From the NCBI GenBank assembly GCA_024277755.1, contig JAJRUN010000067.1, forward strand, positions 1 to 51,165: 51,165 nt of DNA, read 5' to 3'. Source of the DNA: Gammaproteobacteria bacterium (lineage in GTDB: Bacteria; Pseudomonadota; Gammaproteobacteria; Tenderiales; Tenderiaceae). The notes under the pieces are model-generated. The model saw nothing but the letters and a program-made list of their open reading frames with translations. It had not been told where the DNA came from and searched no databases. The position numbers and the translations under genes were made by a program. Of the stretch, positions 1-51,165 are shown one piece after another; within the stretch, counting starts at the first letter, position 1; each line of letters opens with the position of its first letter.

Positions 1-767
1 AGTTTAATCTTTGCGATCGTAACGGGGTGGATAATATTACTGAAGTGATGTTTGGTTATGATGGAATTGTTATCGCGCAATCTGCTGAGAATGACCACCT
101 GAATGTGTCAAAAAAAGAGTTGCTGTTAGCCGTGGCTCAACTAGTGCCCAATGCGGTAGGGGATGGCATGATTGAGAATCCCTATCGCTACTGGAACGAG
201 ATTAACAAAACTCTTCCTCATCGTAAGATCAGTATCTATGGCCCACCAGTGAGCTCTGGCACGCGAGATGCTTTTGAGGAGATGGTGATGCAGTATCAAA
301 CTGAAGAGATGAAGGTCTATCGTGATGCTGGTTTGAAAGGTTTTAGAATCATCAGAACAGACGGTGTCTATATTCCCAGTGGCGAAAATGACAATCTGAT
401 TGTGCGTAAGCTGACCAAGGATAAGGATGCACTGGGTATCTTCGGCTATAGTTTTCTGGAAGAAAACGATGATGTAATCGAAGGGGTCGATATTGATGGT
501 GTGCCGCCTACAGCAGACAATATCGCATCCAAACAATATCCTATTTCACGCAGCCTGTTTTTATACATTAAAAATGATCATATGAAAGATGTGCCTGCCA
601 TGAAGGAGTATTTAGGGATGTCTTTGAATGCTGACCTTGTGGGTGAAGATGGTTTGCTGAGTGATATTGGTCTGATTCCTATGCCAGATGAATTGATTGA
701 GGCGAATTTGGCCAAGGTGGAAAACATGCAGCTGCTGACACTGGATGATCTTAAATATCGTCACTAA
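1..767 (+). CDS. pstS: PstS-family phosphate-binding protein, 5' end outside window
   Basis: This is the periplasmic substrate-binding subunit of the high-affinity phosphate ABC transporter. The reading frame is open from base 3 and reads FNLCDRNGVDNITEV before the first possible start (GTG at 27), so the gene begins upstream of the window and GTG 27 is not its start. The motif GYDGIVIAQS and the segment containing PVSSGTRDAFEEM are typical of PstS-like proteins, where the SGT segment helps bind phosphate. About 255 C-terminal residues are present and the signal peptide is not visible. The gene ends in a strong terminator and lies 185 bp before a Pho-box gene, then pstCAB. Family assignment is firm; the exact paralogue is less so. 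Confidence 0.9.
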   Translation, partial: FNLCDRNGVDNITEVMFGYDGIVIAQSAENDHLNVSKKELLLAVAQLVPNAVGDGMIENPYRYWNEINKTLPHRKISIYGPPVSSGTRDAFEEMVMQYQTEEMKVYRDAGLKGFRIIRTDGVYIPSGENDNLIVRKLTKDKDALGIFGYSFLEENDDVIEGVDIDGVPPTADNIASKQYPISRSLFLYIKNDHMKDVPAMKEYLGMSLNADLVGEDGLLSDIGLIPMPDELIEANLAKVENMQLLTLDDLKYRH

Positions 768-796
768 TTTGTCTGACCACTCTGTGTGATGTATTG

Positions 797-830
797 AACC
801 CCTCTGCATGTGAATGCAGAGGGGTTTTTT
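797..830 (+). terminator. Rho-independent terminator after pstS
   Basis: A perfect 13-bp stem (797-809 pairs with 814-826) closes a GTGA loop and runs into a T tract ending at 830. It should separate pstS from the downstream beta-helix gene, so that gene needs its own promoter. Confidence 0.93.
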
Positions 831-851
831 ATGCGACCTGTGTTCGTTTAA

Positions 852-869
852 TTGTCATAACCATGTCAC
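852..869 (+). promoter_or_regulatory. Pho box (PhoB binding site)
   Basis: The sequence TTGTCATAACCATGTCAC has two TGTCA half-sites exactly 11 bp apart, matching the 18-bp Pho-box consensus CTGTCATAAAACTGTCAC almost throughout. It lies 83 bp before the ATG of the beta-helix lipoprotein gene and downstream of the pstS terminator. The expected use is PhoB~P activation under phosphate starvation. AT-rich -10 candidates lie at 876-881 and 889-894, and I cannot choose between them. PhoB itself is not in the window. Confidence 0.8.
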
Positions 870-951
870 AAAAACTAAATCTCCTTGTTATATTTCGGTT
901 TTAGAATGGCTCTGTTCTCAAATTAATAATTAAATGTAAGGAGTTGTTTTC

Positions 952-2226
952 ATGATTTTACCCCCATTTAGAGTGTGTGCAGTTGCTGGGTTGTTAGCTG
1001 TCAGTGTGGTTCTTACTGGTTGTGGCGGTTCCAGCACCAGCGCCAGTTCTGGCAGCACGACTACTGCAACAACTGCCGTAGAAGGTACAGCAGCCTATGT
1101 GTCTGAGCAAAGTGAACTGAAAGGAAACTTCAGTGAAAATGTGACTCTTGATGCCAATACAGTTTACAAAATCACGGGTGAAGTTAACTTTCTTGATGGA
1201 ACAACTTTGACGATTCCTGCCGGTACTAAGCTGTATGGTTCATCGGGCAGTGCTTATCTGGCCATCAATCGTGGTGCAAAGATTTTTGCTGAAGGCACAG
1301 CGGCCAATCCCATCATCTTTACCTCGGCAAAAGACATTGCTGGTACTGCGGCTAAAAATGATCAGGGTCAATGGGGTGGCCTGACCATTCTGGGTAAGTC
1401 AAGTAATAACAAGGGTGAAAAGACCTATGAAGCGGGCACGCAGAAATACGGCCCTGTCAACGGTGTTGCTGATGAGGCAGACAGCAGCGGTATATTGAAA
1501 TATGTCATCGTTAAGTATTCAGGTTTTGAAGTAGAAAAAGACAAAGAACTGAACGGCATCTCTTTGGGATCGGTTGGTTCAGGCACTGTGATTGAAAACA
1601 TCGCTGTGATCGGTTCAGCGGATGACGGAATCGAGTTTTGGGGTGGCACGGTTAATGTTAAAAATCTGTATATTTATAATGCAGCTGATGACTCGGTGGA
1701 TACGGACCAGGGCTATGTGGGAACCATTGATAATGTTTATGTTCAGCAGGTGGCGGTTGACGATGAAACCGGTTCCCGTGCAATTGAAGCCGATAGTTTT
1801 GATAGCACTTCGGCAGGGACCCCTGTTGCGACTGTGTCCATGAAGAATGCAACGCTGAATACTGTGGGTCGTGCAATTCGTTTACGTGAAGGCACAGGCT
1901 ATGTGTTTGATAATGTTCAAGTGAATGTTAAATCAAGCTCGGCTGATCCTGCATCGGCAGATTATTTTAAGGATATTGCTGCGATTCGAATCAGTGATCA
2001 GGTGACCTTTGATGGAGCCAATATCAGCACGACTGGCACAGGGATTGCGGTTAAAAATGATGCGGTACAACTGGTCACCAATGACACGGCGGCAGGTGAT
2101 ATCGGTGCTGATGGCAAGATCACCACAGGTAAAGGTATCTATCGTGACTCTGAAACCATGAACTATTTCCAGGGCCTGAGTGCTGTACATGAGGTGGTAG
2201 GTGTTTCTGGCGATATGATTGATTAA
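952..2226 (+). CDS. Beta-helix-like lipoprotein, N-terminal unit, ended by an in-frame TAA
   Basis: The product begins with a lipoprotein signal peptide (hydrophobic stretch, then L-T-G-C with the lipidated Cys near residue 24) and a Ser/Thr/Gly-rich linker. One copy of a roughly 370-residue domain follows, with alternating short beta-strand-like segments, for example TLTIPAGTKLYG, GSGTVIENIAVIGSADDGIEFWGG and GRAIRLREGTGYVFDNVQV. This pattern suggests a right-handed parallel beta-helix. AAGGAG at 938-943 is a good ribosome-binding site for ATG 952. The TAA at 2224-2226 interrupts an open frame that continues in the same phase to 3411, where a second copy of the domain lies. The product is therefore probably half of an original protein of about 819 residues. 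The Pho box upstream suggests expression under phosphate limitation. Function is unknown: surface binding of phosphate or organophosphate would fit the context but is not shown. Confidence 0.8.
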   Translation: MILPPFRVCAVAGLLAVSVVLTGCGGSSTSASSGSTTTATTAVEGTAAYVSEQSELKGNFSENVTLDANTVYKITGEVNFLDGTTLTIPAGTKLYGSSGSAYLAINRGAKIFAEGTAANPIIFTSAKDIAGTAAKNDQGQWGGLTILGKSSNNKGEKTYEAGTQKYGPVNGVADEADSSGILKYVIVKYSGFEVEKDKELNGISLGSVGSGTVIENIAVIGSADDGIEFWGGTVNVKNLYIYNAADDSVDTDQGYVGTIDNVYVQQVAVDDETGSRAIEADSFDSTSAGTPVATVSMKNATLNTVGRAIRLREGTGYVFDNVQVNVKSSSADPASADYFKDIAAIRISDQVTFDGANISTTGTGIAVKNDAVQLVTNDTAAGDIGADGKITTGKGIYRDSETMNYFQGLSAVHEVVGVSGDMID

Positions 2227-3411
2227 GGCCATTTTGATTCCGGTGGTACAGGATTTACCGCTGAGGTTGCCGCCGATAACACAGTTGTTGGTGCTGATAT
2301 GACCCAGTTTGACTGGGTGCTGCAAGAAGTGAACAGCATGACCACGGTTATTTTGACGGGTGATATTTCTGCTGACATGAGTTTGTCTGCGGATAATCTG
2401 TACGCCATCAACGGTGAAGTCAATGTGTTGGAGGGGGCAACCCTGACCATTCCAGCGGGCACCACCCTATACGGTGTAACCGGCTCCTCTTATCTGGCCA
2501 TCAATCGTGGTGCAAAGATTATGGCGGAAGGCACCGCTGTCGATCCTATTGTGTTTACGTCAGCTCAGGATATCGCCGGTTTAAACAGTGGCATCGAGCA
2601 GGGCCAATGGGGGGGGGTGACTATTCTGGGTAAGGCATCTGCAAACAAGGGTGAACGCACCTATGAAGCAGGCACTCAAAAATATGGGCCTGTGAATGGT
2701 GTTGCTGACGATGCAGACAACAGCGGTGTATTGAAATATGTTGCGGTTAAATACTCTGGCTACGAAGTTGAGAAAGATAAAGAGCTGAATGGTATTTCTC
2801 TGGCGGCTGTTGGTTCAGGAACAGTGATTGAAAACATTGCCTCTATTGGTTCTGCGGATGATGGTATCGAATTGTGGGGCGGGACAGTGAGCATCAATGG
2901 TTTGTATGTTTACAACGCCGGTGATGATTCTATCGATACGGATCAGGGTTATCGCGGCACGATTCAGAATGTGTATGCCGAGCAGATTGTTATTGATGAT
3001 GAAATCGGTTCTCGTGTCATTGAAGCCGATGGTAAGGATGCCACGACAGCGGGTACGCCTGCCTCACTGGTAACGATGAAAGATGCCATCCTGAAGGCGA
3101 AAGGGCGTGCCATTCGTCTGCGTGAGGGCACGGGGTATGTGTTTGATAATGTGCAGGTGACTGTTGAATCAGCAGTTGACAGCAGTGTTGCCGCCGTCCG
3201 CATCAGTGACAATATTACCTTTACGGAAGCAAACATCAGCACAGCGGGTGCCGGTATTGCAATCAAGAACAAGGTGGATGCAACAGCCTTGTACAAAGAT
3301 GCTGACACGGAAACCTACTTCAACGGCTTGAGTAATGTGTTGGTTAATGATGATACAACGCTGAACATTACTGAATACGACCGTAGCTGGATTCCTGGTT
3401 GGACTGAGTAA
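2227..3411 (+). pseudogene. C-terminal unit of the beta-helix lipoprotein, in frame after TAA
   Basis: The frame continues directly after the TAA at 2224-2226 (reading G-H-F-D-S-G-G-T-G-F) with no frameshift to the natural stop at 3411. It contains a second copy of the beta-helix domain; long stretches agree closely with the first copy, such as YEAGTQKYGPVNGVAD and EVEKDKELNGISL. The first ATG of this part (2299) has no Shine-Dalgarno sequence and no signal peptide, so independent translation would leave an exported-type domain in the cytoplasm. One nonsense substitution (CAA, GAA or AAA to TAA) explains the split. Alternatives are stop-codon readthrough or a sequencing error. The protein ends in SWIPGWTE. 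Confidence 0.7.
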
Positions 3412-3420
3412 TGTCATGAT

Positions 3421-3453
3421 GCCGGCAGGAACCCTTGCCGGGGTTCTGCCGGC
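3421..3453 (+). other. GC-rich hairpin after the beta-helix gene
   Basis: GCCGGCAGGAACCC pairs with GGGTTCTGCCGGC around a TTGCCG loop, with one bulged base. There is no T tract. It directly precedes a canonical terminator and may protect the 3' end of the upstream transcript. Confidence 0.6.
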
Positions 3454-3470
3454 AGATTGAATTGTTCGAC

Positions 3471-3504
3471 ACAAACCCCACCGCCATCGGTGGGGTTTGT
3501 TTTT
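3471..3504 (+). terminator. Rho-independent terminator between the beta-helix gene and pstC
   Basis: A perfect 13-bp stem (3471-3483 with 3488-3500, loop CCAT) is followed by TTTT. It isolates pstCAB from the Pho-box promoter, or limits read-through into it. No Pho box is visible in the remaining 63 bp before pstC, so pstCAB may depend on partial read-through. Confidence 0.9.
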
Positions 3505-3567
3505 AAGCCGGATGAGTATTCTGCTAAATCGAATTGAGGCCAAGGCCTTGAAAATGATGTTTTTCCA

Positions 3568-4482
3568 ATGAAAAAAAGCAAGAAATTTAACAGCGAAAGG
3601 CTGATGGTGTTGGTGCTGGCGATGGCATCTGCGATCTCCATACTGACCACGGTGGGTATCCTGTTTTCAATTCTGTTTCAAGCGATTGAATTTTTCCAAC
3701 TGAAGAGTTTCTGGTACTTCATTACCGGCACCGAATGGTCGCCGGGTCAGATGGATAGTCGCTTTGGTGCGCTGCCCATTTTTGCCGGTACTTTTATGAT
3801 TACAATTATTGCGCTGACGATTGCTATTCCTGCGGGGATTGGCAGTGCGATCTATATGAGTGAATACGCCAGTCCGCGTTGGCGCAATATTCTTAAACCC
3901 CTGTTGGAAGTGCTGGCAGGTATTCCAACCGTGGTCTATGGTTTTTTTGCCGCCCTGACGATTGCCCCGGCGATTGTTTCGTTTGCCGAATTGCTGGGGC
4001 TGGATGCGGCCTATAACAGCGCCCTGGCCTGTGGTCTGGTGATGGGGGTGATGATCATTCCCGTGATTTCATCCTTAAGCGATGATGTCTTGCGTGCTGT
4101 GCCTGACTCGCAACGAAATGCTTCACTGGCATTGGGGATGACCCACAGCGAGACCATTCGTCACATTGTTGTGCCATCGGCCATGCCTGGCATTATCTCC
4201 GCATCTTTGCTGGGCCTTTCCAAGGCCATTGGTGAAACTATGATTGTAGTGATGGCTGCGGGCTTGCGTCCCAACCTGTCCTGGAATCCACTTGAGGACA
4301 TGACCACGGTAACGGTGCGGATTGTGGATGCCCTGGTGGGTGACCATGCCTTTGACTCACCCGATACACTGTCAGCCTTTTCGTTGGGATTGGTGTTGTT
4401 TGTTATCACTCTGATACTCAATATGATCTCTCTGGCGCAGATACGTAAATTTAAAACACGTTACAAGATCAGCAGCCTATGA
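3568..4482 (+). CDS. pstC: Phosphate ABC transporter permease PstC
   Basis: This is an inner-membrane channel subunit of the Pst phosphate importer, pairing with PstA and driven by PstB. The 304 residues show a first membrane segment near residues 12-35 and the conserved permease core (IYMSEYA, EVLAGIPTVVYGFFA). The EAA-type loop reads RNASLALGMTHSETIRHIVVPSAMPGI, split here as RNASLALGMTHSE and TIRHIVVPSAMPGI. Length is close to the E. coli protein. ATG 3568 is the only ATG in the open stretch after the in-frame TGA at 3535; its ribosome-binding site is poor. The stop overlaps the pstA start as ATGA. Confidence 0.95.
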   Translation: MKKSKKFNSERLMVLVLAMASAISILTTVGILFSILFQAIEFFQLKSFWYFITGTEWSPGQMDSRFGALPIFAGTFMITIIALTIAIPAGIGSAIYMSEYASPRWRNILKPLLEVLAGIPTVVYGFFAALTIAPAIVSFAELLGLDAAYNSALACGLVMGVMIIPVISSLSDDVLRAVPDSQRNASLALGMTHSETIRHIVVPSAMPGIISASLLGLSKAIGETMIVVMAAGLRPNLSWNPLEDMTTVTVRIVDALVGDHAFDSPDTLSAFSLGLVLFVITLILNMISLAQIRKFKTRYKISSL

Positions 4483-5642
4483 ATAACCACCCATTTCATG
4501 ATCCTGGTTTAAAGGCAAGGCATCGTTCTGCCCGCCTGTTTAAATGGTATGCCACGGCATCAATCGCTTTGACACTGGCGTTTTTGTGTTTCTTTTTGTT
4601 TGACATGGGCCGCACTGCATTTCCTGCCTTGTGGCAAACCTATGTCAAGGTGGATGTAAGCTATAGCGAAAAAACCCTGCGCCTGACATCAAAGGCGATT
4701 GATCGAAAATATCGCAAGATTGTTAGTCGCGCCTGGCTGAGAAATATTCGCCGTCAGGTTGAGGTGAAGCCCGAACTAATGGGGCATACGCTATCTCAGT
4801 GGGTGTTGGCCGACGATCAGGTTGACCAATATATGAAAGGCCATCATTACAATCTCAAGGTTAAGCAGATTGCGGTGGTTGAAGCGCTGAAAGTGGAGGG
4901 CGCAATCGAGATGCGCTGGAATAATATCTTTTTTGCGCGCGGTGATTCTAAACTGCCCGAGAATGCCGGCCTGCTGTCGGCACTGATTGGTTCCTTGCTT
5001 ACTCTGGGGGTGACTATGTTGGTTGCCTTTCCTCTTGGCGTGATGACTGCCGTTTATCTGGAAGAGTTTGCTCGTGATAATACGTTGACGCGATTCATCG
5101 AAGTGAATATCAATAATCTTGCTGCCATACCTTCCATTTTGTTTGGCCTGTTAGGCCTGGCGGTGTTTATCAATCTCTTTGGTCTGCCCCGCAGCTCACC
5201 CTTGGTGGGAGGCTTAACCCTGGCTTTGATGACCCTGCCTATCATTATCGTCAGTGCCCGTGCCGCTTTACGCAGTGTGCCCGATTCGATTCGGCAGGCC
5301 GGTTACGGCTTGGGCTTGACGCGAGTGCAGATTGTTCAGGACCATGTGCTGCCGCTTGCCATGCCCGGAATTTTAACCGGCTCAGTAATAGGGGTTGCAC
5401 AGGCGATGGGAGAGACAGCGCCGCTGATTATTATTGGAATGATCGCCTTCATCCCCGACTCACCTACATCAATTGTCGAAGCTGCTACCGTGCTTCCTGC
5501 GCAAATATTTACCTGGGCGGGTCTGCCGGAACGGGCCTATGTGGAAAAAACGGCAGCAGGCATTGTGGTCATTCTATTGATACTGTTTTTGTTGAATACG
5601 ATTGCGGTTTATCTCAGGAAGAAATATGAAATCAAGTGCTAG
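4479..5642 (+). CDS. pstA: Phosphate ABC transporter permease PstA (long form)
   Basis: This is the second channel subunit of the Pst importer. At 387 residues it is about 90 longer than E. coli PstA. The extra length is a soluble loop (about residues 50-160) between the first membrane helix and the permease core, as in PstA proteins carrying a DUF3333-type N-terminal region. The core shows [31 protein letters not shown] and the EAA-like loop [20 protein letters not shown]. It overlaps pstC by 4 bp and pstB by 17 bp, so the three genes are probably translationally coupled. Confidence 0.95.
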
Positions 5643-6408
5643 GCAAACGACGCCGGTCAAAATCAAGATCGCTGGGCTTAATCTGTGGTACGGCGATAAT
5701 CATGCAGTGAAGGGGATCGATATGGCGATTCCTGCTAACCGGATTACGGCCCTGATTGGCCCGTCTGGTTGCGGAAAATCAAGTTTTCTACGCTGCATCA
5801 ATCGTATGAATGATTTGATTGACCATGTTCGTATCGACGGGCAGGTGATTGTGGATGGTAAAAATATTTATGATAACGATGTGGACGAGATTGCTGTGCG
5901 TAAACGGATCGGTATGGTCTTTCAGCAGCCTAATCCCTTTCCTAAGTCGATTTACGAAAATATTACCTATGCCCCTCTGAAGCACGGACAGGTCAGAAAA
6001 GGGCGGGAGAGTGATGCGCTGGTAGAGGCATCGCTCAGCTCTGCAGGCCTGTGGAACGAGGTGAAAGACAAACTGCATTCCCCTGGCACCTCCTTGTCGG
6101 GTGGCCAGCAGCAACGCCTGTGTATTGCCAGGGCCATTGCGGTCAGCCCCGATATTATTTTGATGGACGAACCCTCTTCGGCACTGGACCCCATCTCAAC
6201 AGAAAAGATCGAATCTCTGATGCTGGAGCTGCGGGAAAACTACACCATTGTGATTGTCACCCATAATATGCAGCAGGCACACCGTACAGCAGATTACACT
6301 GCCTATTTTCACCTGGGTGAGCTGGTTGAATATGACGAAACCAAAAAGTTGTTCATGAATCCCGGCCAGCAATTGACCGAGGATTATATTACTGGGCGAT
6401 TTGGCTAG
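5626..6408 (+). CDS. pstB: Phosphate ABC transporter ATP-binding protein PstB
   Basis: This is the ATPase of the Pst importer. From ATG 5626 the product has 260 residues, close to the usual 257. Walker A GPSGCGKS is at 45-52, the Q-loop VFQQPNPFP near 98-106, the ABC signature LSGGQQQR at 157-164, Walker B IILMDEP at 177-183 and the switch His in VTHNMQQ near 213. ATG 5626 is chosen because AGGAAG (5616-5621) lies just upstream; an in-frame TTG at 5602 would add eight residues unlike the family. phoU, which usually follows pstB, is absent. Confidence 0.96.
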
Positions 6409-6822
6409 ATGCTTCATGAATCCAGTCTTTTTCTGCTTCGGCGTTCAAGTTTTACACATATTGATTGAGTCTAGGTTTGGAATAACAGGGGGGTGGTATT
6501 TTAATTGATTGTTTTATAAGTGTATTTTAGTGTTTTCGTCGGGTGGTGCTGTGGGCTGGGAGGGCAATAGCCAGTTAAAATATCTTTACAGATAACTGTT
6601 TGGTTTGCATCAAGTTAAATACAAATTGTGGGTATTGTGAAATACAGTGAAAAAACCCCTAGCCAAAAGGCTTAACTTGTTATAGGATTCGGTCTGTTGC
6701 AGTTTTTGTCTCGTAGCGTTTTCGGTAGTTCCTCGCAGTGTAGAGTGGCATTTCTTCCGTAATCTCAGCAGTGACCTGCACACTTATATACATTGTTTAA
6801 TTTTAAAAGAAGGTAACTAAAA
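6409..6822. other. Intergenic region pstB-csp, probable long cold-shock leader
   Basis: This 414-bp gap has no convincing coding frame. It must contain the promoter of the downstream cold-shock gene and probably a long 5' untranslated leader, as is known for cspA-type genes. I see no clear -35/-10 pair. No terminator is evident straight after pstB. The weak cold-box-like string at 6772-6782 is discussed under rejected items. Confidence 0.5.
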
Positions 6823-7026
6823 ATGGCTACAGGTACAGTTAAGTGGTTCAACGACAGTAAAGGTTTTGGCTTTATTACTCCTGCTGATGGCAGCGCTGAT
6901 GTTTTCGTACATCATTCAGCTATCCAAGCTTCTGGCTTTAAATCTTTGGCAGAAGGTCAGTCAGTATCTTTCGATACTGAAGCTGGCGCCAAGGGTCCTA
7001 GCGCAGTAAATGTTGTTCCTCAGTAA
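6823..7026 (+). CDS. CspA-family cold-shock protein
   Basis: This is a 67-residue single-domain nucleic-acid chaperone that binds single-stranded RNA and DNA. It has the RNP1 motif KGFGFI at residues 13-18 and RNP2 VFVHHS at 27-32, with the usual start [18 protein letters not shown] about 10 bp before ATG 6823 serves as ribosome-binding site. It is monocistronic, with a terminator right after it. Which Csp paralogue it matches in E. coli cannot be decided from sequence alone. The next gene, dbpA, also acts on RNA structure. Confidence 0.96.
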
Positions 7027-7046
7027 GTCTGAGTTTTAGCATTAAA

Positions 7047-7077
7047 GAGCCCCGCAGTGATGCGGGGCTTTTTTTTT
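7047..7077 (+). terminator. Rho-independent terminator after csp
   Basis: AGCCCCGCA (7048-7056) pairs perfectly with TGCGGGGCT (7061-7069) around a GTGA loop and is followed by a T-rich run to 7077. Confidence 0.95.
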
Positions 7078-7163
7078 GCTTAAATAATGCCCCCTCAACG
7101 GTGACCAGTGTTTAGTTGCCGGGTATTTCAAAATACTGTTGTTTCAAATTAAGGATCTATCTC

Positions 7164-8552
7164 TTGAGCCAAACCGCCTTTTCATCTCTTAAGCTGAATC
7201 CTGATCTGCTTAAAAATATTTCCTCCCTGGGTTATCAGGCGATGACGCCCATACAGGCGCAGAGTTTGCCTCACATTCTGGCGGGCAAAGATATTATTGC
7301 TCAAGGACAAACCGGGTCGGGAAAAACAGCGGCGTTTAGTCTGGGCTTGCTGGAAAAACTTGATGTGAAACGTTTTCGGGTGCAATCATTGGTGCTTTGC
7401 CCGACGCGAGAGCTGGCAGATCAGGTAGCGAAAGAGGTTCGCAGACTGGCCAGAACCATACATAACATTAAGGTCTTAACCCTTTGTGGCGGCATGCCAT
7501 TTGGGGCTCAAGTAGGCTCTCTGGAGCACGGTGCGCATGTCATTGTTGGAACCCCGGGGCGGGTGGAGGACCATCTGCGCAGAGGTACGCTGAAGCTGGA
7601 TAATGTCACCACGCTGGTGCTTGATGAGGCGGACCGGATGCTGGATATGGGCTTTCAGGAGGCTCTGGATGCCATTATTGGGTATATGCCGTCGCAACGC
7701 CAAACCTTACTCTTCAGTGCTACCTTCCCCGAACAAATAAAATCTATTGCGAAACGGATTATGCTTGAGCCGGTTGTTGTGCAGGTGGCCTCTAGTCATG
7801 ACAACAGCAGCATTCAGCAGTATTTGTATAAGGTTGATGGCGATGTTGATCGTTTAACCGCCTTGCGTTTATTGCTGCTGCAACATCATCCTGAATCTGT
7901 TGTGGTGTTCTGTAATACTAAATTGGAAACAGAGCAGGTCGCCGACGAGCTAAGGCGTCATGATTTTAGCGCTGTGGCCCTGAATGGTGACATGGAGCAA
8001 CGGGATAGAGATCAAACTCTGATACGGTTCGCCAATAAAAGCGCCTCAATACTTGTGGCAACCGATGTGGCGGCCCGTGGTCTGGATATAGAGGCCCTGG
8101 ATGCGGTTATTAATTATCACATTGCCCGCGAGCTGGAAGTGCATGTGCATCGTATTGGCCGTACGGGACGGGCGGGCAGTAAAGGCATCGCTTGCACTCT
8201 ATTTGATGAAAAAGATGCCTATCGAGTGGCTCGATTGGAGGCGTTTATTGGTCAAACGATTGAGGTAAAGCCCTTGCCAGCATTCAGCCTGTTGCAGCAA
8301 CCTGCTCAAAAGCCGTTAATGACAACGCTGCAGATTGATGGGGGTAAAAAACAAAAGGTCAGGCCTGGCGATATTCTGGGGGCGCTTACCGGGGCCAATG
8401 GTATTGCTGGAGCCCAGGTCGGAAAAATACATATTTCAGATAATGTTGCCTATGTGGCAGTGAGCCGGGAGGCCGCTAAAACGGCACTAAAGAAGTTGCA
8501 GCAGGGGAAGCTCAAGGGCCGTTCGTTTCGGGTGAGGTTGTTATGGGCTTAG
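7164..8552 (+). CDS. dbpA: ATP-dependent RNA helicase DbpA
   Basis: DbpA is a DEAD-box helicase that acts on 23S rRNA helix 92 during large-subunit assembly. From TTG 7164 the product has 462 residues (E. coli: 457). Motifs in order: Q motif GYQAMTPIQ (23-31), Walker A TGSGKT (50-55), PTRELADQ (80-87), DEAD (154-157), SAT (185-187), VATDVAARGLD, and HRIGRTGRAG. The C-terminal DbpA RNA-binding domain starts near residue 385 with DGGKKQKVRPGDILGALTG and ends in GRSFRVRLL. TTG 7164 is chosen because AAGGA (7151-7155) is well spaced and the protein start (SQTAFSSLKL) matches the family. An upstream in-frame TTG at 7116 has no such support. Confidence 0.95.
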   Translation: MSQTAFSSLKLNPDLLKNISSLGYQAMTPIQAQSLPHILAGKDIIAQGQTGSGKTAAFSLGLLEKLDVKRFRVQSLVLCPTRELADQVAKEVRRLARTIHNIKVLTLCGGMPFGAQVGSLEHGAHVIVGTPGRVEDHLRRGTLKLDNVTTLVLDEADRMLDMGFQEALDAIIGYMPSQRQTLLFSATFPEQIKSIAKRIMLEPVVVQVASSHDNSSIQQYLYKVDGDVDRLTALRLLLLQHHPESVVVFCNTKLETEQVADELRRHDFSAVALNGDMEQRDRDQTLIRFANKSASILVATDVAARGLDIEALDAVINYHIARELEVHVHRIGRTGRAGSKGIACTLFDEKDAYRVARLEAFIGQTIEVKPLPAFSLLQQPAQKPLMTTLQIDGGKKQKVRPGDILGALTGANGIAGAQVGKIHISDNVAYVAVSREAAKTALKKLQQGKLKGRSFRVRLLWA

Positions 8553-8602
8553 TTGTTGTTCGGGGCGTTGGGCAGAGGTTTTGCAAGGAGTATCTGGCTG
8601 AC

Positions 8603-8974
8603 TCACCAGCGGCTGCCAATGCTGACGTAGAAAAATGGGCGCACCTCCACATCGATAGCTTTGTTTGAATCCTCTGGAAACTCCAGAGACACAGCGCCAA
8701 TGCTAAGGTTAAGTTCGTCCCGTTTGGGTGAGCCTATGTTCATGGCTACGTTGATACGATCATCAGCTGATTGAACTTGTTCAAAACGGGATTTGTATTG
8801 CCGGGAATTGAATGCAAAGTTGAGGCTGCTGGGTTGTTTTTGTCCAGCGTTTTTTAACTGGGTCAGGTGTGAGTGTTGAGTATTTTCTGAGAATGAAGCA
8901 GGTTCTGCCTGGACTGGATTGATCAAGCTTAGGCCGATAAGAGAGGCGGCGATTTGGTATTTTTTAATATACAT
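8603..8974 (-). CDS. Small secreted protein of unknown function
   Basis: I do not recognise this 123-residue protein. ATG at 8974 is preferred over an upstream TTG at 9004 because AAGGG lies just before it and the product then begins with a clean signal peptide (MYIKKYQIAASLIGLSLINP, cleavage probably after PVQA near residue 23). The mature part is polar, then has an amphipathic beta-rich C-terminus (LNLSIGAVSLEFP, FFYVSIGSRW) ending in Trp. Alternating strands and a terminal aromatic residue recall outer-membrane proteins, but it is too short to be a usual barrel. It converges on dbpA with a 50-bp gap. Confidence 0.65.
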   Translation of the reverse strand: MYIKKYQIAASLIGLSLINPVQAEPASFSENTQHSHLTQLKNAGQKQPSSLNFAFNSRQYKSRFEQVQSADDRINVAMNIGSPKRDELNLSIGAVSLEFPEDSNKAIDVEVRPFFYVSIGSRW

Positions 8975-9319
8975 TCTTATCCCTTGGCTTTGTGTTTTGC
9001 TCAATGTTTATTGAGGGCTGTACTGTTCTCGATTATGCGTAATATTTCAGCGCCTGGCCGTGCCTCAGGTCACAATTTAGCCATTTTTCGTCAACGCATC
9101 GGCCGATAGAGTTGTATCGGCATAAGCGGTGGTGTCCTTTAGCCGGTTGTTGAAATTATACTCAGATGGCACGCGGGGCGTTAAAATCCGTCTCATACCC
9201 AAAGCGCGGGCACAAAAAATGCTCATTTATTACCCATAAACTGCGCTTGTTCACCAGGTTTTCCTTGCTTTGCGCTCACCTGAGCGAACTTCAACAGTCT
9301 GTAGCTAAACAGTCGCGAG
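8975..9319. other. Non-coding gap with a hairpin and a possible intergenic repeat
   Basis: This 345-bp gap has no convincing gene. A perfect 7-bp stem (9102-9108 with 9115-9121) has no T tract. The stretch 9166-9319 is open in one plus-strand frame, but the putative peptide is rich in Lys, Arg, Ser and Cys and looks like translated non-coding DNA. It may be a conserved intergenic element. Confidence 0.4.
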
Positions 9320-10639
9320 TTACAACTTTTCCTTCTTGGCAATTTTTGACACTTTCCAAGGTGTCCACGGGTCATGGTATGAGACCTTGTGTATAAACTC
9401 CATTAAGTAGGCATAGGTGCGGACTATCCTCAAAAACAGACCGGTGTAAATGGGCATCAGGGGAATGAAAGCGATCAGCTTTAGCTCTGTTTTGGTGAGT
9501 TTATCTTTAATTACCAGACAGCCGACGACGAATTGCAACAGGTTGGCCATGGTGTATAGCAGGTAGTTGATGAAAAATATCACTGGAATCCATTGGGCGC
9601 TGAAGATTATGATTTGGATAATGTATATCCACCATTTCAGGTTAAGTAGCAGGTTGAAGAAGATATTTTCAAAGGATGAAATAAAGTTTACGGCGATAAA
9701 AGACTTGCTGGGCAGGAAGATGTCTTTGTGCTTGCGGACACGAAAGCGCACCATGGAACGGTCCCAACGAAAGCGTTGTCTTGCCAGTTTTGAAAAGTTG
9801 ATCGGTACGTTGGTGTAGCAGACGGCCTCCGGTTCGTGGATGACACGGTAACCCAGTTTGCGAATCTTCAGGGTGATATCGCCATCCAGTCCCGGGCCTA
9901 CGTCCCAGCCGTAAATACGCTCCAGTACGTCACGCTTGAATGCGCCATGGGCACCAGCAATAATTCTTAAAATGCCGAGGTTGGATGATACTGTGCGACC
10001 GATGGTAATTGATTTGAGGTACTCAAACGCTTGCAGGCTGGTGGCCAGGCTTGCCTCGGTATTGGCGACACGAACATCGCCACCCACTGCACCAATGTTG
10101 GCATCGAGAATAAAGGGCAGGATGATTGTTTCAATGGTGTCGTGTGCCAGGTGCGAGTCGGCATCAATGTGGACAATGTATTTGCCTTTGGAATAACGCA
10201 GTGCGGTGTTTGCCGCCGAAGCTTTGCCGCCGCGAACATTGTTGCGGATGAAACGGTTTATTTTGCCTTCTTTTTCGAGCTTGCGGCAGATATTTGGTGT
10301 GTCGTCATCTGAGCCGTCGTCGACAATAACCAATTCAATATTGCTATAGGTTTGATGCTGCAGTGATTCTGCCAGTTTTGGAATGTGGCGTCCTTCATTT
10401 TTTCCGGGAACAATAACCGAGACCAGTGGCTTTTCTTTGAAAAGTCTGGCTCTGGCGCGTGTGCGCAGGGCTTTGTCACGAATACGTTTTGGCATGTGAT
10501 AGACGAGGATAATAATATCCGCCAGCACGTAGCGGATAATGTAGATAAAGAAAAAGGGCCAAAAATAGGCGATAACCTTCCAGAAGGTTAGCTGCTCGAT
10601 AAAATCAAGTGCTGTGTCGATCAACATGACTCTTCTCAT
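9320..10639 (-). CDS. Family 2 processive glycosyltransferase (exopolysaccharide synthase)
   Basis: This predicted inner-membrane polysaccharide synthase belongs to the PgaC/hyaluronan/cellulose synthase class. Two N-terminal membrane segments (about 18-50) precede a cytoplasmic GT-A domain (about 70-300) with VIVDDGSDDD (105-113), HIDADS (157-162), a GLDGD acidic motif (250-254) and the processivity motif QRFRW (288-292). Several C-terminal membrane segments (about 320-420) probably form the channel. It is last in a four-gene operon and overlaps the zinc-ribbon/GGDEF gene by 35 bp. A second ATG at 10627, preceded by purine-rich GAGAAGAG, is an equally possible start and would shorten the protein by four residues. 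The polymer cannot be predicted. Confidence 0.88.
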   Translation of the reverse strand: MRRVMLIDTALDFIEQLTFWKVIAYFWPFFFIYIIRYVLADIIILVYHMPKRIRDKALRTRARARLFKEKPLVSVIVPGKNEGRHIPKLAESLQHQTYSNIELVIVDDGSDDDTPNICRKLEKEGKINRFIRNNVRGGKASAANTALRYSKGKYIVHIDADSHLAHDTIETIILPFILDANIGAVGGDVRVANTEASLATSLQAFEYLKSITIGRTVSSNLGILRIIAGAHGAFKRDVLERIYGWDVGPGLDGDITLKIRKLGYRVIHEPEAVCYTNVPINFSKLARQRFRWDRSMVRFRVRKHKDIFLPSKSFIAVNFISSFENIFFNLLLNLKWWIYIIQIIIFSAQWIPVIFFINYLLYTMANLLQFVVGCLVIKDKLTKTELKLIAFIPLMPIYTGLFLRIVRTYAYLMEFIHKVSYHDPWTPWKVSKIAKKEKL

Positions 10640-12026
10640 GCAGGAATGTGTCCAGTAGAGCGGTCACATCCATATTGGCGGCTATCTGCTCAATATGTGT
10701 ATCAAAGGCAGGTGTGATGTCCAGGTTGCTCTTCATCAGTTCGGTGACACCCTGCTGAAGTCGTTCCAGGGCCCGTTCGGCATTGTTGGCGCTGGTTTCC
10801 GTCATCAAGATCAGGAACAGGGTTTCATTGATGGCGGTAATAACATCTGATGTTCTGAGGATGGATTTGAATACTGCGCTTAACTCATGAAATACATCCT
10901 TGGCTTTGTCGCCGAGCTTGATATAAATTTCATCCAGTTCGTTGATGTTGACCAACACTAGGGAGGTTGTGCTTAGTTTATAACGGCTGATGCGTGCGCT
11001 TTCGAGTTTCAGGTACTCCTTGAAGACGGCTTCGCTGGTGAGTTTTAGATCGGTGCTGAGTATGTTGCTGAATAGGCTTTCCATGCCGTAGACCGCAGCA
11101 TTCTGGCCTAACGATGTGACATTATAGTGCTCAATGGTGCGATTGATTTGATCCTCAGGCGATGTGGTGTGGCCACAGTTGTAGCAACTGCAAATGACTT
11201 CAGGATCTTGGAAAACGTGTGTGCAATCGTTGCAATGGTAAATGATTGACGGTTTATCATAGTCGACGCCAATGTGGCGCAGTTGCTGTTCACATTTGGG
11301 ACAGCTCAGGTGATTGCCAATCTGAAACTCAGATAGCTCGCCGGTATAGGCACATTTGAAATGGTGTACCAGCTCGTCAATTTTAAGGTTGCCTGAATTG
11401 CAGTGTGGGCACTGCTCTTCAAAGTTGAGAAAGGCACTTTGGCATGAGCTGCAAAAATAGGCTTGCTTAAAGAATCGCCCTTGAAGCAGTCGCTGCCCCT
11501 TTAGATATTGAAGTGTTTCTATGGTGCCAATATCGCGGATAGCAAACAACGGCTCTAATACCGGGTATAGAAAACCATGAGGGTCACTGCTGGTCATTAT
11601 CGGGCTGAACTCTTTGCTGCGGCTGGCCATGAACCTAAGCACGCGAAGCGCGATATTTCGATCTGTCGAGCCATCGGCAGCGGGTAAATTTTCTATCCAG
11701 TGGTTGATGGGATGGAAGCTGGAAAGCAGTTTTTTTGCATATTCATTGTCAAACTCATCTTTCAACAGGGTTCTGTCAGATTGACTGGGCGCTGCGTTGC
11801 GGGGTTTGTCGGACACCAGACTAACAATGGGACGTAAGTAGATAAGCGGGTTCTGCGAGGCGCGAATTGTGTGCTGAGTGTTTGGCAGGTCTTCATCATC
11901 GCCATCAAGTACCCAGTAGGCGACATTACTGGCGTCAAATGATTCCAGTGCGTTTAATTCAATTGTGGTCATGAATTGAGGTGCTCGTGTAGCACCGGGG
12001 CTAACGATGTAATAGGCTTGCTTCAT
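10605..12026 (-). CDS. TackOD1-like zinc-ribbon protein with degenerate GGDEF domain
   Basis: The 473-residue product has no membrane segment. The middle (about 190-290) holds twelve cysteines at 192, 195, 206, 209, 225, 242, 245, 265, 268, 279, 281 and 284, mostly in CxxC pairs, as in zinc ribbons of the TackOD1 type. The C-terminal part (about 335-450) follows a GGDEF fold (LVNINELDEIYIKLGDKAKD, then VFHELSAVFKSIL), but the active-site position reads NETLF instead of GGDEF. RTSD at 391-394 stands exactly five residues before that position, where canonical proteins have the inhibitory c-di-GMP site RxxD. I infer a catalytically dead c-di-GMP receptor, by analogy with PelD. It overlaps the HlyD gene by 4 bp. 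Confidence 0.75.
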   Translation of the reverse strand: MKQAYYIVSPGATRAPQFMTTIELNALESFDASNVAYWVLDGDDEDLPNTQHTIRASQNPLIYLRPIVSLVSDKPRNAAPSQSDRTLLKDEFDNEYAKKLLSSFHPINHWIENLPAADGSTDRNIALRVLRFMASRSKEFSPIMTSSDPHGFLYPVLEPLFAIRDIGTIETLQYLKGQRLLQGRFFKQAYFCSSCQSAFLNFEEQCPHCNSGNLKIDELVHHFKCAYTGELSEFQIGNHLSCPKCEQQLRHIGVDYDKPSIIYHCNDCTHVFQDPEVICSCYNCGHTTSPEDQINRTIEHYNVTSLGQNAAVYGMESLFSNILSTDLKLTSEAVFKEYLKLESARISRYKLSTTSLVLVNINELDEIYIKLGDKAKDVFHELSAVFKSILRTSDVITAINETLFLILMTETSANNAERALERLQQGVTELMKSNLDITPAFDTHIEQIAANMDVTALLDTFLHEKSHVDRHST

Positions 12027-12994
12027 AGCGTGCTACCTTTGACTTTGACCTGTAGTTGTTCAAATTCGCTCCATTGCGCATAGGCCTCATCAGAGGTGGG
12101 GATAATTTTTGCAATGACCTCGCCTTCTTTGGCGCCGGGGATTTTTGATGTTTTAGTCACGGAGTGGGTGGATACAACTTTTCCGCTGCTGATGCTGCCA
12201 TCGGGCAGGATGATTTCAAGTACCGGTTTGGCCATCAGTTGGCGTAGCTCATCTTTATGGAAGGCTGCATGGATGTAGACCGTTGCGTCATTACTCACCA
12301 GTGTGGCGATCGCGCCGTTACGGGCAGCGACTTCATACAGGTTGATATGCAATTGATGAATGCGGCCACTAATAGGGCTGAATATCTGTTTGTCTTCACA
12401 AACGCTAGAGCTTTCCTGCTTTGCCCGTTTGACTTTGTGGCGGAAATAGTTGTTCTTTTGCGCATCGATTTCGCGCGTCAGCCTGATAATATGGTGCTTC
12501 AGTTTTTCGATATCACGTTTGGCGAGATCACGCGCACGGTTGTATTCTTTGTCGATTTCAAGCGCTCTGCGAATGACCCTGTCATCGATTTGCTGAGTTT
12601 TGAAAGCCAGTTCTTCGTTAAGTGATTTCAGTTTGGCGCGGTTAAGGTGGATTTCGAATTCAAGGTCGTCACCACGGTTGTCTATTTTTTTCGTGCAGAC
12701 CTTGCTCGATTCAATAATTGCAATCAGGTCGCCAGCTTTGATCTGCTGGCCTGCGTTAATGGGAAGTTGAATGACCCGTCCGGCCAGGGGGGTGCTTATG
12801 GCTAAGGTGTCTATTTCAATGTAGCCACGACCCTCATAGCTGAAGTGGCGCATACCAAGGGTATAGATCAGGTAGGAAATGATGAAGATCAGAAACCCGA
12901 AATAGAGCAGGCGGGTGATAGAAGGTGCGGTCTTCTTTGGTGGCACCCCTTCATCACCGGTGGTAATGACGCTTTGGCGGTTACGGATTCTCAT
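12023..12994 (-). CDS. HlyD-family periplasmic adaptor (membrane fusion protein)
   Basis: The 323-residue product has a short cytoplasmic N-terminus, one membrane helix (about 28-48), and a first half-lipoyl segment (STPLAGRVIQLPINAGQQIKAG, split as STPLAGRVIQLP and INAGQQIKAG). A charged coiled coil (about 85-165) and a second half-lipoyl segment (FSPISGRIHQLHINLYE) follow, then a beta domain ending in KVKGSTL. Adaptors of this type link an inner-membrane pump or synthase to a TolC-like exit duct. It overlaps the upstream TolC-like gene by 14 bp and the downstream gene by 4 bp (ATGA). No ABC or MFS pump lies nearby, so the glycosyltransferase is the likely inner-membrane partner, as with Alg44 or BgsB. 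Confidence 0.85.
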   Translation of the reverse strand: MRIRNRQSVITTGDEGVPPKKTAPSITRLLYFGFLIFIISYLIYTLGMRHFSYEGRGYIEIDTLAISTPLAGRVIQLPINAGQQIKAGDLIAIIESSKVCTKKIDNRGDDLEFEIHLNRAKLKSLNEELAFKTQQIDDRVIRRALEIDKEYNRARDLAKRDIEKLKHHIIRLTREIDAQKNNYFRHKVKRAKQESSSVCEDKQIFSPISGRIHQLHINLYEVAARNGAIATLVSNDATVYIHAAFHKDELRQLMAKPVLEIILPDGSISSGKVVSTHSVTKTSKIPGAKEGEVIAKIIPTSDEAYAQWSEFEQLQVKVKGSTL

Positions 12995-15014
12995 TGTTTT
13001 CTCCGCCTGTGTAGTCTGACAGTTTGTGCAGGCCGAAGTTTTTAATTGCCAGCTCTTCGTTGATATATTCCAGGTTTTTTTCTAGCGCCCATTCATCCGG
13101 ATAGTCAACGATGCGCTGTACCAGTGTCACTTTGGTATCAGCCAGCAATGGCAGCAGACGTGACAGACGTTTCACATGGGTTTTGGGGTTAGCCGTTTCG
13201 TAACTCATGATGTAGGCTCGATCGACTAATTTGGCGATCTGCTGGTAAGTCTCGTCCGGCCAATGGGTGGGCAGCGCGACGCTCAGTTGACCAAGCGGAG
13301 TCGCTCGGCGCAGCTGGGTTAGCATATCCAGATACAATTGCAAATATTTTTCTTTGTTGTCTTGATAGCCGGGCAAGGTGTGTGGCTCTATATCCAAATG
13401 GACGCGACCTGTTTTCGCCATCGCTATGGCGGTTTTTATTTCGGCACGGCTGCTGTTTTCAGGAAAAATCCACTGGTTATTGGACAGCAGCATTTCAACT
13501 TTTATTTGTTCTCCGTCAGCCAGGTTGATAAAACGCGTCAGTTTGTCCGTATTTGTTTTGTTGCCTGCCGAGATGATGGCGCGCTCAATGCCTTTCGTTT
13601 TTAAAATATTGATCAAGGTTGGGTTGTCGGTGTTGTTGAAACCATTTGACCAGATATAAATCGCCCGTGTGCCTACACGACTGCGATAACTGTCTGTTTT
13701 GACCGAGGCACGATAGATATATTCGCGGCTATAGGGCAGGTGGGCGGTGTGAAATATTTCATTCACCCGGCGATAAAGCTCTTCTTTTGCTTTGATGAGT
13801 TCAATGGCGGCAGACAGTTGGCTGCGCATATGAATAATGATTAGCGCCGGGTTGATGGTTTCACCCAGTGCCTTTTTAGCCAGGGTGCGACGCAGACGTT
13901 CTTTGGCGATCATATAGCGGTATTGCTGCGTGATGGTGCGCTCTTTCTGTTCAGTCAGACCGTTATAGACAGTGCGTGTGCGACTCAACCGTTCCCACAG
14001 GACATAACGTGCTTGCTGTTCAAATGAGTTGGCTTGAGTGGTGTAACGTTCGGTATTAATCTTTTGTTTTTCGAGTGGCACAATGAAACGGAAACCGATG
14101 GCGGTGTCATCGTTGCCATTATTCTCTATATCCAGATCCTGGCGCAGAAAAAGACGAAATGTATTTGGATGATCTGCCTGAGTACGTTGTCGTGATTCTT
14201 TGAGTTCAAGTGAGGCGATGGCCTGAGGTAATTTGTCATTGCGAATCGCTTCGGAGAGAGCGGCCATATCCAAGTCAATGATGGGCGGGTTGATCAGTTG
14301 GCTGATATGTTTATCAAAGCTTGGATCACCGTGAAGGTAATTGAGTTCGCTATGCAGTACACGTGCATCAGCTTCGGCTTCCAGGGCATCATCAAGCTGG
14401 CTCCAGCCTTTGAAATAGGCGCGTCGCTCAATACTGTTAACCTGTTGCATCAATTCCAGTTTGAGTTGAATCAAAGCTGCCCGTGTACCGCTAAAGATGC
14501 GGCTGATGTTGTAGCGCTGGCAGCGGGTATTGGCACTTAGCCTGTCATGGCGTTGTTTGAGCTCTGTCAAAAGGGCGCGTATCTCAAGAGCATCAACGCG
14601 ATCACGATTTTCAAAATAACCATTTTTGAGTAGATCCCAGTCAAGCTCCAGGTAGGCGCTGGAGTCACCGTCATCATCGATGACTGTGCGATTGGTGTAG
14701 CCGCCGCGCAGGGTGAGCCCCGTGCGCTTGCCATAGTCACGGGCTTCTGCACGCAGCACTTTCGAACGGTGAGTTTCCGGGGCGGGAAAATCGCAATTCG
14801 ATTCGAAAATAGAGTGAGCAGCCTCTATTTTTTTCGGTTCTTGCATAAGCCGGTTATGCCTCTCATGCAGGTTGTTGATGAGTTGCAATAGTCGCTGCTC
14901 TTCGCTGAGAGGCGGTTCCTGGCTGATGGCCAGGCTTGAACCGACGGCAAGCATTATGCCTATGAGTGTGGTTAGCAATGAGGACTTCGTTGAAATTCTT
15001 TTCACACTAATCAA
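12981..15014 (-). CDS. TolC-like outer-membrane protein fused to a glycoside-hydrolase-like domain
   Basis: The 677-residue product begins with a signal peptide (about residues 1-30, ending SSLAISQ). Residues about 35-430 are long helical, charged segments interrupted by strand-like parts (GLTLRGGYTNRTV, TFRLFLRQDLDI, AIGFRFIVPL), the pattern of TolC/outer-membrane efflux proteins. From about residue 440 a different domain starts (RAIYIWSNGF). It has HLDIEPH near residue 540 and AYIMSYET near residue 610, resembling the acidic and Tyr motifs of GH18-like TIM barrels. It is first in a four-gene overlapping operon. The start is TTG 15014 or GTG 15005; the GTG is better spaced from GGA. The fusion suggests a duct with a polymer-trimming domain, which is inference. 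Confidence 0.75.
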   Translation of the reverse strand: MISVKRISTKSSLLTTLIGIMLAVGSSLAISQEPPLSEEQRLLQLINNLHERHNRLMQEPKKIEAAHSIFESNCDFPAPETHRSKVLRAEARDYGKRTGLTLRGGYTNRTVIDDDGDSSAYLELDWDLLKNGYFENRDRVDALEIRALLTELKQRHDRLSANTRCQRYNISRIFSGTRAALIQLKLELMQQVNSIERRAYFKGWSQLDDALEAEADARVLHSELNYLHGDPSFDKHISQLINPPIIDLDMAALSEAIRNDKLPQAIASLELKESRQRTQADHPNTFRLFLRQDLDIENNGNDDTAIGFRFIVPLEKQKINTERYTTQANSFEQQARYVLWERLSRTRTVYNGLTEQKERTITQQYRYMIAKERLRRTLAKKALGETINPALIIIHMRSQLSAAIELIKAKEELYRRVNEIFHTAHLPYSREYIYRASVKTDSYRSRVGTRAIYIWSNGFNNTDNPTLINILKTKGIERAIISAGNKTNTDKLTRFINLADGEQIKVEMLLSNNQWIFPENSSRAEIKTAIAMAKTGRVHLDIEPHTLPGYQDNKEKYLQLYLDMLTQLRRATPLGQLSVALPTHWPDETYQQIAKLVDRAYIMSYETANPKTHVKRLSRLLPLLADTKVTLVQRIVDYPDEWALEKNLEYINEELAIKNFGLHKLSDYTGGENNENP

Positions 15015-15180
15015 TCCGTTGAATTAATGGATGCCCATAAGCAGGTCGTGACTTTATAACGAATGTAACGGCTCATATAAACAATGATTTAGGGATGATT
15101 TGTAATGAAATGTGAAACTTGGTTTTGAGGGGGCGGGTTACTGTATTTAGCGGGTGGAAAGGTAGGTTTTTTGCGGCGAA

Positions 15181-15768
15181 CTAATCGGGTTTACAGCACA
15201 TTTTGGGTTTTAGTATCAGTGCGGCAAGGGCACCACTGATCGCGCCGTAAAGATGTGAATCGACCACCACCGGGCCGCCAGCCATGTCGGCAGAGCCGGG
15301 TAAAGCGCCGATGCTTTGTTCCCAAAGCAGTTTGCCAGCGATGGCTGCCAGCAGGATGGCTTCGCGTCGATCGCCGCGACGAATAGCACCTATTGCACCG
15401 GCAACAAACAGGCCGTGTAATACGCCGGACAGGCCGACATACCAGACCAGCTCTGGATTGAGGAATATTAGTCCCAGGCTGACCGATAGACTGCTGATAA
15501 GAGAGATTAACCACCATTGCCAGTTTGAAAAAAAGCGCCAGAACAGTCCCCATATCAGCCCCAGCCCTAGCAGGTTCATTAATGTGTGTGACCAGCCTAA
15601 ATGAACCAGGTTGGCACTGATCAGTCGCCATATCTCGCCAGTCTTTATATTGGCAACCTGATAACGCAATAGTTCGGTCATGCTGCTGCCTGCGATGGCC
15701 AGTAATAATGCAGCCAGTGCCAAGGCCAGCGGTAGGCTGTGTTGTCGAAAAAACGTTCTATTGAACAT
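15181..15768 (-). CDS. rrtA: Rhombosortase-like rhomboid intramembrane protease
   Basis: From ATG 15768 the product has 195 residues with about six membrane segments. It shows the rhomboid features GEIWRLISANLVHLGWSHTLMN (split as GEIWRLISANLV and HLGWSHTLMN), the catalytic Ser in YVGLSGVLHGL and the catalytic His in VVVDSHLYGAISG. WYVGLSGVLHG and the VVVDxHLYG ending are characteristic of rhombosortases, which process GlyGly-CTERM proteins. No GlyGly-CTERM protein is seen in this window. The gene follows glnD after 4 bp. An upstream extension of the frame overlaps glnD and reads as nonsense, so ATG 15768 is preferred although its ribosome-binding site is weak. Confidence 0.8.
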   Translation of the reverse strand: MFNRTFFRQHSLPLALALAALLLAIAGSSMTELLRYQVANIKTGEIWRLISANLVHLGWSHTLMNLLGLGLIWGLFWRFFSNWQWWLISLISSLSVSLGLIFLNPELVWYVGLSGVLHGLFVAGAIGAIRRGDRREAILLAAIAGKLLWEQSIGALPGSADMAGGPVVVDSHLYGAISGALAALILKPKMCCKPD

Positions 15769-15772
15769 TTGT

Positions 15773-18427
15773 TTAGCTATCAAGCAAGGTGACAATGCTA
15801 ATGCGCAGCTTGTTGAGCAGTGCTTCATCCTTGATGGGTTGCTGGTTGTTGTGGCTAATGAAAAAAACATCTTCAACCCGTTCGCCAATGGTGGTGATTT
15901 TTGCATTTTGCAGGTGTACATCGCACTCCATTAGCGCTAAACCAATTTTGGATAGTAGCCCCGGGCGGTCGGCGGTGATGATCTCCATGACGGTGCGGTG
16001 GTTGTGGTCGTCATGATTGAAGTTGACACGGGTGTGGGTGTTGAAGTGTTTTAGTTGGCGGGCAGTGCGCCTGGTAGCGTGTTTCTTCGTGAAATCTGAT
16101 TGTGCCAGTTCATTTCTGAGTCGGTTGATGATCGCTTCAATCCGTTGACTGCTGCTGATGGCTTCGCCATTTTCTTCCAGGAGCACATAGGTGTCGAAGG
16201 CGTAGTCCTTACTTGAGGTAATGATGCGGGCATCGGCGACATTCAGGCCAAGCTGTTCAAAAATGCTGGTGCTGGCGGCAAACAAGTGGCCGGCAATCGG
16301 CATGTGAATGAATATCTCGGTGCCACCCCCCTGGCTGTGTTGCTGGGCAAGGATCAGCGGGAACTCATGTCCGGCATTGGCAATGATTGCCTCGGTGTGC
16401 CAGACAATTTCATCAACCGAGTGGCGGATAAAGTACTCCTGGCTGAGCGAGTTCCAGAGCTTATCAATGGCCTCATCAGGCACGCGTTGTCCAGATAACA
16501 GTTCGCGTGCCTGTTGTTGATTGTTTTCACACTGTTCGGTTTGGGCCAGCGGGTTTTCCAGTCCACGGCGAAAGGCACGGCGGGTAGCGTTATAGAGCTG
16601 TTGCAATAGTGAAGCCTTCCAGCTGTTGCAGATGGTGTGGTTGGTGCCGCGCATGTCTGCCAGTGTTAACAGGTAGAGGTAGTTGAGCCGGTTTGAATTG
16701 CCAACGATGGAGGCAAACTCAGCAATCACCTCCGGATCACTGATGTCTTTGCGCTGGGCGGTGCTGGACATAACCAGATGATGTTTCACCAGCCAGGCAA
16801 CGATGTTGGTGTCGTAGTTGTTTAGGCCGTGATGCCGGCAAAAATCGATGGTGTCTGCGGCGCCCAGTTCAGAGTGATCACCTCCCCGACCCTTGGCGAT
16901 GTCGTGAAACAGGCCGGCGAGGTAGAGCAGTTCAGGTTTGGGGATCTTTTTTATCAGTTTGCTGCAAAAGGGCAGCTCATGAGCATGAATGTCCAGCGTC
17001 ATGCGGCGCAGGTTGCGAACCACCATCAGGATGTGTTCATCAACAGTGTAGATGTGAAACAGGTCGTATTGCATCAGGCCAACGATCTTGCCAAAGGCGG
17101 GGATATAGTTAGCGAGAATGCCATAGCGATTCATTCTGCGCAGTTCATGGGTGATGCCGGCAGGCTGACGCATGATTTCCATGAACAGGCTGCGGTTGCG
17201 CAGATCATTACGGAATGTGTCATCGATGAGGTGGCGGTGGTTGCGGATAAGGCGAATGGTTGAAGCCCTGACGCCTTTGATTGCAGGGTGCTGTTCGATG
17301 AGTAGAAAAATTTCCAATAGGGCAAACGGATAGCGCTTGAAGATGTTTTCGTTGGTGGCTTCGATAAAGCCCTTGCTGATCTGGAAACGTTTGTTGATGG
17401 CGGCTGGTTTGCCGTGTTCGTCAGTGTAAAGAATGGCTTCCTGAAACAGTTGCAGCAGCATCTCGTTGAGCAGGCTGAGATCCATGATGGTGCGGTAATA
17501 ATCCTTCATGAATTGCTCAACGGCCAAGTGGCTGCTTTCATCGTGATAACCAAGCATGTCGGCCAGACTGCGCTGATAGTCGAATAGCAGGCGGTCTTCA
17601 TGGCGCTTGGTGAGGATGTGTAAGCCGAAGCGAACCTGCCAGAGAAAATTCTGGGCTTCGATCAGGTGAAGGTGTTCTTGCTCAGTGAGAAAGTTGTGTT
17701 TGACCAGGTCGTAGAGCGTTTCGGCATTGAAGTGGCGCTTGGCTACCCAGCCAATCATCTGCATGTCGCGCAGCCCCCCCGGGCCTTCCTTGATGTTGGG
17801 TTCAAGGTTATAGCCACTGTCGTCATATTTGTTGTGGCGGCTGATCTGCTCTTGCCGTTTTGCCTCAAAAAATTCGCGGCTGGTCCAGAGTTTGTCCGGG
17901 CCGGTCTGCTGGCGCATGATTTCAAATAGATCCTGTGGCCCGATCAGGGGGCGAGCCTCCATTAGATTGGTGGCGATGGTGATGTCGTCGCGAGCAGCGT
18001 CAATACACTCCCGGATAGAGCGCACGCTTTGGCCGACCTCCAGGCCGATGTCCCACAGGAACATAATGAACATCTCCAGGGCCTCGCGGTAATGTGCGTG
18101 GTCGTCATTCCTGAGCAGGATCAGTATGTCGATATCTGAGCCTGGATGAAGTTCGGCGCGGCCATAGCCACCAACGGCGATCAGGGCAATATCGAGATCA
18201 TTGGCAGGGAAATAGTCCCGCCAGGTCAGATTTAGAACCTGATCAATCAGTTCAGCGCGCAGGTGTACCAGCTCAGCGGCTTGCTGGCCGTCAATAAAAC
18301 GTTGTTTTATCGTCTGGTGTGCTTTTTTGAGACAGTCACGATAGACCTGGACGGCGGCATTGCCTTCGCTTAACCGCTTGTTGAGCTCGGTTGTGTCGAG
18401 GATTGATTCTGGATGTGAAGTATTCAT
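15773..18427 (-). CDS. glnD: Bifunctional uridylyltransferase/uridylyl-removing enzyme GlnD
   Basis: GlnD senses glutamine and adds UMP to, or removes it from, PII proteins (GlnB/GlnK), controlling nitrogen assimilation. The 884 residues match the family. The nucleotidyltransferase motif GGYGRAELHPGSDID is at 86-100. The HD phosphohydrolase motif LFHDIAKGRGGDHSELG lies near residue 515. Two ACT domains follow (about 700-775 and 805-884, the second starting RTVMEIITADRPGLLSKIG). It is located 15 bp after map, the usual gammaproteobacterial pairing. Confidence 0.97.
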   Translation of the reverse strand: MNTSHPESILDTTELNKRLSEGNAAVQVYRDCLKKAHQTIKQRFIDGQQAAELVHLRAELIDQVLNLTWRDYFPANDLDIALIAVGGYGRAELHPGSDIDILILLRNDDHAHYREALEMFIMFLWDIGLEVGQSVRSIRECIDAARDDITIATNLMEARPLIGPQDLFEIMRQQTGPDKLWTSREFFEAKRQEQISRHNKYDDSGYNLEPNIKEGPGGLRDMQMIGWVAKRHFNAETLYDLVKHNFLTEQEHLHLIEAQNFLWQVRFGLHILTKRHEDRLLFDYQRSLADMLGYHDESSHLAVEQFMKDYYRTIMDLSLLNEMLLQLFQEAILYTDEHGKPAAINKRFQISKGFIEATNENIFKRYPFALLEIFLLIEQHPAIKGVRASTIRLIRNHRHLIDDTFRNDLRNRSLFMEIMRQPAGITHELRRMNRYGILANYIPAFGKIVGLMQYDLFHIYTVDEHILMVVRNLRRMTLDIHAHELPFCSKLIKKIPKPELLYLAGLFHDIAKGRGGDHSELGAADTIDFCRHHGLNNYDTNIVAWLVKHHLVMSSTAQRKDISDPEVIAEFASIVGNSNRLNYLYLLTLADMRGTNHTICNSWKASLLQQLYNATRRAFRRGLENPLAQTEQCENNQQQARELLSGQRVPDEAIDKLWNSLSQEYFIRHSVDEIVWHTEAIIANAGHEFPLILAQQHSQGGGTEIFIHMPIAGHLFAASTSIFEQLGLNVADARIITSSKDYAFDTYVLLEENGEAISSSQRIEAIINRLRNELAQSDFTKKHATRRTARQLKHFNTHTRVNFNHDDHNHRTVMEIITADRPGLLSKIGLALMECDVHLQNAKITTIGERVEDVFFISHNNQQPIKDEALLNKLRISIVTLLDS

Positions 18428-18442
18428 CTGGACAACGGGGTC

Positions 18443-19210
18443 CTATATTTCGTCTTCTGGCAATTTGGTCAATACCTCAAAGCCATTCTCAGTGACCAGA
18501 ATAGTATGTTCCCATTGGGCTGACAGGCTGCGGTCACGAGTGACCACGGTCCACTTGTCCGGCAGCACTTTAACTTCACGTTTGCCGGTATTGATCATCG
18601 GTTCAATGGTAAAAATCATGCCAGGTTTGAGGGTGATACCGGTGTCTGGCTTACCATAGTGCAACACCTGAGGGTCTTCATGAAAATCAGCGCCAATGCC
18701 GTGACCACAGTATTCACGGACCACAGAGAAGTTGTTTTTTTCAGCGTGTTGCTGGACTGCGTGGCCAATATCGCCGAGCCGGGTGCCTGGTTTGATCATA
18801 TCAATGCCCAGTTTTAAACACTCATGGCTGATTTCGCTGACACGACGGGCGAGAATGCTCGGCTCGCCAACATAAAACATCTTGCTGCTGTCGCCATGGT
18901 AGCCGTCTTTGATGACGGTGATGTCAATATTGACGATGTCACCGTTTTTCAAAACTTTTTTACTGGGAATACCATGGCAGACCTGGTGGTTGACCGAGGT
19001 GCAGATCGATTTTGGAAAGCCATGGTAATTCAGCGGAGCAGGGACGGCCTGCTGCTCATTAACTATATAGTCATGGCAAATCTGGTTCAGCTCATCCGTT
19101 GTTACCCCGGCTTTGACGTGCGGACGAATCATATGCAGGACGTCAGCCGTCAAGCGGCCGGCTATGCGCATTTTTTCGATTTCTTCTGCGCTTTTTATCT
19201 TGACAGACAT
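18443..19210 (-). CDS. map: Type I methionine aminopeptidase
   Basis: This essential dinuclear-metal enzyme removes the N-terminal Met from nascent proteins. The 255 residues contain the metal ligands in VNIDITVIKDGYHGDSSK (two Asp), YCGHGIG (His), FTIEPM (Glu) and SAQWEHTILVT (Glu), plus the substrate His in VCHGIPS. ATG 19210 is normal for the family (MSVKIKSAEEIEKMR). It is divergent from rpsB, as in E. coli, and cotranscribed with glnD. Confidence 0.97.
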   Translation of the reverse strand: MSVKIKSAEEIEKMRIAGRLTADVLHMIRPHVKAGVTTDELNQICHDYIVNEQQAVPAPLNYHGFPKSICTSVNHQVCHGIPSKKVLKNGDIVNIDITVIKDGYHGDSSKMFYVGEPSILARRVSEISHECLKLGIDMIKPGTRLGDIGHAVQQHAEKNNFSVVREYCGHGIGADFHEDPQVLHYGKPDTGITLKPGMIFTIEPMINTGKREVKVLPDKWTVVTRDRSLSAQWEHTILVTENGFEVLTKLPEDEI

Positions 19211-19332
19211 GGTGGAAAACTCTGGTTATGTGGACTGGATTTTCGATTTTTGAGATAGTAGCCTGTTTTGCATCTCCTTGTCAGCTCTCATCTTTTTGCT
19301 CTTTTGAGGTGGGTTTTGTGGGGTCTTGAACG

Positions 19333-19361
19333 TTGAGTCTAGGGCCAGGTTATGGTATAAA
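19333..19361 (+). promoter_or_regulatory. Sigma-70 promoter of rpsB-tsf
   Basis: TTGAGT (19333-19338) and TATAAA (19356-19361) are 17 bp apart, and a TG two bases upstream of the -10 makes it an extended -10 element. Transcription would start near 19368, leaving a leader of about 147 nt before rpsB. Confidence 0.75.
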
Positions 19362-19367
19362 GCGCGC

Positions 19368-19514
19368 CAGCTAGACAAAAAATGTCTGCTTGGTTGTACG
19401 TAACCGGCCGTAGCCGGAATTCACACGCATATCATCACCTGAGCCTGGGTGCCCTGAACAGGGGTTGGGTTTCAGCGATGTGCGGAGGTTTAACCCGATT
19501 TAATGGAGAATTAA
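19368..19514 (+). promoter_or_regulatory. rpsB leader, possible S2 autoregulatory RNA
   Basis: The leader is about 147 nt with several potential stems, for example CCGG..CCGG at 19404-19417 and CCCTG-AA-CAGGG near 19453-19464. It ends in GGAGAATTAA before ATG 19515. In gammaproteobacteria the rpsB leader is known to bind S2 and repress rpsB-tsf. I infer the same here from position and structure only. Confidence 0.5.
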
Positions 19515-20336
19515 ATGTCTAACGTTTCTATGCGCCAAATGCTGGAGGCCGGTGTTCACTTTGGCCACCAAACCCGTTACTGGAACCCGAAAATGGCTCC
19601 GTATATCTTCGGTGATCGTAATAAGATCCATATCATCAACCTGGAAAAGACCCTGCCACTGTTCAATGAAGCAATGAACTTTGTGGGTAGTGTTACTGCG
19701 AAAAAGGGCAAGATCCTGTTTGTAGGCACCAAACGTGCTGCTCAGGACGTTATCCGTAAGGAAGCCGAACGTTGTGATATGCCTTATGTCAACCATCGCT
19801 GGTTGGGTGGTATGTTGACTAATTTCAAGACCATCAAACAGTCTGTTAAGCGTCTGAAAGACCTTGAGGCTATGGAAGACGATGGCCGCATGGATCGTTT
19901 CAACAAGAAAGAAGCTTTGGGTCTGAAGCGCGAAAAAGACAAGCTTGAGCGCAGTATGGGCGGCATCAAAAACATGCCAACACTGCCTGACGCTATCTTC
20001 CTGGTTGATTCAGGACACGAAAAGATTGCTATCGCTGAAGCCAAGACGCTGGGGATTCCTGTTGTTGGCATTATTGATACCAACAGCGATCCTCGTGTTG
20101 TTGATTACATGATTCCGGGTAATGACGATTCAGCACGTGCAATTTCTTTGTATGCACAAGGCGTTTCTGATGCTGTTATCAATAGCCGTGCTGCATCCAA
20201 TACCGGTGTTGAGGTTGCGGCTTCTTCAGACGCGAAGAAGAGCACAGCTGTTGCAGCTGAAACTGCGCCTGCTGTTGAAACTGCACCCGCGCCTGCTGCT
20301 GAAGCTGCACCTGCTGGTGACTCAGCTAAAGCATAA
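19515..20336 (+). CDS. rpsB: 30S ribosomal protein S2
   Basis: S2 is a 30S subunit protein needed for S1 binding. The 273 residues start with the family signature [21 protein letters not shown] and include [26 protein letters not shown] and [12 protein letters not shown]. The last 45 or so residues form an Ala/Pro/Glu-rich tail ([20 protein letters not shown]) that makes the protein longer than the 241 residues of E. coli S2; such low-complexity tails occur in some relatives. GGAGAA precedes ATG 19515. tsf follows after a hairpin. Confidence 0.98.
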
Positions 20337-20366
20337 CGATTTCTTTACTTGAAAGAACACGTTACA

Positions 20367-20388
20367 GGGCCGTCCGCGAGGGCGGCCC
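20367..20388 (+). other. rpsB-tsf intergenic hairpin (attenuator-like)
   Basis: GGGCCGTCC (20367-20375) pairs with GGGCGGCCC (20380-20388) around GCGA with one G-T pair. No T tract follows, so it is more likely a processing or partial attenuation element that sets the rpsB:tsf ratio than a full terminator. Confidence 0.65.
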
Positions 20389-20428
20389 ACTTTATAACTT
20401 GAATACATATAATTGAGAGGTTGAGGCA

Positions 20429-21304
20429 ATGGCAATTACTGCAGCCCAAGTGAAAGAACTGCGCGAGCGCACTGGCGCCGGCATGATGGAATGTAAAAAG
20501 ACTTTGGTTGAAACCAACGGCGATATCGAAGCGGCAATCGAACAGATGCGCGTCAGTGGTTTGGCCAAGGCAGACAAAAAGTCTGACCGTATTGCGGCTG
20601 AAGGTATTATTGCCGTGGCGCGTAGTACTGACGGTAAGCAGGCGGTGTTGGTTGAAGTTAACTGTGAAACTGATTTTGTAGCCAAGGGGGATGATTTCAC
20701 TGCCTTTGCTGCTGCCGTTGCAGATACAGCCTTGAACGCAGGTGTTAGCACTGCTGAAGCGCTGTTGGAAGCAAGTCATGAAGGCAATACTGTTGAACAT
20801 GGTCGCAAGGAATTGATTGCCAAGATCGGTGAAAATATCACTGTTCGTCGTGTCAGCCGGATTGAATCAGACGGTGTTGTTGGTGCCTATATGCATGGCA
20901 GTCGTATTGGTGTTTTGACGGGTGTTGCTGGTGGCGATGAAGCGCTGGCCAAAGATATCTCCATGCACATTGCTGCAAGCAAGCCTGTTTGTGTGAGTGC
21001 TGATGATGTGCCTGCAGACGTGATTGAAAAAGAGAAAGAAATTTTCACAGCCCAGGCCGCTGAAAGCGGCAAGCCACCTGAAATTATTGAAAAGATGATT
21101 GGCGGTCGTATTAAAAAGTTCCTGAAAGAGGTTACGCTGGTCGGCCAGCCTTTTGTTAAGGATCCTGATCAGACAATTGAGAAACTTTTGGCATCCAAGG
21201 GTGCAACTGTCACTGCTTTCGAACGTTTGGAAGTAGGCGAAGGTATCGAGAAGAAGGAAGAGGATTTCGTTGCCGAAGTAATGGCCCAAGCTAAAGGAGC
21301 TTAA
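20429..21304 (+). CDS. tsf: Translation elongation factor Ts
   Basis: EF-Ts is the guanine-nucleotide exchange factor for EF-Tu. The 291 residues start [20 protein letters not shown] (UBA-like N-domain) and contain the signature [14 protein letters not shown] near residue 75 and HIAASKP in the second core half. The C-terminal part ends [13 protein letters not shown] upstream of ATG 20429 is the ribosome-binding site. The AAAGGAG at its 3' end (21293-21299) serves pyrH, three bases further on. Confidence 0.98.
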
Positions 21305-21307
21305 TCC

Positions 21308-22033
21308 GTGTCTGACAGCAAGGCGAAACCTGTTTATAAACGGATACTGCTAAAGCTGAGCGGTGAAGCATTAATGGGTGAGGGTCAGTTTGGTATTGAC
21401 CCTCAGACCATTAACCGGATTGCTGCCAACGTTGTTGAACTGCTCGATTTTGGTGTCGAGGTGGGTTTGGTCGTTGGTGGCGGCAACCTTTTCCGTGGTG
21501 CGGGTCTTGCTGAAGCAGGTATGGAACGTGTTACTGGTGATCACATGGGTATGCTGGCCACTGTTATGAATGCGCTGGCAATGCAGGATGCCTTGGAACA
21601 TCAGGGGGCTAATGCTCGCGTTATGTCTGCGGTAAAGATCAATCAGATTTGTGAGGACTATATCAAGCGCCGTGCAGTCAGGCACCTTGAAAAAGGCCGG
21701 GTGGCTATATTTGCTGCGGGTACGGGCAATCCGTTTTTTACTACGGATTCGGCTGCCAGTCTGCGAGCCGTTGAGATTGGCGCAGATTTGCTGATTAAGG
21801 CGACTAAGGTCGATGGTATTTATACCTCGGATCCTGTTAAAGACCCGACGGCCACACGTTACGATAATCTAAGTTTTGACGAAGTGTTAGATCAACGTCT
21901 GGCGGTAATGGATGCCACTGCGATTGTATTATGTCGTGATCACAACATGCCGTTGTGTGTTTTAAATATCAATGAGCCTGGTGCCCTGATGAAAACCATG
22001 CAGGGTGAGCATGTAGGAACTTTTGTTCGCTAA
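21308..22033 (+). CDS. pyrH: UMP kinase
   Basis: This hexameric enzyme phosphorylates UMP to UDP in pyrimidine nucleotide synthesis. The 241 residues show [14 protein letters not shown] at the ATP site, [30 protein letters not shown], and [16 protein letters not shown] for UMP binding. The start is GTG 21308, with an excellent AAAGGAG ending 8 bases upstream inside tsf. The frr start follows 13 bp after the stop. Confidence 0.98.
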
Positions 22034-22045
22034 AGGAATAGAAGC

Positions 22046-22603
22046 ATGATTCAAGAAATAAAAAAAGACGCCTCAACACGTATGGGCAAAAGTCTGGTTG
22101 CTCTGAAAGATGAATTTACCAAGATCAGAACGGGGCGTGCCCACACCAGTTTGCTGGATCACATTAAAGTTGATTTTTACGGCAATATAGTGCCCATTAA
22201 TCAGGCCGCTTCTGTCTCTGTTGCTGATGCCAGGACATTGACTGTGCAACCGTGGGACAGGAGTATGGTGCCTGTGATTGAGAAGGCAATTCTGAACTCA
22301 GACTTGGGTTTGAATCCCTCAACAGCGGGTGAGGTTATTCGTGTTCCCTTGCCGATGTTGACGGAAGAACGTCGTAAAGAAATGATTAAAGTGGTTAGAA
22401 GTGAGGCTGAAGGCGCACGTGTGGCGTGTCGCAATATTCGTCGCGATGCTAATAATGACATTAAAGAATTATTGAAAGAAAAAGAGATTGGTGAAGACGA
22501 AGCACATCGTGCTGAAGATGAAATCCAGAAGGTCACTGACAAGCATGTTGCTGATATTGAGCAGATGCTGGAGGTAAAAGAAAAAGATCTGATGGAAATC
22601 TAG
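22046..22603 (+). CDS. frr: Ribosome recycling factor
   Basis: RRF splits post-termination ribosomes together with EF-G. The 185 residues match the family exactly in length, with [21 protein letters not shown], the [14 protein letters not shown] segment, and [21 protein letters not shown] (each within the two-domain fold). AAAGGAATAG precedes ATG 22046. A hairpin lies just after the stop. Confidence 0.98.
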
Positions 22604-22613
22604 AAACAGAATA

Positions 22614-22639
22614 CGAAGCAGGCCTTGTTGCCTGCTTCG
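22614..22639 (+). terminator. Hairpin after frr, weak terminator
   Basis: CGAAGCAGGC (22614-22623) pairs perfectly with GCCTGCTTCG (22630-22639); the following CAATTTTAATT has only a short T run. It may terminate part of the rpsB-frr transcripts before uppS. Confidence 0.6.
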
Positions 22640-22679
22640 CAATTTTAATTCGAATTGCACTCATACCCGTAGGTAATGC

Positions 22680-23441
22680 ATGTCTGAAGGCGAACAAGCT
22701 CAAGAATACCATGGCAAGCTTCCTCGCCATGTTGCCATTATCATGGATGGCAATGGTCGTTGGGCCAAGCGGCGTCACATGCCACGAGTCGCTGGGCACC
22801 GTGCCGGGGTAGAGTCGTTGCGCTCCATTATTCAGCGCTGTGGCGAATTGGGGGTAGAAGCTTTGACCCTGTTTGCTTTTAGCAGTGAAAATTGGCGTCG
22901 ACCTGAGAAGGAGGTCGGTTTGCTAATGGAGTTGTTCATCATCGCCTTGCAACGTGAAACCAAAAGACTTAATGAACGCAATGTTCGTTTACGAGTGATT
23001 GGTGACCTGAGTCGTTTTTCTGACAAACTACAAAAAGAAATCAGTAAGGCAGAAGAAAAAACCAAGGTTAATACCGGTTTGTTGCTTGCTATCGCTGCTA
23101 ATTATGGGGGCCGTTGGGATATTACCCAAGCGGTGAAAAAGCTGGCGCTTCAGCTTGAAAAGGGCGATTTGGCTGCGGCAGCTGTGGATGAAGATATGGT
23201 TTTTCAGCACCTTTGTATGGCTGACATGCCTGAGCCTGATCTGTTTATTCGCACGGGTGGTGAACAACGGATTAGTAATTTTCTGTTGTGGCAGCTGGCT
23301 TATAGCGAGCTTTATTTCACTGATGTGCTGTGGCCTGATTTTACCCCGAAAGAGCTGGATACTGCATTAGAGTGGTTTGCCGGACGACAACGTCGTTTTG
23401 GTCGTACGGGTGATCAAGTGGAGCAGATAAAGCGTGCTTAA
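22680..23441 (+). CDS. uppS: Undecaprenyl diphosphate synthase
   Basis: This cis-prenyltransferase makes C55 undecaprenyl diphosphate, the carrier precursor for peptidoglycan and polysaccharides. The 253 residues have the catalytic [13 protein letters not shown] (Asp in MDGNG), [21 protein letters not shown] and [22 protein letters not shown] 22680 starts 76 bp after frr. The 3' end overlaps cdsA by 8 bp. Confidence 0.98.
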
Positions 23442-24264
23442 ACAACGGCTATTGACAGCCTTAATCCTTATTCCACTGGTGGTCTGGGCTGTGCTTGGGC
23501 TGAGTACTGCTGTGCTTGGGCTTATATTGGGTCTGTTTGTCCTGCTGGGTAGCTGGGAGTGGGCGCGTCTGATTGGTTTACAGTCAACGCTTGCCCGCTC
23601 TTCTTACGTCGCCTTCATCGCCATGTTGTTATACCTGTCTACATTCCTGCTGGCGACATCTGAGGGCTTTGTTTTTGCTGTCCTGGTGACGGCGGGACTG
23701 TGGTGGTTGATTGGCACGGTTTGGGTGTTTCGGTACCGCGGTGAAACCGGGCTTAAACCGATTGATACCCAGTTTGGTTTGTTTGTCGGGGTTATGGTGC
23801 TTGTGCCTACCTGGTTGGCGATGACCTATATCCATGCCTTTTCGGATGATGGTCCAGCCATGCTGTTATTTGTGATGGTATTGATTTGGGCTGCTGACAG
23901 TGGTGCCTATTTTGCCGGACGCAAGTTTGGCAGGCACAAACTTGCGCCACAGGTCAGCCCGGGTAAAACCATTGAAGGAGTGGTGGGCGGTTTGTTTGCC
24001 GCAGCGCTGTTTTCCGTGATTGGTGCCGCCAGTTTTGATCTGCCCGTGTTAGGTGGAATCAGTTTTGTTGTATTGTCTGTGATTGTGGTGTTGTTATCCG
24101 TGATTGGTGATTTGTTTGAAAGCCTGTTTAAGCGTCGTGCTGGGGTGAAAGACAGCGGTCAGTTGTTGCCTGGTCATGGTGGTGTGTTAGACCGCATTGA
24201 CAGCCTGACTGCCGCTGCCCCTGTTTTTGCTCTGGCCTTGGCCGTGTTTGAAACAGTCTCATGA
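23434..24264 (+). CDS. cdsA: Phosphatidate cytidylyltransferase
   Basis: CdsA makes CDP-diacylglycerol from phosphatidic acid and CTP at the inner membrane. The 276 residues are mostly membrane helices. The signature region includes [31 protein letters not shown], and near the end [18 protein letters not shown] and [13 protein letters not shown]. The start is GTG 23434 inside the end of uppS. The stop overlaps dxr as ATGA. Confidence 0.97.
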
Positions 24265-25433
24265 TCGGCGTTACCGTACTTGGTTCAACCGGCTCAATCG
24301 GGGTGAACACTCTTGATGTTCTGGCGCGACACTCTGACAAGTACCGTGCTGTTGCCTTAACGGCCAATAAAGACGTGGCCAAGATGCTTGAGCAGTGCCG
24401 CGCCTGTTTGCCTGATTATGCGGTGATGGCAGATGAGGCCGCCGCCGAAACATTGGCCACTGAGCTGCATCAGGCAGGGCTGGATGGAATAACCGTTTTG
24501 TCTGGTGAGGCTGGCCTGGTACAGGTTGCGTCAATGCCTGAGGCAGACTGTGTGATGGCGGCTATTGTGGGTGCCGCTGGTTTGTTGCCAAGCCTGGCTG
24601 CTGCTCGGGCTGGCAAGCGTATCCTTCTGGCAAATAAAGAAGCGCTGGTCATGTCTGGCAAGATCTTTATGGATGAGGTTAGAAACAACAATGCCTTGTT
24701 GTTGCCGGTCGATAGCGAACACAATGCAATCTTTCAGAGTATGCCTGCCGACTATGCCGGTGATTTGACGCGCTCTGGGGTCAGACAGATTTTATTAACG
24801 GCCTCGGGTGGCCCCTTTCGCAGTTGTGATATCAGTGAACTTGATGCTGTCACACCTGAGCAGGCCTGCGCTCATCCTAACTGGGTGATGGGGCGTAAGA
24901 TATCGGTAGACTCTGCCACTATGATGAATAAAGGCCTGGAAGTGATAGAGGCTTGCTGGCTGTTTAATGCTGAACCAAGCCAGATTCAGGTAGTCATACA
25001 TCCTCAGAGTGTGATTCATTCAATGGTGGACTATGTTGATGGTTCAGTATTGGCGCAATTGGGCAGCCCTGATATGCGCACACCGATTGCCAATGCCCTG
25101 GCCTGGCCTGAGCGGGTAGAGGCGGGAGTGAATAAACTCAATTTGTTTGATGTTGCCCGGCTTGATTTTGAAAAACCTGACTTTGAGCGTTTTCCCTGCC
25201 TGCGACTGGCCTATGAAGCCATGCAACAAGGTGGTACGGCTTCTGCAATTTTAAATGCGGCCAATGAAATTGCTGTGGATGCCTTCCTGAATAAGCACCT
25301 AAAGTTTACCGCGATTGCTTCAGTGGTGGAAAAAACCATGCAGGCTGTGTCGTCGGAAACGGTGACAAGCCTGGAGCAGGTTCTTGCTGCTGATGCTGAG
25401 GCAAGAAATATTGCCCGTGCGTTGCTGCAATAA
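24261..25433 (+). CDS. dxr: 1-deoxy-D-xylulose 5-phosphate reductoisomerase
   Basis: Dxr is the NADPH-dependent committed step of the MEP isoprenoid pathway, making 2-C-methyl-D-erythritol 4-phosphate. The 390 residues show the nucleotide-binding [25 protein letters not shown], the metal-binding [11 protein letters not shown], and [20 protein letters not shown]. It supplies precursors for UppS, two genes upstream, and is translationally coupled to cdsA. Confidence 0.98.
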
Positions 25434-25452
25434 ATAAAATTAGTAGAGTCGT

Positions 25453-26811
25453 ATGATCACAGTCTTATCTTCAATCTTCTTTTTCATTCTTGCCCTTGGC
25501 ATATTGATTACCGTGCACGAGTTTGGCCATTACTGGGTAGCACGCAAGGTGGGTGTCAAAGTGCTGCGGTTTTCAGTTGGTTTTGGTAAACCGCTATGGT
25601 CGAAAATCGCCGGGCCGGATAATACTGAATATGTGCTGGCGGCGATTCCTCTGGGCGGTTATGTGCGTATGCTTGATGAACGCGAAGCGGAAGTGGCTGA
25701 AGAAGAGGTTCATCGAGCCTTTAACCGCCAATCATTGGCCAAAAGAACAGCAGTTGTTATTGCCGGACCATTATTTAATTTTATCCTGGCGATTGCCGCA
25801 TACTGGCTGATCTTTGTTATTGGTGTCACTGGCATGAAACCGATTGTTGGTCAGGTGACTCCGGGCTCGATTGCGGCAGTGGCCGGACTAGAGCAGGGTG
25901 AGCATATTGTGGCCATTGGCGACAAGGAAACACCAACCTGGGAAGTTGTGGTTGTTTCCATGCTTGATGATGCGATTGGTTCTGGTGAAGTACTGATCAA
26001 GGTTGAGCAGCCTGGTCATGCCGGGCAGCTACAGCGAGTGGTTCGTTTCGATAGCATTCCCGAGGATCTCAATCGTGGTGGTCTACTCGATTTTATTGGC
26101 CTTAGGCCATACCGGCCGGCGATTCCTGCCATTATTGGCAAATTGGCACCAAATGGTGCAGCAGATCGTGCCGGTATGGAAGTTGGGGACAAGGTCGTTG
26201 CAGTTGATGGTGAGGTGGTTGATGACTGGGAACAACTGGTTGATTATGTTCGCGCCAGGCCGGATAAGTCGATTGATATTGAGGTTAAACGCGCCACCGG
26301 GGTTGTTAAACTTTCCATTACGCCTGTACGGGTTGAAGGGGATATCGGTAAAATAGGTGCCGGTGTGCAGATGCAGGAAATGCCGGAAGAGCTGAAGTCG
26401 GAGGTGAAGTATGGTCCTGCGGTTGCCTTGCTTAATGCTGCAACCAAAACCTGGGATATGTCTTACCTGACGCTGCGCATGCTGGGCAAGATGGTGACAG
26501 GCGATATTTCACTTTCGAATCTCAGTGGCCCGATAAGTATTGCCCGTTATGCCGGTTATTCAGCCAGCATTGGTTTTATTTCATTTTTGACCTTTCTTGC
26601 TATCGTCAGTATCAGTCTTGGTGTTTTAAATTTGTTACCAGTGCCAATGCTTGATGGCGGTCATTTGCTTTATTATCTGGTTGAATTATTTAAGGGTAGC
26701 CCGGTGTCAGAGAGTACCCAGTTAATTGGCCAGAAGCTTGGTATTGCTATGTTATTGGGAATGATGATGCTTGCTTTCTATAACGATATTTTACGTTTCT
26801 TTGTTAATTAA
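25453..26811 (+). CDS. rseP: Site-2 intramembrane zinc protease RseP
   Basis: RseP cuts anti-sigma factor RseA within the membrane to release sigma-E. The 452 residues have the zinc motif HEFGH near residue 23 in the first membrane helix and two PDZ domains (about 115-200 and 220-300). The LDG motif is in NLLPVPMLDGGHLLYY near residue 400, and a last membrane helix follows. It sits 19 bp after dxr and immediately before bamA, the usual envelope-stress context. Confidence 0.97.
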   Translation: MITVLSSIFFFILALGILITVHEFGHYWVARKVGVKVLRFSVGFGKPLWSKIAGPDNTEYVLAAIPLGGYVRMLDEREAEVAEEEVHRAFNRQSLAKRTAVVIAGPLFNFILAIAAYWLIFVIGVTGMKPIVGQVTPGSIAAVAGLEQGEHIVAIGDKETPTWEVVVVSMLDDAIGSGEVLIKVEQPGHAGQLQRVVRFDSIPEDLNRGGLLDFIGLRPYRPAIPAIIGKLAPNGAADRAGMEVGDKVVAVDGEVVDDWEQLVDYVRARPDKSIDIEVKRATGVVKLSITPVRVEGDIGKIGAGVQMQEMPEELKSEVKYGPAVALLNAATKTWDMSYLTLRMLGKMVTGDISLSNLSGPISIARYAGYSASIGFISFLTFLAIVSISLGVLNLLPVPMLDGGHLLYYLVELFKGSPVSESTQLIGQKLGIAMLLGMMMLAFYNDILRFFVN

Positions 26812-26824
26812 ATCTGCTATTTGT

Positions 26825-29107
26825 ATGAGACGATTGTTGTTAAAAATATGTTTGTTATCTGTTGTTCTGTGGGCGGGTATTGTTAACGCTGTTGAAAGTT
26901 TTACAGTGTCCAATATCAGTGTGCAGGGTTTGCAGCGGATTAGCGAAGGTACCATCTTTAACTATATGCCAATAGAAATTGGTGATGAATTGGATGATGC
27001 ACGGTCAGGTGAAATAATTTCAACGCTGTATAAGACAGGGTTTTTTAAGGATATTAAACTGCTGCGTGACGGCAATGCCCTGATCGTTGATGTTCTTGAG
27101 CGGCCTTCTATTGCCTCAATAAGCATTACTGGAAATAGTGAAATAAGCAGTGAAGATCTGGAGACAGGCATGCAGAATGCTGGCCTTACCAAGGGCCGGA
27201 TTCTTGATGTTTCATTGCTTGATCGTATTGAACTGGATTTACAGCAGCAATATGTCATTCGTGGTTTTTATGCGGTTGAAATTGAGACCGAGGTAACGCC
27301 AACCGGTGAAAACCAGGTTGATGTGAATATCAATATTCAAGAGGGCGAGGTTGCTCTGATTCGGCAAATTAACATCATTGGAGCCAGTAACTTTGATGAA
27401 GATGATTTATTGGATGAATTTGAGTTAGGCATTCCAGCCTTCTATTCGATATTTAGCAGTCGTGATCAATACTCAAAGCAGAAGCTGGCGGCGGATATTG
27501 AAACGCTGAAATCATTTTATCTTGATCGCGGCTATATAAATTTCAATGTTGTATCTACACAGGTTTCAATTACTCCTGAGAAAAAGTCGGTCTTTATTAC
27601 ACTGAATATTGATGAGGGTAAACAGTTTACTATCAGTTCTATTGAACTTGCCGGTGAATTAGTCGTTCCTGAAACTGAACTTAAGGCGCTGATGAATGTT
27701 GAACCAGGGGATGTTTTTTCGCGTCGTAAGGTCAACGCGATCAGCAGTGCTATCGGTGACCGTCTTGGCAATGAAGGTTATGCCTTTGCAAATGTTAACG
27801 CCATTCCTGAGATTGACGCAGAAGGCAAGCAAGTCAGCCTGATCTATTTTGTCGACCCGGGTAAGCGAGTTTATGTGCGCCGGATTAACATTAGTGGCAA
27901 TGTAAAAACTGACGATGAAGTAATTCGGCGTGAGTTTCGGCAGATGGAAGGGGCATGGTTGTCAACGACCAAGTTGAATCGCTCTCAAGTGCGTGTTCAA
28001 CGTTTGGGGTATCTGGATCAGGTTACGCTTGAAACACCTCTAGTGCCTGGGGTAAGTGATCAGGTTGACGTCAATATGTCTGTCAGCGAACGGCCATCAG
28101 GCAGTTTGATGCTAGGTATCGGTTATTCCGGTGCTGGCGGCATGTTGTTGAATGCCAGTGTAAGCCAGGATAATTTTCTTGGCTCAGGCGAGCGGATTAG
28201 TGCTGAAATAAATACTAGTAATGCCAATAAAATTTACAGCTTTTCTCATACAAATCCCTATTACACGCTGGATGGGGTGAGTAGAAGTATCAGAATATCG
28301 TATCGTCAGACGAATGCCGCGAGGTTAAATACAGCTAATTATATTGCTGATGTCTGGGGTGGCACGATTACATTTGGTATTCCAATGTCAGAATACGATA
28401 CTGTCAGACTCGGTGTTGGTTATGATAATACGGTGATTAAAACCACCTCAGAAACACCTCAGTCGTATCTTGATTTTTTAGAGAGAAATACAGATGCTTT
28501 CGATGTGTTTAAACTGAGTTTAAGCTGGAGTCATGATACTCGTGACAGGACTGTATTTGCCACAGAAGGTTTTGTGCAAACCTTATCGACTGACATTACC
28601 TTCCCTAATAGTAAATTGAATTTTTATAAGGTCGCTTCGCGCAGTCGCTGGTTTTATCCTTTGACTAAAAAAGTGACTACCTCTATTGAAGCCGAGATCA
28701 ATTATGGCGATAGTTATGGTGAGACGACAGAGCTGCCTTTTTTCGAACGATTTTATGCAGGCGGTGCTCAGTCGGTGCGGGGTTATCGATCCAGCAGCCT
28801 GGGGCCGAGAGAGAATGGCCGATCGCTGGGGGGGGATTTTCGTGTGGTGGGCAGTGCTGAGCTGATTTTTATGCCGCCGTTTACGGAAGAGAGCAGCACC
28901 GTCAGAATGAGCCTGTTTTGGGACATAGGAAATGTCTTTGATGATATTGGCTATTACAATAGTGCTGAGCTAAGGCAGTCAGTCGGGACGTCATTAATTT
29001 GGCTATCACCGATTGGGCCGTTATCATTCAGCCTGTCTAATCCTTTGAATGATAAACCAGGTGACAGAACTGAATCATTCCAGTTTACGCTGGGAAGTTT
29101 CTTTTAA
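26825..29107 (+). CDS. bamA: Outer-membrane protein assembly factor BamA
   Basis: BamA is the central Omp85 insertase for beta-barrel proteins. From ATG 26825 the product has 760 residues. A signal peptide (RRLLLKICLLSVVLW, cleavage after VNA) is followed by five POTRA domains (about 22-420) and a 16-stranded barrel. The loop-6 motif VRGYRSSSLGPRE lies near residue 650, and the protein ends in FTLGSFF with the terminal Phe of outer-membrane proteins. The frame extends upstream to 26771 inside rseP, but ATG 26825 gives the proper signal peptide. Confidence 0.97.
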   Translation: MRRLLLKICLLSVVLWAGIVNAVESFTVSNISVQGLQRISEGTIFNYMPIEIGDELDDARSGEIISTLYKTGFFKDIKLLRDGNALIVDVLERPSIASISITGNSEISSEDLETGMQNAGLTKGRILDVSLLDRIELDLQQQYVIRGFYAVEIETEVTPTGENQVDVNINIQEGEVALIRQINIIGASNFDEDDLLDEFELGIPAFYSIFSSRDQYSKQKLAADIETLKSFYLDRGYINFNVVSTQVSITPEKKSVFITLNIDEGKQFTISSIELAGELVVPETELKALMNVEPGDVFSRRKVNAISSAIGDRLGNEGYAFANVNAIPEIDAEGKQVSLIYFVDPGKRVYVRRINISGNVKTDDEVIRREFRQMEGAWLSTTKLNRSQVRVQRLGYLDQVTLETPLVPGVSDQVDVNMSVSERPSGSLMLGIGYSGAGGMLLNASVSQDNFLGSGERISAEINTSNANKIYSFSHTNPYYTLDGVSRSIRISYRQTNAARLNTANYIADVWGGTITFGIPMSEYDTVRLGVGYDNTVIKTTSETPQSYLDFLERNTDAFDVFKLSLSWSHDTRDRTVFATEGFVQTLSTDITFPNSKLNFYKVASRSRWFYPLTKKVTTSIEAEINYGDSYGETTELPFFERFYAGGAQSVRGYRSSSLGPRENGRSLGGDFRVVGSAELIFMPPFTEESSTVRMSLFWDIGNVFDDIGYYNSAELRQSVGTSLIWLSPIGPLSFSLSNPLNDKPGDRTESFQFTLGSFF

Positions 29108-29124
29108 TTGCGGAGGGAGTTGTT

Positions 29125-29622
29125 TTGAATAAAATTTTTGCAAGCTTACTGATGGCTGGCGTCTTGATAATGCCCGTTGGTGTAAATGCAGAAGATACCA
29201 AAATTGGTTTTGTAAATGGCACGCGACTGGTTGAAGAATCTCCTCAGGCAAAGGCGGCTGCAGATCGCATTAAAAAAGAATTTGAACCACGTCAGCAGGA
29301 AATTTTGCAAGCGCAACAACAGTTGCATGAGCGTGAAGATCGTTTTTTGAAAGACAGTCCATTTATGAGTGCCGCAGAAAAGCAGAAAAAGCAGCGTGAG
29401 ATTGTATCCGCTCAGCGCGAGCTGAAATTGAAAGACACCGAGTTGCGAGAGGATTTTACCATTCGCCGTAACCAGGAAATGGCCAAGGTTTGGGAGGTGC
29501 TGCGTGCAGCGATTCAAACCTATGCCAAAGATCAGGGTTTTGATTTGATCTTGTTTGAAGGTGTTTCTTATGCCAGTCCAGAGGTTGAAGTAACCGATGC
29601 CGTATTAAACAGTCTTAAATAA
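29125..29622 (+). CDS. skp: Periplasmic chaperone Skp (OmpH)
   Basis: Skp is a trimeric periplasmic holdase that delivers unfolded outer-membrane proteins to BamA. The 165 residues start with a signal peptide ending GVNAED, then [18 protein letters not shown], and a long charged coiled coil (about 50-115, rich in Gln, Lys and Glu), as expected for the tentacles. The start is TTG 29125 with a very strong GGAGGGAG (29112-29119). It lies 17 bp after bamA. Confidence 0.95.
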
Positions 29623-29639
29623 TTTCGGGAATAACGACA

Positions 29640-30656
29640 GTGATTAGTCTGGGTGAATTAGCCAGTCAGCTTGATGTTGAGCTTGTAGGTGAGGCATCGT
29701 GTAATATTACGGCTGTCGCCACCCTGCAAACGGCTGGCCCTGGTCAGATCAGCTTTCTGGCAAATAGCCGTTATCGCCGCTATTTGACCTCAACCGAGGC
29801 AAGCGCAGTTATTCTTCGTACTGAAGACCGTGATGCATGTTTAGGGAATGCTTTGGTTTCGACTAACCCCTACCTCACTTATGCGCGTGTTGCGACCTTA
29901 TTAAACCCAGTCGCCAGACTAGCGGGTAGCATTCATCCCAGTGTTGTGATTGAGCCAACGGCGGAGATTGATCCTGACGCCGCCATTGCTGCTAATTGTT
30001 ATATCGCCGCCGATGTCAGCATTGGCGCTGGTGTGCAGATAGGCCCAGGCTGTGTGATTGGTAAAGGTGTTTGTATTGCTGCAGACAGTCGTCTTGCAGC
30101 CAATGTCTCGGTAGCTGATGGCGTTGAAATTGGGCAACGGGTGTTGATTCACCCGGGTGTGGTGATTGGCAGTGACGGCTTTGGTTTTGCCCCTGATCAG
30201 GGGCAATGGTTCAAGGTGCCTCAGCTTGGAAGTGTTATTATTGGTGACGATGTTGAGATTGGGGCTAACACTACCATTGATCGAGGTGCACTCGAAAATA
30301 CGGTGATTGAAGAGGGTGTCAAGCTCGATAATCAGTTGCAAATTGCCCATAACGTTCGTATTGGTGCCCATACGGCAATTGCCGGGGCAACGGCGATTGC
30401 GGGTAGCACCACCATTGGCAAGCGTTGTCAGATTGGTGGGGCGGTGGGCATCGTTGGACATTTGACTATTGTCGATGATGTTCACATTACTGCGATGAGT
30501 TTGGTTACTGGTAATATCACACAGTCCGGCTTGTATTCGTCAGGTACGCCGTTAGCGGGCAATAGAGAGTGGCGTAAAAATGCGGCCCGTTTTGGTCAGT
30601 TAGATGGCATGGCGCGGCGTTTAAGGGCTTTGGAAAAGCAACTTAAAGAAAAGTAA
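29640..30656 (+). CDS. lpxD: UDP-3-O-(3-hydroxyacyl)glucosamine N-acyltransferase
   Basis: LpxD adds the N-linked 3-hydroxyacyl chain in lipid A synthesis. The 338 residues contain an N-terminal uridine-binding domain ([15 protein letters not shown]) and a left-handed beta-helix of hexapeptide repeats (about 100-300). The catalytic His is in QIAHNVRIG, and a C-terminal helix follows. The start is GTG 29640, 17 bp after skp; GGGAATAACGAC upstream gives a modest ribosome-binding site. Confidence 0.97.
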
Positions 30657-30674
30657 CTTTACTGAGAATGGTTT

Positions 30675-31139
30675 ATGTCTGAAGTTAGCAACACCTTGAA
30701 TTCAATGGATATTAATGATGTGCTTGAACACTTGCCTCATCGTTATCCATTCCTGCTTGTTGATAGGGTCTCAGACTACAAAGTGGGTGAGTATCTCTAT
30801 GGCTTCAAAAATGTCTCTTTCAACGAGCCATTTTTTACCGGCCACTTTCCTCATCGTCCAGTGATGCCGGGTGTGTTGATCCTTGAAGCATTGGCCCAGG
30901 CGACGGGCATTCTGGCCTATAAAAGCACGGGCACAACACCTTCAGATGAATCGCTCTATTATCTTGTTGGTATAGATAAGGCGCGTTTTAAACAACCGGT
31001 TGTGCCGGGTGACCAATTGCAGCTTGAGGTCAAGGTAATTAAAACGATGCGTGGTATCTGGAAATTTGATGGCAAGGCCAGTGTTGATGGCAAGGTGGTC
31101 TGTTCCGCGGAGCTGATGTGCGCAGAGAGGGATGTGTAA
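30675..31139 (+). CDS. fabZ: 3-hydroxyacyl-ACP dehydratase FabZ
   Basis: FabZ dehydrates 3-hydroxyacyl-ACP in fatty-acid elongation and competes with LpxA/LpxD for substrate. The 154 residues have a hot-dog fold with [11 protein letters not shown] and the catalytic His/Glu in [19 protein letters not shown]. The usual lpxD-fabZ-lpxA order is kept. The lpxA GTG follows 2 bp after the stop. Confidence 0.98.
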
Positions 31140-31141
31140 GC

Positions 31142-31912
31142 GTGATTGATCCCCGTGCAGTTGTCGATCCCAGCGCCAGGATTGCTGATGGTGTCACTGT
31201 TGGCCCATTTTCTGTCATTGGTGCGAATGTAGAGATAGCTGCGGATTGCTGGATTGGCCCTCATGTTGTTATCAATGGCCCTTGTCGAATTGGCAAAGAA
31301 AACAAAATTTTTCAGTTCTCCTCTATCGGTGAAGAACCGCAGGACAAAAAATATCATGGTGAGCCAACCATGCTTGAAATTGGTGATCGTAATGTGATTC
31401 GTGAGTATTGCACATTTAATCGCGGTACCTCACAGGATCTCGGTTATACCCGCATGGGCAGCGACAATTGGATTATGGCTTATGTTCATATCGCTCATGA
31501 TTGCGTGGTGGGTGATCACACTGTCTTTGCCAATAATACTACGCTGGCAGGACATGTTTATGTCGAGGACTTTGCCATTATTGGCGGTGCCAGCCTGATT
31601 CACCAGTTTTGCACTATTGGCGCTCATGGTTTTGTTGGCATGGGCAGCCATATATCCAAAGACGTGCCACCTTATTTGATGGTCTCCGGCCAACCGGCAG
31701 CACCTCATGGGTTGAATATTGAGGGGTTGCGTCGTCGTGACTTCAGTCCTGAGGCAATCAAGGCCTTACGCAAGGCCTATAAAATAGTCTATCGCTCCAG
31801 CTTTACTGTTGCTAAAGCGATGGAGCAGCTGCAGGAATTGAAACAGGAGTTTGTAGAAGTCGCGCAGTTTGCCGAGTTTGTGGCTAAATCTGAACGTGGC
31901 ATTGTTCGGTAA
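31142..31912 (+). CDS. lpxA: UDP-N-acetylglucosamine O-acyltransferase
   Basis: LpxA catalyses the first step of lipid A synthesis. From GTG 31142 the product has 256 residues starting VIDPRAVVDPSARIADG, as expected. It has hexapeptide repeats to about 190, then a helical C-terminus (IEGLRRRDFSPEAIKALRKAY). The catalytic His is in YVHIAHDCVVG. An in-frame ATG at 31118 overlaps fabZ and adds eight residues that do not fit the family, so GTG is preferred. Confidence 0.97.
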   Translation: MIDPRAVVDPSARIADGVTVGPFSVIGANVEIAADCWIGPHVVINGPCRIGKENKIFQFSSIGEEPQDKKYHGEPTMLEIGDRNVIREYCTFNRGTSQDLGYTRMGSDNWIMAYVHIAHDCVVGDHTVFANNTTLAGHVYVEDFAIIGGASLIHQFCTIGAHGFVGMGSHISKDVPPYLMVSGQPAAPHGLNIEGLRRRDFSPEAIKALRKAYKIVYRSSFTVAKAMEQLQELKQEFVEVAQFAEFVAKSERGIVR

Positions 31913-31925
31913 TTTTCAGTGACAC

Positions 31926-31940
31926 CGGCAGTGTCTGCCG
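31926..31940 (+). other. Small hairpin between lpxA and lpxB
   Basis: CGGCAG pairs with CTGCCG around TGT in the 83-bp lpxA-lpxB gap. There is no T tract; it is probably a minor processing site. Confidence 0.4.
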
Positions 31941-31995
31941 CCCAGTAGAGGGTGAGGATAGCTGCCTTTTATCTTTTCAGGTCATTTTAAAGCAT

Positions 31996-33138
31996 ATGAG
32001 AATAGGAATTGTTGCAGGCGAAGCCTCCGGCGATTTACTGGCGTCTGGCTTGATCCGAGCGATCAAGGCCAAACATCCCGGCGCTGTATTTGAAGGCATT
32101 GCCGGGCCGGCCATGGTTGAGGCTGGCTGTCAGGCAATCTATCCCGCTGAAAAACTGGCGGTAATGGGACTTGTTGAGGTGCTGTCTCATTATCGTGAGT
32201 TGAAGGGCATGCAGAATGCGATCGTCAAACATTTTTTGGATAACCCGCCAGATGTGTTTATTGGTGTTGATGCGCCTGACTTTAACCTTACTGTCGAGCG
32301 AAAGTTGAAACAGCAGAGCGTTAAGACGGTGCATTATGTCAGTCCTTCAGTTTGGGCCTGGCGTCAGTACCGGGTTAAAAAGATCGGACGTTCGGTGGAC
32401 TTAATGTTGACACTGTTTCCATTTGAAGCTGATTTTTATCACCAACATGATGTGGCGGTGGCGTTTGTTGGTCATCCATTGGCAGAGATGATACCGATGC
32501 AGCCTGAAGCCTCAGCCGCTCGGCAACAGCTGGCATTGCCAGCAGACAAACAACTGGTGGCTATTTTGCCTGGTAGTCGCATGTCTGAGGCCAAGATGCT
32601 GTCGCAACTAATGCTTGAGGCCGCAGTGGTCATCAGTCAACAGCAGCCCGGCGTAGAGTTTGTTATTCCGCTGGCGACACCGGCAATACGCAAGCAGGTT
32701 GAATCTGTGCTTGCTGACATGCAAGATAAACCGGTACTGCATCTGTTTGATGGACGTTCGCGTGAGGTAATGGCCGCAGTTGATGTAATAGTGCTGGCAT
32801 CAGGGACTGCGGCATTGGAGGCGCTGCTGTTCAAACGTCCGATGGTGGTGACATACAAGCTTTCGACACTGACATATGCCATTGTGAAACGCCTGATTAA
32901 AACTGAGTTTGTCTCACTGCCAAATATTCTGGCGGGTGAGGAGGTGGTGAAAGAATTGATTCAGGACCAGGCGACTATCGCCAATCTGGCACAGGAAACC
33001 CTCAGATTGCTGCAAGATGATGGTGCTGCTGATGCGGTTAGCGAGCGTTTCAAATACATTCATCAGCAACTAAAGCAGGATGCCAATGCCAAGGCAGCGA
33101 CTGCGGTATTGTCGCTGCTTGAGCCTGATTACCGTTAA
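31996..33138 (+). CDS. lpxB: Lipid-A-disaccharide synthase
   Basis: LpxB is a peripheral membrane GT19 glycosyltransferase joining UDP-diacylglucosamine and lipid X. The 380 residues show IVAGEASGDLLASGL at the start, GVDAPDFNLTVE, HYVSPSVWAWRQYR, FVGHPLAE and LASGTAALEALL. The ribosome-binding site before ATG 31996 is weak. In many relatives rnhB follows directly; here two extra genes intervene. Confidence 0.97.
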   Translation: MRIGIVAGEASGDLLASGLIRAIKAKHPGAVFEGIAGPAMVEAGCQAIYPAEKLAVMGLVEVLSHYRELKGMQNAIVKHFLDNPPDVFIGVDAPDFNLTVERKLKQQSVKTVHYVSPSVWAWRQYRVKKIGRSVDLMLTLFPFEADFYHQHDVAVAFVGHPLAEMIPMQPEASAARQQLALPADKQLVAILPGSRMSEAKMLSQLMLEAAVVISQQQPGVEFVIPLATPAIRKQVESVLADMQDKPVLHLFDGRSREVMAAVDVIVLASGTAALEALLFKRPMVVTYKLSTLTYAIVKRLIKTEFVSLPNILAGEEVVKELIQDQATIANLAQETLRLLQDDGAADAVSERFKYIHQQLKQDANAKAATAVLSLLEPDYR

Positions 33139-33161
33139 CACTTACTTTAAAGAGCCACACT

Positions 33162-33470
33162 ATGATATCTAAAACGCTTGCATTGATTTTTGTACTTGTC
33201 ACATTAGCTGGCTGTGGTGTAGAGAGAAATGATCCTAAATATGATCAGTTACGGTTCGATCAGATGCAGAAGGCCAATTGCAGTGAAATTGCATCTGTGC
33301 TGTCGGCCAAGGCGGTGATGGATGAGCCGGAAGACTACGATATTGCCCTGAAACGCTGTCAGGATAATAAAGTTCTTAATTTTGAAGAGTATAAGGTATT
33401 TGCTGATTATGGTCGTGAGACCGGTGTTTGGGATGTTTACGTGGTGTTTCCTGAAAAGTTCTCTGAGTAA
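33162..33470 (+). CDS. Small lipoprotein of unknown function
   Basis: The 102-residue product begins with a lipoprotein signal peptide (TLALIFVLVTLAGCG, lipidated Cys near residue 18). The mature part is acidic with two further Cys (ANCSEIASV and LKRCQDNK) that may form a disulfide. I recognise no family. It lies 23 bp after lpxB and 122 bp before a GGDEF-EAL gene that has its own candidate promoter, so it is probably the last gene of the lpx transcript. Confidence 0.7.
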   Translation: MISKTLALIFVLVTLAGCGVERNDPKYDQLRFDQMQKANCSEIASVLSAKAVMDEPEDYDIALKRCQDNKVLNFEEYKVFADYGRETGVWDVYVVFPEKFSE

Positions 33471-33504
33471 GTGTAGGTGATTATCGCCCTGGTGATGTCG
33501 AACC

Positions 33505-33531
33505 TAATTTAACCATTCTTTTTGCCGATAT
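33505..33531 (+). promoter_or_regulatory. Candidate sigma-28 (FliA) promoter
   Basis: TAAT (33505-33508), a 15-bp spacer and GCCGATAT (33524-33531) fit the flagellar sigma-28 pattern TAAA-N15-GCCGATAA with one mismatch in each box. Transcription would start near 33538, 55 bp before the GGDEF-EAL gene. Known sigma-28 regulons include c-di-GMP enzymes, so the position makes sense; it is untested. Confidence 0.5.
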
Positions 33532-33592
33532 AAAGCCGAGCCTTTCTGTTTTGCCTGGCTACGCTGATATCTTTTTTTATTAAAGAGGACGA

Positions 33593-35998
33593 ATGGACTT
33601 TAGACGATTATCTCTGCGCAGTATTATCGCCTTGTTCATGTCTCTTATGAGCATGATCCTGGTCGTGACGGCTTGGGAGGTTTATCGTGACTCTGCCTTG
33701 AAAAGCCAGCAGCAATCACTTCAGGAGGTGCTTGAACGTGAGGTCAAACGCAGCCTCAAACAGCTACAACAGAATATCGAGACCATGGCCATCAGTGCCC
33801 AGCAATCGGTTGAATTCAGGCGGGCACTTACAAATGAAAACCTTAAGGCCCTGACAAAATCGTTAGATGAGCAGTTTCGGCGCCAGCCTGTTACCTCGGG
33901 TGAAGTCAATCTAATCCAGTTGTATGCCTACTCTAAAAATTTTGAGGTGCTGGCCTGGTCAAAAAATGGTCCTTTCGTCAGGGATGGGTTAGGCATTATT
34001 TGTCAAGATATGGCAGATGTCGCCAGATTGCGCCAAGGTGTAGAACAACTGAAAGTTCTTGCAGGGTTGTGTCAGTGGCGGGGGCAAAGTTTTCTGTCAG
34101 TTATTGTTCCTGTGGGTGGAATCAGGCATCAAGGCTATTTTCAGCTTATTGTAAACCCGTTAATGAATCTTGCAAAAATGGACACCTTTCTGGAAATGCC
34201 CATCAAAATCAACCTTGCCAGCGGTGGTGTGGCTTATCGTTCACAAGACTGGCATGTCGGCGATGAAGGCAAGGATTATGTCTCAGTAAGTCATCGGCTC
34301 AAAAGTGATGGCGGAGAGCCGCTGGCAGAAATTATTTTGCAACGTGAATTAAGCCTGTTTAACCAAAACCTGGCGACCAGTCGAAATTACCTGATGCTGC
34401 TTGCCGGTATTGTGACGCTGATTATGCTTGGGCTGGTGTTGTGGGTCTTGCACACCTCAACAGTGAGGCCTATCAGGAAAATAATCAGTCAGTTAAACAA
34501 TGTGCGCAATGACCGGCGTCAGCTTGGCACGCCCGTGAGCCTTAGTGGTAATGCCGAATTGCGTGAGTTGGTGCAGGTGTTTAACGATATGAGTCAGGAG
34601 TTGAATAAGGTTTACGATGAATATGAAACCCTGGCCTTTACTGATCAGCTGACCAGCCTGCCTAACCGGGTGCTTTTTCTTGACCGGTTGTCGCAAATCA
34701 TTCTGCTGAGTCAGCGCAAGGGTGAAAAGTTCGCTGTAATGCTGTTGGATCTGGATGGCTTCAAGGAAATCAATGACACCCTGGGCCATTACGTCGGTGA
34801 TGAACTGCTGCTGCAGATTGCGACGCGATTACAGCGAATTATTCGTGCCTCATCGACAATCGCCAGAGTGATTGACAATCATGCCGTTGCGGCTTCAGAA
34901 AATATTACCCCAGGTTTGGAAGAGAGCACCATTGCCCGTCTTGGTGGCGATGAATTTGCCATACTTTTGCCTAATCTTACCGGGGTTGAAGGGGCACTAT
35001 CGGTTGTAAAACGTATCTCCGATGCATTTGAAGAACCGATCAAAATTGATGATAACGTGATTGTGGTTTCAGGCACATTGGGCGTGTCAATGTTTCCTGA
35101 ACACGGTGAAAATGCAGAGTCTTTGTTGCGTCGCGCTGATGTGGCTCTATATGTAGCTAAGCACCTGCAAAATGATTTCTCCGTTTATGATCCCGCCTAT
35201 GATAATAACAGTGTCAAACAGCTGGCCCTCAAAGCAGAGTTGCGCAGTGCTATAGAAGAAGATCAGATGGTGCTGTTTTATCAGCCTAAACTGGATCTGG
35301 AACGCGGTTGTGTTGGCTCTGTCGAAGCTCTGATACGCTGGCAACATCCCGAGCGTGGCATGATTCCACCCGATCAGTTCATTCCTCTGTCAGAACAAAG
35401 GGGATTGATTGGACCGTTGACTGAGTGGGTCATTCAGCGTGCCTTGCAGCAATACAAAGAGTGGCAGCAGCAGGGGGTGTTCATGCAAATTGCGGTCAAC
35501 CTTTCTTCACGAGTTTTATATGACCTAAGCTTGCCAAACAAAATAGAGGGCTACCTGTTTGATTTACAGCTGCTGCCTTCGGCCCTGAGCCTGGAGATTA
35601 CAGAAGAGGCCACCATGATCGACCCCGAGCGTGCCTTGATTATTCTGAATCGTCTGAGGGATATGGGGATATCGTTATCAATTGATGACTTTGGTACAGG
35701 GCATTCATCACTTAGTTATCTAAAACGTCTGCCAGTGGATGAAATCAAGATCGACCGTTCGTTCGTTATGGAAATGGCAAGCTCTGATGATGATGCCAAT
35801 ATTGTGCATGCCACCGTGGATCTGTCTCATAATCTGGGTTTGAAGGTTGTGGCCGAGGGGGTTGAAACGGCAGAGGTCCTGAATATATTGAAAGAGCTGA
35901 ATTGCGACTATGCACAGGGTTATTATCTGAGTCGGCCTGTGCCAGCCGATGAGTTAATCAAATGGCTGGGTGCATCAGACTATCAATGTAAACTTTAA
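33593..35998 (+). CDS. Membrane-bound GGDEF-EAL protein (c-di-GMP turnover)
   Basis: The 801-residue product has a membrane helix at about 8-28, a periplasmic sensor domain (about 30-260), a second helix (about 264-288) and a HAMP-like linker (about 290-345). A GGDEF domain (about 350-520) has intact [11 protein letters not shown] near residue 450. The EAL domain (about 540-795) has all main motifs: VEALIRW near 576, [25 protein letters not shown] and VAEGVET. The EAL domain should be an active phosphodiesterase. The GGDEF domain carries about 25 extra residues just before RLGGDEF and lacks an I-site. AGAGGACGA precedes ATG 33593. It could act on the same c-di-GMP pool as the polysaccharide operon at 9320-15014. 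Confidence 0.92.
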
Positions 35999-36021
35999 AC
36001 AAAATCATCCAGGAGCATAAA

Positions 36022-36594
36022 ATGACATCTGACTGCATTCTGATTGCAGGTGTTGATGAGGTGGGGCGTGGCCCTTTGGCCGGCCCAGTGGTGACAGCTG
36101 CGGTGATTCTTGATCCCAATAATCCCATTGAGGGGTTGATGGACTCCAAAGCCCTGAGCGAAAAAAAACGTGAATCGCTGGAGCCACAGATCAAAGCAAA
36201 GGCCTTGGCTTGGGCTATTGGTCGTTGTGAGGTTGAGGAGATTGATCACCACAATATTCTTCAGGCCACTATGATTGCCATGCAACGTGCGGTTGCCGGT
36301 TTGGCGGTAAGACCTGGAAAAGTGCTGGTGGATGGCAATCGTAGCCCTGATTTTTCTTGCCCTGCCGAGGCCATAGTGAAGGGGGATCAGATTGAGCCGG
36401 CAATCTGTGCGGCATCTATTTTGGCCAAGGTCTGTCGTGACCGTGAAATGGTCGAAATGGACAGTATTTATCCCGGTTATGGCTTGGCTAAACACAAGGG
36501 ATACCCGACCAAACAGCACCTCGAAGCACTTAAAGAGCAGGGGGTGACGGAGATTCATCGACGCAGCTTTGCGCCAGTGCGTAAATTATTATAA
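36022..36594 (+). CDS. rnhB: Ribonuclease HII
   Basis: RnhB cuts RNA in RNA-DNA hybrids and removes single ribonucleotides from DNA. The 190 residues show [17 protein letters not shown] (Asp-Glu catalytic pair), [41 protein letters not shown] and a final [22 protein letters not shown] precedes ATG 36022. The usual lpxB-rnhB-dnaE order is interrupted only by the two preceding genes. Confidence 0.97.
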
Positions 36595-36631
36595 ACAACA
36601 AGTTACGTTTAAAATATAAAGTTAATTATTT

Positions 36632-36657
36632 GCCTGGCTGGCGATAGCCAGTCAGGC
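36632..36657 (+). other. Hairpin upstream of dnaE
   Basis: GCCTGGCTGGC (36632-36642) pairs with GCCAGTCAGGC (36647-36657) around GATA with one mismatch. No T tract follows. It lies 23 bp before dnaE and may influence its translation or end rnhB messages. Confidence 0.45.
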
Positions 36658-36679
36658 TCGACCACGCTACAATTGCCGC

Positions 36680-39600
36680 ATGTCTGCACCTGCCTTTATC
36701 CATCTTCGAACCCACAGTGAATATTCCCTGGTCAACGGGATTGTGCGTATCAAACCGTTGATCAAGGCAGTAAAAGAGGCTGGCATGCCAGCGGTGGCAC
36801 TGACCGATCAGTGCAATATGTTCGCCCTGGTCAAATTTTATCGTGCCGCTATGGCCGGGGGCATCAAGCCCATCATGGGTGCAGACTTGTGGGTGTTTGA
36901 AGATGAAAACCATGGTCAGCTAAGTCGGTTGGTGTTGCTGTGTCAGACCCGTGAAGGCTACCTTAATCTCAGTCGCCTGATTACCCGGGCTTATCGTGAC
37001 GGCCAGCATCGTGGCCTTGCCACCATTGAGCGTAGTTGGCTAGAGGGCAACACTGATGGCTTGATTGCGCTTTCAGGTGGGCGGGACTCGGATGTAGGTC
37101 AGCAACTGATTGCCGGTCACCCTCAGCAGGCCGAAAGCCTGCTGGCCGGCTGGCAAGGCCTGTTTCCGGATCGATACTACCTTGAATTGCAACGTACCGG
37201 CCGTGAAAACGAAGAGCTCTATATTCAGCAGGTGGTAGTGTTGGCTGCGCAGGCTGATGTGCCGGTGGTTGCCACCAATGATGTTCATTTTCTCAAGACG
37301 GAAGATTTTGATGCCCATGAAGTGCGTGTCTGCATCCACGATGGTCGCACCCTGGACGATAAACGTCGTCCCAAAAATTATTCTGACCAGCAATACCTGC
37401 GCAGCCCGGAAGAGATGGTTGAGCTGTTTTCTGACATCCCCGAGGCCTTGCAAAACACGGTGGAGATCGCCCGTCGCTGTAACCTGACCCTGACCCTGGG
37501 TGAGTATGTGCTGCCGGACTTTCCGATCCCGGATGGCATGACCGAAGATGAATATTTTCGCCATCGCTCAGCCGAAGGTCTGAAAGACAGACTGCGGATA
37601 TTGTTCGATTCTGCCGCCGCTGATTTCGAGGAAAAATCCAAGCCCTACTGGCAGCGTTTGCAGATTGAGCTGGACGTTATTCTTGGCATGGGCTTCCCCG
37701 GTTACTTCCTGATCGTCTCCGACTTTATTGAATGGGCCAAAAAAAATGATATTCCCGTGGGGCCGGGGCGTGGTTCCGGTGCCGGTTCTCTGGTGGCTTA
37801 TGCTTTGCTGATAACGGATTTAGATCCATTGGCTTACGACCTGTTATTCGAGCGATTTCTTAATCCTGAGCGTGTCTCCATGCCAGATTTCGATATCGAT
37901 TTTTGCATGGACAGGCGTGACGAGGTGATCGAATACGTGGTGCAAACCTATGGTCGTGATCAGGTGTCGCAGATCATCACTTACGGTTCCATGGCCGCCA
38001 AAGCGGTGGTGCGTGATGTCGGCCGCGTTTACGCCCACCCCTACGGCATGGTCGATCGCATTGCCAAGCTGGTCCCGTTTGAAATTGGCATGACCCTGAC
38101 CAAGGCACTGCAACAGGAAGAGCAGCTACAGGTGCTCTATGATCGAGATGAAGAGGTGAAGCGCCTGCTCGATATGTGTTTGTCTTTGGAGGGTTTGTCA
38201 CGTAATGCAGGCAAACACGCCGGGGGTGTGGTCATCGCGCCGACGGCGCTGACTGATTTCTGTCCGCTGTATTGTGAGCCAGGCGGTGCCAATGCAGTGA
38301 CCCAGCTGGACAAGGATGATTCCGAGGCGGTGGGGCTGGTCAAGTTTGATTTTCTCGGCTTGCGTACCCTGACCATCATCGACTGGGCGGTGAAAACCGC
38401 CAATGGCATACGCAAGAGATTGGGTGAAGAACCTATAGATATCTCATTGATTCCTTTGGAAGATGAGGCCTCCTTCCGGTTGCTGAAAGCCTGCGAAACC
38501 ACCGCCGTATTCCAGCTGGAATCGCGAGGCATGAAAGACCTGATCAAGCGCCTGCAGCCGGATAACTTTGAAGACATTATTGCCCTAGTGGCCCTGTTTC
38601 GCCCAGGCCCGCTGGAGTCGGGCATGGTGGACGATTTTATCAACCGTAAGCAGGGCCGTGCCAAGGTTGAATATCCTTTTCCTGAGACAGAGGAAATCCT
38701 CAGCCCCACCTACGGGGTCATTGTTTATCAGGAACAGGTGATGCAGATCTCCCAGGTCATCGGCGGCTATTCGCTTGGTGGCGCTGATTTGCTGCGTCGC
38801 GCCATGGGCAAGAAAAAGCCTGAAGAGATGGCCAAGCAGCGCATCTTGTTTATGAAAGGTGCCGAGAAGGGTGGCTTCGATGTGCAGAAGGCCGGTGCGC
38901 TGTTCGATTTGATGGAAAAATTTGCCGGTTACGGCTTTAATAAGTCTCACTCGGCCGCCTATGCGCTGGTCTCTTATCAGACCATGTGGCTCAAGGCGCA
39001 TTACCCGGCGGCCTTTATGGCAGCGGTAATGTCGGCAGATATGGATAACACCGATAAGGTGGTGACTCTGGTTGAAGAGGTGCGCACCATGAAGCTGGAG
39101 CTACAGACGCCCGACGTTAACAGCTGCATGCCCAACTTCACAGTGGATGGCGAGGACACCATTCTTTACGGTCTGGGGGCCGTCAAGGGTGTGGGTGTGG
39201 CAGCGCTTGAACTGGTGGTTGAAGAGCGGCAGCGCCATGGAAAATTTACTGACCTGTTTGATTTTTGCCGTCGCATCGATCTGCGCAAAGTGAATCGGCG
39301 TTTGCTTGAGGCCTTGGTTCGTGCCGGTGCCCTGGATCAATTGGGGCCTAATCGTGCCACGTTGCTGGCCTCGCTCACCACTGCCATTCAAAGCGCCGAG
39401 CAATATCATCAAAACCAGAATGCCGGTGTCTCGGATATGTTTGGCTTTGATGCACCGCAGCAAGAAAGTCAGCAAATCGACTACCAACATGAAAAAGAGT
39501 GGCCGGACAAGATTCGTCTGCAAGGCGAAAAAGAGACTCTCGGTCTGTACCTGACAGGACACCCAATCGACCGTTATGAACGGGAGCTGGAAAACTTTGT

Positions 39601-40147
39601 CAGCTGTCGTATCGCCAATCTCAACCCGGAACGCAAACAAAGCGTTGTCATTGCCGGGCTGGTAGTCGCCATTCGCACCATGAATACCAAACGCGGCGAC
39701 AAGATTGCCTTTGTCACCCTGGATGATCGCACTGGCCGGGTTGAAACCGCTGTGTTTGCCGAGGGGTTTCAAAAATATAGTGACCTGCTCGTCAAGGATA
39801 AGGTGCTGGTGGTGGAGGGCACCGCCGGCATTGATGATTATTCAGGCAACTTCCGCATGAGCAGTGACCATGTCTATGATTTTGATCAGGCCCGTGAGCG
39901 TTTTGCCAAGCGCATAGAGATCAATATCGACACCGAACAGGCTGGCAACGGTTTCGTTGCCTCATTGAGCAGCATTCTCAAACCCTTTAACGAGGGTGTT
40001 TGCCCTGTCTGGCTCAATTATGCCGGTTCGAATGCTAAGGCCAAACTGGCCTTGGGCAGTGAATGGCAGGTACACCCCACCGATGAACTATTGCAACGGC
40101 TGCAAGATCTGGCTGGTAACGACAAGGTTGACATGATTTATTCCTGA
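36680..40147 (+). CDS. dnaE: DNA polymerase III alpha subunit
   Basis: This is the replicative polymerase catalytic subunit. The 1155 residues match the E. coli length of 1160. It has an N-terminal PHP domain (FIHLRTHSEYSLVNG), the polymerase palm with GPGRGSGAGSLVAYAL near residue 365, and the catalytic acidic motif MPDFDIDFCMDRRDEV near residue 400. RPGPLESGMVDDFI, GYGFNKSHSAAYA, a tandem helix-hairpin-helix (YGLGAVKGVGVAALELV) and an OB domain near 960-1060 follow. It is in its normal place between rnhB and accA. Confidence 0.98.
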   Translation: MSAPAFIHLRTHSEYSLVNGIVRIKPLIKAVKEAGMPAVALTDQCNMFALVKFYRAAMAGGIKPIMGADLWVFEDENHGQLSRLVLLCQTREGYLNLSRLITRAYRDGQHRGLATIERSWLEGNTDGLIALSGGRDSDVGQQLIAGHPQQAESLLAGWQGLFPDRYYLELQRTGRENEELYIQQVVVLAAQADVPVVATNDVHFLKTEDFDAHEVRVCIHDGRTLDDKRRPKNYSDQQYLRSPEEMVELFSDIPEALQNTVEIARRCNLTLTLGEYVLPDFPIPDGMTEDEYFRHRSAEGLKDRLRILFDSAAADFEEKSKPYWQRLQIELDVILGMGFPGYFLIVSDFIEWAKKNDIPVGPGRGSGAGSLVAYALLITDLDPLAYDLLFERFLNPERVSMPDFDIDFCMDRRDEVIEYVVQTYGRDQVSQIITYGSMAAKAVVRDVGRVYAHPYGMVDRIAKLVPFEIGMTLTKALQQEEQLQVLYDRDEEVKRLLDMCLSLEGLSRNAGKHAGGVVIAPTALTDFCPLYCEPGGANAVTQLDKDDSEAVGLVKFDFLGLRTLTIIDWAVKTANGIRKRLGEEPIDISLIPLEDEASFRLLKACETTAVFQLESRGMKDLIKRLQPDNFEDIIALVALFRPGPLESGMVDDFINRKQGRAKVEYPFPETEEILSPTYGVIVYQEQVMQISQVIGGYSLGGADLLRRAMGKKKPEEMAKQRILFMKGAEKGGFDVQKAGALFDLMEKFAGYGFNKSHSAAYALVSYQTMWLKAHYPAAFMAAVMSADMDNTDKVVTLVEEVRTMKLELQTPDVNSCMPNFTVDGEDTILYGLGAVKGVGVAALELVVEERQRHGKFTDLFDFCRRIDLRKVNRRLLEALVRAGALDQLGPNRATLLASLTTAIQSAEQYHQNQNAGVSDMFGFDAPQQESQQIDYQHEKEWPDKIRLQGEKETLGLYLTGHPIDRYERELENFVSCRIANLNPERKQSVVIAGLVVAIRTMNTKRGDKIAFVTLDDRTGRVETAVFAEGFQKYSDLLVKDKVLVVEGTAGIDDYSGNFRMSSDHVYDFDQARERFAKRIEINIDTEQAGNGFVASLSSILKPFNEGVCPVWLNYAGSNAKAKLALGSEWQVHPTDELLQRLQDLAGNDKVDMIYS

Positions 40148-40229
40148 CCTTGTTGTGTCCCGGTTTCCCCGTGGCTGACAAAACTGTAGAATATGCCTCA
40201 ATAACCACAATGACTGACGACAGGTACTT

Positions 40230-41186
40230 ATGCGCTTTCTAGACTTTGAACAACCGATTGCCGAACTTGAGGCCAAGATTGAAGAGCTGCGCAACGTCAG
40301 CAGTGACACCGAGCTGAATATCTCTGATGAGATTGGCCGTCTTGAAGGGAAATGCATTACCCTGATTGATCAAATCTTTTCCAAGCTTGATTCCTGGCAG
40401 ATATCACAACTGGCCCGTCATCCGTCGCGTCCATACACGCTGGATTATATTGAACATATCTTCACTGATTTTGAAGAACTGCATGGCGACAGGGCCTATG
40501 CCGATGATGCCGCCATTGTTGGTGGTATTGCCCGGCTTGAGGGTAAACCGGTGATGGTGATTGGCCAGCAAAAGGGCCGTGACACCAAGGAAAAGGTTAA
40601 ACGTAACTTCGGCATGCCTCGTCCGGAAGGCTATCGCAAGGCAATGCGGCTGATGAAGATGGCAGAACGCTTTAAGATGCCTATCCTGACCTTTATCGAC
40701 ACACCGGGGGCCTATCCTGGTGTTGGTGCCGAAGAGCGGGGTCAGAGCGAAGCTATTGCCCGCAACCTGTTAGTCATGTCTGATCTGAAGACCCCGATCA
40801 TTTGTACCGTGATCGGTGAGGGTGGCTCCGGTGGTGCGCTGGCGATTGGTGTCGGTGATTGCATCATGATGCTGCAATATTCAACCTATTCGGTGATTTC
40901 GCCAGAAGGCTGTGCCTCTATTTTATGGAAGAGTGCCGACAAGGCGGCTGATGCTGCCGAGGCCTTGGGCTTAACCTCCGGGCGTTTGTATGAACTTGGT
41001 TTGATTGACCGGGTGATCCAGGAACCACGTGGTGCCGCGCATCGCGACCCTGTTCTGATGTCAGCCCAGGTAAAACATGCGATTCTGGAAGAACTGGATT
41101 TGTTACAGACCCTGGATACCGACACCCTGCTGCAACGCCGTTACGAACGTCTGATGAGTTTTGGCCGTTTTAACGAAGCCAGCTAA
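40230..41186 (+). CDS. accA: Acetyl-CoA carboxylase carboxyltransferase subunit alpha
   Basis: With AccD it forms the carboxyltransferase that makes malonyl-CoA. The 318 residues match the family length and start [20 protein letters not shown]. They contain PDYI-like [55 protein letters not shown] and [15 protein letters not shown]. The stop is followed by tilS after 15 bp. Confidence 0.98.
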
Positions 41187-41201
41187 AAAAATAAGCCACC
41201 G

Positions 41202-42533
41202 GTGCGCAAGTCTAAACACACCGGTCTGACGACTGAGGCATTGCACGAGGCAATGCCTTTTTTGTCTGCAACCACCACTGTCTGGATTGCCTACAGTGGT
41301 GGCTGTGATTCTCATGTACTACTACACCTGTTAGCGCAGCTGCGGCAAACACAAAAATTCAGGCTGAAGGCCGTCTACGTCAATCATGGGCTTAGCCCCA
41401 ATGCTGCTGTGTGGGGCAAACATTGTCAGCAAGTCTGTGTTGATTTGAGTGTAGAGCTTGTTAGCTTGCATGTGGATGCAACAGCAGAAGCGGGTGATAG
41501 CCCGGAAGCCACTGCCCGTAACGCCCGTTATCAAGCCATCACTGAACTGCTGCAAACGGGCGAATATCTTTGCACTGCCCATCACCAGGACGATCAGGCT
41601 GAAACATTGTTATTACAGTTGCTGCGCGGTGCAGGCCCCAAAGGCCTGGCAGGCATGCCACAGGCCTCAGGCCTGGGGAAGGCAACACAGTTGCGACCCT
41701 TGTTGGCATTTAACCAGACCCAGTTACAGAGCTATGCCGAACACCATCATCTGAGCTGGATCGAAGACGAAAGCAACAATGACACCGGCTTTAATCGTAA
41801 CTATCTGCGTCATGAAATAATGCCGTTGTTGAGACAACGCTGGCCCTCGGCCGATGCCACCATTGCTCGCAGTGCCAATAACTGTGCCGAAGCGGCAGCC
41901 TTGATTGATGTGCTGGCCGAGCAGGACTATCAGCAGGCTAAGGCCGAAACTCCATCTGAATTGCTGGTTTCAAGGTTGTTGACACTTGATAATGTCCGGT
42001 TAAGAAATCTGCTGCGCTATTGGATCAGCTTAGCCGGTCTGCCCCTGCCATCAGGTAAAAAAATGCAACATATCATCTCAGATGCGTTGCATGCTGCGGC
42101 AGATAAAATGCCGCTGGTACATTGGCCGGGGGCTGAAGTGCACCGTTTTAACGGCAGGCTTTACCTCATGTCACCTTTGCCTGAGTTTGATAGTTCGCAG
42201 GTGATCCCCTGGCATGACTTGACCCGGCCGTTGACCTTGGCGGATGGTCGCAGCTTAAGTTTTGAAGAAACTGGGCAAAAGCCTGGCCTTGAGGTCTTGG
42301 CATCTGCTCAAGTGAGCATCCGTTTTCGTCAGGGGGGCGAGGTGATTCAGTTTGGCGGTAATTCACACCACAAAACCTTGAAACAGATCTTTCAGGAACA
42401 CCATGTGCCTCCCTGGCGGCGATCTCGAACACCGCTGCTTTTTGTTGATAACACACTGACTGCTGTGATCGGGATCGACTTAAACTTAAACTTAAACCAT
42501 GTGCCTGCAATCGTTGTTTGCTGCGGTGAATAA
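41202..42533 (+). CDS. tilS: tRNA(Ile)-lysidine synthetase
   Basis: TilS converts C34 of the CAU anticodon of tRNA-Ile to lysidine, changing its codon from AUG to AUA. The 443 residues have the PP-loop SGGCDSHVLLHL near residue 30, HHQDDQAETLLLQLLRG, the middle TilS domain (RNYLRHEIMPLL) and a C-terminal domain ending with LKQIFQEHHVPPWRR. The start is GTG 41202 with a poor ribosome-binding site. The order accA-tilS is typical. Confidence 0.96.
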   Translation: MRKSKHTGLTTEALHEAMPFLSATTTVWIAYSGGCDSHVLLHLLAQLRQTQKFRLKAVYVNHGLSPNAAVWGKHCQQVCVDLSVELVSLHVDATAEAGDSPEATARNARYQAITELLQTGEYLCTAHHQDDQAETLLLQLLRGAGPKGLAGMPQASGLGKATQLRPLLAFNQTQLQSYAEHHHLSWIEDESNNDTGFNRNYLRHEIMPLLRQRWPSADATIARSANNCAEAAALIDVLAEQDYQQAKAETPSELLVSRLLTLDNVRLRNLLRYWISLAGLPLPSGKKMQHIISDALHAAADKMPLVHWPGAEVHRFNGRLYLMSPLPEFDSSQVIPWHDLTRPLTLADGRSLSFEETGQKPGLEVLASAQVSIRFRQGGEVIQFGGNSHHKTLKQIFQEHHVPPWRRSRTPLLFVDNTLTAVIGIDLNLNLNHVPAIVVCCGE

Positions 42534-42548
42534 GGCATTGCGGCAAAC

Positions 42549-43340
42549 ATGAAGTGGCTTGAGCATCTGCGGATTCGTTATACGCTGAGCCACCATCCGG
42601 TTCCTCATGAGGCGTGGGAAACGCTGATGCGTGACGCTGTTATCTTCAGCGGTTTGAGTGCTGTGGAAAGGGCACACCTGCGTGAACTGACCACTTTATT
42701 TCTGCATCGTAAAAGCTTCGATGGTGCACAGGGATTGGTGTTAACCATTGAGATGAGGCTGGCAGTGGCAGCTCAGGCCTGCCTGCTGATTTTAAAACTG
42801 GGGCTGGAGTATTACGACGGCTGGGTTGAGATTGTGATTTACCCGGGGGCTTTTCAGGTGACCAGAGATGATGCCGATGCAGACGGATTAGTGTCACTGC
42901 AACAGCAAACACTGAGCGGTGAGTCCTGGTTTAGAGGGCCGGTGATTCTATCCTGGGATGATGTGGCAGCCGGATTGGCTGGGGTGCATCCCGGTCATAA
43001 TGTGGTGGTGCATGAGTTCGCCCACAAGCTGGATATGCTCAATGGCAGTGCTAACGGTATGCCGCCCCTGCGTACTGACATGGTGCGGCAGCAGTGGACG
43101 GATGGTTTTAGTGATGCGTATGATTATTTGCAACAGCAGTTGGTGCAACATCACCCTGGCCTCAATGCTTATGGTGCCACTGCGCCAGCAGAATATTTTG
43201 CCGTGGTGAGTGAATATTTTTTCACTGATCCGCAGACGCTGTGCCAGCAGGCCCCCGAGGTCTATGAGCAATTACAGTTGTTTTACCGTCAGAATCCGGC
43301 TAAGCGGCGGCGGGCGTTCGGCAGCGGCTCTGCCGGTTAA
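42549..43340 (+). CDS. mtfA: MtfA-family zinc peptidase
   Basis: MtfA (M90 family) binds the glucose repressor Mlc in E. coli and has aminopeptidase activity. The 263 residues have the zinc motif HEFAHKLD at 155-162 and a distal acidic site in AEYFAVVSEYFF. The family features LTIEMRLAVAAQACLLIL and YDGWVEIVIYPGAF are also present. It lies 15 bp after tilS. Whether an Mlc target exists in this organism is unknown, so the symbol reflects family membership. Confidence 0.9.
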   Translation: MKWLEHLRIRYTLSHHPVPHEAWETLMRDAVIFSGLSAVERAHLRELTTLFLHRKSFDGAQGLVLTIEMRLAVAAQACLLILKLGLEYYDGWVEIVIYPGAFQVTRDDADADGLVSLQQQTLSGESWFRGPVILSWDDVAAGLAGVHPGHNVVVHEFAHKLDMLNGSANGMPPLRTDMVRQQWTDGFSDAYDYLQQQLVQHHPGLNAYGATAPAEYFAVVSEYFFTDPQTLCQQAPEVYEQLQLFYRQNPAKRRRAFGSGSAG

Positions 43341-43375
43341 ATATAACCCCCTTGAGATAGTATCACCGGCATAGA

Positions 43376-44317
43376 CTATGCCGCTTCGTCGTCACTCGCC
43401 AAGCCCCAGCTTGATTCATTTTCACCGCCAAACACTTCCAGCAGTGCCGGGATAAATCGAGCCAGTTCCAGGGTCATCAGGGCAAAATCGGCATCGAACA
43501 GGGTTGCTTCGTCATCGGCGTCAACCTCTTGCGCGGCTTCCTGGATGACATCCAGAAAACGCAGCCGCTGTATGGTCAGGTCATCGGTCAGAATGCAGGA
43601 CAGGCGTTCGTTCCATTCCACCGCCAGTTTGGTGACCTGTTTGCCGGCAGTGAGGTGTGACATGACTTCCTCTGCCGCAAGATCCTGACGGGTGCAACGC
43701 ACCACACCACCTTCTTGCTTGGGGTCACGCAATTCACACTGGTCTTCGATAACAAAGCCCGCCGGTGCGGCCTGGCTGCTTAACCACTGGGTCAGCACCT
43801 GAGTCGGAGGATTATTCACCGCTGGCAACACCGCTGACAGGCCACCCAGACTTTCACGCAACAGGCTGACCAGGTCTTCGGCCTTGCTGGCCGATGCTGC
43901 ATCTACTACCAGCCAGCCATCTTTTGGCGCCAAATAGGCAAAGGTGTGGCTAGAGCGGCTAAAGGCCCGCGGCAATAAATCCAGCAACACCTCGTCTTTG
44001 ATCTGATCCCGTTCCTTGCGTCGCACGGTACGCGCTTCTTGCTCTTCAATGGCCGTTACCTTTTCCGTTACGTATTCGCGCACAACGCTTGCCGGCAGGA
44101 CTTTTTCTTCACGCCGGGCGCAGATCATGATGTAACCGTTGGCAGCGTGGGTCAGTAACTTGCCATGCTTCCCTAGCGGTGAGACCCAGCCATAGCTGAA
44201 AGGAGAAATATTGCCACAAGGATGAAATTCCTTGGTGCTCAGCTGTTCGTGCAATGCCTCAGCAGGCAGGGTGAACGGTTTGGTCAGGCGATACAGACGC
44301 AAATTCTTAAACCACAT
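43376..44317 (-). CDS. rdgC: Recombination-associated protein RdgC
   Basis: RdgC is a ring-shaped double-strand DNA-binding protein that can limit RecA action. From ATG 44317 the product has 313 residues starting MWFKNLRLYRLTKPF, the normal family start. It contains WVSPLG, MICARREEKVLPASVVREYV, LPRAFSRSSHTFAYL and LDFADFALMTLE-like sequence (DADFALMTLELARF) before an acidic tail. The frame extends upstream to 44383, but the extra residues do not belong to the family. It is divergent from the receiver gene at 44594. Confidence 0.96.
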   Translation of the reverse strand: MWFKNLRLYRLTKPFTLPAEALHEQLSTKEFHPCGNISPFSYGWVSPLGKHGKLLTHAANGYIMICARREEKVLPASVVREYVTEKVTAIEEQEARTVRRKERDQIKDEVLLDLLPRAFSRSSHTFAYLAPKDGWLVVDAASASKAEDLVSLLRESLGGLSAVLPAVNNPPTQVLTQWLSSQAAPAGFVIEDQCELRDPKQEGGVVRCTRQDLAAEEVMSHLTAGKQVTKLAVEWNERLSCILTDDLTIQRLRFLDVIQEAAQEVDADDEATLFDADFALMTLELARFIPALLEVFGGENESSWGLASDDEAA

Positions 44318-44524
44318 GGAATCCGGTGTCCTTGGAGAAAAAAAGGGGAGAGAGATTATGGGTTCATCAGAGGCCAACATCAAGCGGTCTTTCTGGAAAA
44401 TCTAGCCTGAGTGATTCTCGTTAGACCAAAAAGTGCGGCTGTTAATTATTCAAATTGTTATGCAAAGTTGAAGTAAATTATTGCGCCCAGCATTCAAATG
44501 CGCAGCTGCCATTTTAAATTTACA

Positions 44525-44551
44525 TTGTAAGTAATATTTGAATATTATAAT
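44525..44551 (+). promoter_or_regulatory. Candidate promoter of the receiver gene, overlapped by a palindrome
   Basis: A consensus -10 TATAAT lies at 44546-44551, with TTGTAA at 44525-44530 (15-bp spacer, rather short) or CATTGT at 44523-44528 (17-bp). A perfect 14-bp palindrome AATATTATAATATT (44541-44554) covers the -10 and could be an operator. The surrounding gap is very AT-rich. Confidence 0.45.
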
Positions 44552-44593
44552 ATTGTGCGTGTATATTAGATGTTTGATGGTGGGGTTGTGTAA

Positions 44594-44968
44594 ATGGCTG
44601 TATGTATTTTAGTGGTTGATGATAATGCTGATATTGTCAGGCTGATAGAAAGAATCCTGATAAAGCAGGGTCATGAGGTGCTGGCGTTTGAATCGCCGCT
44701 GGCGGCATTGGCAGCCATGAAGAAAGGTAATATTGATCTGGCCATTCTTGATATCGACATGCCCGAAATGGACGGCCTGACCCTGGCGGCTGAAATGAAA
44801 AAGGCCAATATTCCCTTTATATTTTTGAGCGCTTTTATTGACAGTGACTGCGTGACAAAAGTCGAAATGTCCGGTGCGATTGAGCTGTTGCTCAAACCTG
44901 TCAGGCAGGCGCAACTTATCCTCAGTGTGACTAAGGCTTTGGAAAAGTCCAAAAACAGACGGGATTAA
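44594..44968 (+). CDS. Stand-alone receiver-domain response regulator
   Basis: This is a 124-residue CheY-like protein with no output domain. The acidic pair is D9/D10, the phospho-acceptor is D53 in LDIDMPEMDG, the switch Ser is S79 in FLSA and the conserved Lys is K101 in LLKPV. All catalytic positions are intact. No histidine kinase is adjacent, so its partner is unknown. GGGG lies about 12 bp before ATG 44594. It probably signals by protein contact. Confidence 0.9.
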   Translation: MAVCILVVDDNADIVRLIERILIKQGHEVLAFESPLAALAAMKKGNIDLAILDIDMPEMDGLTLAAEMKKANIPFIFLSAFIDSDCVTKVEMSGAIELLLKPVRQAQLILSVTKALEKSKNRRD

Positions 44969-45007
44969 AAATATTAACGACTGTAAATTTCACTGAAGGG
45001 CCGCTCT

Positions 45008-45084
45008 AATCATTGCAGTCGGTGAGAAGGCTATAACGGCTCGGGTGCGCCGGCAGCCGCGTGTTTGATTCAACTGCAATGATT
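45008..45084. repeat. 12-bp perfect inverted repeat in the gap before the FKBP gene
   Basis: AATCATTGCAGT (45008-45019) and ACTGCAATGATT (45073-45084) are perfect inverse copies separated by 53 bp of GC-rich sequence, within the 244-bp gap 44969-45212. Transcribed, this would fold as a long stem with an internal loop. No terminator T tract follows. Confidence 0.5.
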
Positions 45085-45212
45085 TGAACGCCTGTTGGCT
45101 GTATTGGCAGTCAAAATATTGCTGTATCCTGTGATTTTTCTTGTCTGTCGGTTTCGCGTAAAATCCCCCCACACCCTATCAAGCAATATCACTTCTCAGG
45201 AGTCTAGCAATC

Positions 45213-45668
45213 ATGCTTAAGCGTTTTCTTTTTGTACCACTGGCGGTGGTGCTGGCAGCTGCGGTTGCCACAATGACGGGTTGTTTAGACTCTAGCGCGC
45301 CTGCACAGGTGCAGGGTGGTGTTGCTGAACTTGTTATGAATGATGTGGCGGTGGGTGATGGCGCTGAGGCCGTTGCCGGTAAAAAGGTCTCGGTGCATTA
45401 TACCGGTTGGCTTTACAATGAGTCGGCAGCGGATAAAAAGGGGGCTAAATTTGACAGCTCGCGTGATCGCGGTCAGGCGTTTGAGTTTCCTCTTGGTGCG
45501 GGGCGTGTAATTAAAGGCTGGGATCAAGGTGTGGTTGGGATGAAAGTCGGTGGTCAACGTACCTTGACGATTCCACCTGAACTTGGTTATGGCTCACGCG
45601 GTGCAGGTGGTTCTATTCCGCCGAATGCCTCTTTGATTTTTGATGTGGAGCTGTTAGGCGTTCGTTGA
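45213..45668 (+). CDS. FKBP-type peptidyl-prolyl isomerase lipoprotein
   Basis: This folding catalyst is predicted to be anchored in the envelope. The 151 residues have a lipoprotein signal peptide (AAAVATMTGC, Cys near residue 24), a short linker, and one complete FKBP domain. That domain has VHYTGWLYN, FDSSRDRGQAFEFPLGAGRVI, KGWDQGVVGMKVGGQR and the end TIPPELGYGSRGAG plus IPPNASLIFDVELLGV. CAGGAG precedes ATG 45213. It is probably a single-gene unit. Confidence 0.94.
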   Translation: MLKRFLFVPLAVVLAAAVATMTGCLDSSAPAQVQGGVAELVMNDVAVGDGAEAVAGKKVSVHYTGWLYNESAADKKGAKFDSSRDRGQAFEFPLGAGRVIKGWDQGVVGMKVGGQRTLTIPPELGYGSRGAGGSIPPNASLIFDVELLGVR

Positions 45669-45747
45669 AAAAAACGAGTGGCATAGTGGCCTGTCAGCTG
45701 ACGGTTATGTCAGCACTGATGTTGTCGATTTATAAAGAAACCAATAA

Positions 45748-46452
45748 ATGAATAAAAGTGTTTTAACAAATCTGATTGCTACGATTGTTCTGGCGTTAGG
45801 CTGGGGCTTGCACAGTGACCTGATGATGATGGTGGGGCTGTTTGCCTTGTCTGGTGCTTTAACCAATTGGCTGGCTGTTTACATGCTGTTTGAAAAGGTT
45901 CCGGGGCTGGTGGGTTCGGGGGTGATTCCTGCGCGTTTTGAAGAGTTTAAAACAGCCATTAAAACCCTGATGATGGAGCAGTTTTTTACTCAGGAAAATA
46001 TCGACAGATTTGTCTCGGGCGGTGCGACCAAGTCCAGCATGCAGCTTGGGCCGGTGATTGAGAAGGTTGATTTTTCACCTTCGTTTGACAAGTTAATTGA
46101 GGTCATTATGAACTCGTCATTTGGCGGCATGTTAGGCATGTTGGGTGGCGTTGAGGCCTTAACGCCTTTGAAAGAACCTTTTATTGCCGGCATGAAGACA
46201 TCGATTGTCGAGATGACTGAAAAAGATTCATTCAAACAATTATTGCAGGACGAGATTGATCAGCCCGAAGTGATGGCGGATATTCGCGCCAAGGTGGCTG
46301 AGATCATTGATGCCCGTCTGCAAGAGCTAACACCACAACTGGTCAAAGAGATGGTTCAACAGATGATTAAACAGCACCTCGGCTGGCTGGTTGTCTGGGG
46401 CGGTGTGTTTGGCGGGGTGATTGGTTTGTTGTCTGCGCTGATTGTTTTATAA
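45748..46452 (+). CDS. DUF445-family membrane protein
   Basis: The 234-residue product has an N-terminal membrane hairpin (about 5-50, with ALTNWLAVYMLFEKVPGLVGSG split across the motif ALTNWLAVYMLF and the PGL segment). A long soluble helical region follows (PARFEEFKTAIKTLMMEQFF), and the C-terminal membrane segment is GGVFGGVIGLLSALIVL. This arrangement is typical of DUF445 proteins, whose function is not known. The stop TAA at 46450-46452 forms part of the target-site duplication of the MITE that follows. Before that insertion ung would have started directly after this stop. Confidence 0.88.
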   Translation: MNKSVLTNLIATIVLALGWGLHSDLMMMVGLFALSGALTNWLAVYMLFEKVPGLVGSGVIPARFEEFKTAIKTLMMEQFFTQENIDRFVSGGATKSSMQLGPVIEKVDFSPSFDKLIEVIMNSSFGGMLGMLGGVEALTPLKEPFIAGMKTSIVEMTEKDSFKQLLQDEIDQPEVMADIRAKVAEIIDARLQELTPQLVKEMVQQMIKQHLGWLVVWGGVFGGVIGLLSALIVL

Positions 46453-46454
46453 AT

Positions 46455-46613
46455 GAGACCTTTGCACGATACAATCACGAGTAAAAATGGCTAATTATTC
46501 TCCTGCTTTTCGTTATAAAACTTGTCAATAGCTCGCTATTAACTGCATTTTCTGCCTCAATCAGAAAAATATTAGCTCATTTTTATTTCGCACCTGTATC
46601 GTGCAAAGGTCTC
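46455..46613. mobile_element. 159-bp MITE with 19-bp terminal inverted repeats and AAAT duplication
   Basis: The ends are perfect inverted copies: 46455-46473 reads GAGACCTTTGCACGATACA and 46595-46613 is its reverse complement. Imperfect pairing continues inward through TAAAAATGGCTAAT versus TAAAAATGAGCTAAT, so most of the element can fold into a hairpin. It is flanked on both sides by AAAT (46451-46454 and 46614-46617), a target-site duplication. It has no coding capacity. The GAGACCTTTGCA ends recall IS5-type elements, which I cannot confirm here. Confidence 0.85.
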
Positions 46614-46615
46614 AA

Positions 46616-47350
46616 ATGGCAAAGACAAAGGTAAGTGTAACGATGGCCAATAAAATTATTGATCAGCTTGATCCGGCCTGGAAAGCACATTTTGAACATG
46701 AGTTTTCACAGGAGTACATGCTCAAACTGCGTCAGTTTATAAAGACTGAAATCAAAAACGGCGTTGTGGTTTATCCGCCGAAGGATCAGTGGTTCAAAGC
46801 CTTTTTATATACCCCCTTTAATGACATTAAGGTGGTGATTGTCGGGCAAGACCCCTATCACGGTGAAGGGCAAGCCCACGGTTTGAGTTTTAGTGTGCCC
46901 GACGGGGTCAAAGTTCCGCCTTCGTTGCGCAATATTTACAAAGAACTCAGTCGTGATTTAGGTATGACTACTCCAAACTCCGGCAACCTGGAGGCCTGGG
47001 CCAGGCAAGGAGTTTTGTTATTAAATGCCTCATTGACCGTGCGGGCAGCAGAGGCTAATAGTCATAGCCGGCAGGGCTGGCTGAGGTTTACCAACGCCTG
47101 CATCAAACAAATTAATGAACATAAACAGGGTGTGGTGTTTTTAGCCTGGGGCCGTTTTGCCCATGATGTTTGTGCTGTGGTTGATACGGCTAAACATTGT
47201 GTTATTAAAACCTCACACCCCAGCCCGTTAGGGGCCAGCAAAACAGGTCGGGACTTTAGCGCCTTTTTAGGCTCGGGATGTTTTTCGTTAGCCAACGAAT
47301 ACCTGATAAAACAGGGCCAGCAGTCTGTTGATTGGTCATTAGCCCATTAG
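46616..47350 (+). CDS. ung: Uracil-DNA glycosylase
   Basis: Ung removes uracil from DNA. From ATG 46616 the product has 244 residues with the catalytic water-activating motif GQDPYHGEGQAHGLSFSV, LLLNASLTVR, FLAWGRFAHDV and the HPSPLGA loop. The ATG overlaps the right AAAT duplication of the MITE. The AAAGG at 46605-46609 that fits as ribosome-binding site lies inside the MITE end. Other in-frame starts are GTG 46601 (inside the element) and ATG 46643. Before the insertion the ATG would have touched the TAA of the upstream gene (TAAATG). Confidence 0.95.
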   Translation: MAKTKVSVTMANKIIDQLDPAWKAHFEHEFSQEYMLKLRQFIKTEIKNGVVVYPPKDQWFKAFLYTPFNDIKVVIVGQDPYHGEGQAHGLSFSVPDGVKVPPSLRNIYKELSRDLGMTTPNSGNLEAWARQGVLLLNASLTVRAAEANSHSRQGWLRFTNACIKQINEHKQGVVFLAWGRFAHDVCAVVDTAKHCVIKTSHPSPLGASKTGRDFSAFLGSGCFSLANEYLIKQGQQSVDWSLAH

Positions 47351-47365
47351 AGAGAGAGCCATCCT

Positions 47366-48052
47366 TTGCATAAAAAACTAGCCAAATTTCTAGCCTCCAA
47401 AAAACGCCCTGAGGGCACAATGAGCCTGCCTGAGGTGTACGGTTTTTTGTTCGCTGTCTGTACTGCGCCTGAGCCGGTTGCAACGGAGGAATGGATGGCG
47501 GTGGTGTTTAATGGCCAGGCACCTGCTTACAAAAATGATGAGAAACGGGCCAAGATTGAAGCGGCGTTATTAGAGGTGTTTGCAGAGGTTGAGGCACAGG
47601 TGCAGTTAGAAAAACCACCGTTGCCGGAAATTATTGAACTGTTGCAAACGCCTATTGAGAATGTCAGAAATGGAGCGCCACTGGCCTTTTGGTCGGATGG
47701 TTTTTTTGATGGAATGGACTGGCTGGAGGATGTCTGGAACGTCAGCCTTGACGCAGATGCGGAGAAGGTCTGGAAAGACACTGTTAAGGTGCTGACTCAT
47801 TTCTCTCATCGTGATGCAGCGCGTGAATTGAACCGGGGCGTTGGCGACAATTGGCTCTCAGATGAAAGACTGGCTGAGGTGCGTTTAAACAAACTGGCTG
47901 AGGCGATGGCAACGTATGCCCAAATGGGGCGTAGCTTATCGCAAACAGCCGCAAATTCTCAGCCCTATGTACGCGAGATCAAGCTCGGTCGTAATGATCC
48001 CTGTTTTTGCGGCAGCGGCAAAAAATACAAAAAGTGTTGTATGAATCTGTAG
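47366..48052 (+). CDS. UPF0149/YecA-type protein with SEC-C zinc motif
   Basis: The 228-residue product has an N-terminal UPF0149-like helical domain ([18 protein letters not shown], then [18 protein letters not shown]) and a C-terminal SEC-C metal-binding motif ([18 protein letters not shown]), as on SecA and YecA. The SEC-C motif usually binds zinc and contacts ribosomes or SecB, but the role here is unknown. TTG 47366 is preceded by GAGAGAGAG; an alternative ATG at 47420 preceded by GAGGG would remove 18 residues. It lies 15 bp after ung. Confidence 0.87.
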
Positions 48053-48075
48053 TCAGTTGTGAGATTAAATTAATA

Positions 48076-48768
48076 ATGCGCCTGGATAAATTTGTCAGCC
48101 AAAGCCTTGGCATTACACGTAAACAGACAAAACAGATTTTACGCCAACAGCTCATTAAGGTGAATGGTGTGCCCGAGTGTCGAGCAGATCAACAGGTCGA
48201 TGCCGACACCAACGTCACCTTTGAGGGACGCCGTCTGCATCCGCCCGGGCCGCTCTACTTTATGTTGAATAAACCAGACGGTTATATCTGCGCCACCAAA
48301 GATAGCCGCCACCCCACGGTGCTGGATTTAATTGACGAGCCTCGCGCGCATACCCTGCATCCGGTTGGCCGACTTGATATTGATACCACCGGTTTGGTGT
48401 TGTTAACCGACGATGGTCAGTGGAGTCACGGCATTACTTCACCTAAACGGCAAAAAACAAAACGCTATCTCGTCCACCTGGCTGAGCCATTGATCGACGG
48501 GGTAGAGCAACAATTCGAGGCTGGCATTATGCTTGACGGTGAAAAGAACCCCACCTTGCCTGCGCAACTCAAACGCCTCAGCGCCACCGAGGTGGAACTC
48601 TGTATTCAAGAGGGGCGCTATCATCAAGTCAAACGCATGTTTGCCGCCGTGGGAAATGCCGTTACTGCGCTGCATCGCCAGGCCATTGGCCCCATTAGTC
48701 TTGATGATGACCTGGCCATTGGCGCTTACCGTGCGCTAAGTGAGGCAGAGGTGGCGTCTTTACGGTGA
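48076..48768 (+). CDS. rsuA: 16S rRNA pseudouridine-516 synthase RsuA
   Basis: RsuA makes pseudouridine 516 in 16S rRNA. From ATG 48076 the product has 230 residues (E. coli: 231), starting MRLDKFVSQSLGITRKQ (S4 domain). It has YFMLNKPDGYICAT, the catalytic Asp in GRLDIDTTGLVLLTDDGQWSH and EGRYHQVKRMFAAVGN. The frame is open upstream to 48007 inside the previous gene, but MRLDKF is the family start. It shares a short gap with the UPF0149 gene. Confidence 0.96.
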   Translation: MRLDKFVSQSLGITRKQTKQILRQQLIKVNGVPECRADQQVDADTNVTFEGRRLHPPGPLYFMLNKPDGYICATKDSRHPTVLDLIDEPRAHTLHPVGRLDIDTTGLVLLTDDGQWSHGITSPKRQKTKRYLVHLAEPLIDGVEQQFEAGIMLDGEKNPTLPAQLKRLSATEVELCIQEGRYHQVKRMFAAVGNAVTALHRQAIGPISLDDDLAIGAYRALSEAEVASLR

Positions 48769-48895
48769 TCCTGGATTCCGTATTTGACCGCTTCATTCTA
48801 ATGCTAAGGCGTTGCCATGAAAGAAATTAAGCTCGAATTGCTTCTTCACCTGCTGGGTGAACCACGCTTCACCACGCCCAATTACGGATTCTAGG

Positions 48896-49930
48896 ATGAG
48901 CCATGACAATGCCCTAACGCTGTTGTTGGACATGCTGCGCAGTGAGCGTGAGCCCTGCCTGTGGATTGCCGACGAGCATGTTGCAGGCATTCAGAAAATC
49001 CCTGTTAACCCGGTTGTTGAGGTGATCAGTAATCGCTTTGATGTGGCCGATGCATTATCAAAGCAAGGCTGGAACAGTCATTTTTCCGACCTGGATTTTA
49101 ACCATATTGATGATGGCAGCTTAAGCGCCGTTTACTTTCGTCTGGCCAAAGAAAAAGCCCTGGTCAATCACGTTATCAACCAGGCCGCAAGAATTCTAAA
49201 AACAGGCGGTCAACTATTCATTAGTGGCGAAAAACAGCAGGGCATAAAAACCTACACCAAGAAGGCGGAGCAGTGTCTGGCAGGCAAAGCAGAGATAAAA
49301 AAACATGCCAATCACTACCTCGCCAGCATCAGCCGTGGCCAGCTACCAGTCACATTGCTTGACGATCAAAGTTACCCGCTGTTGCGCAGCAGCTTGCAAT
49401 ACGAAGGTATAGATATTTTCAGCAAGCCGGGCCAGTTTGGCTGGAACAAACCGGATAAAGGCAGTGTTCTGCTGGCACAGCAGTTTGCTGCAATTCAGAT
49501 CAACAACCCCGGCACGATTTTAGACCTGGGCTGTGGTTATGGCCTGTTATCACTGGCCGCCCATCGACAATGGCCAGCCGCCGAAATCACCGCCACAGAC
49601 AATAATGCCGCCGCACTGATCAGTTGCCAACAAAACTTCAACCAGCAAGACATCAGCGGTGACGTGATTGCTGACAACTGTGCAGCCGCTATTACAAAAA
49701 GGCATGATCTTGTGCTCTGCAATCCACCTTTTCACCAAGGCTTTGCTGTTGAAAATGATCTTACTGAACAATTTATAGCAACTGCATTCCGGCTATGTAA
49801 CCCAGCCGGTTGTGCGTTGTTTGTTGTTAACGCCTTTATCCCTTTAGAACGCATTGCCAAAAAATATTTTAAACAGCAGCAGCTGCTCGGTAATGATGGA
49901 CGCTTTAAACTCTTTAAACTATTCAATTAA
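48896..49930 (+). CDS. rsmC: 16S rRNA guanine-1207 N2-methyltransferase (RsmC-like)
   Basis: This is a two-domain SAM-dependent methyltransferase of the RsmC/RlmG group. From ATG 48896 the product has 344 residues (E. coli RsmC: 343). The N-domain is degenerate, and the C-domain has the SAM motif ILDLGCGYGLLSLAA near residue 208 and the catalytic NPPFHQGF near residue 278. GRFKLFKLF near the end fits RsmC. GTG 48857 is an alternative start adding 13 residues. RlmG cannot be fully excluded. Confidence 0.85.
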   Translation: MSHDNALTLLLDMLRSEREPCLWIADEHVAGIQKIPVNPVVEVISNRFDVADALSKQGWNSHFSDLDFNHIDDGSLSAVYFRLAKEKALVNHVINQAARILKTGGQLFISGEKQQGIKTYTKKAEQCLAGKAEIKKHANHYLASISRGQLPVTLLDDQSYPLLRSSLQYEGIDIFSKPGQFGWNKPDKGSVLLAQQFAAIQINNPGTILDLGCGYGLLSLAAHRQWPAAEITATDNNAAALISCQQNFNQQDISGDVIADNCAAAITKRHDLVLCNPPFHQGFAVENDLTEQFIATAFRLCNPAGCALFVVNAFIPLERIAKKYFKQQQLLGNDGRFKLFKLFN

Positions 49931-50227
49931 AAGATACTGCTGCTTTACCCTCATCTGAACTTTGTTTGATATGGCAGGTTGATTTTCAATAAATCGCTAT
50001 GAGCTTAGGCTGTATCCCTGTCTTGGCTAAAAAGATTCATGCAACAACAAAGTTAGTCGGTTAGTTTAGGTCTGTGTCGCGGATTTGATATCCGTTATGA
50101 TTAAGATATACATATAATAATTCCAATAAAGGCAATCAATGACCAACTTCGGTGAACACGTCAGTTTTATCTGGTCTATCGCAGAAATCCTGCGCGGCAA
50201 CTACAAGCAATCTGAATATTTACATCG

Positions 50228-50248
50228 TTCCCACGCTCTGCGTGGGAA
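50228..50248. repeat. REP palindrome 1
   Basis: TTCCCACGC and GCGTGGGAA form a perfect 9-bp stem around TCT. It is the leftmost of three related palindromes around the RAYT gene, 9 bp after the hsdM break. Confidence 0.85.
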
Positions 50249-50258
50249 TGCATCCGAA

Positions 50259-50293
50259 GACGCTCAGCGTCAACTAACACGGCGCAGAGCGCC
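50259..50293. repeat. Two small palindromes between REP 1 and REP 2
   Basis: GACGCT-C-AGCGTC (50259-50271) and GGCGC-AGA-GCGCC (50281-50293) are perfect short hairpins. A similar GACGC-GGA-GCGTC lies at 50877-50889 on the other side of the RAYT gene, so the flanks are roughly symmetrical. Confidence 0.75.
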
Positions 50294-50301
50294 ATAAGCG
50301 G

Positions 50302-50326
50302 GGTTCCCACGCGGAGCATGGGAACC
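50302..50326. repeat. REP palindrome 2
   Basis: GGTTCCCACGC pairs with GCATGGGAACC around GGA with one mismatch. It lies 15 bp before the RAYT ATG and shares its core TTCCCACGC with REP 1 and REP 3. Confidence 0.83.
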
Positions 50327-50340
50327 ATGAGGGGAAATGG

Positions 50341-50871
50341 ATGGGCCGAAGTCGATACACCATCACCGAGCCGGATAAGCCACATTTTCTGACTTATACC
50401 GTGGTGGAGTGGTTGCCGGTTTTTACCCGTCAGGAGACGGTGCAGATATTATTGGACTGTTGGCAATATCAACGTCAGCAGGGTTTACGTCTGTATGGTT
50501 ATGTGGTGCTGGAAAATCATTGTCATGTCGTGGTGCAGGGCGACAAACTTGATGCGCTGGTGGCGCGTTTTAAATCTTACACAGCACGAAAAATTATTGA
50601 CTATCTGCAAGCCAGGCAGGTTGACCCCATACTGAAACGCTTACGTTTTGCCAAGAAGGCACATAAACAGGATCGAGCATATCAATTCTGGCAGGAGGGC
50701 TGTCACGCCGAGCTGATTTTGAGTGATGATATGATGCGCCAGAAGCTGGAGTATATTCACATGAATCCGGTAAAACGAGGCTATATTGAGAAGCCTGAGC
50801 ATTGGCGTTATTCCAGTGCCGGGCATTATTTGGGTCATGGCGGTTTGCTTGTGATTGACCAGTGGCATTAA
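50341..50871 (+). CDS. REP-associated tyrosine transposase (RAYT)
   Basis: This is a single-copy HUH-like (Y1) transposase that mobilises REP palindromes. The 176 residues show the metal-binding HUH-type motif in ENHCHVVVQGD (His-Cys-His) near residue 60. The catalytic Tyr is in LEYIHMNPVKRGYI near residue 140, with the usual end HWRYSSAGHYL. GAGGGGAA lies just before ATG 50341. REP palindromes flank it closely on both sides. The gene looks intact. Confidence 0.93.
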   Translation: MGRSRYTITEPDKPHFLTYTVVEWLPVFTRQETVQILLDCWQYQRQQGLRLYGYVVLENHCHVVVQGDKLDALVARFKSYTARKIIDYLQARQVDPILKRLRFAKKAHKQDRAYQFWQEGCHAELILSDDMMRQKLEYIHMNPVKRGYIEKPEHWRYSSAGHYLGHGGLLVIDQWH

Positions 50872-50876
50872 CACTA

Positions 50877-50889
50877 GACGCGGAGCGTC
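50877..50889. repeat. Small palindrome after RAYT
   Basis: GACGC-GGA-GCGTC is a perfect hairpin that mirrors the one at 50259-50271 upstream of the RAYT gene. Confidence 0.7.
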
Positions 50890-50898
50890 ATGGGGTGT

Positions 50899-50921
50899 GT
50901 TCCCACGCAGAGCGTGGGAAC
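50899..50921. repeat. REP palindrome 3
   Basis: GTTCCCACGC and GCGTGGGAAC form a perfect 10-bp stem around AGA. The hsdR-derived sequence starts within a few bases of its right end. Confidence 0.85.
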
Positions 50922-50923
50922 AA

Positions 50924-51165
50924 TGGAAGGCGATGGTGGTGACACGTTCGCGCCTGCACGCGGTGCGCTACAAGCAGGCGTTTGATGAATACATTAAGGA
51001 GAAGGGCTATCGGGATATCAAAACGCTGGTGGCTTTTTCCGGAGCGGTGGAAGATCCAGATCTGAAGGAGGTCAGTTACACCGAGGCGGGCATGAACGGC
51101 TTTGGCGAAAAGGAACTGCCGGAGCGGTTCGGGTCTTCGGAATATCACACGCTGATCGTGGCGGA
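50924..51165 (+). pseudogene. hsdR: hsdR internal fragment, runs off the window
   Basis: The frame starting TGG 50924 reads WKAMVVTRSRLHAVRYKQAF and goes on with DIKTLVAFSG, YTEAGMNGFGEKELPERF and EYHTLIVA to the window end. This matches the second helicase-like part of HsdR, the restriction subunit of type I systems. The N-terminal nuclease and first helicase domains are missing: the fragment begins abruptly at REP 3, with no start codon or ribosome-binding site of its own. Whether the frame stays open further on cannot be seen. Confidence 0.8.

Follow-up and report, generated by a model that had tools for sequence, protein, structure and literature searches.

When a membrane glycosyltransferase of the GT2 family is encoded in one operon with a HlyD-type adaptor and a TolC-like channel, and with no ABC, RND or MFS pump gene inside that operon, the question arises as to what such a gene set makes and by which route the product would leave the cell. 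This combination is found in a gammaproteobacterium of the family Tenderiaceae, on the stretch of DNA analyzed here (the window, 51,165 nucleotides), which is an entire contig of a 2.65-Mb assembly comprising 153 contigs with an estimated completeness of 85%. We consider it probable, at roughly 0.7, that the locus is a divergent operon of the Mxd type and serves to make a c-di-GMP-dependent matrix polysaccharide of the synthase-dependent kind, with a HlyD to TolC-like exit.

Organization of the locus

The operon consists of four ORFs, all on the minus strand and running from 15014 to 9320, with successive overlaps of 14, 4 and 35 bp by ORF calling. From the promoter side these encode a 677-aa fusion protein, a 323-aa HlyD protein, a 473-aa soluble TackOD1/GGDEF protein and a 439-aa GT2. 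The features discussed below, with the evidence for each, are:

12981..15014, minus strand: gene 1, predicted TolC-like channel with a GH18/PgaB-like TIM barrel (ORF, AF2 models, Foldseek, OEP match in the homologue L079)
13725..14927, minus strand: gene 1, modeled TolC-fold domain, residues about 30-430 (AF2 model, Foldseek)
13005..13673, minus strand: gene 1, modeled TIM-barrel hydrolase-like domain, residues about 448-670 (AF2 model, Foldseek, weak PF00704 match)
13386..13394, minus strand: gene 1, D541-x-E543, probable catalytic pair, invariant in the alignment
12023..12994, minus strand: gene 2, HlyD-type periplasmic adaptor in the MxdC position (ORF, Pfam; iterated HlyD HMM matches in relatives)
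10605..12026, minus strand: gene 3, MxdA-like protein with TackOD1 zinc ribbons and a degenerate GGDEF domain (ORF, Pfam, MxdA identity)
11118..11663, minus strand: gene 3, TackOD1 domain, with 11 Cys and one His invariant in a ten-sequence alignment (Pfam, alignment)
10845..10856, minus strand: gene 3, RTSD, the kept RxxD inhibitory-site motif, predicted to bind c-di-GMP (alignment of 66 homologues)
10815..10829, minus strand: gene 3, NETLF in place of GGDEF, the dead diguanylate cyclase active site (alignment of 66 homologues)
9320..10639, minus strand: gene 4, MxdB-like membrane GT2 (ORF, Pfam, motifs, MxdB identity)

An initial annotation made from the sequence alone had proposed this layout, and its ORFs, strand and overlaps were all recovered here, while its domain calls were borne out by Pfam for genes 2-4 and by fold models and Foldseek for gene 1. 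Defence-system models had zero matches in the window, and a promoter and terminator scan proved unreliable, with promoter-like sites no commoner than in shuffled sequence. About 315 bp downstream of the GT2 gene, on the same strand (8603-9004), lies an ORF for a 133-aa protein with a signal-peptide-like start and no Pfam match. Elsewhere on the contig, at 33593-35998, an 801-aa HAMP-GGDEF-EAL protein is encoded, a possible c-di-GMP turnover protein.

The regulator and the synthase are related to MxdA and MxdB

The closest known system is mxdABCD of Shewanella oneidensis, described as a putative exopolysaccharide cluster that is required for three-dimensional biofilm, its mutants being defective in aggregation too, with MxdB annotated as a GT2, MxdC as efflux-like and MxdD as a conserved hypothetical protein (PMC3691769). 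Binding of c-di-GMP by MxdA and its interaction with CheY3 are reported in two further papers (PMC7666153, PMC11395469). We found the S. oneidensis locus by way of published promoter primers: Pmxd-fw-300 has a single perfect match across 130 Shewanella genomes, on a 4,969,811-bp contig, and the tested primer cores lie in order just upstream of the mxdA ORF. This ORF encodes TackOD1 (4.7e-71) and a degenerate GGDEF domain, and is followed by genes for a GT2, a HlyD protein and a 122-aa protein. In direct comparison, the TackOD1 protein of the window (hereafter A) shares 30% identity with MxdA over 267 aa (E=4e-30), and the GT2 of the window (B) shares 28.5% identity with MxdB over 445 aa.

Inspection of the 473-aa A protein identifies a TackOD1 domain (PF18551, E=1.6e-54) followed by a GGDEF remnant (PF00990, 8e-8). 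The segment from the inhibitory site to the active site reads RTSD-VITAI-NETLF, which places the RxxD motif five residues ahead of the dead active site, and neither GGDEF nor GGEEF occurs in the protein. Among 66 homologues, counted as A proteins adjoining a GT2 gene, both the R and the D of the RxxD motif are kept in 63, and the GGDEF motif is present in none. Retention of RxxD together with loss of GGDEF is a pattern that marks a receptor as opposed to an enzyme; the dead GGDEF domain proposed in the initial annotation thus holds, with the inhibitory site retained.

The name TackOD1 was given to a functionally uncharacterized output domain of archaeal response regulators, noted in some bacteria too (PMC5847659). 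This, along with the loss of one or both RxxD residues in the three other homologues, leaves room for A to act alongside the synthase in a structural or metal-sensing capacity, its c-di-GMP control having disappeared in the lineage of the window. We consider this highly improbable, given that RTSD in the window stands at the exact I-site spacing, as in S. oneidensis MxdA, which is reported to bind c-di-GMP (PMC7666153). By eye, the first about 110 residues of TackOD1 proteins (e.g., L084:9001-9330) resemble a degenerate receiver domain (DVVLLDMP...LR), with no Response_reg match by Pfam in this N-terminal part; if real, a receiver-like N-terminus would fit the archaeal REC-TackOD1 proteins.

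The 439-aa B protein matches the GT2 family (PF00535, 3.7e-27), and the nearest named model is PgaC/IcaA (TIGR03937, 8e-48, below the cut-off of that model). The D, DxD, xDxD and QRFRW motifs are all kept, hydrophobic segments flank the catalytic domain on both sides, and no PilZ domain is detected by Pfam. The protein scores 160 bits against MxdB over 445 aa, as compared with 126 bits against PgaC over 272 aa. Membrane GT2 enzymes do not all make long polymers, and a search of the open-licence literature returned no product for any Mxd system and no chemical characterization of its polymer; the enzyme could hence be imagined to make a short glycan or to modify a surface glycoconjugate, still gated by the c-di-GMP receptor. 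Several observations speak against this, and we regard it as quite improbable: the enzyme has a QxxRW motif and flanking membrane segments, the named models closest to it are PgaC/IcaA and NodC, and mxd mutants are affected in aggregation and biofilm formation (PMC3691769).

A predicted TolC-like channel fused to a hydrolase-like barrel, and the HlyD adaptor

The 677-aa protein begins at a TTG start codon with a signal-peptide-like N-terminus, and in a profile search no family model matched it above its own cut-off. In the full-length AF2 model, the N-terminal part shows four β-strands arranged as two hairpins, together with long helices at 127-201 and 321-379, and Foldseek matches it to TOprJ1, VceC, TolC and OprM with E about 1e-8. 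The Pfam OEP cut-off is passed by a Pseudomonas homologue (L079) and missed by the window protein itself. As modeled, this part of the protein has the hairpin pair and the long helices that each protomer of the TolC/OEP fold contributes.

The C-terminal barrel (mean pLDDT 88.9 in the AF2 model) matches PgaB in Foldseek at 4.1e-8; GH18 chitinases and GH18-type enzymes also match, and other TIM barrels score similarly. With PF00704 the barrel reaches 17.5 bits against a cut-off of 29.6, and the full DxxDxDxE motif of GH18 is absent, only its terminal D-x-E and an M-x-Y being invariant in the alignment; the invariant residues are W455, W515, D541, E543, M603 and Y605. The modeled barrel is, therefore, GH18/PgaB-like in fold only. 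A glycosidase is its natural reading, and hydrolase activity is predicted from the fold. In Methylocystis the hydrolase and TolC proteins are encoded by separate neighboring genes beside the same core, and in some Pseudomonas the hydrolase part alone is present. The occurrence of both split and fused forms argues that channel and hydrolase work together.

The 323-aa protein encoded between the fusion and the regulator has a HlyD_3 match (1.2e-9, Pfam) and a single N-terminal membrane segment. Its direct BLASTP match to MxdC is weak (E=0.001 for a single comparison), and hence it could be an independently recruited adaptor.

Phyletic distribution and gene neighborhoods

A scan of a genome collection with the window A protein as a single query recovered no relatives. 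A conserved peptide pattern from an alignment of seven relatives recovered 442 A-protein relatives, the best 80 of which were examined; the layouts and counts that follow refer to these best 80 of 442. The first layout, A-B-C (with C the HlyD protein) without a linked TolC, is found in Vibrio, Photobacterium, Aliivibrio, Aeromonas, Shewanella, Pseudoalteromonas and Rheinheimera, and the second, A-B-(TolC/hydrolase)-C, in Pseudomonas, Stutzerimonas, Vreelandella and Marinobacter. The layout of the window, (TolC/hydrolase)-C-A-B, recurs in two further genomes, one of the same family (L014) and one of another family (L013), with about 65% GT2 identity between the window and these two. That the four families recur, arranged as in the window in two genomes and in one alternative arrangement in several named genera, indicates that the operon is more than a chance assemblage. 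Intact A-B pairs occur in 65 operons; an iterated HlyD HMM detects a HlyD gene within the gene run of 60 of these, and a TolC/hydrolase protein or its hydrolase part is encoded in 15. These linkage counts are lower bounds, because antisense ORFs from the simple gene caller cost some high-GC Pseudomonas loci their GT2 or HlyD calls.

Trees of the A and B proteins agree on a deep split, which sets the window together with L013, L014 and Methylocystis as sister to all other Mxd proteins, with some long branches and unsure joins in this lineage. Given this deep, long-branched group, the functions of A and B in the window may have shifted. Searches of six further, mostly incomplete, genomes of the genus found no TackOD1 protein, and one of four other genomes of the family has it. 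In relatives, glnD and a rhomboid-like gene are followed by other genes instead of the operon, and in the one family member with the operon it lies at another place. This patchy distribution, together with the differing genes after glnD and the rhomboid-like gene, suggests that the operon was probably acquired horizontally. The rhomboid-like gene of the window (15181-15921) was considered as an operon member and rejected, as it follows glnD in relatives that lack the operon there.

Several neighborhoods merit mention in their own right. In Aliivibrio (L032, L031, L033), EAL-GGDEF and CHASE-GGDEF genes precede the mxdA-like gene in the same gene run, which fits c-di-GMP control, and in A. fischeri one contig has, at a distance of about 14 kb, another mxd-type operon (L037). 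A gene for an NAD-dependent epimerase/GalE follows the HlyD gene in four loci (L084:13698-14648, L088:13534-14481, L074:14967-15899, L006:11556-12566); such a gene is a recurrent neighbor of the operon in some Pseudomonas, as also on a plasmid of Rhodobacteraceae, and hints, though no more than that, at possible use of a galactose-type sugar. In Photobacterium (L023:1915-8846, and the same region in L021 and L041), genes for a Lap-type system of adhesin secretion (OEP, OmpA, a LapD with EAL, and an ABC transporter) stand immediately before an mxd-type operon, such that two c-di-GMP-linked biofilm systems adjoin.

Proposed export without a linked pump

HlyD and TolC proteins normally partner ABC, RND or MFS pumps, and this raises the prospect that the same core is present here while the HlyD/TolC pair serves an unlinked pump and exports a protein, lipid or drug, the polymer leaving otherwise. 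The mxd-type operons of Shewanella and Vibrio, which are without a linked TolC, and the three Photobacterium genomes in which the operon adjoins an ABC secretion system could be taken in its favor. However, no pump is consistently linked across the 65 operons (among the best 80 of 442 relatives), a result on which the pump-free proposal of the initial annotation depended. The one ABC transporter that shares a gene run with the core is that of the Photobacterium Lap-type system, a layout seen at three loci, one of which was checked by Pfam, and this neighbor carries its own HlyD and OEP genes. A MacB/FtsX-like gene upstream in Aliivibrio was likewise discounted as a linked pump; the 406-238-414 gene block to which it belongs is presumably lolCDE. 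Further, the linkage of HlyD to the GT2 and TackOD1 genes in the great majority of operons, and the fusion of the TolC protein to a glycosidase-like fold, which would fit a polysaccharide load, both count against service to an unlinked pump, which we regard as unlikely.

We return, then, to the Mxd-type reading, in which the c-di-GMP-controlled exopolysaccharide system suggested by the initial annotation gains support from the homology of A and B to the mxd proteins, the kept RxxD and the gene linkage. The MxdB-like GT2 would polymerize a nucleotide sugar and thread the chain across the inner membrane, with the cytosolic MxdA-like TackOD1/dead-GGDEF protein predicted to bind c-di-GMP at RxxD and switch the synthase on. 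Across the periplasm, the HlyD adaptor, which occupies the MxdC position, might connect the synthase with a trimer of the TolC-like protein, and the hydrolase-like barrel on the channel could trim or release the polymer at the exit. We infer that the product is a polysaccharide and that it leaves by way of this GT2-HlyD-TolC-like channel.

For the Mxd machinery, relatives that combine a dedicated TolC-like channel with a hydrolase-like fold in one protein point to a specific GT2 to HlyD to TolC export route, and the fusion suggests that cutting of the polymer can take place as it exits. Additionally, the domain makeup of MxdA, a reported c-di-GMP effector, is defined as TackOD1 plus a dead, RxxD-bearing GGDEF, and one tractable question now connects over 400 relatives from sequenced species. 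More tentatively, and at somewhat less than even odds, Mxd-type systems may constitute a widespread pump-free class in which a c-di-GMP-gated GT2 feeds a HlyD protein and a TolC-type channel, with the hydrolase built into the channel in the branch of the window. If true, TolC-fold channels would gain a role in pump-free polysaccharide export.

Comparison with known systems

The window and mxdABCD have in common a TackOD1/dead-GGDEF protein, a GT2 and a HlyD protein in a single operon, with RxxD kept and GGDEF lost, and in the window an MxdB-type GT2 gene adjoins the mxdA-like gene, the two overlapping by 35 bp. They differ in gene order, A-B-C-D as opposed to (TolC/hydrolase)-C-A-B, with identity of only about 30%. 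The S. oneidensis operon is without a linked TolC or hydrolase, and its MxdD, at 122 aa, has a single membrane span and lacks a Pfam match; it is not a TolC, and the window has the TolC/hydrolase gene instead. A query with the window protein found no TolC/hydrolase relative in three Shewanella genomes, a search that would miss a remote relative. An mxdD-like gene is absent from the window operon, and the other A-B-C operons have no constant gene of similar size either; for want of mxdD, the locus is named Mxd-type and not an mxdABCD operon. Binding of c-di-GMP and the biofilm phenotype are reported for S. oneidensis only (PMC7666153, PMC3691769).

The suggestion that no described system has exactly this gene set fails for the core, as mxdA, mxdB and mxdC have been studied and mxdABCD shares three of the four families. 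It stands for the TolC-like/hydrolase fusion, no operon-encoded example of which was found described for an Mxd-type system in the open-licence literature. As the core is known and export through GT2, HlyD and TolC has been proposed for the Xcs system (see below), neither the core nor that idea is new; the new part is the TolC-like/hydrolase fusion inside an mxd-type operon, the four-gene set itself being widespread in Pseudomonas, Stutzerimonas, Vreelandella and Marinobacter.

Likeness to PgaABCD, which makes PNAG, lies in PgaC as the nearest named GT2 model and in PgaB as the nearest glycosidase structure to the fused barrel. PgaABCD differs in having a porin of another type (PgaA) and a partner subunit (PgaD), with no HlyD or TolC. 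Among other systems, PelD is a dead-GGDEF I-site receptor, and Alg8/Alg44 pair a GT2 with a HlyD-like partner (Alg44); to our knowledge, the Pel and alginate systems are without TackOD1 zinc ribbons or a TolC-fold exit.

In Thermosynechococcus and other cyanobacteria, the XcsAB-TolC system for cellulose (Maeda 2018), as presented in a 2025 review, combines a GT2, a HlyD protein, a TolC and a glucanase (PMC12430437). It thus shares with the window a GT2 synthase, a HlyD adaptor, a TolC-type channel and a hydrolase-like part, along with the same proposed synthase-adaptor-channel export. On that account, the Xcs GT2 carries a PilZ domain, suggesting c-di-GMP input, whereas the window has a separate TackOD1/GGDEF receptor and a GT2 without PilZ; further, the Xcs TolC lies outside the operon and the hydrolase is not fused to the channel, whereas in the window both reside in one operon-encoded protein. 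The same review calls the Xcs GT2-HlyD-TolC export model experimentally unvalidated, and the two systems share the question of whether TolC-type channels carry polysaccharides.
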